Position numbers and translations under genes: made by a program. The notes under the pieces were generated by a model, which had not been told where the DNA came from, made no database searches, and worked only from the letters and a program-made list of their open reading frames with translations. DNA of 64,000 bases from assembly GCA_009788065.1 (NCBI GenBank), contig WQSF01000003.1:1-64000 (forward strand). Direction: 5' to 3'. Each line of letters begins with the position of its first letter. Within the stretch, counting starts at the first letter, position 1. This DNA comes from Treponema sp. GTDB taxonomy: Bacteria; Spirochaetota; Spirochaetia; Treponematales; Breznakiellaceae. Of this stretch, positions 1 through 64,000 are shown one piece after another.

Positions 1-866
1 ATCATGGCAAGGCTTCCTGCCGCGCTTGCGATCATGTCGCTTTGAACATCGCCGTCGTAATTTTTGCACGCCCACAAAAAGCCGCCTTCGCTTTTTACAA
101 CTCGCGCTACAGCGTCGTCGATTAACGTGTAGAAATATTCGACGCCTGCGTTCTTGCATTTTTCTTTAAACTCGGTTTCGTAAATTTCATTAAAAATTGT
201 TTTAAAGCGTCCGTCGTAAGTTTTGGAAATGGTGTCTTTGGTTGCGAACCAGAGCGGAAGTTTTTCCGCGATTGCGTAAAGAAAACATGCGCGTGCGAAA
301 CTTTTAATTGATTCGTCAAAGTTGTGCATCCCCTGAACGATTCCTCTCCCTTCAAAGTCTGCGACTTTCACTCTTCGTTCAGTTCCGTCTGTTTTGGTAT
401 AAACAAGCTCAACTTTTCCCGGTCCTTCAATTTCCATTTCGGACGCTTTGTAAACATCGCCGTAGGCATGGCGGCCTATGACAATCGGTTTCTTCCACGT
501 GTTTACAGAAGGTTTGATTCTGCTGACCGATATAGGTTTTCTAAAAACTGTTCCGTCAAGAATCGCCCTGATTGTCGCGTTCGGGCTTGGAAGAAGGTAT
601 TTTAAATTGTATTCTTTCTGCCTTGCGGAGTTTGCCGTTATCGTCGCACATTTTACGCCGACTCCCAGCTTTTTAATCGCTTCAGCAGATTTTACCGTAA
701 TTTCGTCATTAGTATTGTCGCGGTTAACAAGACCCAAATCGAAGTATTCAGTTTTTAAATCGATAAAAGGAAGAAGAAGTTTTTCTTTGATAACTTCCCA
801 TAAAACGCGTGTCATTTCGTCTCCGTCAATTTCAACGAGAGGCGTTTTCATATTGATTTTTACCAT
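1..866 (-). CDS. icd: NADP-dependent isocitrate dehydrogenase, C-terminal part beyond the window edge
   Basis: Reverse-strand frame open from ATG at 866 to the window edge: [46 protein letters not shown]...; absent from the ORF track because it runs off the edge. Confidence 0.9.
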
Positions 867-956
867 AAATGTATTATATCAAAAGAATTATGGTTAGTAA
901 ATGGCAGAAATTCTTCTATATTACCTGCCTTCGCTTATCGTTCCTTCATTAAATTT

Positions 957-2258
957 TCATTTTATTTTTTTTATCAGATTCTCGAGTGTCATTTCTATAT
1001 TTTGCCTGGCTGACAGGTCGCGAAGCGTTACTGTTGAATCGTCTTCACTGGGTATAATCACATATTGAAAGCCTTTTTTCTCCGCCAGCACAAACTGCTT
1101 TACCATGTTTTTTTCGCCGCACGGATCTGTGAATACTTCGCAGGGAACGCCTTCTTTTCTGATTTTTTGCGCAAGCGCCTGATACTTCCCTGATTTTTCA
1201 CCGTCGATACAGGCTACGGCTGTTTTGCATTTATTTGCGGCTGGAAGTTTGTTTAAACTTTCAAGGGCGGCAAGAAGGCGGTCAAGCCCGACAGAAGTAC
1301 CCACCCCGCTGATTGAATCCTTTTCTTTTGAGTATAATCCCGCAAGGTTGTCGTACCTTCCACCAGAACAAACAGAGCCGATATCGGGCATCTCTTTCAA
1401 AAACGTTTCAAATACAACGCCTGTGTAGTAATCAAGACCCCGCGTTATGGAAGGGTTAAGTATAAAAGGTTCGCCGTCTTCATCTTCGCAAGCGTCGCGC
1501 ATATATTCGCGTAACAGGGTAAGCCTCTGCGATTCCGCGCAGGCGCCGCCGGATAATTCCGTTATCTGCTCAAGGATTTCTTTAAAATCTCCTTTTGCTC
1601 CGATAAACTTTATTATTTTATTCGCGTTTGCGTCACCTGTAAGTTCTGTAAGACTTTCGCGCGTTTTATCTTCGCCGACTTTGGAGAGTTTGTCCACCGC
1701 GCGTAAAATTTCCACCGATTTTTCGCTTTGCCCGATATTCGCTAAAAAGCGGTTAAACAGACCGCGGTGGTTTACATTGATGTTTACATCGACTCCAAGA
1801 TTTTTAAAAACGGCGCGGATTAAAAGGATGATTTCAAAATCGGAAGAAGGAGTGTCGCTGCCAATAATGTCAAAATCGCATTGAATGAATTCGCGGTAAC
1901 GTCCCCGTTGTGTGTTTTCTCCCCTCCACGCTTTTCCTATATGGTAGCGTTTAAAAGGGAACACAAGATCCGCGCGGTGAAGAGCCACAAAACGTGCAAA
2001 CGGGACAGTCAGATCAAAACGAAGGGCGACGTCGCGCTCTCCGTTATCTTTAAAACGGAAAATCTGTTTTTCTGTTTCGCCGCCTGACTTGCCCAAAAGA
2101 ATTTCGGCATATTCAATAGCAGGGGTGTCGATCGGCAAAAAACCGAACGATCTGCATGAATTTTCTATGTTCTCGATCAGACTGCGTCTTACTATTTCTG
2201 CGTCCGGGAGAAAATCTCTAAAACCTTTTAGAACTTTTGGTTCGATATAAGCAGCCAT
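957..2258 (-). CDS. hisS: Histidyl-tRNA synthetase
   Basis: Class II motifs: KGFRDFLPDAE, RFDLTVPFARFVA, GRYREFIQCDFDIIG, GGRYDNLAGLY. Confidence 0.95.
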   Translation of the reverse strand: MAAYIEPKVLKGFRDFLPDAEIVRRSLIENIENSCRSFGFLPIDTPAIEYAEILLGKSGGETEKQIFRFKDNGERDVALRFDLTVPFARFVALHRADLVFPFKRYHIGKAWRGENTQRGRYREFIQCDFDIIGSDTPSSDFEIILLIRAVFKNLGVDVNINVNHRGLFNRFLANIGQSEKSVEILRAVDKLSKVGEDKTRESLTELTGDANANKIIKFIGAKGDFKEILEQITELSGGACAESQRLTLLREYMRDACEDEDGEPFILNPSITRGLDYYTGVVFETFLKEMPDIGSVCSGGRYDNLAGLYSKEKDSISGVGTSVGLDRLLAALESLNKLPAANKCKTAVACIDGEKSGKYQALAQKIRKEGVPCEVFTDPCGEKNMVKQFVLAEKKGFQYVIIPSEDDSTVTLRDLSARQNIEMTLENLIKKIK

Positions 2259-2273
2259 AAATTACCATACCTA

Positions 2274-3131
2274 TTATAGTTTTTCAAATTTATAAGTAAT
2301 ACTCGATCCGTTTACAGTGACAACGCAGTAAACTTGAGAGCTTTTAAAATCTTCGATATTTACATACCGCACATTTCCGGTTTCGTTTTCAAGGTGTTTG
2401 TGAGAATGACCTGTAAACATAATATCGCATCTGTTTCTTAACATGCTCACAATTCTTGAGCGTTCCCTGTAATCGGTAATCTGCTGCATAGAAGCCGGAC
2501 CCTTAACAAAAAGAGGAGAATGGGTAAAGACAAAAACATTTTCTCCTGTATTTTTTAATTGGGTTTCAAGCCAGTCCAACTGTTTTTGTCCGAAAAATGA
2601 ATTGGCGGAATCAAGGAAAAGAAGGGTAGTGTTTTTATCTACGCTGTCTATCCTGTAATTTGTCGAGCCGATTCTGGTTTTCCATTCAGGCCAGTTAGTA
2701 AAGTAAACATCATGATTTCCTATAACAGGGTAGCAGGGAATTCCAAGAGAATCGGCTATTTTAATAAATGTTTCAAGATCGGCGGCGGCTCCGTTCTGTG
2801 TGATGTCGCCTAACACAGCGGCAAATTTAATATCCGGCGTAATTTTTTGATATAATCTTTCAAAGCCGTATGCCTTGTCGCCTTCGATATGAGTGTCAGT
2901 TAAAACTATAAACGAATAGTTATCATGAGTATCCAGATTGAGGTTCCTCCAGTTTCTTGTCGTTCCGTCGCTCTTTTTGCCGTCAAGAAATATAAAATTG
3001 TCTTTTTCCAAAAGACGCTCGTCAAGATCGTTTGATACGATAAACCCGAGGAAATCAATATTACATCCGCAGAAGAAAAGCGCGGATATAACAAGAGAGC
3101 ATATATAAAATTTAGTTAATATTTTTACCAT
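2274..3131 (-). CDS. Metallophosphoesterase family lipoprotein-like protein
   Basis: TDTHIEGD, LGDITQNGA, GNHDVYF and GHSHKH motifs; N-terminal hydrophobic segment ending in FCGC (lipobox-like). Start moved to the internal Met at 3131. Confidence 0.8.
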   Translation of the reverse strand: MVKILTKFYICSLVISALFFCGCNIDFLGFIVSNDLDERLLEKDNFIFLDGKKSDGTTRNWRNLNLDTHDNYSFIVLTDTHIEGDKAYGFERLYQKITPDIKFAAVLGDITQNGAAADLETFIKIADSLGIPCYPVIGNHDVYFTNWPEWKTRIGSTNYRIDSVDKNTTLLFLDSANSFFGQKQLDWLETQLKNTGENVFVFTHSPLFVKGPASMQQITDYRERSRIVSMLRNRCDIMFTGHSHKHLENETGNVRYVNIEDFKSSQVYCVVTVNGSSITYKFEKL

Positions 3132-3817
3132 GAGAATTTTGCGCCTCCGCGCCACGCGACTCCGTAAAATGTAGCGGTAAAACCGTCAACGCCGCTTTGC
3201 ATGTATTCCAAACTGTTAATGACTGTCCAGTTTTTGCCGAAACGTATTAAAACATTTAAACTTACGGACAAAGCCCCCATGTTTTTAGCGTGAAACTCGT
3301 CGTAATTTCCGGCGTTAATTCCGATGCTTAGTTTATCATTATTAATAAAATTTAAATAACCGCTGAATGTTAAAATTGATTCAAACTGCGGTTTTTCACC
3401 GAAGAATGAAGTAAATCTGAAATTTGAACCGATCGATAATCCTGCAATTTTACCGCTCAGCAGGATCATCGGTACCAATGCATGAGTGTTGGTGTCATAC
3501 TCGGGAATTCCGTTGTATATATACATCAAAGAAAACTTTAAAGGAATTTTTTTAAAAGGCGAATATCTTATGTCGGCAAACGTGTTAAAATCAGGATCTC
3601 CCAAACTTAAACCCAAAGAAAAACCGCTTTTGAATTTAATTAAATTGTTAAGTTCGATTCCTCCGGCTATTGAAATCGTTCCGTAATTGTTAAAACCTCT
3701 GTTATATTCGGCTCTTGTAAACAATTCAACTTCCTTTTCTGTAATATCCACAGAGTATGCGTTTGTAAGAGACAATAATAATACAATGGAGAAAAGAGCC
3801 CCGGTTTTCATACCCAT
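3125..3817 (-). CDS. Putative exported/outer-membrane beta-barrel-like protein
   Basis: Signal peptide followed by alternating amphipathic strands; C-terminal ...GGAKFSW; overlaps the following metallophosphoesterase gene. Confidence 0.5.
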   Translation of the reverse strand: MGMKTGALFSIVLLLSLTNAYSVDITEKEVELFTRAEYNRGFNNYGTISIAGGIELNNLIKFKSGFSLGLSLGDPDFNTFADIRYSPFKKIPLKFSLMYIYNGIPEYDTNTHALVPMILLSGKIAGLSIGSNFRFTSFFGEKPQFESILTFSGYLNFINNDKLSIGINAGNYDEFHAKNMGALSVSLNVLIRFGKNWTVINSLEYMQSGVDGFTATFYGVAWRGGAKFSW

Positions 3818-3874
3818 ATGCCGATTATTACATTTAATAAAAAAAAATGCTATGACTAATTAACGGTTTTTTTA

Positions 3875-5539
3875 TTAAACATATAAATATCGTTTGATTT
3901 TCATGGTAGGTGTTTTTTCGAATGGGTCATTTTTTATTATTATTTTATTGATTCGCGAGAAGGCGGCTAATTTATTATTTACAAAGGCGCGCAGTTCTTC
4001 AAGAGCGTGTTCGACGGCTCCTGCCGCGGATTTAGCCGCCTCGCTTAAAATTACAAGCGCGACAATTTCGCCTTTTTTACCTGAGTAGACTAACGATTCT
4101 TCCACAAGATGCGAAGCTGAAAGCAGGTTTTCTATTTCTTCAGGATAAATATTTTCACCTGACGGACCGAGGATTAAAGCTTTCAGCCGTCCTCTAATAT
4201 GGAGTTTTCCTTTTTTATCAAACCATCCCAAATCGCCTGTACGAAGCCAGCCGTCGCAGGTGAACGCCTCGGCTGTAAGTTTTTCATCGTTGTAATAGCC
4301 CATCATTACATTGGGTCCCGTAACTTGAATTTCACCTTCGCCAGGATCATAACCGCCGTCAGCAAACAGACTCTCACATTCGCCGATGCGTATCTTAACG
4401 CCCGCCGGAGCGCTTCCGACGGATCGGAAGGTGTTTTTAAAAAGTTTATTACCTGCGACAAGGGGAGCGGCTTCCGTAAGGCCGTAGCCGTGAGCGTACG
4501 GAAATCGTATGCTGTTAAGGAATTTTTCTACCTCTTCAGACAGCGGAGCGCCGCCGATGCCGAAGAAACGCATTTTTCCGCCGAGAGCCGAAAGAAGTTT
4601 TCTGCCTGCGATCCAGCGAGCTAAAGGGCGCGTAACTTTCAGTTTATACAGTCTGCTGGCTTGTAATTTAGGCGCGATTGCGTTGCTGTAAATCTTTTCT
4701 ATAAGCAGAGGAACGGTTGTAATTACGGTTGGACGTAAAATTTTAAAGGCCGGAAGTAAAACCGAAGGAGAGGGCGGACGATCAAGATATGTAATGGAAG
4801 ATCCGCAGATCAAAGGCGCGATAAGCCCCAGACTGCATTCATAGGAATGTGAAAGAGGCAGAGCGGAAAGCAGACGGTCGCTTGGCAGTAATTTTATAAA
4901 AAAAAGCGAAGAGAGAGCGCTGGAAATAAGGTTTCTTCCCGATAGCATAACACCCTTACTGTTCCCCTGGGTTCCGCTGGTATAGATAATAGTTGCAAGA
5001 GCGTCAGGATCATCGCAAAGACAGGTGGAATGTTCATTAACAGGAGGAATACAAACGCGCTTCTCGTAACCGTTAAGCGATATAGAAATTTCAAGATTGG
5101 AATCTTTATCTTCGCTCATACTGTCGATGATGACAGCCGGAATATCTGAAAGATCATTTTGTAAAAATTTTTCAGCCAGAGCGCGGCTTACGATTGCCGC
5201 GCTGATGCCGCAGTGAGCCGCTATATTTTTAATTTGTTCCGCTGAAAAACCTGTAAGAACGGGAACAGAAACCGCTCCGGCGAAGGAGATGCCGAAATAC
5301 GCAAGCGGCCATTCGGGGCAGTTTTCACAATAAATTAAAACTCTGTCGCCGCTTTTTACATTAATCTGATTTAATAACGAACCTATCTGCAAAGAGAGTT
5401 TTCCCATCATGGTGTAAGTAATTTTCCCGCAAATCCTGTTATCGCGTAACATCGAGAAAGCGGTTTTTTCTTTATATTTTGCCGAAGACGCAAGACACAT
5501 CCCGGAGAGGGTAAAGGGCGTTTGTTTGCTTTGTTCCAT
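3875..5539 (-). CDS. AMP-dependent acyl-CoA synthetase/ligase
   Basis: IIYTSGTQGNSKGVMLSGRN P-loop motif, GYGLTEAAPL, WLRTGDLGWFDKKGKLHIRGR. Confidence 0.9.
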   Translation of the reverse strand: MEQSKQTPFTLSGMCLASSAKYKEKTAFSMLRDNRICGKITYTMMGKLSLQIGSLLNQINVKSGDRVLIYCENCPEWPLAYFGISFAGAVSVPVLTGFSAEQIKNIAAHCGISAAIVSRALAEKFLQNDLSDIPAVIIDSMSEDKDSNLEISISLNGYEKRVCIPPVNEHSTCLCDDPDALATIIYTSGTQGNSKGVMLSGRNLISSALSSLFFIKLLPSDRLLSALPLSHSYECSLGLIAPLICGSSITYLDRPPSPSVLLPAFKILRPTVITTVPLLIEKIYSNAIAPKLQASRLYKLKVTRPLARWIAGRKLLSALGGKMRFFGIGGAPLSEEVEKFLNSIRFPYAHGYGLTEAAPLVAGNKLFKNTFRSVGSAPAGVKIRIGECESLFADGGYDPGEGEIQVTGPNVMMGYYNDEKLTAEAFTCDGWLRTGDLGWFDKKGKLHIRGRLKALILGPSGENIYPEEIENLLSASHLVEESLVYSGKKGEIVALVILSEAAKSAAGAVEHALEELRAFVNNKLAAFSRINKIIIKNDPFEKTPTMKIKRYLYV

Positions 5540-5624
5540 ATTGTTTAGAGCGGCTATTACATGAAAGGTTGCATTTAAGCGGCGGACGCTACCATTTTGA
5601 TAAAAATTCGACTATAATGGCGAA

Positions 5625-6500
5625 ATGAATAATAAATTCTTACAAATTTCCCGGAGATTGCTGATGACGCTCGCCGGTGCGTCGATTATGGCTTTTAATA
5701 TTAATACATTCGTAAATGCCGGAGGGCTCCTTCCCGGCGGTTTTACAGGTCTTGCTCTTCTTGTCCAGGAGATTTTCTTTCGGTTCGGAGATATTACAGT
5801 TCCTTTCAGCATAATACTCTATACGCTTAACATTGCGCCTGTAATAATCGGTTTTAAATTTATCGGCGTTAAATTTACGCTTTATTCGATACTGGTGGTT
5901 TTTACCACAGGTCTTTTAACAGATTTTATGCCTTCCATGTTTACAAGTTTTTTAACAACGCAGGATATCCTGCTTTCCGCCGTTTTCGGCGGACTTTTAA
6001 ACGCGGTCGGCATAAGCCTCTGCCTCCATGCGGATGCGGCTTCAGGCGGTACGGATTTTATCGCTGTCTTTATTTCAGAAAAATTCCGCAAGGACGCGTG
6101 GAATTATATTCTCGCGATTAATTTTGTAATTCTTGCTGCAGCGGGTATCCTTTTTGGACTGGACAGGGCTCTTTACTCGATAATTTTCCAATTCGCCACT
6201 ACTATGGCGCTCGGCGTTCTATATAAAAACTACCAGCAGAGAACTCTTTTAATAGTCACCAATAATCCCGATGAAATTTTCAAAAAAATAAGCGAAACTA
6301 CTAATCACGGGGCGACTTTAGTTGATTGTTTCGGCAGTTACGGCGGCAAAAACACACGCACTCTTCTTTATTCGGTTGTCACAGCCACCCAGATAAAAAA
6401 GCTGATTCCCGAGATCATGAAAATTGATCCTGCCGCTTTTATAAATGTTATAAAAACAGAGCAGGTTAACGGCAGGTTCAGCCAGCGTCCCAAGGATTGA
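5625..6500 (+). CDS. YitT family membrane protein (DUF161/DUF2179)
   Basis: Multi-TM N-terminus with NTFVNAGGLLPGGFTGLALL and C-terminal DUF2179-like domain. Confidence 0.8.
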   Translation: MNNKFLQISRRLLMTLAGASIMAFNINTFVNAGGLLPGGFTGLALLVQEIFFRFGDITVPFSIILYTLNIAPVIIGFKFIGVKFTLYSILVVFTTGLLTDFMPSMFTSFLTTQDILLSAVFGGLLNAVGISLCLHADAASGGTDFIAVFISEKFRKDAWNYILAINFVILAAAGILFGLDRALYSIIFQFATTMALGVLYKNYQQRTLLIVTNNPDEIFKKISETTNHGATLVDCFGSYGGKNTRTLLYSVVTATQIKKLIPEIMKIDPAAFINVIKTEQVNGRFSQRPKD

Positions 6501-6510
6501 GATGTAATAT

Positions 6511-7053
6511 TTAATTCAGCAGTTTATCAAATGCCGCGTAAACCTGGGGTGTGTCCCAATAAATGCTTCCCACAACCCGCCCGATTATTTTTCCCTGACG
6601 GTCGATTATATAAGTTGTAGGAATGGCTTCAATGCCGTATATCGAACTTATCCGCCTTGTTGTATCCAGCAGTATGGGAAATGAATAATTATTTTTTTGA
6701 ATAAATTGACGCACCGTATTAATATTTTCGCCTATATCGACTGCCAGTATTTCAAGACTTTTGTCTTTATAACGTTTATAAAAAGTATCCATGGAAGGCA
6801 TTTCCGCGCGGCACGGCGGGCACCATGTCGCCCAAAAATTTAATATAACTGTCTTTCCTTTTAATGAAGAAAGGGTGATATTTTCACCGTTAAGAAGCGG
6901 CAGAGTAAAATCTTCCATATCCGCCGTTTTGCTGTAAACTTGAATTTTTGCGTTTTTTAAAAGACGCGCAATGTCTTCGGATACTTGCGCAAAGGATAAC
7001 TGCGGCAGGAGAAAAAACAGAAATACGTTAAAGAATATAAAAGTTTTTTTCAT
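6511..7053 (-). CDS. TlpA/ResA-like thiol-disulfide oxidoreductase
   Basis: Signal peptide, NFWATWCPPCRAEMPSM thioredoxin motif, cis-Pro IEAIPTTYIID. Confidence 0.92.
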   Translation of the reverse strand: MKKTFIFFNVFLFFLLPQLSFAQVSEDIARLLKNAKIQVYSKTADMEDFTLPLLNGENITLSSLKGKTVILNFWATWCPPCRAEMPSMDTFYKRYKDKSLEILAVDIGENINTVRQFIQKNNYSFPILLDTTRRISSIYGIEAIPTTYIIDRQGKIIGRVVGSIYWDTPQVYAAFDKLLN

Positions 7054-7069
7054 GTTACCTTATTGTATC

Positions 7070-7867
7070 TTATAAATTTATCATTTTCAACCAATTTGCC
7101 ATAATCTGGAAAAAAAGAGCTTTGTCTTCCGCCCAATAAATGTACTGGTACTGCCATTTTTGTATTATATTATTAATCACGGTAAATTGTCCCGTTAAAA
7201 TTAAAAATCCGATGACTATAAGTACAGCGGCGCTGATTTTTTTAATTATAGGCAATTTACTTTTAAACCATTTCGCGGGAACAAGATAGCGGTCAAAAAA
7301 AACGGCGGATAATAAAAACGGAATGCCAAGTCCGAGCGAATAAAGCGCAAGATAAAGAGCGGCTACGCCTGTTTTACCGTTTTGTCCCGCAAGAAATAAA
7401 ACGCCTGTAAGAATCGGACCGATGCACGGAGTCCATCCGGCGCCGAACGCCGCTCCCGCAAAGAAAGCCCCGATTAACCCCCGTGGTTTACTGTTTATTT
7501 TAAAACGTTTTTCATAATTTAAAATTGTGATAAAATCCAAAAGAATATTTACGCCTAATACAATAATGATTATCCCTGCCGCAATTCGTATATATTTTGA
7601 AATGCCTCCCATTAATAAAAAGGTGGTAGATATAATAATACTGAATATTATAAAGATAATCGTAAAACCTAAAACAAAACACAATGAAGTCGCGAAAAGA
7701 ATAAAACGTTTTTTATTAGTGTTCTCATAATCCTGCGAAGATACCGCAATCCCTCCGGCGCCGCCAAGTATACTCAGATAGGACGGTATCAGCGGAAGCA
7801 CGCATGGAGAAAAAAAAGACAATAATCCTGCAGTGAATGTTAGCAATATGGAAGGGTAGCCTGTCAT
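7070..7867 (-). CDS. ccdA: CcdA-like cytochrome c biogenesis/thiol transporter
   Basis: GLLSFFSPCVLPLIPSYLSILGG and GWTPCIGPILTGV motifs; adjacent to the TlpA-like gene. Confidence 0.92.
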   Translation of the reverse strand: MTGYPSILLTFTAGLLSFFSPCVLPLIPSYLSILGGAGGIAVSSQDYENTNKKRFILFATSLCFVLGFTIIFIIFSIIISTTFLLMGGISKYIRIAAGIIIIVLGVNILLDFITILNYEKRFKINSKPRGLIGAFFAGAAFGAGWTPCIGPILTGVLFLAGQNGKTGVAALYLALYSLGLGIPFLLSAVFFDRYLVPAKWFKSKLPIIKKISAAVLIVIGFLILTGQFTVINNIIQKWQYQYIYWAEDKALFFQIMANWLKMINL

Positions 7868-8008
7868 ATCTTCATGGTTATTCTAATACGGATTTAATTC
7901 TCAGGTAAATACATTCTATATCACGTTCTCTGTTCTTTCGCGCCTAAGGCGTAAAATCCTGCTAGTACAGTACTTGAATCAACTAAATACCCCTGATATA
8001 GTGTAAAA

Positions 8009-11000
8009 ATGCAGTCTCTTGGTATAAATATTGGTTCGACAAGTCTAAAAATGGTACTTTTGGAAGACACCAAGGTAATTTGGGCGGATTCTACACCTCA
8101 TGAGGGTGATTTTAGCGCGGCAGTTCATAATCTTCTTGCGCAAGGCAAGATAAAACCGGGTATCCCGGCTCTTGTAACCGGCAACGAAGGCCGTTTTATG
8201 TTTGATGTAAGCGGCACTTTGGAACCGCTCTGTGTTGAAGCGGCTTTGCGCAGTCTGGGCATTAAAGCGGACGCGGTCGTCAGCATGGGCGGCGAAGACT
8301 TAATCGTCTATTCGCTGGATACTAACGGAAAGATTGTCAACAGTTTTTCAGGCAATAAATGCGCAAGCGGCACCGGAGAATTCTTAAAACAACAGCTTGC
8401 GCGTATGGATATGAGTTTGAGCGACATTGACAAGGTTCCTGACACCGCGAAGGTGTACGCCCTTTCCACTCGTTGTTCCGTTTTTATGAAGAGCGACTGC
8501 ACTCACAGGCTCAACAAGCGCGAAGCGACCAAGGAAGATATCGTTCTTTCGCTTTCCGATGTGATGGCTGTAAAAGTAATCGACTTTTTAAAACGCGCCA
8601 AGGTGACGTCGGGCAGGGTTGCGCTAACAGGCGGTATTACTCTTAACCGTCACATCATCCGTTTTATCCGCGAAAAAGCGCCGCAGATTGAATTTGTCAT
8701 TCCCGAAACCGCGCCTGTTTTTGAAGCGCTCGGAGCCGCCGTTATGGCTCCTGATTCGGGAAGTCTGCTGCCTGAAGCCGGTAAACTTCTGCGTACAAAC
8801 GACGTGCGTTTCGGAGCTTTGGGCGCGTTACGCGAATGGAAAGAAAAAGTAAAAATTTTTGATAAAACCGGCGGCAAGGTTCAAACCGGACGAAAATATA
8901 TTCTGGGAGTTGACGGCGGTTCTACCACAACCAAAGCCTGCCTTGTCGATATTGAATCAGATGAAATTGCGGCGAGCCATTACGGGCGCACTCACGGCGA
9001 TCCTGTAAAAGCTCTTAAAGAATGTCTTAGAATTATTCAGGAAAAAGTTATCGCCGATACAGGCGGTAAAAATATCGATATCCGCCTTGTAAGCGCGACA
9101 GGTTCCAGCCGCGAAATTCTTGGCGTGTTTTTGGAAACGCCCGGTGTATACAATGAAATAATCGCTCATTCTGTCGGAACAACTTATTTTGATAAAAGCG
9201 TAGAAACCATATTTGAAATCGGCGGGCAGGACGCGAAGTATGTTCTTCTTAAAAACGGCGTACCCATCGATTATGCGATGAACGAAGCCTGCTCCGCTGG
9301 AACGGGTTCATTTTTGGAAGAATCCGCCGCCGGAGACTTGTCGATTCACAGCGCGAAGGACATCGGTCCCATTGCGTTAGACGCAAACGCTCCGTGTAAA
9401 TTCGGCGAGCATTGTTCGGCGTTTATCAACAGCGACATCAGAAAGGCTGTTCAGCAGGGCGCGGGAAAGGAAAATATTACAGCCGGGATTGTATGTTCCA
9501 TTGTGGCGAATTATCTTAACCGTGTCGTGGGGAACCGCACCATAGGAGGAAAAATTTTCCTGCAGGGCGGCGTCGCGAAAAACCCCGCTGTGCCTCTCGC
9601 GTTTGCGATGCTTTTAAACAAGGAAATTCTTGTTCCGCCTTCGCCTGAACTTATGGGTTGTTTCGGCGTCGCTCTTCTTGCAAAACGCAAACACGACGAA
9701 GGATTGCTTGAAGAGCAGAGCGTCGTTATCGACGACATTATAAACCGTGAAATCGGCTATGAGCGCGTCTTCGCCTGTCAGTCTTGCGAAAACCTCTGCC
9801 CGATTCAAGTTTTAAATGTAAACAGCCACAAATACATGTTCGGCGGCCGCTGTAACAAGTACACAAACATGCGCAAGAAAGTAAACGACATACCGGTTTT
9901 TGATTACGTGGAAAAACGCCAAAAAATGCTTTTTGAAGAATTTGCCGCTCCCGCGCGGGAAACAAATAGCAGAAACTATGTGATTGGAATTCCAAGAGCG
10001 TTTTCCGTGCATACTTTATATCCGCTATACTCGTGGTTCTTCCATGAACTTGGTATTAAAACATTTTTATCTACCGAAGTGGCTCATGCGGGGGTTGCAA
10101 GAGCCGAAGCGCAGTATTGTTTTCCCGCCGAGATCGCGCACGGCGCTATTCAGGATTGTCTTGATAAAGGTTCGGATTATGTTCTGTTGACGCATTTTCG
10201 CGATATGCCAAGTTATGAGGATGACGTTCACGCGAACTTCTGTCCGATTACGCAGGCTCTCCCTTACTACATGAAAAAAGCGTTTCCCGATATCGATCCT
10301 AATAAATGGCTGCCTTTGGTTGTCAGTTTTAAACACGGTGAAGTGAAAGCGCTCGAACATTTCTGCGATATGACAAGGATTCTTGGTATCAGCGAAGCCG
10401 AAACAAAAACAGCATTTAATACTGCATGGGCTAAACAAAAGGAATATTTCGCCACAGCGGAAAAAATGGGGCTTGAAGCTCTGGAAGACGCGCGTAAGGC
10501 TGATCGTCCTGTAATCGCCGTTCTTGGAAGACCGTACAACGCGTTTACGCCTGAAGCGAATATGGGTATTCCGCGCAAATTTACAACGCGCGGATATTCA
10601 ATCATTCCGTTTGATATTCTTCCTTTCCGCGACAAGGAAATTTTTCCGAATATGTACTGGTTTTTCGGCCAGCAGGATTTAAAAGCGTCAAAATTATTAA
10701 AAGATGAAGAAAATATCTATCTTACATTTATAACCAACTTTTCCTGTGCTCCTGATTCATTTATTCTGCATTATGTTAAATGGACTATGGGGCAGAAACC
10801 GTTCCTTGTTTTGGAACTGGATTCCCATTCAGCGGACGCAGGCGTTGATACCCGCGTTGAAGCGTTCCTCGATATTATTGACGGCTACCGCGCGAAGAAA
10901 AACGAGATTGAAGCCGAGCGCTACGATAACGGACTTTGCTTTGTCAGCGAGAAAATGAGCGACGGTAATTTTGATATAAGAATAGACAATGTTAAGACAG

Positions 11001-12328
11001 GCGAGAAAATTCCTGTGTTTAACAACAAGAAGGTAAAGGTTCTTCTTTCCAACATGGGGAATATTTCCACTGAATATATAGGCGCCGCTATCCGCGCTTT
11101 GGGAATTAATGCCGAAGCGATGCCTGTCGCGACCAATAAAACAATTCAGGTTGCAAGAGCCCACGCGTCGGGAAAAGAATGTGTTCCTTCCCATCTTGTT
11201 TTGGGAAGCGCGCTTGAATATTTCTTCAGCGACAAATACCGTAAAGACGAGATTTACCTTCTCTTTGTGCCGATAACTACAGGCCCGTGCAGAACAGGGC
11301 AGTATTATGTTTATTACGAAAATCTTTTTAGAGATTTGCGTTTGGAAAATGTCTGCGTCTTTATCCTTTCCGCGGATAATTCCTACACAGAACTCGGACC
11401 GAGTTTCGCGAAGCAAATGTGGATCGGTCTTGTGCTTTCCGATTATTTAAAGGATATTCAATGCTCGCTTCTGGCGACAGCGCAAGACCCGGTAAAAGCC
11501 GAAAAAGAATTTGAACAATCATGGCAGAGGGTAATGCGCGCTGTCGAGCATAATCCCAAGAATTTATGGAAGGAGCTGAAACATGTCGCGTCCGATGTTA
11601 AAAAAATTCCGCAAAAACGAAAGGTCGCCGACTGCCCGCGCGTTCTTATCGTGGGCGAGATTTATGTTCGCCGCGATGATTTTGCCGTAGGCGAATTAAT
11701 CGAACTGATGAGCGAAAGAGGCATTGTTGTAAAAATCGCGGGAATAAGCGAATGGATTCACTATCTTGATTTTGTCCGCGAATATTCTCTTAGAAAATTA
11801 ATCGGGCTTAAAAAACCGGGAAGAAGGTTATTTTCCAAGCCTTCGAGAAACCTGAAAAAGCTTCAGATCGAAGAATGGTGGAAACATCATATCGAAAAGA
11901 AAGTTCTTAGCATACTCGAACCGACCGGCCTTATCCCGGAAACGCCGCATGATATGCGCCATATTATGAAATATTCATTGGAACACTTTGTAAGCCCGGA
12001 GCTTAACTCGGAAATCGCGGTTTCTTCAGGATCGGCGGCGGCGGCAATGGACGACGGTTATTCGGGTATTGTTAATATATCACCGTTTGCATGCCTTATC
12101 GGGCGTGTAATAGAAGGGCTTTTTACCCCGTGGGCGAGAGAACGCAATTACCCGATTTTATCTGTAGAAGTTGACGGCAACCTTCTACCGCCGAATATCG
12201 TAAATAAATTGAATATTTTTATGGTAAATGTGTTACGCTTTAAGGGCGGCGGCGATCTGTCAACGCTGGTAGACAAGGCGCATGACGCAAAAATTGGGAC
12301 ACAGGAACCGCGGATTAACGCGGATTAA
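8009..12328 (+). CDS. Acyl-CoA dehydratase activase (BadF/BadG-type ATPase tandem fused to DUF2229/2-hydroxyacyl-CoA dehydratase-like region)
   Basis: Two ASKHA ATPase modules ([33 protein letters not shown]), [14 protein letters not shown], CxxCxxxCP region, [13 protein letters not shown]; 1439 aa. Confidence 0.88.
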
Positions 12329-12329
12329 T

Positions 12330-13187
12330 ATGAACAGACTGGATAAAAGTGTTGAAACGCTTCTCGATAATTATAATTCCCACGGCATGGTTAATCATTC
12401 GGGGGCTGTCAATCTTCCGGGAAGAGAAAGCATAGATCATATCGTTCGCGGTTTGGAAGAATTGTTATTTCCCGGGTATCTAGAGAATCTTGAAACAGAC
12501 AAGGATAATTTGAAAATATTAACGGCGCGGAAGGTTAACAATCTTTCCGCCGCTCTCAGATCGGAAGCGGAGAAGAGTCTTGCTTTTTCAGCGCGGCTGG
12601 GAGCGTTAAGCTGCGGGCATGAAGGATGCAGAGCTGTCGCCGCGATGATCATCGAAGAATTTTTTGAAGAACTGCCCAGAATAAGAATTAATCTCGCAAA
12701 AGATTTACAAGCCGCTGTCCGTGGGGACCCTGCCGCAATGAGCGCCGACGAAGTGATTCTTTCATACCCCGGGTTTCAAGCGATTGTTGTTCACCGTATC
12801 GCTCATTTTTTCTATTCACGGCAGGTGCCTCTTATTCCGCGCATGATGAGCGAGCTTATTCACAGAAGAACCGGCATTGATATTCATCCCGGGGCTCTAA
12901 TCGGCGAGTCGTTTTTCATCGATCACGGCACAGGTATTGTTTTCGGAGAATCGACAATAATAGGTAAAAATGTAAAGATTTATCAGGGTGTAACTCTTGG
13001 AGCGCTTTCCGTCAAAAAAGAGGAGAGCGGCAAGAAACGTCATCCGACTATCGAAGATGATGTGACAATTTACGCTAATGCCACGATTCTCGGCGGGGAA
13101 ACCGTCATAGGGCGCGGCAGTATTATCGGGGGTAATATGTGGATTATTAAATCCGTCCCGCCGAACAGTAAAATTTACAATTCCTGA
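12330..13187 (+). CDS. epsC: Serine O-acetyltransferase (EpsC-type)
   Basis: [28 protein letters not shown]...[11 protein letters not shown] hexapeptide repeats; ATG at 12330 just after the preceding stop. Confidence 0.9.
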
Positions 13188-13250
13188 TGTATTGCAATGA
13201 TTTTTCATTTTTGATACACTGAACCTATATCTTATTTTGGAGCTATAAAA

Positions 13251-13631
13251 ATGGGAATTTTATCGATAGTATTGCTTGTATTTTTCGTTATTAATGCAAT
13301 ATTTCTTGTATTATTAGTTTTAATTCAAAACGACGAAGGCGGCGGTTTAGGCGGTATGTTCGGCGGCGGGTCGAATACGGCTTTTGGTTCCCGATCCGGC
13401 AATGTTCTTACCCGCGCGACTACAGTTCTGGGCGCGTTATTTCTTATTATCAGTTTCGGTCTTGCTCTTCTTAGCCGTACTCCGGGCGGAGCTGGCATAG
13501 AAGAGGAAGCCAGAAGGCTTGTTACCGAGGGAAGTTCCACCCAGTGGATAGACGAGGAATTGAATCCGTCGGCTTCCAATACCGCTGATTCTTACGATGA
13601 TCATGACGATCACACAGGGCATAATCACTAA
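13251..13631 (+). CDS. secG: Preprotein translocase subunit SecG
   Basis: LLVLIQNDEGGGLGGMFGGGSNTAFGSRSGNVLTRAT; His/Asp-rich C-terminus DDHDDHTGHNH. Confidence 0.93.
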   Translation: MGILSIVLLVFFVINAIFLVLLVLIQNDEGGGLGGMFGGGSNTAFGSRSGNVLTRATTVLGALFLIISFGLALLSRTPGGAGIEEEARRLVTEGSSTQWIDEELNPSASNTADSYDDHDDHTGHNH

Positions 13632-13645
13632 TAAATAAGGTACTT

Positions 13646-14119
13646 ATGATTCTGCAAGACGTATTGTTACCTGAGTTTATCAAAGTTGACATGGAAGCGG
13701 AGGATAAAGACGAAGCTTTCGAGGAACTTGTTGCGTACTATTGTCAGGCGGATAAATCAGGCGCTCACGATCAAATTCTCGACGCTATTGTAAAACGCGA
13801 AGCTAAGATGTCAACCGGTATTCATAAGGGGATCGCAGTTCCGCACGGCAAAACTACCGCGGTGAATTCCCTGCGCGGCGTGCTTGGAATTTCAAGAAAG
13901 GGCGTACAATACGATTCATTGGACGGGGAGCCTGTGTACCTTCTTTTTATGATTATTTCCCCGATGGAAGATTCAGAGAAACACTTAAGGCTTTTAAAAC
14001 ACCTTGCGGAACTTATGGAGATTCCGCAGTTTCAAACTGAGCTTCAAGCGCAGAAAGATCCTCAAAGCGCGTTTAAGATCATTCGAAAATTCGAAGAAAT
14101 GCTTTCTTCACAATCCTGA
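13646..14119 (+). CDS. ptsN: PTS IIA-like nitrogen regulatory protein
   Basis: VKREAKMSTGIHKGIAVPHGKT motif of EIIA-Ntr/Fru. Confidence 0.88.
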   Translation: MILQDVLLPEFIKVDMEAEDKDEAFEELVAYYCQADKSGAHDQILDAIVKREAKMSTGIHKGIAVPHGKTTAVNSLRGVLGISRKGVQYDSLDGEPVYLLFMIISPMEDSEKHLRLLKHLAELMEIPQFQTELQAQKDPQSAFKIIRKFEEMLSSQS

Positions 14120-14121
14120 TT

Positions 14122-14451
14122 ATGGTTAATACCACTGCAGAAAACGCTGCCGGAAGTACGCTTGAACATTTGCTGACGGTTGAAGCTCAGGCTTCTTCTT
14201 TGGTAAATGAAGCGCAAAAAGAAGCTGACAGACTAATCCATGAAAACGAGGAAAGAAACCGCACGGCTTATGAAGAACGTATAAAAATTGAAATAAAAAA
14301 ACATGAAGCTCAACTGGAACAGGAAAAAGAAAAAATAAAAGAGCAGTACAGTGAAGCGCTTGACAGATGCCGCCTGGAATTATCCGGCGTGGAATCCGAT
14401 GTTAAAAAGTTTTGCGCCCTTTTAAACGAATATATCGAACAAGAAGGTTAA
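14122..14451 (+). CDS. V/A-type ATPase peripheral-stalk (G/H-like) coiled-coil subunit
   Basis: Short charged helical protein immediately upstream of the V-ATPase subunit genes. Confidence 0.6.
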   Translation: MVNTTAENAAGSTLEHLLTVEAQASSLVNEAQKEADRLIHENEERNRTAYEERIKIEIKKHEAQLEQEKEKIKEQYSEALDRCRLELSGVESDVKKFCALLNEYIEQEG

Positions 14452-14456
14452 CGTAT

Positions 14457-15314
14457 ATGTTTGACGATAATGGTTTTGCATACGCCAAGGCTTGCGGTAT
14501 TATCGGAAAATCATTTCTAGGGAAAAGAGCGTCGTATCTTTCCGGTCTTCATTCATTGAACGATCTTGATAAATTGGTGTTTTCGCAGCATCGCAGGGAT
14601 ATTCCCGACAAGGAGCTTCTCGCTGATTTTAAAAGACGGATAGAAAAAAGAACCCTTGAGAAAATACTTCCCGTAATTAAATCTTATACGCCTTCTGTAA
14701 AACTTTTGGAACTGGCTTTTAAAGGTTATAAATACAGCGAATTGCTTGATACAGGCGCGGCGCTGGACATGGGTTATTACAAGGAGCTGCTGGAAAGTTT
14801 ATCTCAGCTCGACAGTGAAGATCGCGCAACCGCGCAAATGCTAATAGCGGATGAAATATGTATCTGCAACTGTCTTTGGGCTTTGCGTCTGCGCACATAT
14901 TACAACATGCCTGAAGAACAGGTAAAAAAACATTTGCTGGATTTAAGGTTTCACGGAGAAATATTCGAGAAAAAACAGTCGCTTATCGCAAGAGCGAATG
15001 AATCTTTAAATTTTCATCTAGATATACGCCGGCACTGGGACGGCTGGAGATGGGAAAAATTTCTTAATCCTGAAGAGGACGCGAGGCATTGGATAGCGAT
15101 GCCCAGATATTTTCAAAATGCGGCTTGCGCTTACCTTCGCGCTCTTGCGTATCATCAGTTTCACAGTAATCCGTTAACGTTAAGCTCTATTTATTGCTTT
15201 ATAAAACTTATGCAGTACGAGGAAGATATTTTAATAAGTACGGCAGAAACAATAGCCCTCGGCATGGAAAGCTCGTCCGTGTTAAAAACAGCGGAATCTA
15301 AGGGAGAAAACTGA
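14457..15314 (+). CDS. V/A-type ATPase subunit C-like (V-ATPase d/C family)
   Basis: All-helical protein (FAYAKACGIIGKSFLGKR...) next to subunit I; ATG at 14457, in frame with the longer listed ORF. Confidence 0.7.
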   Translation: MFDDNGFAYAKACGIIGKSFLGKRASYLSGLHSLNDLDKLVFSQHRRDIPDKELLADFKRRIEKRTLEKILPVIKSYTPSVKLLELAFKGYKYSELLDTGAALDMGYYKELLESLSQLDSEDRATAQMLIADEICICNCLWALRLRTYYNMPEEQVKKHLLDLRFHGEIFEKKQSLIARANESLNFHLDIRRHWDGWRWEKFLNPEEDARHWIAMPRYFQNAACAYLRALAYHQFHSNPLTLSSIYCFIKLMQYEEDILISTAETIALGMESSSVLKTAESKGEN

Positions 15315-17341
15315 TGCTCTTCCCGCGAAGGATGAAATATGTCGAGTTTGTTGTTTTAAAAAACGACATGGACGCCGTTATCGAATATCTTGGTAAAAAA
15401 TCGGAGATTCAATTTCCTGAAGAAGAAAAATCCGCTGTAAATCAGACTGTCTTGTCTATAAAAAACCTTGTAGAAAGATTAAAAAGCGCTTCGGATTATC
15501 TTAATGACAGCGCTTTCGGGAATGAAAAAGCGGTAAATTCCGGGAATAATATAAATAATCAAATCGAAGAAGATTTTTCTATTCCGTCGGAAACAGAGAA
15601 GACGCTGGCGGAAAATCTTTGTTCGTTTGCGCAGGATTTAAAAGATCGCGAAGAAAGCGCAACTCATGAATTGCAGAGAATTCAGGAATCGATAAATGAA
15701 TTAAAAGTATTCTCCGACATGAACGTGCAATTTTCCGATTTTGAGGATATTTCCTATCTTACACTGCGCTTTGGCCGTCTTGATCCTGACGAGCTAAATA
15801 AACTGCGGAAAAACCTTGGAGACAGGGTTGCGGTAATTCCTCTTAAAGACAACTGTATCCTTGCCGCGACATCCAAAAAAGGCCGCTTCGCTCTTGACGC
15901 GCAATTAAGCCAATTACCCTTTGAGCCTGCTAAAATCCCTGAAATGTGCGGTTCACCAGAAGAGATCATGGCAAACCTGAGAGAGCAGAGCATTGCCGGC
16001 GAAGAAAAATTAAATAAAATTAAAAACGAGAAAGATGCTTTTATTAAAAAATGTATGCCTGATATAAAAAAACTTTTAATATCATGGAGATGCGCGTTAA
16101 CTATCGAAGAGATAAAAGCAAGGTTTAAAGCGACAGAAAGAATGTATAATTTTTCAGGATGGATACCTGCGGATATTGTAAAAAAAACCGTAAAAGATTT
16201 ATCGCAGATAACCGAAGGAAGGATCGCTGTAAACGCCTTCAAACCCTACGAAGTCCCTTCGATCAGAAGCGGTAAAGAAAAAGTGCCGGTCGCGATGAAA
16301 CATTCAGCCTTTGTTAAAGGATTTGAAGGCGTTGTATTTTCCTACGGCGCCCCCATGTACGGAACAATCGATCCGACTGCTTTAGTGGCTTTCTTTTTTA
16401 CCATCATGTTTGGAATTATGTTCGGCGACATGGGGCAGGCTTTTGTTCTGCTTCTTACAGGATTTATAATTAAACACAGCAGTAAAAAACTCGTAAGATT
16501 TAGAAAATTTTCCACGCCTTTAATCTCTGTCGGTATCGCGTCAATGATTATGGGATTTCTTTCTGGTTCTGTTTTTGCAAACGAGACTCTGTTAATAGCG
16601 CCTGCAAGAGCGATAACAGAATTTTTTACAGGCGAACCAAGAGACAGAATTTTACAAATTCTGCCGATGGCTGAACACGGCGGCAGTATCATAAAACTGT
16701 TATATTTCTTCGCTTTTACCGTTGCTATCGGCGTTGTGATAAATTCTCTGGGGTTAATAATAAATATAGTAAACAGGTGTATGTTTAAAAAATATGAACA
16801 GGCGTTTTTCTCAAAGACAGGGCTTGCGGGGCTTTTAATGTTCTGGTACGCCGTTTTTATCGCCGTAAAGCTGATCGCAGGCGGAAAATTTTACAAGCTT
16901 GATATATTGGGGATATGTATACCGCTTTTCTTTATTGTGTTCGGTCATGTAATATGGCGGTTCTTTACGGGGCGGAAATTCCATATGGAAAGCGGTCTTT
17001 TCGCTTTCATGATGGAAGGATTCGTCGAAATCCTTGATACTGTTTCTTCTTATATTTCCAATACCGCAAGTTTTCTGCGCGTTGGAGCATTTGCCCTTGC
17101 GCACGCTGTATTTTCGTTTATCATTTTTTTCTTTACTGACTCTCTTACAGGTTCGGGCACGGCAGGCGCATTTTCAGCCGCTTTAATAATGATTGTAGGA
17201 AATGCTATAATAATAACGCTTGAAGGATTAATCGTAGCGATTCAGGTGATGCGCCTGCAATATTACGAATTCTTTAATAAATTTTTTGTTGAGACAGGCG
17301 TTGAGTTTGCGCCGTTTCGTTTTCAACATAAAGAGTTATAA
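15314..17341 (+). CDS. ntpI: V/A-type ATP synthase subunit I
   Basis: PMYGTIDPTALVAFFFTIMFGIMFGDMGQAFVLLL and SYISNTASFLRVGAFALAHAVFS motifs. Confidence 0.92.
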   Translation: MLFPRRMKYVEFVVLKNDMDAVIEYLGKKSEIQFPEEEKSAVNQTVLSIKNLVERLKSASDYLNDSAFGNEKAVNSGNNINNQIEEDFSIPSETEKTLAENLCSFAQDLKDREESATHELQRIQESINELKVFSDMNVQFSDFEDISYLTLRFGRLDPDELNKLRKNLGDRVAVIPLKDNCILAATSKKGRFALDAQLSQLPFEPAKIPEMCGSPEEIMANLREQSIAGEEKLNKIKNEKDAFIKKCMPDIKKLLISWRCALTIEEIKARFKATERMYNFSGWIPADIVKKTVKDLSQITEGRIAVNAFKPYEVPSIRSGKEKVPVAMKHSAFVKGFEGVVFSYGAPMYGTIDPTALVAFFFTIMFGIMFGDMGQAFVLLLTGFIIKHSSKKLVRFRKFSTPLISVGIASMIMGFLSGSVFANETLLIAPARAITEFFTGEPRDRILQILPMAEHGGSIIKLLYFFAFTVAIGVVINSLGLIINIVNRCMFKKYEQAFFSKTGLAGLLMFWYAVFIAVKLIAGGKFYKLDILGICIPLFFIVFGHVIWRFFTGRKFHMESGLFAFMMEGFVEILDTVSSYISNTASFLRVGAFALAHAVFSFIIFFFTDSLTGSGTAGAFSAALIMIVGNAIIITLEGLIVAIQVMRLQYYEFFNKFFVETGVEFAPFRFQHKEL

Positions 17342-17393
17342 TGAAACTTTGTTTCATTTTTGATTATTATGCGGGGCAGGTTTGCCGCGCTAA

Positions 17394-17714
17394 ATGGAGG
17401 TTACAATGAAAAAAATAATACTGCTGTTGTGCGTTATGGTGATTAGCGGCGCGGGCGGCGCTGTTCTGTTTGCGCAGGATCACGCGTCAGATGCGCAGGC
17501 TTCTGCGGATTCGATAAAAGCGGTTGCCGCCGGTATCGCTGTCGGGCTTTCATGTATCGCTGGCGGTATTGCTGTAGGGCGGATAGGAGCGGCAGCGATG
17601 GGCGCGATGAGCGAGAACTCGGACCTTTTCGGAAAAGCTCTTCCGTTAGTGGGGCTTGCCGAAGGTATTTGCCTTTGGGGTTTTCTTGTAGCTCTGTTAA
17701 TTTTATTCCTGTAA
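17394..17714 (+). CDS. ntpK: V/A-type ATP synthase subunit K (proteolipid, c-ring)
   Basis: Signal-like N-terminus, one hairpin: AAGIAVGLSCIAGGIAVGRIGAAAMGAMSEN...LPLVGLAEGICLWGFLVALLILF. Confidence 0.9.
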   Translation: MEVTMKKIILLLCVMVISGAGGAVLFAQDHASDAQASADSIKAVAAGIAVGLSCIAGGIAVGRIGAAAMGAMSENSDLFGKALPLVGLAEGICLWGFLVALLILFL

Positions 17715-17766
17715 AACCCCGGATACAGTATCCGCGTTTTTTCAAGGATTAAAAGGAAGGGTTTTT

Positions 17767-18087
17767 ACGGATTATTTTTTTATCGGCGATGAAGAACTTG
17801 TTACCGCTTTCCGTTTTATCGGTATTAACGGGACAGCCGTAAGTGACGTATCCGAGGCCGTTGCAGCATTTAAGGATGTCACAGAAGGAAATAATGAGAG
17901 TTCAAGAGACTGTAAAATTTTAATAATTACGGAAGATACCGCCGATTTTCTGGGCGATTTAGCTGTTGACTGGCAGTTGTCAGGTTCGTATCCTCTGTTA
18001 GTTGAAATACCGTGCCTTTCAGGAAGACATGAGGACAGAAAGACGCTTGTAGATGCCATCAGGGAAGCGATTGGGATTCATGTTTAA
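17767..18087 (+). CDS. V/A-type ATP synthase subunit F (NtpG/AtpF-like), apparent ACG start
   Basis: Frame ACG-GAT-TAT...: (M)DYFFIGDEELVTAFRFIGINGTAVSDVSEAVAAFKDV...ILIITEDTADFL...YPLLVEIPCLSG; AGGAAGG located just upstream; no ATG/GTG/TTG in this frame upstream, so absent from the ORF track. Confidence 0.85.
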   Translation, partial: TDYFFIGDEELVTAFRFIGINGTAVSDVSEAVAAFKDVTEGNNESSRDCKILIITEDTADFLGDLAVDWQLSGSYPLLVEIPCLSGRHEDRKTLVDAIREAIGIHV

Positions 18088-18936
18088 CATCGCAAGTTGG
18101 ACAGGAGCTTCGATAGAATAATTTAAAAACTCAAGTTTCCATGCGTGTAAGAAAAATCCTTCTTTGCATTTTTTTCCGCCGTATTTAACATCGCCCGCAA
18201 GCGGATGATTGTGAGCCGCGCATTGAGCGCGTATTTGATGAGTTCTTCCCGTGGCAATCCGCGCTTTAATTAGCGTGTAACCGTCTTCCTGCGCAACCGG
18301 CATGATTTTGGTAATAGCTGTTTTGCTGTTATCTGATTTTTCTTTAGAAACGAATGTTTTTTTTATTTCGTGGTCGCGGACAAGTTCGTCCTGCCAGTTT
18401 TCGTCTTTATTAATAATACCTTCTACAACAGCCAAATATGTTTTTTTAACTTTACGTTCCCGCAAAAGAGAGGTAAAAAGTTTTGCTCCTTGTAAACTTG
18501 CGGAAAAAATTACAACACCGCTTGACGGTTTGTCGAGCCTGTGGAGCGGACCTGGTTTAAACGACAGAGAAGGAGGCAGTTTGTCTATAAGGTAGGATTG
18601 GACCATATTATCAAGGCTGTTATCGCCGTGAACCGCGAGACCCGCAGGTTTATAAACAGCGATAAGCCCCGAGCCCTCCCATAATATATGCGGAACCGTC
18701 GTTGTTTTTGATACTGTTCTTTTATGATCTGTGTTATCTGTTTGCAGTTTAATATTAATTGTAATAATATCTCCGCATTCAAGGCGATCCTGAGCTTTAA
18801 CAGGTTTTCCGTTTACGAGTATATTCTTTTGCCGTAAAAGTTTATGTATTAAAGAAAGGGGATAATCTCTCAGGCTTTTTCGAAGGATTCTGTCGATCCT
18901 TCGTCCCGCGTCATTTTCGCCTGTTATTAGTTCCAT
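18019..18936 (-). CDS. RluA-family 23S rRNA pseudouridine synthase
   Basis: PGPLHRLDKPSSGVVIF catalytic motif, RIATGRTHQIRAQCAAHNHPLAGDVKYG, N-terminal S4-like domain. Confidence 0.93.
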   Translation of the reverse strand: MELITGENDAGRRIDRILRKSLRDYPLSLIHKLLRQKNILVNGKPVKAQDRLECGDIITINIKLQTDNTDHKRTVSKTTTVPHILWEGSGLIAVYKPAGLAVHGDNSLDNMVQSYLIDKLPPSLSFKPGPLHRLDKPSSGVVIFSASLQGAKLFTSLLRERKVKKTYLAVVEGIINKDENWQDELVRDHEIKKTFVSKEKSDNSKTAITKIMPVAQEDGYTLIKARIATGRTHQIRAQCAAHNHPLAGDVKYGGKKCKEGFFLHAWKLEFLNYSIEAPVQLAMLNMNPNRFPDGIYKRLSVLMSS

Positions 18937-19015
18937 ATATAAGATTTATATCACAAATTTATGAATATTTCTGTGTGAGATTGACAAAACTTACGTATTT
19001 TTGTAGTGTATTGAA

Positions 19016-19489
19016 ATGACAGCCTCAGCGGCCATTAAGTCTTTACTGGAAAACAGGATATTCCTTTCCAGCGTTTCCAGCCTTATTCTCGCTCAAATTT
19101 TAAAGATGGTTTTTTATCTGCTTACAACAAAAAAACGCAAGAAATGGGACGCAATCGAAACGATGATATGGCGTACAGGCGGAATGCCGTCAAGCCATTC
19201 GGCGGTAGTGTGCGCTCTTGCGGCGTCGGTCGGCATTTACGAAGGAATCGATTCAAATATTTTTATTTTCTGTCTTGTTTTTGCCCTGATAGTGCTGAGA
19301 GACGCTGTAGGAGTAAGGCGCGCCGCGGGTTTACAGGCGAGAGCGCTTAACAATCTCGGAAAGCAATCCGCCAAATTAACAGGGGTGGAATTTCATTCAG
19401 TAAAGGAAATACAGGGTCATACTACTTTAGAAGTTCTTGTCGGATCACTTTTAGGTATTTTAATTGCGTTCTGCTTCTATTTGTTTTAG
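19016..19489 (+). CDS. Divergent PAP2 family protein (DUF212)
   Basis: GGMPSSHSAVVCALA, DAVGVRRAAGLQA, GHTTLEVLVGSLLG. Confidence 0.9.
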   Translation: MTASAAIKSLLENRIFLSSVSSLILAQILKMVFYLLTTKKRKKWDAIETMIWRTGGMPSSHSAVVCALAASVGIYEGIDSNIFIFCLVFALIVLRDAVGVRRAAGLQARALNNLGKQSAKLTGVEFHSVKEIQGHTTLEVLVGSLLGILIAFCFYLF

Positions 19490-19497
19490 GTTTTCGC

Positions 19498-20964
19498 ATG
19501 TCCTTTTTTAAATCCGTTTTACTTGCAAGTCTTATCTCGCTTTTAGCGGCAATGGCTCTTCTTTTCCTTGGCTCCGCTATGGGTTATGAAGAATTTCGCG
19601 GCGGATACGCGGTGCTTACGACAGAATCTTCCATAAGCGACAGGGACATCCGCTCGCTTCTTGAATCAAGCGAATATTTCTTCGGCGGCTCTCCTGTTTC
19701 AGAATCATCGCAGTGGGTTTTATTGGACGAATTTGATTTAATAAAAAGAATACCGCTGGATCAATATTCGTCAAGGATATTTCCGTTCGATCCGCGCAAT
19801 GACGGTTACGCGGATAAGTTACGCGAAGTTTTTATAAAGGATAATAAACGTTTTATTTATATTCCTCTTGTCGCGGGTAACTGGAACTCAAGCCTGCTCG
19901 ATAAAAAATTTGACGAACTTCTTGGGGACATTCCTTATTCTGTAGAATATTACGGAATCGGAAGGCCGTTAGCGCTTTTCTTTATCGTTTATGCCGCATC
20001 TTGTGTATGCCTTCTCCTTTTATGTTATCTGAAAAGAAAGACCCACAGAAGTATTGTAAATATTATCCCCATGATACCGGTTCTTTCCTCGCTTGGTTTT
20101 TTTGGAGCTGCGGGGATAGGAACGGCGGCAATTCTTTACGCTCTTTTTATAATGCTTAAGGAACCGTTGAATGAACTTATTAATCCGCCGCCTCTAAGAG
20201 AGAATGCCCTAAAATTTAAAACCATATATAAAGAGGTAATTATACCATACAGATTTTACTGGCTTTTTCTTCCCGTATTCGCGGGAGCGCTTGCGATTTT
20301 AGTTATTTTTTCCAAACTGCATCTTTTATTCCTGATCGCTGTGTCGACAGCTTCGTTCGCCGTATTTTTCTTTTCTTTAAAAATTGTGACGTTTTCGGGG
20401 GTTGAGCATAGAAGGTTTAATCCGTTAATAATTGTAAGACAGCGTTTTCCCGAATTTATTTTTCCCGTTTATATTCTGCCGTTTGCGATAGGAGCTGTTT
20501 TTACGCTGTTCTTTATGCCGTATATGTCAGGCAATTACGATTATAATAAAAAATTCGATGTCTTTATAACCGAGCAGGATTATCTGGAACACATAACTTA
20601 TCAGTCGTCTTTTTCAACGCATCAGATGGGTACGTTTTCTGCGGCTTTTCCCGAATATTATATCGACAAGGACGGTCTTCCTTCGATAGACAGAACGAAA
20701 GTAACTCAATCTGTAAGGATAAGTGATTATCCGCCGTTCCCGTTAAGGCACTTGATGGAATTTTTTAACAATGTGAATAACGGAGTTAAAACAGATACTA
20801 CGGGAGGTTCCGCCGGTGTCTCTGAAAAATGGTCATTGCTGGTTTTACTCCTGTTCCTGTTTCCCGGTATAATCGTCGTAAAAAATGACGAAAATACCGG
20901 AAAAATCAATTTTAGCAGAATAAAACGGTTTTCGGGAACGCCGCATCAGACGGGTCTTAACTGA
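19498..20964 (+). CDS. Conserved hypothetical multi-TM membrane protein
   Basis: Long ORF with coding-like composition, N-terminal TM, periplasmic-like domain, several TM helices. Confidence 0.5.
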   Translation: MSFFKSVLLASLISLLAAMALLFLGSAMGYEEFRGGYAVLTTESSISDRDIRSLLESSEYFFGGSPVSESSQWVLLDEFDLIKRIPLDQYSSRIFPFDPRNDGYADKLREVFIKDNKRFIYIPLVAGNWNSSLLDKKFDELLGDIPYSVEYYGIGRPLALFFIVYAASCVCLLLLCYLKRKTHRSIVNIIPMIPVLSSLGFFGAAGIGTAAILYALFIMLKEPLNELINPPPLRENALKFKTIYKEVIIPYRFYWLFLPVFAGALAILVIFSKLHLLFLIAVSTASFAVFFFSLKIVTFSGVEHRRFNPLIIVRQRFPEFIFPVYILPFAIGAVFTLFFMPYMSGNYDYNKKFDVFITEQDYLEHITYQSSFSTHQMGTFSAAFPEYYIDKDGLPSIDRTKVTQSVRISDYPPFPLRHLMEFFNNVNNGVKTDTTGGSAGVSEKWSLLVLLLFLFPGIIVVKNDENTGKINFSRIKRFSGTPHQTGLN

Positions 20965-21025
20965 AATAAGCCGTTGTTGTATAATGCTAATAAAGAAATC
21001 AGGTTCCCGAAAGGACGCTTAAATT

Positions 21026-22342
21026 ATGAAGAAATATTCTTTTCCGAGGGGAGGGTTGCCGTATAATGACCCGACGGCGCCGGATAAATCCGCCGCTGTA
21101 AACGCTTTTTTACCGGCTGTATCCGTTATTCCGCTCGGAAATAAAGCAAGACAGATTTCTCCCATTGTCGCCATCGGCGATAATGTGCGCGAAGGCATGC
21201 TGGTAGGCAAGGCGTCCTCGGAAGACACCGCTAACGCGCATGCTACAGTTCCCGGCAAAGTTGTAAAAAAAGTAACATGGAAAGACAGAGATGATATAAG
21301 TTACGACGCTCTTGTTATAAAAATGGAAGGAGCGTTTGAGAAACTTGGCAAGAAAGAAGATGTCTTAATCTGGAGCGGGCTTAACAGTTATGATATTCAA
21401 AAAATAATTTTAGAGTGCGGAATTGTAGAAATGGACAATAAAGAAAGGCCGCTTTCTAAATTAATTTCCGCCGCCAGAAAAGTAGAAAAATTGACGCTCG
21501 TAGTACGATGTGTTTTTGACGATTCATGGCTGGTCGCCGATTACGCGCTATGCCGCGACAGGATAAATGCCGTAATCGAAGGCGCGGCGATTGTCGCCAA
21601 AGCCTGCCAGAAAGTTACGCAGGTTATTTTTGCCGTCTCTCACCGGGAAGAAGATTTGGGAGAAATGCTGATGGCGGGAGCCGCAGATATTTTTTCAAAC
21701 GCGCAGCCGGAAATAGTAACGTCTCTTGTTTACACAAGCTCGCGTTATCCTCAGCATAATTCAAGAGAATTGGAACTGGCAATTCGATCTTACGAAAAAA
21801 GAGAAGGAGCAAGTTTAGGTTCTCTTTTGATTCTTGGGCCCGCGGTTCTTGCCGCGGTTTTCGACGCTGTTGTTCATAAAAGACCGGTTTTGGATCGGTA
21901 TGTCGCGGTAGGCGGCTCCGCGGTAAAAAAACCGCAGATAATGAAAGTAAGAATCGGCACCAGAATCGGCGATGTGATAGAACAATGCGGAGGTTTTATC
22001 GAATCACCGTTCAGAATATTAATCGGCTCTCCTTTGTCGGGTAGAGAAGTAATGTATCTGGATGAACCTGTAGGAAAAACCTGTTACGCGATTGTAGCAA
22101 TGGCGAAATCACAGGCGGCTATTCCCGGTCAGCAGAACTGCATAAACTGCGGCGAGTGCAGGGCAGTGTGCCCGATAGGGCTTGATCCTCAAAACACATA
22201 TAAAAAAATAAGAACGCTTGGGATTGGATACGCGGAGAACACAGGCTGTCATGGATGCGGATGCTGTAAAATAGTCTGTCCGTCTGCTCTTCCTTTATCG
22301 GAAATAATTCTGGAAAAGAATCAGGAGGATATGAGTGCCTGA
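21026..22342 (+). CDS. RnfC-like electron transport protein
   Basis: RnfC-like body plus two [4Fe-4S] motifs CINCGECRAVCPIG and CHGCGCCKIVCPSA. Confidence 0.85.
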   Translation: MKKYSFPRGGLPYNDPTAPDKSAAVNAFLPAVSVIPLGNKARQISPIVAIGDNVREGMLVGKASSEDTANAHATVPGKVVKKVTWKDRDDISYDALVIKMEGAFEKLGKKEDVLIWSGLNSYDIQKIILECGIVEMDNKERPLSKLISAARKVEKLTLVVRCVFDDSWLVADYALCRDRINAVIEGAAIVAKACQKVTQVIFAVSHREEDLGEMLMAGAADIFSNAQPEIVTSLVYTSSRYPQHNSRELELAIRSYEKREGASLGSLLILGPAVLAAVFDAVVHKRPVLDRYVAVGGSAVKKPQIMKVRIGTRIGDVIEQCGGFIESPFRILIGSPLSGREVMYLDEPVGKTCYAIVAMAKSQAAIPGQQNCINCGECRAVCPIGLDPQNTYKKIRTLGIGYAENTGCHGCGCCKIVCPSALPLSEIILEKNQEDMSA

Positions 22343-23375
22343 GCAAAAAATGATCCATGTTTATAAACCTCAAATTAATATTTCATATCCAAGCTCAGGA
22401 AGAATGTGGCTTATTTGCATCTGCGCGTTCCTTTGCGTATTGCAGTCCGCTCTCTTTGACGGAGGAAAATCTTTTGTTATCGCCGTCACTGCGCTTCTTA
22501 CCGCGGTTTTATTGGAATTTCTAATAACATGGCGTAAACACGGAGGAGCAAAAATAAAAGACGGCAGCGCCGCCGCTACGGCGATGATCCTGTCAATAAT
22601 TCTGCCAAACCAGATTCATCCCGTTTATGTTTTTTTTGGAACCGCGTTTGCGATTATAGTTGTAAAATACACTTTCGGCGGACTCGGATCGAATTGGCTT
22701 AATCCTGCTCTGGGCGGCTGGCTTTTTATCAGGTTTTCATGGCCTGTAAGTTTTGCAAATGCCATTCCCGAGATTCCTTCGATTTCAGAAATGGTAATGG
22801 CGCCTGACGTAAGTCCGCTGGACAGTTCTATTACAGAATTTTTTAATAATTCTGTTTTTTCCATAGCGGGCGTTCAACTTCCTTCAGGTTATATTAATCT
22901 TCTGTTTAACAGCAGCGAGTCAACAATTACAGACAGAGGATTGTTCGCTCTTTTGATCGGTACGATTATTATTACCGCGATTGGAATTAACCGGGGATGG
23001 GTGCCTTTAATTTTTCTTACGGTTTACGGTTTTCTAATTCGGTTTGCAGGTGACGTTTCGGGTTTGTACTGGAACGGAGATTTACTGTACGGTATTTTTT
23101 CAGGCGGTACAATAGCTGCGGCTTTTATTCTTGCGGCGGAACCTGCAAGCGGCGCGAAGTTAAAACCCGGTATTTTATTTACCGTTATTCTTGGAGCGGT
23201 TCTTTCATGGTTTTTCCGTTACAAGTGCATGGAATATTTCGGCTGTTTCATAGCTCTTGCGTTAATTAACTGTATAACGCCTGTTATCCGCCTTATCGAA
23301 GAAAAAATATTTTTTCCACGGAAAAATGAAAGCAATGCCAAAAGAGCCTCGGTAGTTCAGGAGACTCTGTTATGA
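22335..23375 (+). CDS. RnfD/NqrB-like membrane subunit
   Basis: IKDGSAAATAMILSIILPNQIHPVYVFFGTAFAIIVVKYTFGGLGSNWLNPALGGWLFIRFSWP typical of RnfD; overlaps the RnfC stop. Confidence 0.85.
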   Translation: MPEQKMIHVYKPQINISYPSSGRMWLICICAFLCVLQSALFDGGKSFVIAVTALLTAVLLEFLITWRKHGGAKIKDGSAAATAMILSIILPNQIHPVYVFFGTAFAIIVVKYTFGGLGSNWLNPALGGWLFIRFSWPVSFANAIPEIPSISEMVMAPDVSPLDSSITEFFNNSVFSIAGVQLPSGYINLLFNSSESTITDRGLFALLIGTIIITAIGINRGWVPLIFLTVYGFLIRFAGDVSGLYWNGDLLYGIFSGGTIAAAFILAAEPASGAKLKPGILFTVILGAVLSWFFRYKCMEYFGCFIALALINCITPVIRLIEEKIFFPRKNESNAKRASVVQETLL

Positions 23376-23815
23376 AAGATAAATTAATAATGTTGGGATG
23401 GATAATAGGATTACTACTGTTAATCTCTGTCTTATGGGTTGTGACACAGCCTCTGCAGTCCATGTATTTATTAAGAACGGTGAACAGTGTCCTTTCCAAT
23501 AATAATGATTCGCGCAGGGTATCTGCGTATATACAGCCAAAAACGGGTAATACGAATCTTTTTGGATATTGGTATTCAATACGCGCCTCGCAGGATAAAA
23601 TGTTTGTGTTTGCCGCTTTTCAGGACGGTATACTCATTCCGCTTGGCGCGTTTGTTTCGCATGACTGTATCGTAAAAGAAATTATTCCGCTAAGCGCTCA
23701 TGCGGTTCAGGTTTTTGATTCATTCCCAAAGAGTATTCTGAATATTTACACGGCAAGAATCGAAGAAGCGGCGCATGATGTTACTGCGGCATTAACGGAG
23801 GCGGGAGGCAGATGA
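23372..23815 (+). CDS. RnfG-like (highly divergent) subunit
   Basis: Position between RnfD- and RnfE-like genes, one N-terminal TM plus extracytoplasmic domain; 4-bp overlaps both sides; no canonical FMN motif. Confidence 0.5.
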   Translation: MKDKLIMLGWIIGLLLLISVLWVVTQPLQSMYLLRTVNSVLSNNNDSRRVSAYIQPKTGNTNLFGYWYSIRASQDKMFVFAAFQDGILIPLGAFVSHDCIVKEIIPLSAHAVQVFDSFPKSILNIYTARIEEAAHDVTAALTEAGGR

Positions 23816-24465
23816 GTTTAAGCAGACAACATTCATTTTGGGGTTCTCTCTCTCCGCTTGGCGGACTAACGGGTGCCGGTATTTTGATAATGGCGTCCGC
23901 GCGCCTTTCTTGGGCGATTACTGTCGCCGTAGGCTTATTTTGGGTTTACGGGCTTACCGCGTTTACATTCACATTTTTTATAACAGGCGCAAGAAGAAAA
24001 ATATTCCCTGAAAACGGAAGGGTTTCTATCTATACATGTTTTTCGGCGTTTTACGGAAGCCTTTATATTTTCATGTTTTGGATTGTATGCCCGTTTGCGG
24101 CGCTGGAAGTTTTTATGATCCTTTTATTTGTTCCGATATTCTGCACAGGTTCAGGGATTGTTCAGCAAATGCAGTCGCACATACAAAACGCGCATACCGA
24201 TATATTTGAAAATGTATCCGATTCAATCTCTCAAGCCGCCTCCCTTGCCGGACTGCTTGTTGTTTTTTCCATTATCCGCGAACCGTTATCATTTTGCTCG
24301 CTGTCGTTTCCGGGAACTTATCAGGGGATGGTGACAATTGTGTATTTTAAAGCTGGCGCGTTTTTCCCGATAGGCATATTCGCGGCTTCTTCAGGAGCGC
24401 TTTTACTGCTTGGGTATTTTATCTGTTTGTATCAATATTGGAAAGTAAATAGAGGGGAGCATTGA
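23812..24465 (+). CDS. RnfE-like membrane subunit (divergent)
   Basis: Six-TM-like protein in RnfE position; start overlaps the upstream stop. Confidence 0.6.
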   Translation: MSLSRQHSFWGSLSPLGGLTGAGILIMASARLSWAITVAVGLFWVYGLTAFTFTFFITGARRKIFPENGRVSIYTCFSAFYGSLYIFMFWIVCPFAALEVFMILLFVPIFCTGSGIVQQMQSHIQNAHTDIFENVSDSISQAASLAGLLVVFSIIREPLSFCSLSFPGTYQGMVTIVYFKAGAFFPIGIFAASSGALLLLGYFICLYQYWKVNRGEH

Positions 24466-25052
24466 TGATTCAAATATCGTTCTATCTTCTTTTAATCTAC
24501 TCAAGTCTTACGATGAATCTGGTATTGCAATGCGGATTGGGACTTAAAGGTATCGCTGAATCAAAAAACAGTCTTAATATGCCGGCTTTCATTAAACTAG
24601 GTCTCGTTTTTTCTTCCATAATCTTAATATGGCTCTTTTTTACAAAAATAGTAATTTCGCTGTTTTCAGGTCTATATATTTATGTAATTTTATTTCCTGT
24701 CAGCGTAATTGTGTATGACTGTTTTGAATATTTAATATTTAAATATGTGATAAAACGCGACAGAGAAGAAGAAACATTTGTAACTTCTCCCGGCAGAACT
24801 ACAGCCGTCGCGGTGTTTATATGCATGAATATGGCAAGCGGATTTTTTGATGTTCTGGTTTTAGCGTTTGGTTTTTCATCCGGTGTTTTTATCATCAATT
24901 TAATAATCCGAGAAATTCGAAAACGCGCGGCTCTGGAAGCAGTTCCGGTTTTCCTTCGCGGGAAACCTCTGGTTCTTATCGCTATGGGAATGCTGTCTCT
25001 TATTTTTACCGCCGCCTCATTATTATTTTTTAGGATGATCGGCGCAGGGTGA
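24462..25052 (+). CDS. RnfA-like membrane subunit (divergent)
   Basis: N-terminal MNLVLQCGLGL resembles RnfA NNFVL.QFLGL; RnfA position in the operon. Confidence 0.6.
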   Translation: MMIQISFYLLLIYSSLTMNLVLQCGLGLKGIAESKNSLNMPAFIKLGLVFSSIILIWLFFTKIVISLFSGLYIYVILFPVSVIVYDCFEYLIFKYVIKRDREEETFVTSPGRTTAVAVFICMNMASGFFDVLVLAFGFSSGVFIINLIIREIRKRAALEAVPVFLRGKPLVLIAMGMLSLIFTAASLLFFRMIGAG

Positions 25053-26929
25053 AAACTGTAAATAGAATTAACCTTATTCTGGGTTCGCATGCTCATGTAC
25101 CCTCAGGAGCGCCTGAGAGCGAATTTGAATTTGTATACGAAACTAAAATACGTCCTTTTGTTTCCAATCTGTACCGTTATTCGAATATTCAGGCGGTTTT
25201 GCATTATTCAGGCGTTTTACTTTACTGGGTGGAAAGAACGCATCCCGAATCTTTTATGCTTATAGAAGATATGCTGTCCAGAAAACAAGCGGAAATTATT
25301 GGCGGAGGATTTTACGAACCTATTTTCCCGCTCATTTCCTTGCAGGACAGAATCGGGCAGATTGAACTTATGACAACGTATCTTAGAAAACATTTCGGAA
25401 AACGTCCTACCGGCTGCTGGGTGCCCGGTATGGCATGGGAGCAAAATCTTGCAGTCGCTCTTTGTACAAGCGACATGAATTACACTTTTCTTTCGCAGGA
25501 TCAATTTGAAAAGGCGGGACTGGAAGGATCGGATCTTTTTAAACCGTGTTTAAGCGAAGATCAGGGAAAGCTTGTCGCGATTTTTCCGGTTTCGCGTTTT
25601 GTGGAAAAGGAACTTTCGCGAAAAAGTTTTTCGCAGGTGTTTGTCGACATGGAAAATAAATTTAAAGAAATCTGTCCAAACTGCAAGTCGGACAAAATCA
25701 TAAGCGTATTTCCCGAATCTGTTTCTTCCTCGCCTGAAGAAGCTCCGGATACCGCATGGAACCGTTTTTTTGAAGAAATCTCGCTGTCGGATAATATCGT
25801 AAGCTCTACATTGCCTTTTAAAATATTAAAAACATATAAAATATTCAAAAAAGCGAGTTTTCCCAATTCCACGTCTCTCGAAAATGATTTTTCCCCGCGC
25901 AGATTTTTAATTGATAATGCCGATGTAAGCGGCATATATTCAAAAATGATATTTACAAACCTTTTAATAAACCAGTTAAAGGGTGATAAAGCGCGAAAAC
26001 TTAACGCAAGGGAAGAGATGTGGAAGGCGCAGGATTCGTGCTTTTTTTCTGCCGGGAACGAACAATACAGAAACGAACTTAGAAAGTCGGCGTATAGCTC
26101 TCTTTTAAGAGCTGAAAAACTGTCGCGCGAAAAGGGATTGTTCGTGCCGTCATTAATTCAATACGATTTCAATTTTGACGGTAAAAAAGAATTTATTTTT
26201 CAGGACGAAAAAATTAACTGCTACATTCAGCATACGGGAGCTGGTATTTTTGAACTGGACTATCTTCCGAAGGAATGGAATTATCTTGACTGCGGAACAT
26301 CAAGCGAACCAGATAAGACGAGGCTTGCAGGTACTGACAATTTAAATAAACGTATCGCGTTTGCTGATATGCTTTTTCCCGCAAATGAAAAATTTGACAA
26401 TTTGATTAACATTCTGCCGGATAACGGACGCTTTTGCTATCATGAACAATACGAAGAAGTAACACAGGATAAAAAAGGAAAATCCTGTTTTAAACTTCCT
26501 GTACGCGCGGATAATGTTCCTTTCGGGTATATTGAAATTAATAAATGCTATCTGCTTAAAAAAGACAATTTATCCGTTTCATATCAGCTTGTAAATAAAG
26601 ATAAAGAAACCGCGAGCTTCCTGTTTGTTCCCGAGATTGATTTTTCTTTCGCCGGAGTCGGTGATGAATTTGTCCGTTTTTATACGGTTGACTCAGGCGG
26701 AAAAGATATATCGATAGATCGTCTTTTGGATTCAAATAACCTTAAAATACTTGATGTTAAAAACGAAGTGCAGATACTTCTTTCTTCGGTTAATAATTTT
26801 ACAGGCTGTCTTTTTCCGGTATTTAAATACGATATGTATCAGGCGACGCGCATATTACCAGTCTTTTCTGTTACTCTCGATTCAGGCGTTTCATGGTCTA
26901 ACGAATTTACATTAAAATTCTCGCATTAG
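25049..26929 (+). CDS. Glycoside hydrolase family 57-like protein (DUF1925/DUF1926-type C-terminus), possibly catalytically inactive
   Basis: ILGSHAHVPSG...YSGVLLYWVERTHPES...AEIIGGGFYEPIFPLISLQDRIGQI...GCWVPGMAWEQNL; GTG start overlapping the RnfA-like stop. Confidence 0.75.
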   Translation: MKTVNRINLILGSHAHVPSGAPESEFEFVYETKIRPFVSNLYRYSNIQAVLHYSGVLLYWVERTHPESFMLIEDMLSRKQAEIIGGGFYEPIFPLISLQDRIGQIELMTTYLRKHFGKRPTGCWVPGMAWEQNLAVALCTSDMNYTFLSQDQFEKAGLEGSDLFKPCLSEDQGKLVAIFPVSRFVEKELSRKSFSQVFVDMENKFKEICPNCKSDKIISVFPESVSSSPEEAPDTAWNRFFEEISLSDNIVSSTLPFKILKTYKIFKKASFPNSTSLENDFSPRRFLIDNADVSGIYSKMIFTNLLINQLKGDKARKLNAREEMWKAQDSCFFSAGNEQYRNELRKSAYSSLLRAEKLSREKGLFVPSLIQYDFNFDGKKEFIFQDEKINCYIQHTGAGIFELDYLPKEWNYLDCGTSSEPDKTRLAGTDNLNKRIAFADMLFPANEKFDNLINILPDNGRFCYHEQYEEVTQDKKGKSCFKLPVRADNVPFGYIEINKCYLLKKDNLSVSYQLVNKDKETASFLFVPEIDFSFAGVGDEFVRFYTVDSGGKDISIDRLLDSNNLKILDVKNEVQILLSSVNNFTGCLFPVFKYDMYQATRILPVFSVTLDSGVSWSNEFTLKFSH

Positions 26930-26970
26930 GTTATTGAAGTGTCTTAAAATTTTAGTTATCATTAACTACT

Positions 26971-29181
26971 ATGAATAGAAGATTAATTACATCGGCATTA
27001 CCGTATGTGAACAATGAACCTCATCTTGGAAATCTTATACAGGTTTTATCCGCCGACGCTTTCGCGCGTTTTTGCAGATTATACGGTTATAACTGCCTGT
27101 ACATCGCTGGTACTGACGAATACGGAACCGCTACAGAAAATAAAGCCGCAGAAGAGGGTATAAATCCGAAAGAATTGTGCGACAGGTATCATGCGATCCA
27201 TTCGGATATTTACAAATGGTTTAACATTGCGTTTGACAAATTCGGACGCACTTCAACCAGGATTCAAACCGAAGTTGTTCAGGATATTTTTAATAAATTG
27301 GACGCGGCGGGGTTAATTGTCGAAAGAACGATAGAGCAGTTTTACTGCTCCAAGTGTGAAAGATTTCTTGCAGACAGATATATAAGAGGGGTTTGCCCCG
27401 TTTGCGCGAGCGCCGAGGCGAGAGGAGATCAATGCGAAGCCTGTCAAAAATTGCTCGATCCTGTCGATTTAAAAGACCCGCAGTGTTCTGCATGTTCAAG
27501 CACTCCTTCGCTGCGTAAAACAAACCATCTGTACATCGATCTTCCCCGCATTAAAGATAAACTTGAAGACTGGATTAAAAAAGCCAGCATAGACGGTTAC
27601 TGGGCGCATAACGCCGTTCAGATGACCCAGGCATGGATACGCGACGGTCTTAAAGAGCGCGCAATTACAAGAGACTTAAAATGGGGAATCCCCGTACCTA
27701 AACCGGGTTATGAGAACAAGGTTTTTTATGTCTGGTTTGACGCGCCGATAGGCTATATTTCAATTACAGGGACATTGGGAGAGGAAAAAGGCAACTGGCG
27801 TGATTTTGTCGATTACTGGTGGAAGAAACCTGATGAAGTCGATTTATTCCAGTTTATTGGAAAAGATAATATACCTTTTCATACAGTAATATTTCCGTCA
27901 AGTCTTTTAGGAAGCGGCGGCAACTGGACGATGTTACACCATATGTCCAGTACTGAATATTTGAATTACGAAAACGGTAAATTTTCAAAATCAAGAGGAG
28001 TAGGTGTTTTCGGAACAGACGCGATGAAGACCGAAATCCCCTCTGATGTGTGGCGCTTTTATCTTTTCTACAACAGACCCGAAAAATCTGACGCAATGTT
28101 TATGTGGAATGATTTTCAGGAAAAAGTAAACGGAGAGTTAATCGGCAATCTGGGCAATCTTGTAAACCGTACGCTTTCATTTGTTACGCGCTATTATGAC
28201 GGAAAAATACCGCAGGCGGCGAGTGATGCCGGTTTTTGGGAAGAAGTTGTTAAATACGAAACCTCAATAGCAAAAAAACTTGACAAGGCTGAATTAAGGG
28301 ACGCGTTCCGCGAGATTTTTGAATTATCGTCATTCGCAAATAAATATTTCCAGGACAATGAACCGTGGCGTTTAAGAGCCGATGATCCTGAAAAAGCAAA
28401 ATCTGTTATACGAGATCTTACATATCTTGTACGGGATTTATCGGTATTAATCGAACCTTATATACCTTACGCTGCGGCGAAAATTGCCTCGTTCTTTGAT
28501 CTTAAGCACGGAGAAAATTTAGACTGGAAGAGTATGGGAAAGCCGGAAGGAATCGGCGATGTTCTAATAAAAAGTGAAATGCTTTTTTCAAAGCTTGAAG
28601 ATGAAAAGATTGAAGAACTGCGCGATAAATATTCAGGCACTCAGAAAGAGAGGAAAGAGACGGTTCAATTTTCATCTGTTTTGGATTTACGTGTCGCTAA
28701 AATTGAAAAAATAGAAAGACACCCAAAAGCGGACAAGCTGTACATTATCAATCTTGAAACAGGGGAGGGTGTTACGGGAAACCGAGAGGAGAGGCAGATT
28801 GTTTCAGGGCTTGTCCCTTTCTACACAGAAGAGCAATTACTTGGAAGGAAAATAATAGTCGCCTACAACCTTAAACCTGCAAAACTAAGAGGTATTGAAT
28901 CAAGGGGAATGCTCCTTGCCGCAGGAGATAATAAGGGAGTGAACGCAGAAGGGCAGAGCGCGGAAAGAGTCGAGGTTTTAGATGCCGGCGATTGCCCTAC
29001 AGGTACAAGATTTTTACCGGAAGGCGAAGATGGATCGGCTCCTTTGGAAATAGACATAGACACATTTTTTTCCTATCCGATTTATGTAAAAGATCATGCT
29101 GTTATAACAGGAGACAAGAAACTGTGTTTAAATGGAAATCCCGTTAAAACATCGGTAATCCCCGAAGGAGAAGTCCATTAA
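26971..29181 (+). CDS. metG: Methionyl-tRNA synthetase with C-terminal tRNA-binding (EMAP-II-like) domain
   Basis: ALPYVNNEPHLGN, KFSKSRGVGVF (KMSKS-like), C-terminal VLDLRVAKIEKIERHPKADKLYIINLETGE. Confidence 0.96.
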   Translation: MNRRLITSALPYVNNEPHLGNLIQVLSADAFARFCRLYGYNCLYIAGTDEYGTATENKAAEEGINPKELCDRYHAIHSDIYKWFNIAFDKFGRTSTRIQTEVVQDIFNKLDAAGLIVERTIEQFYCSKCERFLADRYIRGVCPVCASAEARGDQCEACQKLLDPVDLKDPQCSACSSTPSLRKTNHLYIDLPRIKDKLEDWIKKASIDGYWAHNAVQMTQAWIRDGLKERAITRDLKWGIPVPKPGYENKVFYVWFDAPIGYISITGTLGEEKGNWRDFVDYWWKKPDEVDLFQFIGKDNIPFHTVIFPSSLLGSGGNWTMLHHMSSTEYLNYENGKFSKSRGVGVFGTDAMKTEIPSDVWRFYLFYNRPEKSDAMFMWNDFQEKVNGELIGNLGNLVNRTLSFVTRYYDGKIPQAASDAGFWEEVVKYETSIAKKLDKAELRDAFREIFELSSFANKYFQDNEPWRLRADDPEKAKSVIRDLTYLVRDLSVLIEPYIPYAAAKIASFFDLKHGENLDWKSMGKPEGIGDVLIKSEMLFSKLEDEKIEELRDKYSGTQKERKETVQFSSVLDLRVAKIEKIERHPKADKLYIINLETGEGVTGNREERQIVSGLVPFYTEEQLLGRKIIVAYNLKPAKLRGIESRGMLLAAGDNKGVNAEGQSAERVEVLDAGDCPTGTRFLPEGEDGSAPLEIDIDTFFSYPIYVKDHAVITGDKKLCLNGNPVKTSVIPEGEVH

Positions 29182-29203
29182 TTTAAAAATCACGGAAGCG
29201 GAG

Positions 29204-30238
29204 TTGGCGGTTTGTGAGAACGGACAGTCTTTCCTGCAATCAGCCGTGTGGGGAGAGTTTAAATCCCGTTTTGACTGGAAGGCAAACGCTTTTTTGATTG
29301 ACTGGTTTGGAAACGGAGAAGAAAACACACCCCTGCTTGTCCTTTCCCGCCGCCTTCTTCCCGGTTTTACATTTGCATATATCCCGTGGGGTCCGCAATT
29401 ACCGTTAAAATTTAAAGAAGCGGAAAAACAACATGCGGCGGCGGAACTTGCAGAAAAATTAAAGCCGTTTCTTGCGCGTAATACAGTTTTTGTACGCTTC
29501 GATTTTCCGTGGTTCTTTTTAGACGGCGATGAAAATTTCAATAATGAAGCCGCGCTTTTAAAAGATGCCGGTTTCAAAATCGCCGCCGCCAATGTTCAAC
29601 CGCCTGATACGGTTATAATCGATTTAAACGCTTCCTGCGATGATATTCTTGCGTCAATGAAATCAAAGTGGAGGTACAATATCTTTCTTGCGCAGAAGAA
29701 AGGCGTAATTGTAAATGTATGTACGTCGCAGGAATTAGGGATATTTTATAATCTTTTAAAAGAAACAGCGCAGAGAGACGGAATCGCGGTTCATGGTTTT
29801 AATTATTACAAAACTCTTTTTGAACTGTACGAGAAACAGAAAAAGGATGATCTCTCTATAAGGCTTTATACCGCAAGCCATGAAGGCGAAATTCTTGCGG
29901 CAATCGTTGTCCTTTTTAGGAGAAAAGACGCGGTTTATTTGTACGGCGCGTCTTCCAACAATAAGCGCAATCTTATGGCGCCCTACGCGCTTCAATGGAA
30001 AGCGATTAAAGACGCTAAAGAAACAGGCTGTATGACATACGATCTTTTCGGTATTCCGCCGGATGATAATCCAAACCATCCGATGGCAGGCTTGTACCGT
30101 TTTAAAACAGGCTTCGGCGGACAGATAATCCATCGTCCCGGCAGTTGGGATTACCCGTATAAGAAATGTCTCTACAATCTGTTTAATATAGCGGAAGCTT
30201 TTAGAAAAAAAATGATGAACCTCAGAAAGAAGAAATAA
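29204..30238 (+). CDS. FemAB/FemX-like peptidoglycan bridge (GNAT-fold) aminoacyltransferase
   Basis: SAVWGEFKSRF...YIPWGPQLP...MKSKWRYNIFLAQKKGV...YDLFGIPPDDNPNHPMAGLYRFKTGFGG; start uncertain (TTG 29204, or upstream ATT at 29177). Confidence 0.85.
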   Translation: MAVCENGQSFLQSAVWGEFKSRFDWKANAFLIDWFGNGEENTPLLVLSRRLLPGFTFAYIPWGPQLPLKFKEAEKQHAAAELAEKLKPFLARNTVFVRFDFPWFFLDGDENFNNEAALLKDAGFKIAAANVQPPDTVIIDLNASCDDILASMKSKWRYNIFLAQKKGVIVNVCTSQELGIFYNLLKETAQRDGIAVHGFNYYKTLFELYEKQKKDDLSIRLYTASHEGEILAAIVVLFRRKDAVYLYGASSNNKRNLMAPYALQWKAIKDAKETGCMTYDLFGIPPDDNPNHPMAGLYRFKTGFGGQIIHRPGSWDYPYKKCLYNLFNIAEAFRKKMMNLRKKK

Positions 30239-30302
30239 AAATCTATAATTTTTCTCTTGTGTAAAAAATAATAAAATTGTATAGTGATTCAAGGAGTAGA
30301 CT

Positions 30303-31388
30303 ATGGCATTTGCATTAAACACGTATCCAATCACTTACCGCGCCCGGTTTTTAAACGGGGAATGGATCGATGAATACATCGAAAAACCTCATAAAACGCA
30401 GGAAGAAGAAACTGCAATGAGCGATGTCGAACGTGTCAAATTGGAAAATTCCCGCAATTATTATGAAGATATGCCGCTTGTTAATTATACAAGCCAGTAC
30501 GGTCTAGCTTGTTTTGAAGGGCTGAAAGCTTTTCCTCAAAAAAACGAAGGTCTCTCCATTTTCAGGCCGGATAAAAACGGAGAGCGGTTCATGCTTTCGA
30601 TGAAAGGTCTCTGCATGCCTCCGTTCCCAAAAGAAGATTTTGTTAAAACCTGCGTGGAAACCGTTAAACGAAACGCCGCTCTTGGCTTTAAACCGCATTA
30701 TAAAAGCGAATGGGAAAAAGATTCCTTTATGTACGCCGATGCCGTTTACATAAGGCCCTTTACCATTTCCGAAGGCGGAATAGGAGTAAACCTGTCAAAA
30801 GAGCCTTATGTTATGGTTATAAATACGCCTGTGAGCGCCTATTTTTCATCGGGCAGTTCGGACGCCATTGTTTCGAATAAAGTCCGCGCTATGCCTAACG
30901 GCACCGGCTGGATAAAAGCCTGTTCAAATTATGTAATATCAGCTCTCGCAAAATCCGAAGCTCTAAAAGCCGGTTACATGGAGTGTATATTTTTAGACGG
31001 AACTAACCGTAAGTACATCGAGGAAGGATCGTCATGTAATATATTCTTCTATCTTAAATCAGGAGAACTTGTAACGCCCGAGTTAGGCGATACTATTTTA
31101 CCCGGTATTACAAGAATGAGCATATTGGAACTTGCCCGCGACAAAGGCATAAAAACAACCGAACGTAAAATATCGATAGATGAGGCGATGGAAGAAACAA
31201 AGGAATGTTTCGTAAGCGGTACCGCCGCAGGGGCAACTCCTCTTTCTTCGATAACTTATCAAGGTAAGAAAGCCGTTTTTAACGACGGAAAAACAGGCGA
31301 CTTTACCGCCGATATCCGCGACACCCTCAAAGGTATCCAATACGGTAAACTCCCCGACACCAAAGGCTGGATGGTGAGCGTTGCGTGA
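30303..31388 (+). CDS. ilvE: Branched-chain amino acid aminotransferase
   Basis: YTSQYGLACFEGLKAFP, YADAVYIRPF, EGSSCNIFFYLKSGELVTPELGDTILPGITRMSILELA. Confidence 0.95.
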   Translation: MAFALNTYPITYRARFLNGEWIDEYIEKPHKTQEEETAMSDVERVKLENSRNYYEDMPLVNYTSQYGLACFEGLKAFPQKNEGLSIFRPDKNGERFMLSMKGLCMPPFPKEDFVKTCVETVKRNAALGFKPHYKSEWEKDSFMYADAVYIRPFTISEGGIGVNLSKEPYVMVINTPVSAYFSSGSSDAIVSNKVRAMPNGTGWIKACSNYVISALAKSEALKAGYMECIFLDGTNRKYIEEGSSCNIFFYLKSGELVTPELGDTILPGITRMSILELARDKGIKTTERKISIDEAMEETKECFVSGTAAGATPLSSITYQGKKAVFNDGKTGDFTADIRDTLKGIQYGKLPDTKGWMVSVA

Positions 31389-31450
31389 GCAACGTATGAA
31401 TAAATTTCCTTACACCACGGGCTGTATAGCCCGATGGTACAGGTCATCTG

Positions 31451-31485
31451 AAAAAAAAAGAGCTAAGCTTGATCGCTTAGCTCTT
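31451..31485 (-). terminator. Rho-independent terminator downstream of the tRNA genes on the minus strand
   Basis: 11-bp inverted repeat AAGAGCTAAGC-TTGATC-GCTTAGCTCTT (31458-31485) followed on the minus strand by a T-run (A-tract 31451-31459). Confidence 0.85.
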
Positions 31486-31494
31486 CATATCGCT

Positions 31495-31567
31495 TGCCAC
31501 CTCGGAGAATTGAACTCCAGACACGCAGATTTTCAGTCTGCTGCTCTACCAACTGAGCTAAGGTGGC
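31495..31567 (-). tRNA. tRNA-Phe (GAA)
   Basis: Minus strand GCCACCTTAGCTCAGTTGGTAGAGCAGCAGACTGAAAATCTGCGTGTCTGGAGTTCAATTCTCCGAGGTGGCA folds as a cloverleaf with loop CTGAAAA; CCA not encoded. Confidence 0.95.
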
Positions 31568-31706
31568 TTAATTGCGCACCTTACAAGCGGATGATACAGT
31601 AAAATATGCCAAAAATACCAGAAAATGTCAAGAAGACATAATCCCCAATTAACCGCTTTTCTTAATTAATTTATAACTTAGAAATTGACAGCTAATTGTT
31701 ATCCCA

Positions 31707-31779
31707 TGGAGATATGGGGATTCGAACCCCAGGCCTATTGATTGCGAACCAATCGCTCTACCAACTGAGCTATATCCCC
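31707..31779 (-). tRNA. tRNA-Ala (CGC)
   Basis: Minus strand GGGGATATAGCTCAGTTGGTAGAGCGATTGGTTCGCAATCAATAGGCCTGGGGTTCGAATCCCCATATCTCCA; anticodon loop TTCGCAA; acceptor G3:U70 pair present. Confidence 0.93.
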
Positions 31780-32136
31780 CTAATCACGTAAATTAAACCA
31801 AAAATATGGTTTTTGGTCAAGCAGTGAAATTGATTCTTTTGTTGCAAAACCTCAGAAACAAACTCCGGCCAGCGCGCAACCATCTTCTTAATCAAATAAG
31901 ACAGTTAAATTCCAGCCTTCTAATAAATATAGAGGATATATGGTGCGCATGATGATACAAACTACATCTTATTATAAAAATCTTGGAGTTCCCTGCAGCG
32001 TTTTAGGAATTATTACCAAAATCTCTGATAAAAGGCATTGTAAAAAATAAAGAAAAATGTTTTAATTTCACTAATAGGTTTTTTATGGCAGGCATCAAAG
32101 GCAAAGGATGAGCTGCCGGAGTCCAAAGAGGTGAAC

Positions 32137-32523
32137 ATGGCAGGGCCATTAGAAGCGACTGTAGTATTGGGAAAATGTTCCAAGAATAGAAATTGCTTTG
32201 GAATGCGCGTTGAGAAACGCGGAGGCGCATGGGTTCGTACATGGGCTTTTCCTATCGAAGAAAATGTCGCGAAAAACGAAGGATTTAACGCCAACAAAGT
32301 GAATGTCAGCGGTACAGACAGCGGATATCCGGGATGCCCGCACTGTAAGGACGGCGGATTTGCTCTGTGTTCCTGCGGCAAGATCGGTTGTTTAGGCGAC
32401 AAGATAAAAAAAGAAAGCTCCAATAAGGAAAAAAACGCGTTAAGTTATACATGCCCGTGGTGCGGACAGACAGGCGAAATACAAATTAAAGAGAGTATCG
32501 ACGTTTCAGGCGGCGGTTACTAA
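32137..32523 (+). CDS. TerY-C-like zinc-binding protein of a TerY-P-type system
   Basis: Cysteine-rich CPHCKDGGFALCSCGKIGC...CPWCGQTGEI; ATG 32137 preceded by AAAGAGG; followed by kinase, vWA and PP2C genes. Confidence 0.75.
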   Translation: MAGPLEATVVLGKCSKNRNCFGMRVEKRGGAWVRTWAFPIEENVAKNEGFNANKVNVSGTDSGYPGCPHCKDGGFALCSCGKIGCLGDKIKKESSNKEKNALSYTCPWCGQTGEIQIKESIDVSGGGY

Positions 32524-32554
32524 TTAAATCAATTAATGTACAGGGGGAAAGACA

Positions 32555-33829
32555 ATGATAGAGCTGCCAAAAGGACATAAGATTCAGACAAAAGATTTTA
32601 AAACAATCGTAGTCGGCGAAAAACTCGGGGAAGGCGGACAGGGAGCGGTTTTTAAAGTTGATTATGACGGCAAGAAAAAGGCTCTTAAATGGTATTCAGG
32701 TAAAAAAATAGCCAACCCTAAAAAATTCTACGAAAATCTTGAGAATAATATTAAAAAAGGAAAACCGACCAACGCGTTCCTTTGGCCTGAAGCAATTACC
32801 GAAAAGCAAGGCACGGCTTTTGGTTATATCATGGAACTTCGCCCCCCCGAATATAAGGAATTTACGATGTTCCTTCTTGGAAGAGAAGGTTATAAAAGTA
32901 TTACCGCGATGGTAAACACCGCGCTTCATCTTGTCGCAGGCTTTCGCGCCCTGCACCAAAAAGGATTCAGTTATCAGGATTTGAACGACGGCAACTTTTT
33001 TATGAACCCTGTAAACGGAAACCTTTTAATCTGCGATAATGACAATGTTTCAGAATACGGAAAATCATCCGGTATCGCCGGTAAAGCCCGTTATATGGCA
33101 CCTGAAATCGTTGTAAAAGGCGCGAAGCCGGATGTGCAAACAGACGCTTTTTCTCTTTCAGTTATTTTATTTTTATTTTGGGTAAGCGGGCATCCCCTGG
33201 AAGGAAAAGCCGCATGCCCTCCTTGTATGGACGCTAAAGCCGAAAAAAGAATCTACGGAGAAAATCCTGTTTTTATCTGGGACCCTAAGGATGATTCAAA
33301 CAGGCCTGTGCAGGGTATTCACAAAGGCCCGATAACCAAGTGGCCGTTCCTGCCCAAATATATTCAGGATATGTTTATTAAAGCGTTCAGCAAGGAGTTG
33401 ATGAAAGATCCGCAAAAACGGATACTGGAAATGGAATGGCTGTACGCTTTTATCAAAATGAGATCGGAAGTTTATAAATGCCCGTCATGCGGTGAAATTT
33501 ATTTTGCTGACCCTGTAAATCCGAATCCCTGTCCCGGTAAAAGTTGCGGCAAGAAAAATGCCTTTCCCATGTATCTTAAAACGCCGCGTTACAATATCGC
33601 GATACACCAGCAGACAAGACTTTACGCATGTTATACTGAAAAAGGATCGGATGATTATGAAACAGTTACAGGCGAAGGTTCCTTGTCAGGAAAAGATTAT
33701 ATGTTAAAAAATGTAACAAAGAACGTTTGGAATTTGGGAGACGGCTCATCCATAGCGCCCGGAGCTTCCATAAAACTGCAAAAAGGTATGTCAATTAATT
33801 TCGGCTTGATAAATGTTGAAGTTATATAA
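32555..33829 (+). CDS. Serine/threonine protein kinase with C-terminal zinc ribbon (TerY-P-type)
   Basis: LGEGGQGAVFKVDYDGKKKALKWY glycine loop/VAIK-like Lys, YQDLNDGNFF catalytic loop, CDNDN metal-binding loop, YMAPEI; C-terminal CPSCGEIYF...CPGKSCGKKN. Confidence 0.88.
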   Translation: MIELPKGHKIQTKDFKTIVVGEKLGEGGQGAVFKVDYDGKKKALKWYSGKKIANPKKFYENLENNIKKGKPTNAFLWPEAITEKQGTAFGYIMELRPPEYKEFTMFLLGREGYKSITAMVNTALHLVAGFRALHQKGFSYQDLNDGNFFMNPVNGNLLICDNDNVSEYGKSSGIAGKARYMAPEIVVKGAKPDVQTDAFSLSVILFLFWVSGHPLEGKAACPPCMDAKAEKRIYGENPVFIWDPKDDSNRPVQGIHKGPITKWPFLPKYIQDMFIKAFSKELMKDPQKRILEMEWLYAFIKMRSEVYKCPSCGEIYFADPVNPNPCPGKSCGKKNAFPMYLKTPRYNIAIHQQTRLYACYTEKGSDDYETVTGEGSLSGKDYMLKNVTKNVWNLGDGSSIAPGASIKLQKGMSINFGLINVEVI

Positions 33830-33850
33830 ATTTATTTTAAGGAGAAGAAC

Positions 33851-34588
33851 ATGTCATTAACAGACAAAATTGAGATTCCAAGAAGGACGATGGTATTATT
33901 TTTTATCGTTGACACTTCAGGAAGCATGGACGGGAGCAAAATAGGCGCTGTGAACATGGCCATTAGAGAAGTTCTCCCGGAGATCAGGAGCATGTCGGCT
34001 GAAAACGCGGACGCGCTTATCAAAATTGCGGCTCTTGAATTTTCTTCAGGCGCGTCATGGATCACAAAGAGCGGTCCTGTAGAAGCCGACGATTTTAACT
34101 GGAGCAACATTGACGCGGCGGGTGTTACGGATTTCGGAGCCGCCTGCAGAGCTTTAAATGAAAAACTTTCAACTAAAGCTTTTATGCTGGAAGCTACAGG
34201 CTCTTTTGCCCCGGCTCTCTTTTTACTTTCGGACGGCGCGCCTACAGACGATTGGCAGGCAGGATTGGACGTTTTAAAGGGAAATAACTGGTTTAAAGCC
34301 GCGGTAAAAGTCGCAATAGCCATAGGCGATGACGCTGATCAAGACGTTCTTGCCGCTTTCACAGGAAACAAGGAAACTGTTTTAACAGCTCATACGCCCG
34401 CGATATTGGCTAAAATGATCAAATTCGTAAGCGTTACAGCTTCCAAAGTTGCAAGCACCAATACAAAAGCAGACCCGACGCAGGGTGATCCGGACAACGC
34501 GAAGACAGACGAGTTGATTAACAATCTTAATGAACTTAAAGACGATGTCGCCTCCGCTCCTGATAACTCAAACACGGATATGTGGTAA
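33851..34588 (+). CDS. von Willebrand factor A domain protein (TerY-like)
   Basis: FFIVDTSGSMDGSKI MIDAS, VTDFGAACRAL, LLSDGAPTDDW. Confidence 0.92.
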   Translation: MSLTDKIEIPRRTMVLFFIVDTSGSMDGSKIGAVNMAIREVLPEIRSMSAENADALIKIAALEFSSGASWITKSGPVEADDFNWSNIDAAGVTDFGAACRALNEKLSTKAFMLEATGSFAPALFLLSDGAPTDDWQAGLDVLKGNNWFKAAVKVAIAIGDDADQDVLAAFTGNKETVLTAHTPAILAKMIKFVSVTASKVASTNTKADPTQGDPDNAKTDELINNLNELKDDVASAPDNSNTDMW

Positions 34589-36321
34589 TGAAAGACTACA
34601 GGTCATTTGCGGTTCATGTAATAGGCGGCAGTCATATAAAAAACGGGGTAGTCTGTCAGGATTACTCCGGTTTTTATGAGGATAATGATGTCCGCATTAC
34701 GGTAGTTGCTGACGGACACGGAGATTCTACATGTTTCCGCAGTGATATGGGGTCGAAATTCGCCGTCGATTGTACATTGGACGGCATTAAAAAATTCATT
34801 AATTTTATCGAAAAATATCATGATAAAGGAATCGGGAAATCGCAGGTTAAATTATTCGGACCCGGCGTTTATCCTGCCCGTAAAAAATTTGACAGCCTGC
34901 TTCGTGAAAATTTAATCAGGTGTATTGTAGCTTCATGGAATATCATGGTATTGGATCATTTTAAAAAAAATCCTTTTACAGAAGATGAATTGGAAAGTAT
35001 TGATACAGAAAAATACAGGCTAAGATTCGAGGAAGCGCAAAAAGAGTTCAATGAGACAGGCAGTGCAGGCGAAATTATTTCCAAGGCATACGGCGCCACA
35101 TTAATTGCCGCCGCGATGTCTCGGGATTACTGGTTTGGTTTTCACATCGGCGACGGACGTTTTACGGTTCTTTACAAGAACGGTACGGGAGAACAGCCGG
35201 TTCCGTGGGATGAAAAATGCTATCTTAACGTCACAACATCTTTAAGCGATAACGATATACTGGATCGTGAAAACGGAGTGCGCAGTTATTTTTCATTTAA
35301 CGCGGAAAAAGAAGCTCCCATAGCGATATATCTTTGCACTGACGGTATTGATGACAATTATCCTGTTGACGAGGATGAGAATAAAAAACAGCTTACCCGT
35401 CTATACCGTACTATATCGCTCGCTTACGCTGACGACGGTTATGAATCAACCTGCAGGCAGTTAAAAGACCTTGCCGACAATTTTGCGATTAAAGGCAAGG
35501 GAGATGATACCAGCGTCGGACTTATTATCAATATACCTGAGCTTCAAAAAGTAAAAGAAACATGGAAAGAAAATATTGAAAAGGCGGAAAAAGAAAGGGA
35601 GAAAAAGAAGGCTGAGGAAGCTGAGAAGGCAAGAAAAGAAAGAACCGCCTTTGAGAAAAAAGAAGAAATTAAAAAGGCTGTAGCTGCCGCGAGAGTTCAT
35701 GAGATTGCCGCGGAAAAAGCCGAAAAAGAAGCGGAATCCGCGTATAAAGCGGTAATTAAAGCAAAAAAAGATTTCGATACCGCATGGAAAACGAAGAAAG
35801 AAGCTCAGTGCAAGAAAGCGGTAGGCGATGCCGTCAGTAAAAATAAACAGGCGGAGATAGCCGAGGATAATGCGAGTGACGCCGCGATTGCCGCGCGTGA
35901 AGCCGCTGAAGAAGCCGCAAAAATAGCGCAGTCAATCGAAGCAGAGAATCTTGAAAATACCAGCGAAGCCCAGGCGATTAGGAACGCCGCATCTGACGCA
36001 TCCGCTTGTGAAAAGAAAGCCGCCGTTTCTGCGCAAAAAGCAAGAGAATATTATGAAAAAGCGTCAGAAACGGTACGCGCCATTGTTAAAATAATAGACG
36101 ACGCGAAAGAAACGAAAGAAGCGAGAGAGGCGAAAGAAGCGGTTCAGGACGGATCGGATAATAAACCGGAAGACGCGGAAGGAACAAAAAGCGGGGAAGT
36201 TGTTTCAGCAGATTCACTGCAAAAGATAAATGACGCAATATATAACAAGAATAAAGAGTGGAATAAAACCGAGCTTGATCATAAACGCGCTTCTAATGCG
36301 TATAATGATAATAAAAAATGA
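34588..36321 (+). CDS. PP2C-family protein phosphatase with long Lys/Ala/Glu-rich helical C-terminal tail
   Basis: VVADGHGDST, GATLIAAAMSRDYWFGFHIGDGR, LCTDGIDD, KGKGDDTSVGLII; ATG at 34588 overlaps the vWA stop (TAATG). Confidence 0.88.
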   Translation: MKDYRSFAVHVIGGSHIKNGVVCQDYSGFYEDNDVRITVVADGHGDSTCFRSDMGSKFAVDCTLDGIKKFINFIEKYHDKGIGKSQVKLFGPGVYPARKKFDSLLRENLIRCIVASWNIMVLDHFKKNPFTEDELESIDTEKYRLRFEEAQKEFNETGSAGEIISKAYGATLIAAAMSRDYWFGFHIGDGRFTVLYKNGTGEQPVPWDEKCYLNVTTSLSDNDILDRENGVRSYFSFNAEKEAPIAIYLCTDGIDDNYPVDEDENKKQLTRLYRTISLAYADDGYESTCRQLKDLADNFAIKGKGDDTSVGLIINIPELQKVKETWKENIEKAEKEREKKKAEEAEKARKERTAFEKKEEIKKAVAAARVHEIAAEKAEKEAESAYKAVIKAKKDFDTAWKTKKEAQCKKAVGDAVSKNKQAEIAEDNASDAAIAAREAAEEAAKIAQSIEAENLENTSEAQAIRNAASDASACEKKAAVSAQKAREYYEKASETVRAIVKIIDDAKETKEAREAKEAVQDGSDNKPEDAEGTKSGEVVSADSLQKINDAIYNKNKEWNKTELDHKRASNAYNDNKK

Positions 36322-36405
36322 TTATATACGCGCGATATAATAATTTTATAATTGGGACTTGATTCTATACCGGATATAAATTATGATTAACTAAAGGGGA
36401 CAAAC

Positions 36406-37026
36406 ATGGCAAACAAAACGACATCAAAAAAACCGGCGGCAAAGAAGCCCGCGTCTAAAACCGCTTCCAAAAAACCTGCCGCGAAGAAAACAACTGCGAA
36501 AAAACCAACCGCAAAGAAAGCGGCAGCGAAGAAGCCGGCTGCCAAGAAAACTGCTGTTAAAAAAACAACAGTAAAGAAAGCTAAAGCGAAGAAACCGGCT
36601 GCCAAAAAAACTGCTGTTAAAAAAACAACGGTAAAGAAAGCGGCAGCGAAAAAACCGGCGGCAAAGAAACCAGCATCTAAAGCTGCTCCCAAAAAAGCCG
36701 CTCCTAAAAAACCCGCCGCGGCGAAGAAACCAGCCGCAAAAGCGCCAGCTAAAGTAATTTCGGTAAAGAAAGACGCGAAATGGGTGTCTGCGGATGATTA
36801 TTGCGAAAACCCGAATGTTAAGGCCGCTGTTGCGAAGCCTTCCAATACGATAAAAAAATCCGAAGCGAATTTATCCAATGATGATTTGGCGGATTTGTAT
36901 TTGCAGGAATCGAGGTATGAGGATCTTTGCGAATTATGCAAAAAGATGCTCGGACAGGAAGAAACTAAAGATTCTCCTGTATGGCAGGAGCGCTTAAACA
37001 CAGCGCAGAGCCGTCTCGCAAACTAA
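36406..37026 (+). CDS. Histone H1-like lysine/alanine-rich protein with C-terminal helical domain
   Basis: About 110 residues of KKPAAKK/KKTAVKKTTVKK repeats followed by NLSNDDLADLYLQESRYEDLCELCKKMLG. Confidence 0.75.
   Translation: MANKTTSKKPAAKKPASKTASKKPAAKKTTAKKPTAKKAAAKKPAAKKTAVKKTTVKKAKAKKPAAKKTAVKKTTVKKAAAKKPAAKKPASKAAPKKAAPKKPAAAKKPAAKAPAKVISVKKDAKWVSADDYCENPNVKAAVAKPSNTIKKSEANLSNDDLADLYLQESRYEDLCELCKKMLGQEETKDSPVWQERLNTAQSRLAN
36481..36660 (+). repeat. Three tandem 60-bp (20-aa) imperfect repeat units inside the H1-like gene
   Basis: 36481-36540, 36541-36600 and 36601-36660 align in register (e.g. gccaagaaaactgctgttaaaaaaacaacagtaaagaaagct... vs gccaaaaaaactgctgttaaaaaaacaacggtaaagaaagcg...). 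Confidence 0.85.
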
Positions 37027-37045
37027 CTGTAATCAGTTTAAAGAT

Positions 37046-37073
37046 TTGATCCGCTTTTAAGCGGGCGGATCAA
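37046..37073. terminator. Hairpin between convergent genes, possible terminator
   Basis: TTGATCCGC-10nt-GCGGATCAA perfect 9-bp stem between convergent ORFs ending at 37026 (+) and 37090 (-); no strong T-run. Confidence 0.4.
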
Positions 37074-37089
37074 GATCGGATTGTCAAAT

Positions 37090-37779
37090 TTATATGTTTA
37101 AATCCCGTACAGGACGGACTAGGTGCCATTCTGTTACGGGAAGCTGTTTATCCTTCCCTCTGAGTATACCGTCTTTATTTATGTAATGGCCGCTGTCAGT
37201 TCCGTCCGCGGGCTTGTTTTTTAACGGTTCCCATTTATCTTCGACTATACATGTATAAACGGCGGTTGCTTTGTCCCCGTTGCGTTCATTGCTCCAATGG
37301 AGAATAAATTCATTTGTCTGCGTTATTTTTCTCTCTTCGCGTATCTGGTTGCTTATATAGCCTGAAACGCAGGAAAGTTCGTCCTTTCCCGGAAACCGCC
37401 AGCCTCCAAAACCGTTAAAAGAAAAATTTTTGCAGGCTTTTTCAGCGTTTTCCCAAATGCAATATCCTGCGTCGGCAGGAGATACCTCGATAAGTTTTGA
37501 TTTTTTATCCTTAAAAACAAGGCCTCCTGAAGGACCCTCGTCTCCTTCTCTGAGCGGGAAATGCTTTAAAAGGATTTCTCTTATTTCTGGAATATCGCGC
37601 GCCGGCCGCCATACATTATCCTTTGGGAACCTGTATACATACATATTCCATCCAAATTCGCGTTTGGCGGCGCGCTGCGCAAGCTCGTCCGGGGTAAACG
37701 GACCGTATTCCTTATAATAAATACTGGTAAGCCATGCCGTGGTTTCATGTTTTTTGTTTAACATAATATCTGCCTGCAT
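37090..37779 (-). CDS. GYF_2/DUF4339-like plus DUF1566-like domain protein
   Basis: WLTSIYYKEYGPFTPDELAQRAAKREFGWNMYVYRFPKDNVWRPARDIPEI (GYF_2-like); GGLVFKDKK...FNGFGGWRFPGKDELS...VRPVRDLN (DUF1566-like); start uncertain. Confidence 0.6.
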   Translation of the reverse strand: MQADIMLNKKHETTAWLTSIYYKEYGPFTPDELAQRAAKREFGWNMYVYRFPKDNVWRPARDIPEIREILLKHFPLREGDEGPSGGLVFKDKKSKLIEVSPADAGYCIWENAEKACKNFSFNGFGGWRFPGKDELSCVSGYISNQIREERKITQTNEFILHWSNERNGDKATAVYTCIVEDKWEPLKNKPADGTDSGHYINKDGILRGKDKQLPVTEWHLVRPVRDLNI

Positions 37780-37793
37780 TATAATAAAAATCT

Positions 37794-39029
37794 TTAATCT
37801 AGGCAACCGCGTTGAATACGGCTTACACCTTCAAGTATAACCTGCTTTGTTTCGTCGTTAGAATCCGCAAGAAGGTTCTCCAGAACAACATTGATAATTT
37901 GTGCGTCAAGAGATTCCATAATCATCTGAAGCCCCGTTTTTAAAACAATATTCTTTTCTTTCCTGGTTTCTTCATCCAAAGAGAATATTCCCGCTGTTCT
38001 TGAAATTTTGGTTAAATCTTCTATTCTCTTTTTAAACGCCTCAATTTCATTTTTGTTTAAATTGATATTTTTGTCTTTTTCGGATAACGGATAAAATTTG
38101 TTTACAAAACAGGCGATACTTTCCGCTGTTGGAACAATCTTATTGTCTCCAAATGTTTTTCGCGCGTTTTCGGCGTTTGATTTGTTAAAACTGTACATTA
38201 AAGCAAGCTGATAAAATGAACTAATGTCTCCTTTTAACGCGGACTGTTCGTACCAGTAAACAGACATTATATATAAATCAATGTCTTCTTCATTAACTTC
38301 ACGGATAAAATACGCGTAATTTCTTGCGGTAGTTCCGTCAGCGGCGTAAGCCTGATACCATTCGCCTGCGGTTTTGTACTTGCTGTCCTTTGCGTTTCCT
38401 TCTTCGTAATATTTATCTATCGATTCCAGCGCGTAAATATCGCAGGCGGCTTTTGCATACCAAAAATCGGAGAGCTTTTTATCCTTCCTGACACCGACTC
38501 CGTTTTCATAACATCTTCCCAAATAGAGCTGCGCGGTGCCGTCTTCTTGATTGGCGGCTTTTGTATACCAGTGAACTGCCGTTTTATAATCTTTTTCCAC
38601 ACCGGCGCCTTTTTCATACAGCATACCCAGGTGGAACTGAGACCTTGCGTTACCCTGCGTCGCCGCCTTTGTGTGCCAATCCGCCGCCTTTTTTAAATCC
38701 TGCGGAACATCGGCGCCGATCTCGTAATAAAGCGCCAGAATACCCTGTGAAATATCGTCGCCCTGTTCCGCGGATTGCAAATACCAATAGAGAGCTTTTT
38801 TTGTATCCTTTTCTACGCCTTCTCCGCTTTCATAACACATACCCAAAAGACACTGAGCGCCGGCGTCCCCCTGTTCAGCCGCTTTTGTATACCAAAAAGC
38901 CGCCAATCCAAAGTCCCGCTCAATTACTTCTCCCTGATAATAACACATGGCAAGGCTTGTCTGCGCGTTTGAATCTCCTGATTCAGCCGCTTCTTTTATC
39001 GCCGCAATATCTAAGCCTTTGTCATCCAT
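37794..39029 (-). CDS. Sel1-repeat (TPR-like) protein
   Basis: Repeated AAFWYTKAAEQGDAGAQCLLGMCYESGEGVEKD units; ATG 39029 preceded by AAGGAGGGG. Confidence 0.92.
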   Translation of the reverse strand: MDDKGLDIAAIKEAAESGDSNAQTSLAMCYYQGEVIERDFGLAAFWYTKAAEQGDAGAQCLLGMCYESGEGVEKDTKKALYWYLQSAEQGDDISQGILALYYEIGADVPQDLKKAADWHTKAATQGNARSQFHLGMLYEKGAGVEKDYKTAVHWYTKAANQEDGTAQLYLGRCYENGVGVRKDKKLSDFWYAKAACDIYALESIDKYYEEGNAKDSKYKTAGEWYQAYAADGTTARNYAYFIREVNEEDIDLYIMSVYWYEQSALKGDISSFYQLALMYSFNKSNAENARKTFGDNKIVPTAESIACFVNKFYPLSEKDKNINLNKNEIEAFKKRIEDLTKISRTAGIFSLDEETRKEKNIVLKTGLQMIMESLDAQIINVVLENLLADSNDETKQVILEGVSRIQRGCLD

Positions 39030-39080
39030 TTTCCCCTCCTTAAAAATTGGAAACATTATATAGTTTGTTAAAATTAAATT

Positions 39081-41336
39081 TTAAATCTCTCCGTGGTATC
39101 TGGCTTCTTCCTCTGGTTCAATGAGTCTTTCTTTTAGGTCGGCAGCCAGCAGAAGATATTTTCGTGACAGACTGGAATCGGGTTTTACATTTAAGCCTTC
39201 GATTTGACCTGAATATATTTCGTAAAGGGAGTATGCCGCCGAGTGGATTTCATGTTCAACAGCTTCTTCCAACGCGTTAATCGCGGCGCCGACATCCGCG
39301 CCTTTATCCAAAAGCATCCGCACAAGTTCCTTTCTTACATCGCCTTCGGAATTTTTAATCGCATGGCTTAAAGCGCTTAAACCGGCGTCGCTTATATAAT
39401 TTACGTCAGCTCCGGCGTTGATAAGAAGTCTCACCTTTTCAATTTCTTTGGATTTGACAGGCGTGAATTCCTGGGTTTCTTCGTCCACCTCCGACGGCAG
39501 AAGGGTAAGATGCAGGGGTTTTATAAGCCCGTCTTCTACATTTGTAAAACAATTAGGATCGGCTCCGGCTTCTAAAAGAGTTTTCATTATAACAGGTAAT
39601 CCATTATCCAGGCATTGATTACCAAGCGGAGTGTCGCCTTCTTCGCATGCCATGTCGGGGTCCGCACCGTTAGAGGCGAGAAAACGTATTATTTTAATCG
39701 GGTCTTCCATAAAGCCGACAAGTCTTTTTGTAGTGACGTAATAGAGCGGAGTAGGCTGCCATGTCCCGAAAATAAAACTAACTCTTTCGTTAAGAGGCAG
39801 TTTTTCCATAATATATTTATTTAAAAGAGTATAATCTTCTTCTCTTGCAAGTACAGCGGCAAGATTTATAAAATCTTCTTTACCGATAAGGTCTGTTACA
39901 GTTCTGTCGATGTTGGCGCTGATACGCGCCCGAAGGGAAGTAAAGACAGGGTAGCCGTCTTTAATGATCGATTCTACAGAATCGAGCGTTTCAGTAACAA
40001 GGCGGATTTTCGCCTCGTATTTGCTTGAGGAATTTAATGATTTTTCTGAAATTATCACTTCTTTTTTGTTAAAAACAGCTTCGCGCACTTCCGTGTCTGT
40101 AAAAAAATCATCCGGCACTTTCTCAAGGAGAATAAATTGATCCGGTTTTCTCCTGAAAAGCGCGTTGTCTCCGCCTGAATAAAGTATCTCGGGTTCTATA
40201 GGCTCGTCATCTTGCGCCGCCAAATTAATAAAAACTGCGGAGCCGTTTTTATTAACGGTTATTTTTTCTTTACTGATAAGCGGCTTATCGTCAATTCCGT
40301 CTCTTATTGGTTTTTGACTTTCGCGCTTATTATCGTCAGATACCTGGTGATAAGCCTCTACATGTTTTGCCTTAAAAATATTCCATTTCGCTTTTTCGTT
40401 TTCACCCATTTTTTCGTATATTTTAGCGCGAAGATAATAATTTTCTTCGTTACAACTGTCCTCACAAAGAGCGGCGTTAATATCGTTAAGCGCAAGTCCG
40501 AGTTCATCTTTTTTTAAATACGCCTCACTGCGGTACGCATAATACGGACCTAACGCGCAGCCGCTTGTTTCAATTTCTTTTGTATAATATTCAACCGCCT
40601 TGTCAGGATCGCTCAGATCGGGACATTCGCTGACAAAATCTTTTTCCTCAGGCGTTATTAAAATAAAGACAAGGCGGTCGTGAGACGCTGTTCTCGGCAT
40701 ATATTTTATTTTTAACCATTCATATGTGTCGGGCAGTGTTTCTAAAATGTCAAAACAGGTGTCAAAATGTCCCAAATTGCGGTGAAGTTCCGCGGTCGTT
40801 ATGGATAAAGAGTTTTTTTCATTTTCATTTTCATTTTTGGAGCTTGAGATTTTATTTTCCAAAAGCGCTAGAAGAGCTTTACAGTTTTCTTCCCATAACT
40901 CCTGTCCCGCCTCCCGGAAAAAGAGCGCTTCATCGTCCGGGCTGTGACGATGCTGTTGTCTTGAATAGCGGATTATATTGTTCAAAGCGCGCCACAAACA
41001 AAAGCGGGCTTCAATTTCTTCATCGATTGTTTTAAACTGTTTTTTTTCGATAATTTTTATATAGTCGTCTTTATCGGGTTCGATTATTTCCTTGTATTTT
41101 CTAAGAGATATGTTTTTTTTAACCGGCTTAAGATTATTCAAAAAGAAAACTTCCGAGCAAAAGGGGCATTTTACAAGACTGGGAGTTAAACAGGCGGTAA
41201 ACAACCCTGCACTTTCCGTCCTGACTCCGTCAGAATATATTGTAGTTTCGTGGATGTTGTAACTGTTATTGTTTATTTCCGTGACCGGTTTTTTACAGGA
41301 CGGGCAGAAATACACTGTTACAGGGGTAAAACCCAA
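39081..41336 (-). CDS. Zinc-ribbon / TPR / ankyrin-repeat protein
   Basis: N-terminal CPSCKKP...CPFCSEVFF; TPR-like YYLRAKIYEKMGENEKAKWN; ankyrin-like NGADPDMACEEGDTPLGNQCLDNGLPVIMKTLLEAGADPN and INAGADVNYISDAGLSALSHAI. Confidence 0.8.
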   Translation of the reverse strand: MGFTPVTVYFCPSCKKPVTEINNNSYNIHETTIYSDGVRTESAGLFTACLTPSLVKCPFCSEVFFLNNLKPVKKNISLRKYKEIIEPDKDDYIKIIEKKQFKTIDEEIEARFCLWRALNNIIRYSRQQHRHSPDDEALFFREAGQELWEENCKALLALLENKISSSKNENENEKNSLSITTAELHRNLGHFDTCFDILETLPDTYEWLKIKYMPRTASHDRLVFILITPEEKDFVSECPDLSDPDKAVEYYTKEIETSGCALGPYYAYRSEAYLKKDELGLALNDINAALCEDSCNEENYYLRAKIYEKMGENEKAKWNIFKAKHVEAYHQVSDDNKRESQKPIRDGIDDKPLISKEKITVNKNGSAVFINLAAQDDEPIEPEILYSGGDNALFRRKPDQFILLEKVPDDFFTDTEVREAVFNKKEVIISEKSLNSSSKYEAKIRLVTETLDSVESIIKDGYPVFTSLRARISANIDRTVTDLIGKEDFINLAAVLAREEDYTLLNKYIMEKLPLNERVSFIFGTWQPTPLYYVTTKRLVGFMEDPIKIIRFLASNGADPDMACEEGDTPLGNQCLDNGLPVIMKTLLEAGADPNCFTNVEDGLIKPLHLTLLPSEVDEETQEFTPVKSKEIEKVRLLINAGADVNYISDAGLSALSHAIKNSEGDVRKELVRMLLDKGADVGAAINALEEAVEHEIHSAAYSLYEIYSGQIEGLNVKPDSSLSRKYLLLAADLKERLIEPEEEARYHGEI

Positions 41337-41388
41337 GAAATTCTCCTTTTATGAAGTATCTTATGAATATACCACAAATTTTTCGTTT

Positions 41389-42813
41389 TTAAAAGCTGTA
41401 AGCCAGTGACACTTTTAAGAAATTATTATTTTTATATTGACCTAGCTGCCCTTCTGTATCGCCCAGGAAAAATCCTCCTGAAAGCGCTGCCCGTAAACTG
41501 TCCTTTATCCATATCAGGGAAGGGATAATAACGCAGTCTTCGCTGTCAATACCCCAAACAACCGCGGTGCGCAATTCAAGCTCGTCCCGAAGGAATTTCT
41601 TGGAAAGCATGGATGTAATACGGGTCGATGTCATGGAAGCGCCGGCTTCATTGTCAAAATTTGAATCAAAAATATTAGCAGAGCTGACTTTATCGTCAAA
41701 AAGCCTTATAGTTCCGTTTGCCTGAAGATTTATATTGATGCCGAAAATAAGATCGCGGTCGAAACCTAAAGACCATCCGATAGACGGGTTGTAAATATAC
41801 CCGTAGTCGCCGTTAAGGTCTTCCGTTATATTAGCCGCTACTTCTGCTCTGATATTAAAACCGGCAAGAACCTGCGCGTAATCCAATCCGATCTGATGGT
41901 ATTTATTAAATAAAATTTCTACATTTTCGATAGACGGACCAACAGGATTATTTGGATCCATAGGATTTAAATTTACTCTTACCGCGGGCTGAAACATTCG
42001 TCCGTAAAAATACTGCGCTCCTATATCGATGCTATTAATGCTTGTAGTATACCTTAGTCCCGCCTGCGCGTAATCAAGCCCGGATGTTTCGCATTTTAAA
42101 CCTTTTTCGCTTTGCGGGATCAGTTTTGCAAGATCTTTCATTTTTTCGGGAATCCATCTCTCCGATGTTGAGCCGATTAATAAAGCCGACATCGGGTTAG
42201 AGTCGCCTGTTAACGCGCTGGATACAGCCATGCTGACTACCTCAAAACTCGGCAGAAAAACACACTCCACTTTGGAAAACTGTCCGAATCTGTAGGATGC
42301 ATGGATAACGGGGTTTGCGACTTTTACGTCCATAAGATTGCTGTTATCCGCCATTTCTATAAAAAGTTTTGATTGATCCGGCAGGTTTATAATATCAAGC
42401 GGACCGAACTGATCGGCTTTGCCCCATGTGACTTTTTTTAATCCGGCGGAAATGTCAAAACCTTTAAAAAACGCGCCGATATACGCTTCGTCAATACTAA
42501 CCGGAATAATCGCGGGTATTAATTTTATTTTTATTACGCCTTCGGCAAAAGACGACTGCGCGGAAAACTTTAACTTGCCGGATAACATAAACATTTCTCT
42601 TGTATTTATATGCCCGGCGCCTTCAGACATTTCATTAAGATACCCGATAACTCCTGCCGATATTTCGCCGCCCAATGAAACAGGAGGAATAAGAGCGCCT
42701 AATTTGGAGGGAGTTTCGTCTTCGTCAGGAGATCCAAAACCAAAATCCTGCGCCCAAGCATGTCCGATAATTAAAATGCAAATTGATGTAATAAGAATTA
42801 TTTTTTTTAACAT
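41389..42813 (-). CDS. Putative outer-membrane beta-barrel protein
   Basis: Signal peptide (ILIIGHAWAQ), beta-strand pattern, C-terminal ...FLKVSLAYSF; adjacent to LolA-like and RND genes. Confidence 0.7.
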   Translation of the reverse strand: MLKKIILITSICILIIGHAWAQDFGFGSPDEDETPSKLGALIPPVSLGGEISAGVIGYLNEMSEGAGHINTREMFMLSGKLKFSAQSSFAEGVIKIKLIPAIIPVSIDEAYIGAFFKGFDISAGLKKVTWGKADQFGPLDIINLPDQSKLFIEMADNSNLMDVKVANPVIHASYRFGQFSKVECVFLPSFEVVSMAVSSALTGDSNPMSALLIGSTSERWIPEKMKDLAKLIPQSEKGLKCETSGLDYAQAGLRYTTSINSIDIGAQYFYGRMFQPAVRVNLNPMDPNNPVGPSIENVEILFNKYHQIGLDYAQVLAGFNIRAEVAANITEDLNGDYGYIYNPSIGWSLGFDRDLIFGININLQANGTIRLFDDKVSSANIFDSNFDNEAGASMTSTRITSMLSKKFLRDELELRTAVVWGIDSEDCVIIPSLIWIKDSLRAALSGGFFLGDTEGQLGQYKNNNFLKVSLAYSF

Positions 42814-42825
42814 ACCGTTTCCGAG

Positions 42826-43629
42826 TTATCTCGCTCTCCCCGTTTCAAGATAAGCGACGGTAAAAACCCCGTCAGGAATCGGATCATCATATTTCATGAT
42901 TTCCATAAAAATCGTCGTCGATGTGCCTGCGGCGACTGTCGAAATTTTTGTCTGCATCGGCGTTACGCGTCCCTGAACGTCTTTAAAATCCGCCATCTCC
43001 ATTATTTTTGCAACTTCGTTACGGCGGTTGTACATTTCGGCTTTATATATTAAATAATTATCCTTGTCGATCCATGTAATTGTTTTTGTATATTGATAGG
43101 CGCTGTCATTGGGGATTGACTGAATGACATAGCAGTTTTTGCCGTTAATCCTTTCTTCTTTGACTACGGTATGCGTGTCAAGTGAAATATCCCTGTCCAT
43201 GGATGAAATATCGTCATAGGAGAAATCGGTGCCCATAAAATTGCCGCCGCTTTCAGTGGTGGAAATCCGTCTCACTCTTCCGAGGCTCGGCAGATATATC
43301 CATTGATCCGTGCCGCCTTTGTCGTTATCCATCGTCAGGAATCTTGAACCTGCGACATTGGCAGGGCGCTGGAAAACGATTACAGTTCTCGCTCCGTTGG
43401 GTCCGTCTTTTGAATACTGGTCGATAACCCTTTCTGTCGAGCTTCCGTCTTTCGCAGTGATAACCATGCGCGAACGTGAAGAAACGGTATCGGAACTGAC
43501 GCGGTTTTTCGCCGAGTTCATAATTGCGTTCGCGTCGGCGGCTGAACCTGCGCTCTGATCCTGCGCGTAAACTGAAACGGCGGCGCCTAATAAAAGCGCG
43601 GCTGATAATATTTTAATAAAACGGTTCAT
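42826..43629 (-). CDS. Outer membrane lipoprotein-sorting (LolA-superfamily) protein
   Basis: Signal peptide MNRFIKILSAALLLGAAVSVYAQ; RSRMVITAKDGSSTERVIDQYSKDGPNGARTVIVFQRPANVAGSRFLTMD; WIYLPSLGRVRRI; start set at internal ATG 43629. Confidence 0.85.
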   Translation of the reverse strand: MNRFIKILSAALLLGAAVSVYAQDQSAGSAADANAIMNSAKNRVSSDTVSSRSRMVITAKDGSSTERVIDQYSKDGPNGARTVIVFQRPANVAGSRFLTMDNDKGGTDQWIYLPSLGRVRRISTTESGGNFMGTDFSYDDISSMDRDISLDTHTVVKEERINGKNCYVIQSIPNDSAYQYTKTITWIDKDNYLIYKAEMYNRRNEVAKIMEMADFKDVQGRVTPMQTKISTVAAGTSTTIFMEIMKYDDPIPDGVFTVAYLETGRAR

Positions 43630-46244
43630 TTTTTCCCTCCGTAAATGAATTTCGGTTTTATAACGGTAAGCAGTACCGGCATGGTAGTAAGGCTTACAAT
43701 GGTTGTCGATAACATGCAAAGCGCCGTAAGTAAACCAAACTCCGCGATGATTCTGAACTGGGAGAATGCCAAAACGGCAAATCCTACGCCGACAGACATC
43801 GCTGTAGTGCAAATCGCTCTTCCGCAGGCGATGAAAGTACGCCTAAGCGCGCCTTGCTCGCCGGCTTTATATTCACGTTTATAAAATTCTATAAAGTGAA
43901 TAGCGTCGTCAATACCGATACAAACGGTAAGACTCGCGATAAGCGCGGTTCCAAGATTCAACTTAATACCAAAAACCCCCATAATTAAAAAGTTACATAA
44001 AACTGCAAGAATTAAGGGTATCGCGCTTATAAATCCGGCTAAAAACGACTTGTGGGCGATTGAAACAATGACAAAAATCATAAAAATGGAGATAATAATG
44101 GAGATAATCTGCGAATTCAGAATCAAATCCGTAACCGCAAGTTCCAGCGCCACGCCGCCTGAGATCATTGTACGCAGATTTTTTGGAAAGTTCAAGGCGA
44201 TGTAGTTGTTGATTATATCAAAAACCTTCTGAGTATCACCGCTTCCTGTTGTGCGTAACTGCATCATCATTCTGATGGAAGTAGGTTCAAACGGATCATC
44301 CGAATATTTTTGGTCTTCATTACCGGCAAGCAAAACCAGATAATTGGCGACCAATTTTTGAAGGTCTTCGGGGGTCTGTTTTCCGTAGCGAACGGGGTCT
44401 GACGGGATTTCATAGTACGCCATACCGTCGTAATTTGTAAGGCGTTTTAAACCCGACACAAGCTCGTTGCCGCTTAAATTCGGCGACATCCCCGATGAAA
44501 TGTCTAAAAATTTTATTAAGTCCGCCGTGCTGTACTGGGTCTTGGCAAGAACGGAAGAATTGCCCGCGCTTACTCTGGGCGGAGGCGCAGGTTCGTTAAT
44601 TCCAAAATTGCCGAATCCAAAATCGCCGAATCCGAAATCATCGTTATTGCCGAAACCGCCCGGCTGCGAAACCGAGGTCGGCGGAAGTCCGTCAGGGCTT
44701 TGGTCAACATTGAACACCTGGTTGACGCGTTTAATTATATCTGTAAAACCTATTACTTTTCCTACCTTGGGAACATAATGCGTCAGATAATAAGCGAGAG
44801 AATCAACAGCCGTTAATACATCGGGGTGGAGAAGTTCTTCAGTGGTGTCAGCCTGAATGACAAGGTTTAAATCTTTGGAGCCGCCGAAATATTCGCGTAT
44901 AAAACGGTCCGAACGGCTGATGTCCGTTTCATTTTTAAAGAAATCAACAATTGAATTATCCACGATTATTTTTGAAATACCCCAAATTGAAATTGCGATC
45001 AGCAGAATTGTTGAGAGAAGAACGGTTTTCTTTTTTCTTGCGATGCTGAGAAAAAGATCCGCGATGAAATTGCTGATTTTATCATCTTCTATTTGGCTTT
45101 CGTTTTTTTCCTCCGCTTTTTTGCCGGGACCGCGAAGAAGAAGCATTGAAGGAATAAAAAGCATTGTTAGAACAAAAACGGCGATGACGCCGATGCTTGT
45201 GTAATATCCGAATTCGCTCATCGGAACAATCGGGGTAAAGCAGAAGGAAATAAAACCGGTTACGGTGGTGATTGCCGCAAGGAAAACCGGTTTAAGCATT
45301 TTTCTCATAAGTTCAATTACAATTACGCGGTGTTCTTCGACTGACGGTATTTTTTCGCGGATAGACTGCACATAATGGGTGATAACGTGAATACCGTAGG
45401 CGTGTCCGACGGCGACAAGGATAATCGGCATTATGGTTGTTATTGTCGAAAGTTTTACTCCGAACAACGCCGCAAGCCCAACAGTCCAGATAACCGATAT
45501 TATCGCCGTCGAAAGCGGCAGAATTACGAAAATTAAACGCTTGAAGGAAAAGAAAAGCAGTCCCAATACCACAAGAATCGCCATCGGAAACAGTAAAACA
45601 TTGTCTTTTATAATCGATTCGTTTATTACAGCGTTAATTACCGCCTGCCCCGCGAAATAAACATTCGCGTCGCCTTCAAATATGTTATCCGCTATTTCTC
45701 TGATTTTCGCGAAGGAAGCGGCTACTTCCGGGCTTGTTGAATCCTTGGTAGACACTTCAAGGGTGATGAGAATCTGCGTCGCGCTAAGATCGTCGGATAC
45801 AAGCGAGCCCTTGTATAAATCCCATGACGCGATTTTTCGCCTGAGTTCCGAGATTTCTTCCGGCGTTCCCGAAAAATCATCCGATACCAGGTCTGAAACG
45901 ATTATACTCTCACTGTCGCCTGTAATGTACTGCGTAGACATGAGAGAATTGACTGTTTTAACCAAATTTACATTTTCAGCTTCGAATGAAAATTCGCGGA
46001 TACGCTGTAAAAATTCACTGTCGAAAACAGTCCTGAAAGGGCGCTCCAGCCCTACAAGAATTATTACCTGTCCGCCGAAGGTATCGTCAACATAATCCGA
46101 TATAACCTTAGCTTCGTTATTTTCCGGTAAAAAACGCAGGTTGTTATTGTCCAGTTCAACTCGGGGAAGCTGGATGCCTAAAAACAAGGTGATTGCCGCA
46201 ATAATGCCTACAATTAGAGCAGGCCGCTTAAATATTTTTTCCAT
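43626..46244 (-). CDS. RND superfamily/MMPL-type transporter
   Basis: 872 aa, two TM/periplasmic halves, VGHAYGIHVITHYVQ and IGIDDAIHFIEFYKRE motifs. Confidence 0.9.
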   Translation of the reverse strand: MEKIFKRPALIVGIIAAITLFLGIQLPRVELDNNNLRFLPENNEAKVISDYVDDTFGGQVIILVGLERPFRTVFDSEFLQRIREFSFEAENVNLVKTVNSLMSTQYITGDSESIIVSDLVSDDFSGTPEEISELRRKIASWDLYKGSLVSDDLSATQILITLEVSTKDSTSPEVAASFAKIREIADNIFEGDANVYFAGQAVINAVINESIIKDNVLLFPMAILVVLGLLFFSFKRLIFVILPLSTAIISVIWTVGLAALFGVKLSTITTIMPIILVAVGHAYGIHVITHYVQSIREKIPSVEEHRVIVIELMRKMLKPVFLAAITTVTGFISFCFTPIVPMSEFGYYTSIGVIAVFVLTMLFIPSMLLLRGPGKKAEEKNESQIEDDKISNFIADLFLSIARKKKTVLLSTILLIAISIWGISKIIVDNSIVDFFKNETDISRSDRFIREYFGGSKDLNLVIQADTTEELLHPDVLTAVDSLAYYLTHYVPKVGKVIGFTDIIKRVNQVFNVDQSPDGLPPTSVSQPGGFGNNDDFGFGDFGFGNFGINEPAPPPRVSAGNSSVLAKTQYSTADLIKFLDISSGMSPNLSGNELVSGLKRLTNYDGMAYYEIPSDPVRYGKQTPEDLQKLVANYLVLLAGNEDQKYSDDPFEPTSIRMMMQLRTTGSGDTQKVFDIINNYIALNFPKNLRTMISGGVALELAVTDLILNSQIISIIISIFMIFVIVSIAHKSFLAGFISAIPLILAVLCNFLIMGVFGIKLNLGTALIASLTVCIGIDDAIHFIEFYKREYKAGEQGALRRTFIACGRAICTTAMSVGVGFAVLAFSQFRIIAEFGLLTALCMLSTTIVSLTTMPVLLTVIKPKFIYGGKK

Positions 46245-46361
46245 GCATTGACTCTTTAGTAATATTATACTACATATATGAAGAAATAGAACATATAGTC
46301 CGTTTAAAAGTAGAATGAACTGTACAAAACAAGGTGTTTTTGTATGATTTAAGGTCTTTTT

Positions 46362-46961
46362 TTGCGAAAATATAAGATTTTTACAGGTAAAAGGCCGGCA
46401 GGAGCGGTTTTGGTGGAGAAAAAGGAAAATCGAAAGGTTCGTATGACAAGGATGGTCCTGCAGGACAGTCTTGTCGAATTAATGAAAACCAAACCTATTT
46501 TAAGCATTACAATCAAGGATATTTGCTCGCTTGCGGATATCAGCCGTTCGACTTTTTACGCTCATTACAAGGATCAATACGATTTACTGCGCCAGATTGA
46601 AAAAGAGACATTTTCTTATTTTGAAAATATGCTTAATATGTACGGAGACAGGCAGAACAAGAAAGAAATAGCTCAAATGATCGAAGAAATGCTGACATAT
46701 ATTGCAAATAACAGTAATTCGATTCAGGTTCTGTTAAGCGAAAACGGCGATTTGGACTTTCAGAAGAAAATATTTCAGCACTTTACTAATCATAAACAGG
46801 TAACAAAATATTTTTCGGAAGAGAGCAAGGAAAACGAGATATATTATTCCATTTTTCTGATACACGGCGCGATCGGGCTTGTTCAGCACTGGTTAAAAAA
46901 CGGAATGTCCATGTCCGTTCCCCAGCTTGCAAAAATGCTTATTAAATGGGTTGTTTTATGA
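46362..46961 (+). CDS. TetR/AcrR-family transcriptional regulator (N-terminal start uncertain)
   Basis: MVLQDSLVELMKTKPILSITIKDICSLADISRSTFYAHYKDQYDLLRQIEKE HTH; ends overlapping the next ATG (ATGA). Confidence 0.85.
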   Translation: MRKYKIFTGKRPAGAVLVEKKENRKVRMTRMVLQDSLVELMKTKPILSITIKDICSLADISRSTFYAHYKDQYDLLRQIEKETFSYFENMLNMYGDRQNKKEIAQMIEEMLTYIANNSNSIQVLLSENGDLDFQKKIFQHFTNHKQVTKYFSEESKENEIYYSIFLIHGAIGLVQHWLKNGMSMSVPQLAKMLIKWVVL

Positions 46962-49918
46962 GTATTATTAATTCCAAGAACGATCTCTGCACCGGTTGTA
47001 ACAGATGTGTCCGCGAATGTCCTATGGAAACAACCAACATAACCTATCAGGACGAAAACGGAAACATTAAAGTAAAAATAGATCAGGACAAGTGCATTGT
47101 CTGCGGCAGATGCATTTCTGCGTGTAAACACGAGGCAAGATATTATGTTGACGATATCGAAAGATTTTTTAATGATTTAAAAAACGGAGTTCCGATTTCG
47201 CTGATTACAGCTCCGTCGATAAGAACAAATATTCCCCATTACAAAAAGCTTTTTAAATATTTAAAAAATCTCGGCGTAAGGATAATTTACGATGTGTCTT
47301 TAGGCGCGGATATTTGTATCTGGGCTCATGTTAAATATTTTAAGGAACACGGCGTAACGCCTGTAATTACACAGCCGTGCCCCGCGATCGTTTCTTATTG
47401 TGAAATGTACCGGCATGATTTACTGCCGTATCTTTCCGCCGTACACAGTCCTGTCTCGTGCATTTCAATATATATGAAAAAATACAAAGGCATAACAGAC
47501 TCTATCGCGCTTCTTTCGCCGTGTATGGCAAAAACAGGAGAAATAAGGGAAACGGGGTTTGCCGATTACAACATCACATTTGAATACCTTCACAGGTATC
47601 TTGAGGGAAACCATATTACGCTCCCCGATGAAGAAGCGCAGTTTGACAACGATGAAAGCGGTTTAGGCTCAATGTTTCCGATGCCGGGCGGTTTAAAAGA
47701 AAATATTGAATATTTTCTGGGGAAGGAGCTTCATATTACAAAGGCGGAAGGATTTTCCGTTTATAATAAATTGGATACATACTCAAAAACCCCCAAAAAA
47801 TTTCTCCCGGATATTTACGATGTTTTAAACTGCGAAGAAGGCTGTAATATCGGGTCTGCTTACTCATCGGACAGAAATGTTTTTGAGATTGATAAAATAA
47901 TGAGCGACAAGCGAAGAAGGGTGACGCAGGAACAAAAGAAAGAACATTATGACAATATGTATAAGATGTATCAGGACACTCTCAAACTTGATGATTTTAT
48001 AAGAGAGTACAAACCAAAGACAAACATTTTACCCAGGATAGATGACGAAGATATAAAAGCCGCTTTTGAGCGTCTTGGTAAAAATGACTACACAAAGCAG
48101 AACATAGACTGCGGTTCCTGCGGAAGCTATACATGCCGCGATATGGCAAGAAAAATCGCCCTTAATGTAAATATTCCGGTTAACTGTATTTTTAAAACAA
48201 TGGATGATGTCAAGTTTGAACGTGACGAAAATATCCGTAACCACAAACGTGAAAAAGATTTGTATTTTATTCAGGAAAGAAACGAACTTCAGCTTACAAT
48301 GTTAAACGCTGTAGTAAAAGCCACAAAAATAGGTTTATGGGATGTAACAATAATAAATAACGATCCCATGAATCCGGGAAATGTTTTTTCATGGTCGGAT
48401 GAGTTCAGGTTCATGCTTGGATATTCAAATATATACGATTTCCCGAACACATTTGATAGCTGGAACGATAAGCTCCATCCTGATGAAAGGGCGGACGCTC
48501 ATCAGGCTATTTACAATCATTTAAGCGACCCTGAGGGAAAAACACCTTATGATGTGGAATACCGCCTTCTTCACAAGAACGGTGAATATCTTTATTTTCG
48601 CGCGTGCGGCGAATCAATCCGTGACAAGTATGGAAACGCAATACGCATCGCCGGCGCCATAATGGATATAACAGAATCAAAAAAGATTTTATTAAATACC
48701 GAGAAACAACGGAATGAAGCCGAAGAGGCAAGTAAGGCAAAAACCATTTTCCTCAGTAATATGAGCCATGAAATACGAACGCCGTTAAACGCCATTATCG
48801 GGATGACCACAATCGGTAAAATCGCGTCAGATATTGGCAAAAAAGACAACGCATTTTTTAAAATTGAAGGAGCGTCAAAGCATCTTTTAGGCGTAATTAA
48901 TGATATTTTAGACATGTCAAAAATAGAGGCAAATAAACTGGAACTTTCGCCTGTCAGTTTTATATATGACGAATTACTGCAAAAAGTGGCGGACATTGTA
49001 ACTCTGCGTATAGATGAAAAACAGCTTGTATTTATCATGAACACCGATGAAAATGTTCCAAATGTTCTTATTGGAGACGATCAAAGGCTTACGCAGGTTA
49101 TTACAAACCTCCTGTCAAATGCTGTAAAATTTACACCTAACGAAGGTTCGATTCAGCTTGACACACGTCTTTTATCGGAAACAAACGGAATGTGCCGCAT
49201 TGAAATAAGCGTGTCGGATACCGGAATAGGCATAAAGGAAGAGCAAAAATCCCGCTTGTTTGAATCATTTGAACAGGCGGATGCAGGAACTTCGCGTAAC
49301 TTCGGCGGTACGGGGCTTGGTCTTACAATTTCCAAAAGAATAATAGAGCTTATGGACGGTAATATTTCCGTAGAATCACAGCCGGGAAAGGGATCAAAAT
49401 TTATTCTGAATGTTTTATTAAAACGCGGCGAAGATACGGGAAACAGCAGGCAGGATGATGTAGAAACCAGCGGCGATTATACGGATGCTTTTATCGGTAA
49501 AACAATTCTCCTGGCAGAAGACGTGGAAATTAACCGCGAGATAGTAATAATGCTGCTTGAACCGACAAAACTTGCGGTTGAATGCGCCGAAAACGGAGCG
49601 GTTGCGGTAAAAATGTTTACAGAAGCGCCGTATAAATACGATTTAATATTTATGGACATCCAAATGCCCGAGATGGACGGATATCAGGCGACTGTAAAAA
49701 TCAGGGAATACGAGAATAATCTTATCGAAACCAATGCCTCGAGTTTAACCTTCGGCGAAACCAGAAGGGATTTGAGCAAGCAAATCCCGATTGTGGCGAT
49801 GACTGCCAATGTTTTCCGCGAAGATGTTGACAGGTGTTTCGCCGCCGGTATGAACGGACACATCAGAAAACCCATCGACATTGATGAATTGATCGGATTG
49901 TTAAGAAAGTATTTATAA
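46958..49918 (+). CDS. [FeFe]-hydrogenase-domain / PAS / hybrid histidine kinase with receiver domain
   Basis: Two 4Fe-4S motifs (CTGCNRCVRECP, CIVCGRCISACKHE); H-cluster-like TQPCP, LSPCMAKTGE, LNCEEGCNIGS; CGSCGSYTC; PAS; SNMSHEIRTPLNAIIGM; FGGTGLGLTISK; receiver LIFMDIQMPEMDG. Confidence 0.9.
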   Translation: MSIINSKNDLCTGCNRCVRECPMETTNITYQDENGNIKVKIDQDKCIVCGRCISACKHEARYYVDDIERFFNDLKNGVPISLITAPSIRTNIPHYKKLFKYLKNLGVRIIYDVSLGADICIWAHVKYFKEHGVTPVITQPCPAIVSYCEMYRHDLLPYLSAVHSPVSCISIYMKKYKGITDSIALLSPCMAKTGEIRETGFADYNITFEYLHRYLEGNHITLPDEEAQFDNDESGLGSMFPMPGGLKENIEYFLGKELHITKAEGFSVYNKLDTYSKTPKKFLPDIYDVLNCEEGCNIGSAYSSDRNVFEIDKIMSDKRRRVTQEQKKEHYDNMYKMYQDTLKLDDFIREYKPKTNILPRIDDEDIKAAFERLGKNDYTKQNIDCGSCGSYTCRDMARKIALNVNIPVNCIFKTMDDVKFERDENIRNHKREKDLYFIQERNELQLTMLNAVVKATKIGLWDVTIINNDPMNPGNVFSWSDEFRFMLGYSNIYDFPNTFDSWNDKLHPDERADAHQAIYNHLSDPEGKTPYDVEYRLLHKNGEYLYFRACGESIRDKYGNAIRIAGAIMDITESKKILLNTEKQRNEAEEASKAKTIFLSNMSHEIRTPLNAIIGMTTIGKIASDIGKKDNAFFKIEGASKHLLGVINDILDMSKIEANKLELSPVSFIYDELLQKVADIVTLRIDEKQLVFIMNTDENVPNVLIGDDQRLTQVITNLLSNAVKFTPNEGSIQLDTRLLSETNGMCRIEISVSDTGIGIKEEQKSRLFESFEQADAGTSRNFGGTGLGLTISKRIIELMDGNISVESQPGKGSKFILNVLLKRGEDTGNSRQDDVETSGDYTDAFIGKTILLAEDVEINREIVIMLLEPTKLAVECAENGAVAVKMFTEAPYKYDLIFMDIQMPEMDGYQATVKIREYENNLIETNASSLTFGETRRDLSKQIPIVAMTANVFREDVDRCFAAGMNGHIRKPIDIDELIGLLRKYL

Positions 49919-49932
49919 AAGTTTTCTTATAA

Positions 49933-50589
49933 TCAACTGTTATAAATTAAAAGGCTTTTTTCAACCTGGCACATGGGGCATTTGTAGTCGTTCGGAAGAC
50001 TGTCAAACTCTTCCTTGGTCATTTTATGCTCGTAACCGCATATACTGCATTTGAAAAAACCGCCTGATGACTGCGGCTGCTGAATTTCTTCAACATAAGT
50101 TGATGCTGTCTTTGGCGCTTTGCCTTTTATCACCTTATGATAATAATCATAAGTCATCGGCTTTTCGCCGGACAGGTTTTGAGCTTCCTGCACTTCGCCG
50201 ATAAAAATTGTATGCGTGAAATTTTCGAAAAACTCTATAACCTTGCATTGAAGAACGGCTGTTACGCCTTCCTTTACATAAGGAACACCTGACTTTGTTA
50301 AACCCGAAGAGATACCGGAAAATTTATCCTTGTCCTTACTGCAAGAAAATCCGAATGTTCCGATTATGCTTTCTTTGACGCTTTCCGATAAAACTGAAAC
50401 AGAAAACATGCTTGTTTTTTTTATGCACGCATTTGTATAATTTTCTTTATTGACACAAACCGTTACAGTAACAGGTTTCGACGTGGACTGAGAAACGGTT
50501 GTTACAACACATCCCGCGTTTCGCTCGCCGTCTTTAACGCCGATTATATATACCCCGTATGATAATTTGAATAAAGCTGAAATATCCAT
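49933..50589 (-). CDS. Flavin reductase-like protein with C-terminal rubredoxin domain (high-molecular-weight rubredoxin type)
   Basis: N-terminal flavin-reductase fold (LFKLSYGVYIIGVKDGERNAGCVVTTV), C-terminal FKCSICGYEH...YKCPMCQVEKS. Confidence 0.88.
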   Translation of the reverse strand: MDISALFKLSYGVYIIGVKDGERNAGCVVTTVSQSTSKPVTVTVCVNKENYTNACIKKTSMFSVSVLSESVKESIIGTFGFSCSKDKDKFSGISSGLTKSGVPYVKEGVTAVLQCKVIEFFENFTHTIFIGEVQEAQNLSGEKPMTYDYYHKVIKGKAPKTASTYVEEIQQPQSSGGFFKCSICGYEHKMTKEEFDSLPNDYKCPMCQVEKSLLIYNS

Positions 50590-50663
50590 TAAAGACCCCT
50601 CCTGAAGGTAAATATATCTTATAGATATATGATTTGTCAATGAATTATTTTTTTAAAAAAGTA

Positions 50664-50721
50664 TTGACAGATAATTTAAAATATTATACATTTGTTATAG
50701 TTGAACAGTTATTCAACTATA
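50664..50721 (+). promoter_or_regulatory. Candidate promoter and ArsR-type operator for the metal-efflux operon
   Basis: TTGACA at 50664; TACATT at 50687 (17-nt spacing); inverted repeat TATAGTTGAA-CAGTTA-TTCAACTATA at 50696-50721 just upstream of the ArsR ATG (50732). Confidence 0.75.
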
Positions 50722-50731
50722 GGAGCAAAAA

Positions 50732-51088
50732 ATGAAGAAAAACGCGCCTGTCTGCGACTGCGACGTTATTCACGCGGATACGGTTAAAAAAATCCGGGCG
50801 TTAATGCCGGATGAGGAAGATTTTTACGAATTGGCTGATTTATACAAGATGTTTTCTGACAGCACAAGGGTGCGTATTTTATGGGCTCTCTCATGCGGTG
50901 AAATGTGCGTTTGCGATCTGGCGGTTTTACTGGGAATGTCAAAATCCGCCATTTCCCACCAATTAAAATTACTTCGTCTCACAAACCTTGTTAAATACGA
51001 TAAGCAGGGAAAGATTGTTTTTTATTCGCTGGCTGACAGTCATGTAAAGGACATTTTAAAGAAAGGTTTTGAGCACGTTAAGGAGTAA
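50732..51088 (+). CDS. ArsR/SmtB-family metalloregulator (CadC-like)
   Basis: CDCDVIHADTV, ELADLYKMFSDSTRVRILWALSCGEMCVCDLAVLLGMSKSAISHQLKLLR. Confidence 0.92.
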   Translation: MKKNAPVCDCDVIHADTVKKIRALMPDEEDFYELADLYKMFSDSTRVRILWALSCGEMCVCDLAVLLGMSKSAISHQLKLLRLTNLVKYDKQGKIVFYSLADSHVKDILKKGFEHVKE

Positions 51089-51093
51089 ATATT

Positions 51094-52959
51094 ATGAAAT
51101 TCAATTTGTTAAGAATAATTGCAGGAGCGGCAGTTTATGCCGCAGGATTCATACTCAATTTGACTATTCAAAACGAATATATACCGTTCTTAATATTCAC
51201 GACGGCGTATATCATTTTAGGCGTTGATATCGTGTTTAAAGCCTTAAAAAATCTTGTTAAAGGACGGGTTTTTGATGAAAATTTTCTGATGGCTCTTGCG
51301 ACAATCGGCGCTTTTGCGATCGGAGAAACGCCTGAGGCTGTTGGTGTTATGCTGTTTTACCAGATAGGCGAGTATTTTCAGGAATTGGCGGTTGAAAAAT
51401 CAAAAAAATCAATCACCGATTTAATGGATATAAGACCTGATTACGCGAATATTTTAACCGATGACGGTATTTTAAAAGCGGCGCCTGATACTGTAAAAAT
51501 CGGTGATTTAATAATTGTTAAACCCGGCGAAAAAATTCCTCTTGACGGCATAGTAATAAAAGGCTCCTCGATGCTGGACACTTCGGCTTTAACAGGCGAA
51601 TCCGTTCCAAGGAGCGTGAATGTTTCAGGCGAAGTACTGTCGGGATGTATTAACCAGAGCGGAATGTTAACGGTAAAAGTGACAAAACTGTTCGGTGAAT
51701 CCACCGTTTCAAATATAATAAATCTTGTCGAAAACGCTTCAAGCAAGAAGGCGAAAACAGAAAATTTTATTACAAGGTTCGCGCGTATTTATACTCCCGT
51801 TGTAGTAATCCTTGCCGCGCTTCTCGCGTTTTTACCGCCTTTAATTTTTGGAATGGAATGGAGGGTGTGGATACATAGAGCCCTTGTCTTTCTTGTAATT
51901 TCCTGCCCCTGCGCTCTTGTTTTATCGATTCCGATGGGCTTTTTCGCAGGTGTCGGCAAAGCGGCGAAGAACGGTATTCTTGTGAAGGGCGGCAATTACC
52001 TCGAAGCGTTCAGCAGGCTTGAAACCGTAGTGTTTGATAAAACCGGCACTCTTACGCGAGGTGTTTTTAAAGTTACTTCAATTCAAAATAAAAACGGTTT
52101 TGGCGAAGAGGAGCTTCTGGAACTGGCGGCGAACGCGGAATGTTTTTCAAATCACCCGATTGCGTTATCTGTAAGAAATGAGTTTAAAGGTATTATAAAT
52201 AAAGACAATTTAAGCGGATACTCGGAAATCGCTGGTTTCGGAGTAAGCGTTATTTATAACGGCAAACCTGTTTTAGCCGGTAATAAAAATTTAATGGCTG
52301 ATAACGGAATTGATTTTGAAGAATCTGACAGCTCAGGAACAAAGGTGTACGTCGCGTCAGGCGGCGTTTTTGCGGGATGCATTGTAATCTCGGATGAAAT
52401 AAAACCCGATAGTTTCACAGTCGCGCGGGAATTAAAAAAGAGGGGAGTGTCTAAAATATTAATGCTGACGGGAGACAATCCTCAGATCGCAAATATTATT
52501 GCGCAAAAGCTGTCTCTTGACGGTGTATACGCAGGGCTTCTTCCTCAGGAAAAAGTTGAGATTGTAGAAAAGCTGAATCTTAAAAATATAAATGTTAAAA
52601 ACGCGGGAAAACTTGCCTTTGTCGGAGACGGGATAAATGACGCGCCTGTGCTTGCGATGGCTGATATCGGCGTTGCCATGGGCGCTATGGGCTCTGATGC
52701 CGCGATTGAAGCCGCCGATGTTGTGCTTATGACAGACGAGCCGTTAAAATTGACGCAGGCCATAGATATATCAAAATTTACAGGAATGATAGTCAGGCAG
52801 AACATTGTTTTTACGCTGGCGGTTAAAATCGCTTTCCTTGCGCTTGGCGCTTTTGGTATAGCCTCAATGTGGGAAGCCGTTTTTGCGGATGTAGGCGTTT
52901 CTCTTTTGGCGGTTCTTAATTCCATGAGGATAATGAGGTTTAACTTGTCAAACAGATAG
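51094..52959 (+). CDS. Heavy-metal P1B-type ATPase (Cd/Zn/Pb efflux type)
   Basis: CPC motif ISCPCALVLSIPMG, DKTGTLTRG, SNHPIA, GDGINDAPVLAMADIGVAMG; no N-terminal CxxC HMA domain. Confidence 0.93.
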   Translation: MKFNLLRIIAGAAVYAAGFILNLTIQNEYIPFLIFTTAYIILGVDIVFKALKNLVKGRVFDENFLMALATIGAFAIGETPEAVGVMLFYQIGEYFQELAVEKSKKSITDLMDIRPDYANILTDDGILKAAPDTVKIGDLIIVKPGEKIPLDGIVIKGSSMLDTSALTGESVPRSVNVSGEVLSGCINQSGMLTVKVTKLFGESTVSNIINLVENASSKKAKTENFITRFARIYTPVVVILAALLAFLPPLIFGMEWRVWIHRALVFLVISCPCALVLSIPMGFFAGVGKAAKNGILVKGGNYLEAFSRLETVVFDKTGTLTRGVFKVTSIQNKNGFGEEELLELAANAECFSNHPIALSVRNEFKGIINKDNLSGYSEIAGFGVSVIYNGKPVLAGNKNLMADNGIDFEESDSSGTKVYVASGGVFAGCIVISDEIKPDSFTVARELKKRGVSKILMLTGDNPQIANIIAQKLSLDGVYAGLLPQEKVEIVEKLNLKNINVKNAGKLAFVGDGINDAPVLAMADIGVAMGAMGSDAAIEAADVVLMTDEPLKLTQAIDISKFTGMIVRQNIVFTLAVKIAFLALGAFGIASMWEAVFADVGVSLLAVLNSMRIMRFNLSNR

Positions 52960-52998
52960 AAACATTTCATACTAAAAAAGGAAAAGGAGTTTTTATAA

Positions 52999-54270
52999 AT
53001 GCCAAAGACAGGAAAATTAAAAATTTGCGCTGATTATTACATCATGCTTGGTATCTGTCTTTTATTTATTATCATCGCCTTTACTCTTGACGTGCCTGAC
53101 AGGATAATAAACGGATTTATTAAAATCCATACATCAAGAAGCGTATTAATAACGGATTATATCGCGCTTGCGGGAATTGGAGCCGCGCTTGTAAATTCCG
53201 CCATTCTAGTTATTTTTAACCTGTTAATACTTGTTGTTACAAAACGCGAGGCGAACGGAAAAGTAATCGCGGCTCTTTTTCTGACGATCGGGTTTTCATT
53301 ATTCGGTAAAAATATATTAAATACGCTTCCCATAATGGCGGGAGTGTGGATGTACGGAAAAGCGTCGGGAAAAAAATTCAGTGAAATGGCGATATTTGCA
53401 ATGATAAGCACAACGATAGCGCCGATTGTAAGCGAAATCGCGTTCCTATATGAAGATTTTTCGATAATGAGATTTGTTCTCGCGTACACAACCGGAATGT
53501 TCATCGGTTTTATTTTTCCTGTAATAGCGGATTATGTAAAAGGAATGCACAACCATTACTGCCTCTACAACGGCGGGATCGCAGGCGGATTTATCGCGAC
53601 AATGTTCGCCGGATTTTTAAGAAGCATAGGCATTGAAATAATACCTGAAAATTTATGGGATACCGCTTATACAAACCAGCTTGCGATTCTCGCGTATTCA
53701 ATCGCGGCGGTTCTGATCTTTTACGGCATTGTTACAGATAAACCAAAAAATGTAATTAAACAGTACATTGAACTTTTAAAAGAGAAAGACCCCGACGATT
53801 GCGATTATTTAACAAAATATCACAACACTTGTTATGTAAACATCGGTATTATGTGCATAGTGTCTACTACCGTTATGCTGTGTTTGGGGAAACCGATAAA
53901 CGGACCGATTTTAGGCGGAATATTCACAGTTTCCGGTTTCGCCGCATGCGGAAAACATTTAAGGAACGCGATCCCGATTCTCGCGGGAAGTATAATAGCC
54001 GCGCATCTTAACCATCTTGAATTCGATGCGTCTGTAAACACGCTGGCGATTCTTTTTTCGACAGGATTGGCGCCGATTTCAGGAAAGTACGGATGGCATT
54101 GGGGGATTATTACAGGTTTTATGCATGTGTCAATCGCGGTGTTTATAGGAGATGTAAACGGAGGGCTTAATCTTTACAACAACGGATTCGCCGGAAGCTT
54201 TGTCGCGGTGATTATCCTCCCTGTGATCCTCGCTTTTAAAGGTTTTTATTTTAAGATGAAAAATAAATAA
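52999..54270 (+). CDS. DUF1576-like integral membrane protein
   Basis: Multi-TM protein; HNHYCLYNGGIAGGFIATMFAGFLRSIG and LYNNGFAGSFVAVIILPVI. Confidence 0.7.
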   Translation: MPKTGKLKICADYYIMLGICLLFIIIAFTLDVPDRIINGFIKIHTSRSVLITDYIALAGIGAALVNSAILVIFNLLILVVTKREANGKVIAALFLTIGFSLFGKNILNTLPIMAGVWMYGKASGKKFSEMAIFAMISTTIAPIVSEIAFLYEDFSIMRFVLAYTTGMFIGFIFPVIADYVKGMHNHYCLYNGGIAGGFIATMFAGFLRSIGIEIIPENLWDTAYTNQLAILAYSIAAVLIFYGIVTDKPKNVIKQYIELLKEKDPDDCDYLTKYHNTCYVNIGIMCIVSTTVMLCLGKPINGPILGGIFTVSGFAACGKHLRNAIPILAGSIIAAHLNHLEFDASVNTLAILFSTGLAPISGKYGWHWGIITGFMHVSIAVFIGDVNGGLNLYNNGFAGSFVAVIILPVILAFKGFYFKMKNK

Positions 54271-54313
54271 ACTCAGTCTTTACAATTATTAAAGAGTGTA
54301 TCACAATTAAATA

Positions 54314-55255
54314 ATGGAAAATGAAAGCGCGTGTTTCAATACAAATAGAGCGCGTATCATAAAAATCGCTTCGATCACGGCTCTTTTCGGAAATGCCGCT
54401 CTTGCGGCTGTTAAAATCGCCGCTGGTATTATGTCGGGAAGCCATGCGGTTATCGGCGACGGTATTGATTCATCCGTTGATGTAATGATTGCGATCATGT
54501 CTTTAATAGTCGCAAAAATTATTTCACAACCGGCGGATGAGGATCATCCGTGGGGTCACGGCAGAGCGGAGACAATAGCGACCGCAATTCTTTCATTCTT
54601 TCTTTTTTTTGCGGGAGCCCAGCTTGTTTTTAGTTCAGGAAAAGAAATTATTACAGGCGAGCATCGGGAAGTTCCGTCATTGCTTGCCGTAATGGGTACA
54701 TGCGTTTCGATAATCGGAAAATTGCTGCTGGCATGGTCGCAGTACATGATGGGAAAGAGAGCGAACTCTCTGATGCTGAAAGCCAACGCCAAGAACATGA
54801 CCGCCGATGTTTTACTTTCTGCAGGCGTATTGGCGGGTCTTGGGCTTTCGATGTTCTTCAATGTAGGTCTTATAGATTCATGGGCGGCAGTCCTTGTAGG
54901 CTTATGGGTTATAAAATCTGCCCTCGGCATTTTCCTGGAAGTAAACGCGGAGCTTATGGACGGCGGTTCAGACAAGGAATACTACAAGGAAGTTTTTGAC
55001 GCTGTTAAATCAGTAGAAGAAGCCGGAAACCCGCACCGTGTCAGAATGCGCCGTATCGCAGGTCTTTGGGACATTGATATAGACATCGAAGTTCCCCCTA
55101 ATAAAACGGTAATGGAAGCGCACTGGATCGCCTACAAGGTGGAAAACGCAATTAAAGAACGCGTGGAAAACGTATACGATATTATGGTGCATGTAGAACC
55201 GGAAGGAAACATGGAAAACGAAGGTTTCGGCCTCAGCGAAGAAACGTTAACATAA
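54314..55255 (+). CDS. Cation diffusion facilitator family transporter
   Basis: SHAVIGDGIDSSVDVMIAIM, DEDHPWGHGRAETIATAI, C-terminal cytoplasmic domain. Confidence 0.93.
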   Translation: MENESACFNTNRARIIKIASITALFGNAALAAVKIAAGIMSGSHAVIGDGIDSSVDVMIAIMSLIVAKIISQPADEDHPWGHGRAETIATAILSFFLFFAGAQLVFSSGKEIITGEHREVPSLLAVMGTCVSIIGKLLLAWSQYMMGKRANSLMLKANAKNMTADVLLSAGVLAGLGLSMFFNVGLIDSWAAVLVGLWVIKSALGIFLEVNAELMDGGSDKEYYKEVFDAVKSVEEAGNPHRVRMRRIAGLWDIDIDIEVPPNKTVMEAHWIAYKVENAIKERVENVYDIMVHVEPEGNMENEGFGLSEETLT

Positions 55256-55269
55256 TTTTTTGGGGTTGT

Positions 55270-55382
55270 CCAAGAAGTAAGAAATTAACCACAGAGTACA
55301 CGGAGTTTCACGGAGGAAAGATAGTTTTAAACCATAAACTCCGTGTTACTCCGTGACCTCCGTGGTTTCTTATTCTTCTTGA
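55270..55382. repeat. Long imperfect inverted repeat of the CACGGAG/CACAGAG type between convergent genes
   Basis: Left arm caagaagtaagaaattaaccacagagtacacggagtttcacggagg; the reverse complement of the right arm reads caagaagaataagaaaccacggaggtcacggagtaacacggag. Confidence 0.9.
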
Positions 55383-55405
55383 ACTCGTGCTCTTCAAAAA
55401 AATAA

Positions 55406-56224
55406 TTAAAATACAAATCGCGTAACAAATTGGTCAATTAAAATAAGTATGCCTAACACTCCTGTATAAATCGCGAAACCGAAAAGAGATTTTTCTCTGA
55501 TAATTTTTAACATAAATTTGACAGCGAAAAATCCGACTATGGCGGCGGCGATAGTTCCTGTAATAACAGCGCCAAACGGTATACTTGTTTCACTCTGCAC
55601 CGCGCTCCCTTGTATTAAATCCTTTGACTGTAAGACAACCGCCCCCAGTATCGCAGGTATCGACATCAAAAAAGAAAAACGCGCGGCAAAATCGCGATCA
55701 AGCCTGCAAAAAAGCGCGCCTGAAATCGTCGCGCCGGAACGTGAAATCCCCGGCGGAATCGCGAGAGCCTGCATAAAACCGATAAACAGCGCATGAAGCC
55801 ATGTCATGCCGTCCGCCTTTTTTAAATTTATGTCAAGTTTGACGGCGCGCTTTGAAACCAATTCGGCGGCAACAAGCAGAGCGGAGGTGATTAAAAAACA
55901 CCATCCTAAAAATTTCGCGGAAAGAAAAATGCTTTCTATTGAGTCGTTAAAAGCAAGCGCCGCGATTACGGCGGGGATTGTCGCTATAATTAAAAATAAT
56001 GTAAGTTTCTGAACCGGTTTTTTTAATATATCCCAAATGTCTTTCCACAAAACTATAAAAACTGAAATCAATGTTCCCAGATGCAGCATGGTATCAAAAA
56101 ATAAAGAAGGCTCCTTAATATTAAAAATCTTCTGTAATAAAACAAGATGCCCTGAACTGCTGACAGGTAAAAATTCAGTCAGCCCCTGGACAATGCCAAG
56201 AAATACAGCTTCCAATAAATTCAT
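55406..56224 (-). CDS. uppP: Undecaprenyl-diphosphatase
   Basis: GIVQGLTEFLPVSSSGHLVL, GISRSGATISGAL motifs. Confidence 0.95.
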   Translation of the reverse strand: MNLLEAVFLGIVQGLTEFLPVSSSGHLVLLQKIFNIKEPSLFFDTMLHLGTLISVFIVLWKDIWDILKKPVQKLTLFLIIATIPAVIAALAFNDSIESIFLSAKFLGWCFLITSALLVAAELVSKRAVKLDINLKKADGMTWLHALFIGFMQALAIPPGISRSGATISGALFCRLDRDFAARFSFLMSIPAILGAVVLQSKDLIQGSAVQSETSIPFGAVITGTIAAAIVGFFAVKFMLKIIREKSLFGFAIYTGVLGILILIDQFVTRFVF

Positions 56225-56236
56225 AAATTAAATCCT

Positions 56237-57349
56237 TTATTTGCCGGGTAATATCATCGCGTTTACTTTTATATTTCTCTCGGCGACCGCGCGGTCTACC
56301 ATTGCCTTTGTAATTTTTCCTCTCGGTCTTGGATGCGGAGGCGCGTCTCCGATTAAGATCATTATCCGCGCCTGAGCTTCCCATGTAAATCTGGTGGCGC
56401 CTTCGTGAAGCGCTTCATAAACAGCTTCGGGAATGTCGCCGCCGCCCTGAACGCGGATCGCGTTTAAATCCCGCTGGAAACGCGAAAAATTATTTGTAAA
56501 AGGAATAATCCTTGTCAGGTAAACATCATAATAGTCTTTAAATTGAACCATGCCAATCCTGAAAGAAGAAAAATCGTTTAATATTCCTTCGAGCATCGGG
56601 ATAAGTTTTTCACGTGTAGCGTCAATATATTTTTTCATGCTGCTTGTAGTATCGAAACAGATAACAAGATCCAAAGTTTTTCCCCTTTCTTTTTCGAGGA
56701 CTTCCTTAATTAATCCGACAAGGTCTTCAGGCTCTTTAGAATAAAGCAGATCGCCGCTTCCAGATTTCGCGATTTCTGTAAACGCGATAAGAGTTTCCTC
56801 AAGATAAACTCCTTCGGGCGGTCCTGGAGGCGCTTCCTGCCTTGCTTCTAATAAAAATGGATTATCCCTGAAAGCGCCGCGGTAATCGGCGTAGGGCAGG
56901 GCGAATGATCTTATATTTAAAAAAGTGCCGTCCGTAAGATAAACCGCTCCGTGGCGCGTATCTTCATAACCGTAATAAAGAATATAGGGAATGTAGATAT
57001 GGAACGCCTCTCCCAGAACAGGATGTTTTTCTGTTGTCGAAGAAATCAGCGAATAAATTCTGCTTTCTTTTGGAATCGGAACGCCGTTTAAAATGCGTAT
57101 CTCGTCGCCGTTAACCGGGTTCCATTCCCCGGCGCGGTACGCGTAATTGTCGGAACGCATTTCGGGATCTCTTGTCGTTTCCGTTAAAAGAACCGATCCG
57201 ATATCCGGTTTCTTCCTGATAAAAAGATGAAAACCGCCGTCCGCTCTCAATTCCAATAACAGATCGCCTGAAGTTACGCTTAAATCCTGCGCGCGCAGAG
57301 AAAAACATGCAAATATAAGGAAAACCGATATTAAAAGGCGTTTTTTCAC
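56237..57349 (-). CDS. Exported von Willebrand factor A domain protein
   Basis: Signal peptide; DLVICFDTTSSMKKYIDATR, FKDYYDVYLT, GGGDIPEAVYEALHEG, MILIGDAPPHP. Confidence 0.85.
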   Translation of the reverse strand: MKKRLLISVFLIFACFSLRAQDLSVTSGDLLLELRADGGFHLFIRKKPDIGSVLLTETTRDPEMRSDNYAYRAGEWNPVNGDEIRILNGVPIPKESRIYSLISSTTEKHPVLGEAFHIYIPYILYYGYEDTRHGAVYLTDGTFLNIRSFALPYADYRGAFRDNPFLLEARQEAPPGPPEGVYLEETLIAFTEIAKSGSGDLLYSKEPEDLVGLIKEVLEKERGKTLDLVICFDTTSSMKKYIDATREKLIPMLEGILNDFSSFRIGMVQFKDYYDVYLTRIIPFTNNFSRFQRDLNAIRVQGGGDIPEAVYEALHEGATRFTWEAQARIMILIGDAPPHPRPRGKITKAMVDRAVAERNIKVNAMILPGK

Positions 57350-57503
57350 ATTATATTATCGGCAAAAATACATTAATAAAGAAATCGAACCGCAAGTCCG
57401 CGCCGGTTCGCGCTGTCTTCGGCAAAAAATAGGTAATAATCCGCTCTTGTTTTTATGCATTTAACATGATATTGTATAAAAAATAAAAGTTAAAGGAAGA
57501 AAT

Positions 57504-58649
57504 ATGGGATTTATTTTGGAAAATCTGTCACAAATCGGGTGGAGAGAATGTGTCATGTACATTGTCGGCATTGTTCTTATCTATCTGGCGATTAAAAAAG
57601 AGTACGAACCGGCTCTGCTTTTACCGATGGGATTCGGCGCGATCCTTGTCAACCTGCCCTTAAGCGGCGCGATTGATCAGGTTTTACCCGGAATCGGAGC
57701 CGTACACGGCCCTATCGCGTGGCTTTACGAAACCGGAATCGAAGCGTCGGAAATACTGCCGCTGCTTTTATTTGTCGGAATAGGAGCTATGATTGATTTT
57801 GGACCTCTGCTTTCACGGCCGTATTATTTCTTCTTCGGCGCGGCGGCTCATTTCGGTATTTTCGCTGCCATTACAGTTTCTATTCTTTTGGGATTCAGCA
57901 TGAACGACGCGGCGGCAATCGGAATAATCGGCGCTGCGGACGGTCCTACGACAATTCTTGTCGCCAACATTTTAAAATCGAAGTATGTCGGACCAATACT
58001 TGTGACCGCCTTCTCGTATATGGCTCTTGTACCGATTATTCAGCCCTCCGTTATAAAAGCGCTTACCACAAAGAAAGAGCGCAAGATCAGAATGCCTCCT
58101 TTGGAAGATAAGGAAATCCCCAGAGCGGTAAAAATTATCTTCCCTATAATGGTAACGGTTATTGTCGGTATAATTTCACCCGCCGCTGTTTCGCTTATCG
58201 GTTTTTTAATGTTTGGCAATCTTATAAGGGAATGTACGGTTTTAAACTCGCTCTCAGAAACCGCGCAAAAAACACTGGCGAATCTTATCACTCTTTTATT
58301 GGGTATAACGGTCGCGTTTACATTGCAGGCGGATAAATTTATTCAGGTTGAAACTATTATGATCCTGGGGCTTGGTCTTTTAGCGTTCATGATTAATACA
58401 GCGGGCGGCGTGTTGTTCGCAAAACTGTTGAATGTTTTTCTTAAAACGAAAATTAATCCGATGATAGGAGCCACCGGAATTTCTGCGTTCCCGATGTCGG
58501 CGCGCGTAATTCAAAGGATGGCGCTTAAGGAAGACCCAGAAAATATTCTTCTGATGCACGCGGTTAGCGCCAATGTTTCAGGACAGGTTGCCTCTGTTGC
58601 GGCAAGCGGTCTTGTTTTAAGTTTGGTTCTTGGATATTTGGCAGGATAA
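57504..58649 (+). CDS. oadB: Na+-translocating decarboxylase subunit beta (OadB/GcdB family)
   Basis: GIGAMIDFGPLLSRPYYFFFGAAAHFGIF, GIIGAADGPTTILVANIL, GATGISAFPMSARVIQRM. Confidence 0.93.
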   Translation: MGFILENLSQIGWRECVMYIVGIVLIYLAIKKEYEPALLLPMGFGAILVNLPLSGAIDQVLPGIGAVHGPIAWLYETGIEASEILPLLLFVGIGAMIDFGPLLSRPYYFFFGAAAHFGIFAAITVSILLGFSMNDAAAIGIIGAADGPTTILVANILKSKYVGPILVTAFSYMALVPIIQPSVIKALTTKKERKIRMPPLEDKEIPRAVKIIFPIMVTVIVGIISPAAVSLIGFLMFGNLIRECTVLNSLSETAQKTLANLITLLLGITVAFTLQADKFIQVETIMILGLGLLAFMINTAGGVLFAKLLNVFLKTKINPMIGATGISAFPMSARVIQRMALKEDPENILLMHAVSANVSGQVASVAASGLVLSLVLGYLAG

Positions 58650-58659
58650 GGAGTTATAA

Positions 58660-58806
58660 ATGGATATTAACACGACAGATTTAATCGCGTCATTGCATAT
58701 AATGTGGAAGGGAATGTTGGGTCTTTTTGTCTGCTGCGGCGTCATCGCGCTTTGTACAATGGGTCTTATGCGAATATTTGTGCCTAAGAAGAAAGAAGAG
58801 GTTTAA
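58660..58806 (+). CDS. Small OadG-like membrane subunit (48 aa)
   Basis: AGGAG then ATG 58660; MDINTTDLIASLHIMWKGMLGLFVCCGVIALCTMGLMRIFVPKKKEEV; one TM; directly after oadB; below the ORF-track size limit. Confidence 0.75.
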   Translation: MDINTTDLIASLHIMWKGMLGLFVCCGVIALCTMGLMRIFVPKKKEEV

Positions 58807-59320
58807 AGATATTATTTCCTTCGGTATCTATACTTACGATTAACGGTCCGAAGAGATTTGTTTTCATTACCCACATGCACTCAGCCATTCCGAGATCGCG
58901 CCATATGCAGTTTTCGATTTTTTCAATCTGGCTCGCGCCGAGGACTGCGCATCCGCCGGGATAAACGCAGTGAATCGCGTTTAACTCTTTGCAGGCGGCT
59001 GAGGTTTTATCACCCATGGCGCCTTTGCCGATCATGATTTTTACTCCGGTTTTTCTGATGAAATCGTCCGCCCATTTTTCCATGCGAATCGAGGAAGTGG
59101 GTCCGATCGAAACAAGTTCGTTATCTCCTTTAACAATCGGTCCAGCGTGATAAACCGCGGAACCTTTTAAATCAACAGGCGGCATTATTTTTTCTTCAAC
59201 AACCCTGTGGTAAACTTCATCTCTTCCTGTGAAAAGCAGACCTGATAAATAAAAAATATCCCCTATGCGTAAACTTTTTATTTCTTTTTCGTCCATGCAC
59301 GGAAGTTCGATTTTTTTCAT
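58784..59320 (-). CDS. Class I fumarate hydratase C-terminal/beta subunit
   Basis: LRIGDIFYLSGLLFTGRDEVYHRVVEE, VYHAGPIVK, SIGPTSSIRMEKWADDFI, IGKGAMGDKT; internal ATG 59320 fits an overlap with the alpha subunit stop. Confidence 0.92.
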   Translation of the reverse strand: MKKIELPCMDEKEIKSLRIGDIFYLSGLLFTGRDEVYHRVVEEKIMPPVDLKGSAVYHAGPIVKGDNELVSIGPTSSIRMEKWADDFIRKTGVKIMIGKGAMGDKTSAACKELNAIHCVYPGGCAVLGASQIEKIENCIWRDLGMAECMWVMKTNLFGPLIVSIDTEGNNIFKPLLSS

Positions 59321-60207
59321 AACGACGCGCCCTTGTAAGTTGGAAGTTCGTATGACAAGTCGCTTTTTAATTTGATGATTCCGCGTCTTAGCGCGTAACA
59401 GGATAGATTGACGGCGCAAGCCCTTGTCGCGGTATGCCTTGCGGACGATTCCACATGCGCTCCCATAGCAATTTGATTGCCGCGTAAACCCTGCGCGCCT
59501 ATACCAAGTTTATTTAAACTGCACAGTATTTTTTTTTCAAGAGCGGCTCCTTTAGGATGAGGATGGCTTGTGCCTAAAGCGCGAAGACACGCTTTTTTGG
59601 CAAGAGACGCGGCGTTATCGATATTATGACCGAGACCGACGCCTACAAGAAGCGGAGGGCAGGCGTTAATCCCTGCTCCTGTGACTACTTCATGAACAAA
59701 CGGAATAACAGCCTCAAGACCGTCTGACGGTTTAAAAACTTTTGCCTGTCCCGGAAGACTGCACCCCGCGCCTGAAAAATAAAGCGTTATCTCCATCTCG
59801 TCGGATTCGGGAACTATTTCCCAATCGATCCACGGAACACGCTCTCCTGTATTGTCTTCGGTATTTTGATCGTCAAAATAATTTACGGCATTGGGTCTTA
59901 AGGGGACGCTTTGCGTAGCGCGGCGTACTGCTTCATTAATCACGCAGGCGGTAATATCCAAATAAGGAAATTTTGTTCCGGTTTTTATATAAAACTGAAG
60001 AAGCCCTGTATCCTGACAGCATGGTTTTATTTGATTAACAGCCATTTTTAAATTGGCAAAATAGCTGTCATAAATTGCTTTTTGAAGCTCAGAATCCTCG
60101 CCGTCGCGCATTTCTTCAAGACGCGCGATAACATCATCGCTTAAGCGTACCGCCGCAAGCGCGATAAACCTTTCTATGATATTAATAAATTTGTCTCTAT
60201 CGTTCAT
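59317..60207 (-). CDS. Class I fumarate hydratase N-terminal/alpha subunit
   Basis: CCQDTGLLQFYIKTG, SGAGCSLPGQAKVF, CPPLLVGVGLGHNIDNAASLAKKA. Confidence 0.93.
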   Translation of the reverse strand: MNDRDKFINIIERFIALAAVRLSDDVIARLEEMRDGEDSELQKAIYDSYFANLKMAVNQIKPCCQDTGLLQFYIKTGTKFPYLDITACVINEAVRRATQSVPLRPNAVNYFDDQNTEDNTGERVPWIDWEIVPESDEMEITLYFSGAGCSLPGQAKVFKPSDGLEAVIPFVHEVVTGAGINACPPLLVGVGLGHNIDNAASLAKKACLRALGTSHPHPKGAALEKKILCSLNKLGIGAQGLRGNQIAMGAHVESSARHTATRACAVNLSCYALRRGIIKLKSDLSYELPTYKGASL

Positions 60208-60211
60208 ACTT

Positions 60212-61603
60212 CTATTTAATTTTTTTCCGTAAAATTCTTATCTGCCGTTTGACTTCTTTGGGCGCGGGACCTCCGGGGAGATCGCGCGCTCTAACGCAGG
60301 CGGCAGGCGTTATGGCTTTGTAAATGTCTTCTTCGAAAAGTTTGGAATGTTTTTTTAATTCTGTGATGCTCATGCTGGAAATCTGTTTGTGTCCCGCTTT
60401 AATGCAGACGCGGACAATCGCGGCGGAGGTTTCATGGGCTTCGCGAAACGGCATTCCTTTACGGACTAAATATTCCGCGGTGTCTGTAGCTTCCAAAAAT
60501 CCGCCGGTACAGGATGCCTTCATGCGTTTTAAATTGAAAGCAGCGCTCTTTATTAATCCCGCGAACATCCTTAGGCATGATGTTATTGTGTCGATGCTGT
60601 CGAACAGAGCTTCCTTGTCTTCCTGCAAATCTTTGTTATACGAATATGGAAGCCCTTTTAAAAGCGTAAAGAGAGTGACAAGATTTCCTGCAGTTCTGCC
60701 TGCCTTCCCCCGGATAAGTTCCGCGAAATCGGGATTTTTTTTCTGCGGCATAATCGAGGAGCCTGTGCTCCATGATTCCGCCAATTCGACAAACTTAAAT
60801 TCTTCGCTCGCCCATAAAACTATATCTTCGCAGAAGCGCGAAAGATGAACCATTGTAATACCGATCGCGCTTGACAGTTCCAGCGCAAAATCGCGGTCAG
60901 AAACCGCGTCCATCGAGTTAAGACTGAGCCTGTTAAAACCGAGAGCGAGAGCCGTAGATTTGCGATCGAGAGGCAGGGTAGTGCCGGCTAAAGCTCCGCT
61001 TCCAAGCGGACATTCATCAAGCCTTTTAAGCGCGTCTGCGAAGCGCGAATAATCCCTTTCAAGAGCGCTTGACCACGCCGTTAGGTGATACCCAAGCGTG
61101 ACGCATTGCGCTCTTTGAAGATGTGTATAACCTGGCATTAAACTGTTAACATTTGACGAGGCAATATCCAAAAGCGTATTAATTAAACCGGCTAACTCCG
61201 AGCGAATCTGCGCGACAGTCCGCTTTAGGTACAAACGAAATGCAACAGCTACCTGATCGTTTCTGCTGCGCCCGGCGTGAACCATTTTACCGGCGTCGCC
61301 TAGCCGTTGGGTAAGAACTGTTTCCAAAAATGAATGAATATCTTCGGCGTTATCTGAAACCGCCAGCTTGCCTGACTTTATCTCCGCAGAAATTGCGTCA
61401 AGCTCCCTTGTTATCTGACCTGCGGCGCTTTTGGGAATGATTCCCTGTCTGCCAAGCATGGCGGCATGGGCTTTGCTCGCTTGAATATCGTCAAACACAA
61501 GCCGCTTATCAACGCTTATGGAAGCCTGAAAAGCGAACGCTTCAGCTTCGGGAGTCTGCGCAAGCCTGCCCGCCCATAACGGTTTATCAACTTTTTTAGC
61601 CAT
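60212..61603 (-). CDS. argH: Argininosuccinate lyase
   Basis: HAGRSRNDQVA, GYTHLQRAQ, GSSIMPQKKNPDFAELIRGK. Confidence 0.97.
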   Translation of the reverse strand: MAKKVDKPLWAGRLAQTPEAEAFAFQASISVDKRLVFDDIQASKAHAAMLGRQGIIPKSAAGQITRELDAISAEIKSGKLAVSDNAEDIHSFLETVLTQRLGDAGKMVHAGRSRNDQVAVAFRLYLKRTVAQIRSELAGLINTLLDIASSNVNSLMPGYTHLQRAQCVTLGYHLTAWSSALERDYSRFADALKRLDECPLGSGALAGTTLPLDRKSTALALGFNRLSLNSMDAVSDRDFALELSSAIGITMVHLSRFCEDIVLWASEEFKFVELAESWSTGSSIMPQKKNPDFAELIRGKAGRTAGNLVTLFTLLKGLPYSYNKDLQEDKEALFDSIDTITSCLRMFAGLIKSAAFNLKRMKASCTGGFLEATDTAEYLVRKGMPFREAHETSAAIVRVCIKAGHKQISSMSITELKKHSKLFEEDIYKAITPAACVRARDLPGGPAPKEVKRQIRILRKKIK

Positions 61604-61643
61604 ATAAATCCTTAAAATCCGCGCTGACTCGCGCGCTGTGTTA

Positions 61644-62954
61644 TTATTTCTTTTTTGTTGAAACGCTCCTGCTTTGTGTTTTCGGTTTAGCCTGAGACGT
61701 TCTCTTTTTTGCAGGGTTTGTCTGAGCAGCAGCCGGTGATTTGGCGCCGGATTTCTTTTCCTGCTCCATAAGAGACCTTACCAGTACAGGAAGTCCATAA
61801 AGTTTAATAAAACCCTTGGCGTCGGCGTGATTAAAAAGCTCGCCTGTGGTAAAGCTCGCGAGGCTTGAATTGTATAACGAATTGGGCGACGTTGCGCCTG
61901 CTGCGCTGATCGATCCTTTGTACAGTTTGACTCTTACTTTGCCGTTAACGCTCTCCTGAGTGGAGTCGATGAACGCGCTTATCGCCTGGCGTAAAGGTGT
62001 GAACCATAAACCGCCGTATATAAGTTCTCCCAATTTAAGGGAAACCTGCTGTTTAAACGAATATGTCTGTCTGTCGAGGCAAAGATGTTCAAGCTCCTGA
62101 TGCGCGTAATAAAGAATCGTGCCGCCGGGAGTTTCGTAAACGCCTCTGCTCTTCATGCCGACAACCCTGTTTTCAACAATGTCGGAAATGCCGACGCCGT
62201 TCGCGCCGCCGATTTTATTCAGCGCGTTAATAAGAGCGATTCCTTCCATTTTTTTACCGTTAAGCGCAACGGGAATGCCTTTTTCAAATTCTATATCGAC
62301 ATATTCCGCTTTGTTAGGCGCTTTTTCGGGGGTCACGATCATGGAGAGCATTTTTTTATACTGCGGCTCTGCTGCCGGGTCTTCAAGTTCAAGACCTTCG
62401 TGGGAAATGTGCCAAAGATTGTCGTCCATGCTGTAGGAGTTTTTCTTTTTCATCGGAATCGCGATTTTCCTTCTTGCGAGGTACCTCATTTCATCCTGTC
62501 TGCTTTTAAGTTTCCATGTCCGCCACGGAGCGATAATTTCAAGATCGGGAGCAAGAGCCATGATTCCTAAATCGAAGCGAACCTGATCGTTTCCCTTGCC
62601 TGTCGCGCCGTGGGCGATTGCCTGCGCTTTTTCCTTTCGCGCGTATTCAACTAATACTTTCGCGATAAGAGGTCTTGCGGTGGAAGTTCCTAAAAGATAC
62701 TTGTCTTCGTACACAGCTCCGGCTTTTAACGCCGGCCAGATATATTCTTCGACATATTCTTTTTTTACATCAGCAACATAACAGGCGCTGGCTCCTGTCG
62801 CGATTGCACGTTTTGTAATCGCTTTCCAATCGGCGGCCTGTCCGACATCGACGCATACTGCGATAATATCGCAATCCTGATTTTCCTTTAACCAGGGAAT
62901 AATAACTGTAGTGTCTAATCCTCCCGAATATGCGAGGATAACCTTCTTTTTCAT
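61644..62954 (-). CDS. argG: Argininosuccinate synthase with Lys/Ser/Thr/Ala-rich C-terminal extension
   Basis: [54 protein letters not shown]; tail [36 protein letters not shown]. Confidence 0.96.
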
Positions 62955-63070
62955 TATAAAAACTCCTTAAACATGTAGAATATTATTTATTATTATCTAA
63001 AATTATCAATTTTATTACAATACATTTTTGACAGGAGAAGTTGAATTTTGCCGATATATTCAGTAGATAT

Positions 63071-64000
63071 ATGAAAAAACCCGTAAAACGCAGAAAAATT
63101 GTACGAAAAACAGTTAAAAAACGTAAAAAAGCCGGATTTTCTGACGCGTTGAAGGCTTTTATGCTTGTCGGCATAGTTGTCGCCGTTTCCGCGCTTTTAT
63201 CGTGCGCAGCGATAATGATACACTCGGCGATCAATAAAGAAACTGATCTTTTAAGCGTAACAGGCGCAGAAACAGATTCCGGCGAAGATACGCGCAATGT
63301 TGTCGAAGTCGCGCCGCCCGCGATAACTGTTACCGTCGAAAAATTTCCCGTTGAAGAGGCGCCGCAAGAGATACCCAAAACTCAGGCGCAGCCTGCAAGA
63401 GAACAACCCGCAAAGCCGGTTACTACCGCTGTTCCCATTCAGCCGCCCGCTCATACATCGACGACTGTATCGGCGGTTATTAAACCCAAAGAGCAAGCAC
63501 AGAATCTTGGAACACTTGTTTTTGTGATTGATGACGCGGGCAATAATTTGCGCGAACTTGAGCCGTTTCTTAACATACCGGGTTCACTGACAATCGCGGT
63601 ATTACCGGGACTGCCTCATTCCGCGCAGGCAGCTAAACGAATAAGGGAGGCGGGGAAAGAAGTGATTCTTCATCAGCCGATGGAAGCGATAGGCGGACAA
63701 GACCCAGGTCCTTGCGCGATATATTCAGGAATGGGCGCATCTGAAATAAGATCGATACTTGCGCGTAATCTTGCAGAAATTGGACCTGTAAAGGGAATCA
63801 ACAATCATCAAGGTTCTAAAGTAACGATGGACCCGGAAGCGATGAAAACAATTCTTGAGTTTTGCGCCGAGAATAAAATTTATTTTTTAGATTCAAGAAC
63901 GACGGTGGAAACTGTCGCGCCGAATGTAGCGGCGCAGATGGGAATGAAAATCGCCGAAAGAAATATATTTATCGATAACGAGCAAAATAAAGACAGTATG
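63071..64000 (+). CDS. Divergent polysaccharide deacetylase family protein, C-terminus beyond the window
   Basis: Frame open to the window edge: basic N-terminus, TM, Pro-rich linker, then TLVFVIDDAGNNLRELEPFLNIPGSLTIAVLPGLPHS...VILHQPMEA...KGINNHQGSKVT. Confidence 0.88.
   Translation, partial: MKKPVKRRKIVRKTVKKRKKAGFSDALKAFMLVGIVVAVSALLSCAAIMIHSAINKETDLLSVTGAETDSGEDTRNVVEVAPPAITVTVEKFPVEEAPQEIPKTQAQPAREQPAKPVTTAVPIQPPAHTSTTVSAVIKPKEQAQNLGTLVFVIDDAGNNLRELEPFLNIPGSLTIAVLPGLPHSAQAAKRIREAGKEVILHQPMEAIGGQDPGPCAIYSGMGASEIRSILARNLAEIGPVKGINNHQGSKVTMDPEAMKTILEFCAENKIYFLDSRTTVETVAPNVAAQMGMKIAERNIFIDNEQNKDSM

Follow-up and report, generated by a model that had tools for sequence, protein, structure and literature searches.

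Five overlapping genes on the forward strand of the window, the whole 64,000-nucleotide stretch of Treponema DNA analysed here, stand in the order C-D-G-E-A of an Rnf operon, and the question is whether such a set can still work as an Rnf pump or has become something else. The layout described in the initial annotation, coupled genes in Rnf order with RnfB missing, was confirmed: the genes occupy positions 21026-25052 with overlaps of 8, 4, 4 and 4 bp, no rnfB follows the RnfA-like gene at this locus, and a co-operonic GH57 gene (25049..26929) comes directly instead, overlapping the end of the RnfA-like gene by 4 bp (25049 vs 25052). Its product is glucanotransferase-like (PF03065, 3e-24), and alignment to 1k1w places Gly127 at the position of Glu123 (1k1w numbering), the catalytic nucleophile of GH57 glucanotransferases. 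This Glu is lost from the linked GH57 protein in 34/36 cases in the window's own family (f1) and in 35/39 in f3, its sister group on the tree. Upstream, on the same strand, lie a membrane protein of no assigned family (19498..20964), found in the syntenic block of most genomes, and a DUF212 (divergent PAP2) protein (19016..19489; PF02681, 6e-44), a usually single-copy synteny anchor present in 127 of the 131 genomes of the order.

The RnfC-like subunit (21026..22342, 438 aa) keeps its iron-sulphur ligands. It matches TIGR01945 at 1.1e-55, which is below the cut-off of that model, as well as PF10531, PF13375 and Fer4; its best PDB match is 7zc6_C (9e-47), and in profile searches it fits rnfC models far better than nqrA. 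The two [4Fe-4S] motifs (22139..22279) had been reported as retained, and all eight ligands were indeed found (Cys 372/375/378/382 and 408/411/414/418); they are invariant in 100/100 syntenic clusters, with 0 changes on the tree. The NADH/FMN site (GxGGAGFP, ECEP) is not retained: in the alignment EMDNKERPL replaces GLGGAGFPT at 21428..21454. The loop is lost in 100/100 syntenic clusters, by a single event on the tree, and kept in 9/9 canonical ones. This loss is an addition of the present analysis to what had been noticed at the locus before.

In the RnfD-like subunit (22335..23375, 346 aa; PF03116, 2.6e-45; PDB 9eri_D, 8e-13) the covalent-FMN threonine is gone. The motif SGATPLD had been thought to read PDVSPLD; the loss of the FMN motif stands, but the alignment of this segment (22770..22823) indicates that the SGATPL loop is deleted, a deletion that spans the window's genus, and that PDVSPLD pairs with another, downstream loop, which is VSALDTSVTNVLN in relatives. 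The riboflavin ligands of A. woodii RnfD are N123 and D249 (PMC11889175). The equivalent of the former, Asn123 (22701..22703), is kept in 77 of the 79 f1 and f3 clusters, and at the position of the latter the window has Glu269 (23139..23141). This position is Asp or Glu in every f1 cluster and is often lost in f3, so a role for riboflavin is not family-wide.

The gene at the RnfG position (23372..23815) is RnfG by position only. Neither a covalent-FMN motif nor an FMN_bind match was found in it, which agrees with the reported absence of (S/T)GA(T/S)xT, but the RnfG identity given along with that report could not be supported by homology: there was no Pfam or NCBIfam match, and hhalign gave RnfG a probability of 2.7%. 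The good AF2 model (pLDDT 92.6) predicts one N-terminal helix, a five-stranded sheet and C-terminal helices, and returned no significant match in a fold search against the PDB. The protein is homologous to the f3 gene at the same position (hhalign, 1.5e-8).

The homology of the two remaining membrane proteins is visible only by profile. The RnfE-like protein (23812..24465) scores 0.005 with NCBIfam and 4e-7 in hhalign against canonical RnfE, the RnfA-like protein (24462..25052) 5e-4 and 1.7e-8 against canonical RnfA. From the [2Fe-2S] ligand set of the pair, one of four Cys is aligned in the window. The proposed change of the RnfE GLCPL cysteine to GSLSPL holds for the first ligand, which is lost, and has to be completed by the second, at whose position the window has a Cys that is not conserved in the family. 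Neither ligand Cys is present in RnfA under either alignment, as had been claimed, although the pairing of NCA with NMA on which that claim partly drew is uncertain. Ligands shifted to other positions were also considered and rejected, as no RnfE or RnfA Cys is conserved across the family.

The cluster shares one chromosomal locus across the order, and the 100 syntenic clusters compared form one vertically inherited clade apart from canonical Rnf (support 1.0). Besides the RnfC loop and the RnfC Cys, the cofactor centres show stepwise, repeated losses. The basal member f2 is near-complete, with RnfD GATPL, RnfG GATVT and PF04205, paired RnfE Cys and RnfB; outside f4 and some f5 members no full RnfB is retained, and that of f3 is N-terminally reduced. 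The RnfC NADH/FMN site, missing from every member examined, would have been the first loss; the covalent FMN of RnfD and the [2Fe-2S] site within the membrane would have gone in the ancestor of f1 and f3, other lineages having added independent losses of their own, and RnfB probably shrank to a soluble ferredoxin-like core before it disappeared. For every gene of the cluster dN/dS is mostly 0.05-0.45 in close pairs; rows with L098, which rest on a very short stretch of RnfC, and f3 pairs so divergent that dS nears saturation were left out of this range. Such low values among close relatives mark the cluster as working genes. The suggestion of an Rnf derivative with a different function is well supported, as the same losses recur across an order-wide, vertically inherited clade under purifying selection. 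Treponema-type spirochaetes have a second, Rnf-related membrane complex at a fixed locus which has lost nearly all of its electron-carrying parts.

A genome-wide search for rnfB, a canonical rnf operon and ApbE found two canonical rnf operons with rnfB, plus ApbE, elsewhere in the genome of the window. An rnfB elsewhere had been named, together with ferredoxin:NAD+ activity dependent on these genes, as a finding that could speak for a normal pump; it exists, but belongs to these two canonical operons. In the genome matching T. pallidum (G047) the stripped cluster is the sole Rnf: it is orthologous to that of the window by synteny and sequence, its RnfD is tp0151, searches for PF02508 and PF04060 had no matches, and no RnfB is present. 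An accessory role to canonical Rnf was set aside, since this genome has the cluster and no canonical Rnf.

Like the Rnf complexes of the A. woodii, C. tetanomorphum and A. vinelandii structures the cluster has the order C-D-G-E-A, homologous RnfC, D, E and A, the two RnfC [4Fe-4S] clusters and RnfD N123; unlike them it lacks RnfB, the RnfC NADH/FMN site, the covalent-FMN Thr in RnfD or G and the [2Fe-2S] cysteine set, its G is unrecognisable as RnfG, and a GH57 gene is translationally coupled to it. Na+-NQR has been proposed to be a duplicate of the Rnf operon minus RnfB (PMC4014512), and here too RnfB was lost from an Rnf-derived set. However, NqrA lost the RnfC clusters while the membrane cofactors stayed and NqrF was added, whereas in the window the RnfC clusters stay (8 Cys), those cofactors have disappeared and NqrF is not linked. 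The NQR/RNF-like systems that Meheust et al. 2021 described (PMC8238504), in which RnfD is fused to NqrF and accompanied by flavinylated partners, resemble the cluster in that a partial Rnf/Nqr set implies a single electron leg; unlike in those systems, neither PF00175 nor FMN_bind domains were found in the window cluster.

At a probability of roughly 0.6 we regard the cluster, on the basis of its sequences, as an Rnf paralogue that has taken on a new role, in which the redox state of the RnfC clusters would drive or gate the membrane part. The redox centres left in the window would be the two RnfC [4Fe-4S] clusters and probably a pocket for riboflavin in RnfD, on its cytoplasmic side, and with only these the known U-shaped path from ferredoxin to NAD+ would be impossible. 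In A. woodii the removal of the RnfG-FMN, riboflavin, [2Fe-2S] or B8 cluster ligands abolished Rnf activity (PMC11889175). Most likely the RnfC clusters trade electrons with a soluble low-potential carrier, e.g. ferredoxin or flavodoxin, and the redox state of the clusters may then act on the D/A/E membrane part, with its transporter-like folds.

A redox sensor or regulator, whose RnfC [4Fe-4S] pair would respond to oxygen, iron or redox state while its membrane subunits do no more than anchor or signal, without net transport or electron flow, is possible but unlikely. The RnfC clusters are the sole invariant redox feature, the lost GH57 nucleophile in f1 and f3 suits binding over catalysis, and the E. 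coli homologue Rsx is a SoxR-reducing system; however, purifying selection on all membrane subunits exceeds the need of a mere anchor, and no regulator gene is linked. Somewhat more doubtful still is a redox-independent transporter built from RnfD/A/E, with purely structural RnfC clusters. RnfD is kin to urea/ammonium transporters (PMC12174285), and RND transporters were the top matches, all non-significant, in a fold search with the AF2 model of the upstream membrane protein (pLDDT 77.8), but the full retention of both Cys sets while other centres vanish points to a redox or Fe-S role.

That the cluster works as an Rnf pump by borrowing RnfB, RnfG or cofactors from canonical operons, or through shifted ligands, seems very improbable: the genome of the window could supply RnfB, but the one matching T. 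pallidum keeps the cluster with no canonical Rnf, RnfE and RnfA have no family-wide conserved Cys, and the NADH loop is lost in every member. Decay into pseudogenes is suggested by the many lost catalytic residues, by six f4 and two f1 genomes in which the locus has no Rnf genes and by a split RnfC in G152. Nevertheless the frames are open in about 100 genomes, a reduced genome of 1.14 Mb retains the cluster and dN/dS is low in close pairs, so decay is refuted for most lineages and has hardly any probability left.

The clusters line up as a dense natural series along which the order of cofactor loss from a respiratory ion pump can be followed, and this helps to probe each part of Rnf. The losses predict Fe in RnfC, no covalent flavin and no NADH oxidation. 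The odds are about even that it represents a distinct Rnf-derived class which abandoned the transmembrane electron path, a mirror of the derivation of Nqr, and that T. pallidum has no Rnf-like complex besides it. Published energy models of T. pallidum rest on an Rnf pump including tp0151 (PMC7512555, PMC10194888, PMC11371664), and the noncanonical RNF modelled by the Norgard group, with tp0151 as rnfD, corresponds to the orthologous cluster; that model makes it a flavodoxin:NAD+ ion pump (PMC7512555), for which the sequences have neither the residues nor the RnfB. Since nearly all electron-carrying parts are lost, selection persists and this is the sole Rnf in the genome matching T. pallidum, the stripped complex probably does not act as the energy pump it was taken for. 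The only Rnf-like locus found in that genome lacks the residues that an Rnf pump requires, and if it is truly the only such complex of T. pallidum, the published account of energy metabolism in syphilis, built on Rnf, would need replacing.

Five overlapping genes at positions 21026-25052 encode RnfC-, RnfD-, G-position, RnfE- and RnfA-like proteins, and a GH57-family gene (25049-26929) comes next after the RnfA-like gene with a 4-bp overlap. The identity of RnfC and RnfD is unmistakable from Pfam, NCBIfam and the solved Rnf structures, with both scores lying below the curated rnfC and rnfD cut-offs. The RnfE and RnfA identities were confirmed by profile comparison with the canonical proteins of related genomes (hhalign E of 4e-7 and 1.7e-8, respectively). 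The G-position protein has a confidently predicted fold (pLDDT 92.6), which gave no significant match to solved structures, and its profile was not significantly related to that of RnfG (probability 2.7%); it is homologous to the gene at the equivalent position in f3 (families are designated f1 to f5, f1 being that of the window, and genera g1 onward). A membrane protein of unknown family (19498-20964) is conserved upstream of rnfC, and its AF2 model shows similarity to one half of an RND transporter at non-significant scores only. Upstream of the block, at 15314-17714, putative V-type ATPase-like subunit genes were named by eye.

All eight cluster cysteines of RnfC are present, in line with the two [4Fe-4S] motifs recognized in the initial annotation, and both the NADH/FMN loop and the ECEP motif are lost. 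In the Rnf complex of A. woodii the [2Fe-2S] ligands are RnfA C25/C113 and RnfE C25/C108, FMN is carried by RnfD T156 and RnfG T185, and riboflavin is held by RnfD N123/D249 (PMC11889175). The [2Fe-2S] cysteine set is indeed missing from the window's RnfE and RnfA, as had been claimed: one of the four cysteines is aligned, and this one is not conserved. The loss of the RnfD FMN motif was also correctly seen, its pairing with PDVSPLD was not, since the SGATPL loop is deleted in the window's genus and PDVSPLD belongs to a later loop. At the riboflavin site N123 is kept and D249 is replaced by Glu, this position being always Asp or Glu across f1.

A close orthologue of the window's RnfD was found in 34 of the 37 genomes of its genus; the three others are at most 74% complete. 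With the DUF212 gene (present in 127/131 genomes of the order) as synteny anchor, the block Rlu / DUF212 - membrane protein - C-D-G-E-A-(B) - GH57 - (MetG) recurs order-wide. Six f4 genomes (L134-L139) carry the block without Rnf genes, Rlu, DUF212 and GH57 being still there, and the Rnf genes are likewise missing from two f1 loci (L087 and L092). RnfC lies in two frames at one locus (L117) of a single-contig genome, G152, which may be a real break or a sequencing error.

Losses were counted in 100 syntenic clusters, the window included, by automatic gene picking and alignment, so that errors for individual genomes are possible; the pattern across families is independent of any one genome. The RnfC cysteines are intact in 100/100 and the NADH/FMN loop in 0/100. 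The RnfD Thr/Ser persists in f2, 5/7 f4 and 13/13 f5 clusters and in 0/79 of f1 and f3 together, paired RnfE cysteines are left in f2, 4/7 f4, 2/12 f5 and one f1 alignment, and rnfB is left in f2, 7/7 f4, 5/13 f5, 25/40 f3 and 1/39 f1. In f3 the N-terminal Fe-S domain of RnfB is gone, and what is left is chiefly the ferredoxin-like portion; RnfB cut to a soluble ferredoxin-like protein was observed at L060, L108, L109 and L115, among other f3 loci. GATPL (RnfD) and GATVT (RnfG) are both still present in the f2 member. In the C+D tree all syntenic clusters form one clade apart from canonical Rnf, within which f1 and f3 are sisters (support 1.0 for both). By parsimony the RnfC cysteines changed 0 times, the NADH loop once, the RnfD Thr twice, the RnfE pair 5 times and RnfB 8 times. 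The f4 genome G039 has lost the RnfD Thr and is also without ApbE and any FMN_bind match. Its syntenic cluster (L040), with RnfB and the RnfA/E cysteines present and the covalent-FMN sites absent, is possibly an Rnf without covalent flavin.

The linked GH57 protein has Gly at the position of E123, the catalytic nucleophile of the T. litoralis enzyme (1k1w). This residue is lost in 34/36 f1 and 35/39 f3 proteins and kept in most of f4 and f5. Such a parallel with the Rnf losses suggests either functional linkage or shared relaxation, and much of it may be one event because f1 and f3 are sisters. All genes of the cluster, and GH57 as well, have dN/dS values of about 0.05-0.45 in close pairs (L098 rows and divergent f3 pairs left out).

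The whole-genome search for rnfB, a canonical rnf operon and ApbE, proposed in the initial annotation, was positive: contig C42 of the window's genome holds a full C-D-G-E-A-B operon, contig C31 the end of G and E-A-B with intact motifs, cut by the contig end, and there is one ApbE. On contig C46 (L002), putative subunits of the Wood-Ljungdahl corrinoid Fe-S protein were named by eye.

The U-shaped Rnf path leads from ferredoxin through RnfB, [2Fe-2S], FMN-G and FMN-D to riboflavin, the RnfC clusters, FMN-C and NAD+ (PMC12174285, PMC11889175). In the window's complex, of which no published description was found in open-access text, this path is interrupted midway as well as at either end. What can remain would be the RnfC cluster pair adjoining the RnfD riboflavin pocket. 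A soluble carrier would exchange electrons with the complex, and the membrane part may act in a redox-driven or redox-gated manner, the weakest part of this account. Nqr is thought to derive from an Rnf duplicate without RnfB, its NqrA having lost the RnfC clusters (PMC4014512); the window's complex, in contrast, is a separate derivation with the opposite half kept.

The stripped cluster is the only Rnf-like locus found in G047, a single contig of 1,139,633 bp with RnfD at 173,916-174,704. A variant of tp0151, a gene named rnfD (PMC11371664), lies at 174,174 in T. pallidum genomes of 1,139,560-1,139,562 bp (PMC7162541), and from these matches we infer that G047 is T. pallidum. PF02508 and PF04060 had no match anywhere in this genome, which has one ApbE and two FMN_bind regions, both outside the cluster. 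Its RnfC cysteines are kept and the remaining determinants are absent except the RnfD riboflavin positions, occupied by Asn and an acidic residue. T. pallidum is assumed to run a 'noncanonical RNF-type' pump with flavodoxin (PMC7512555).
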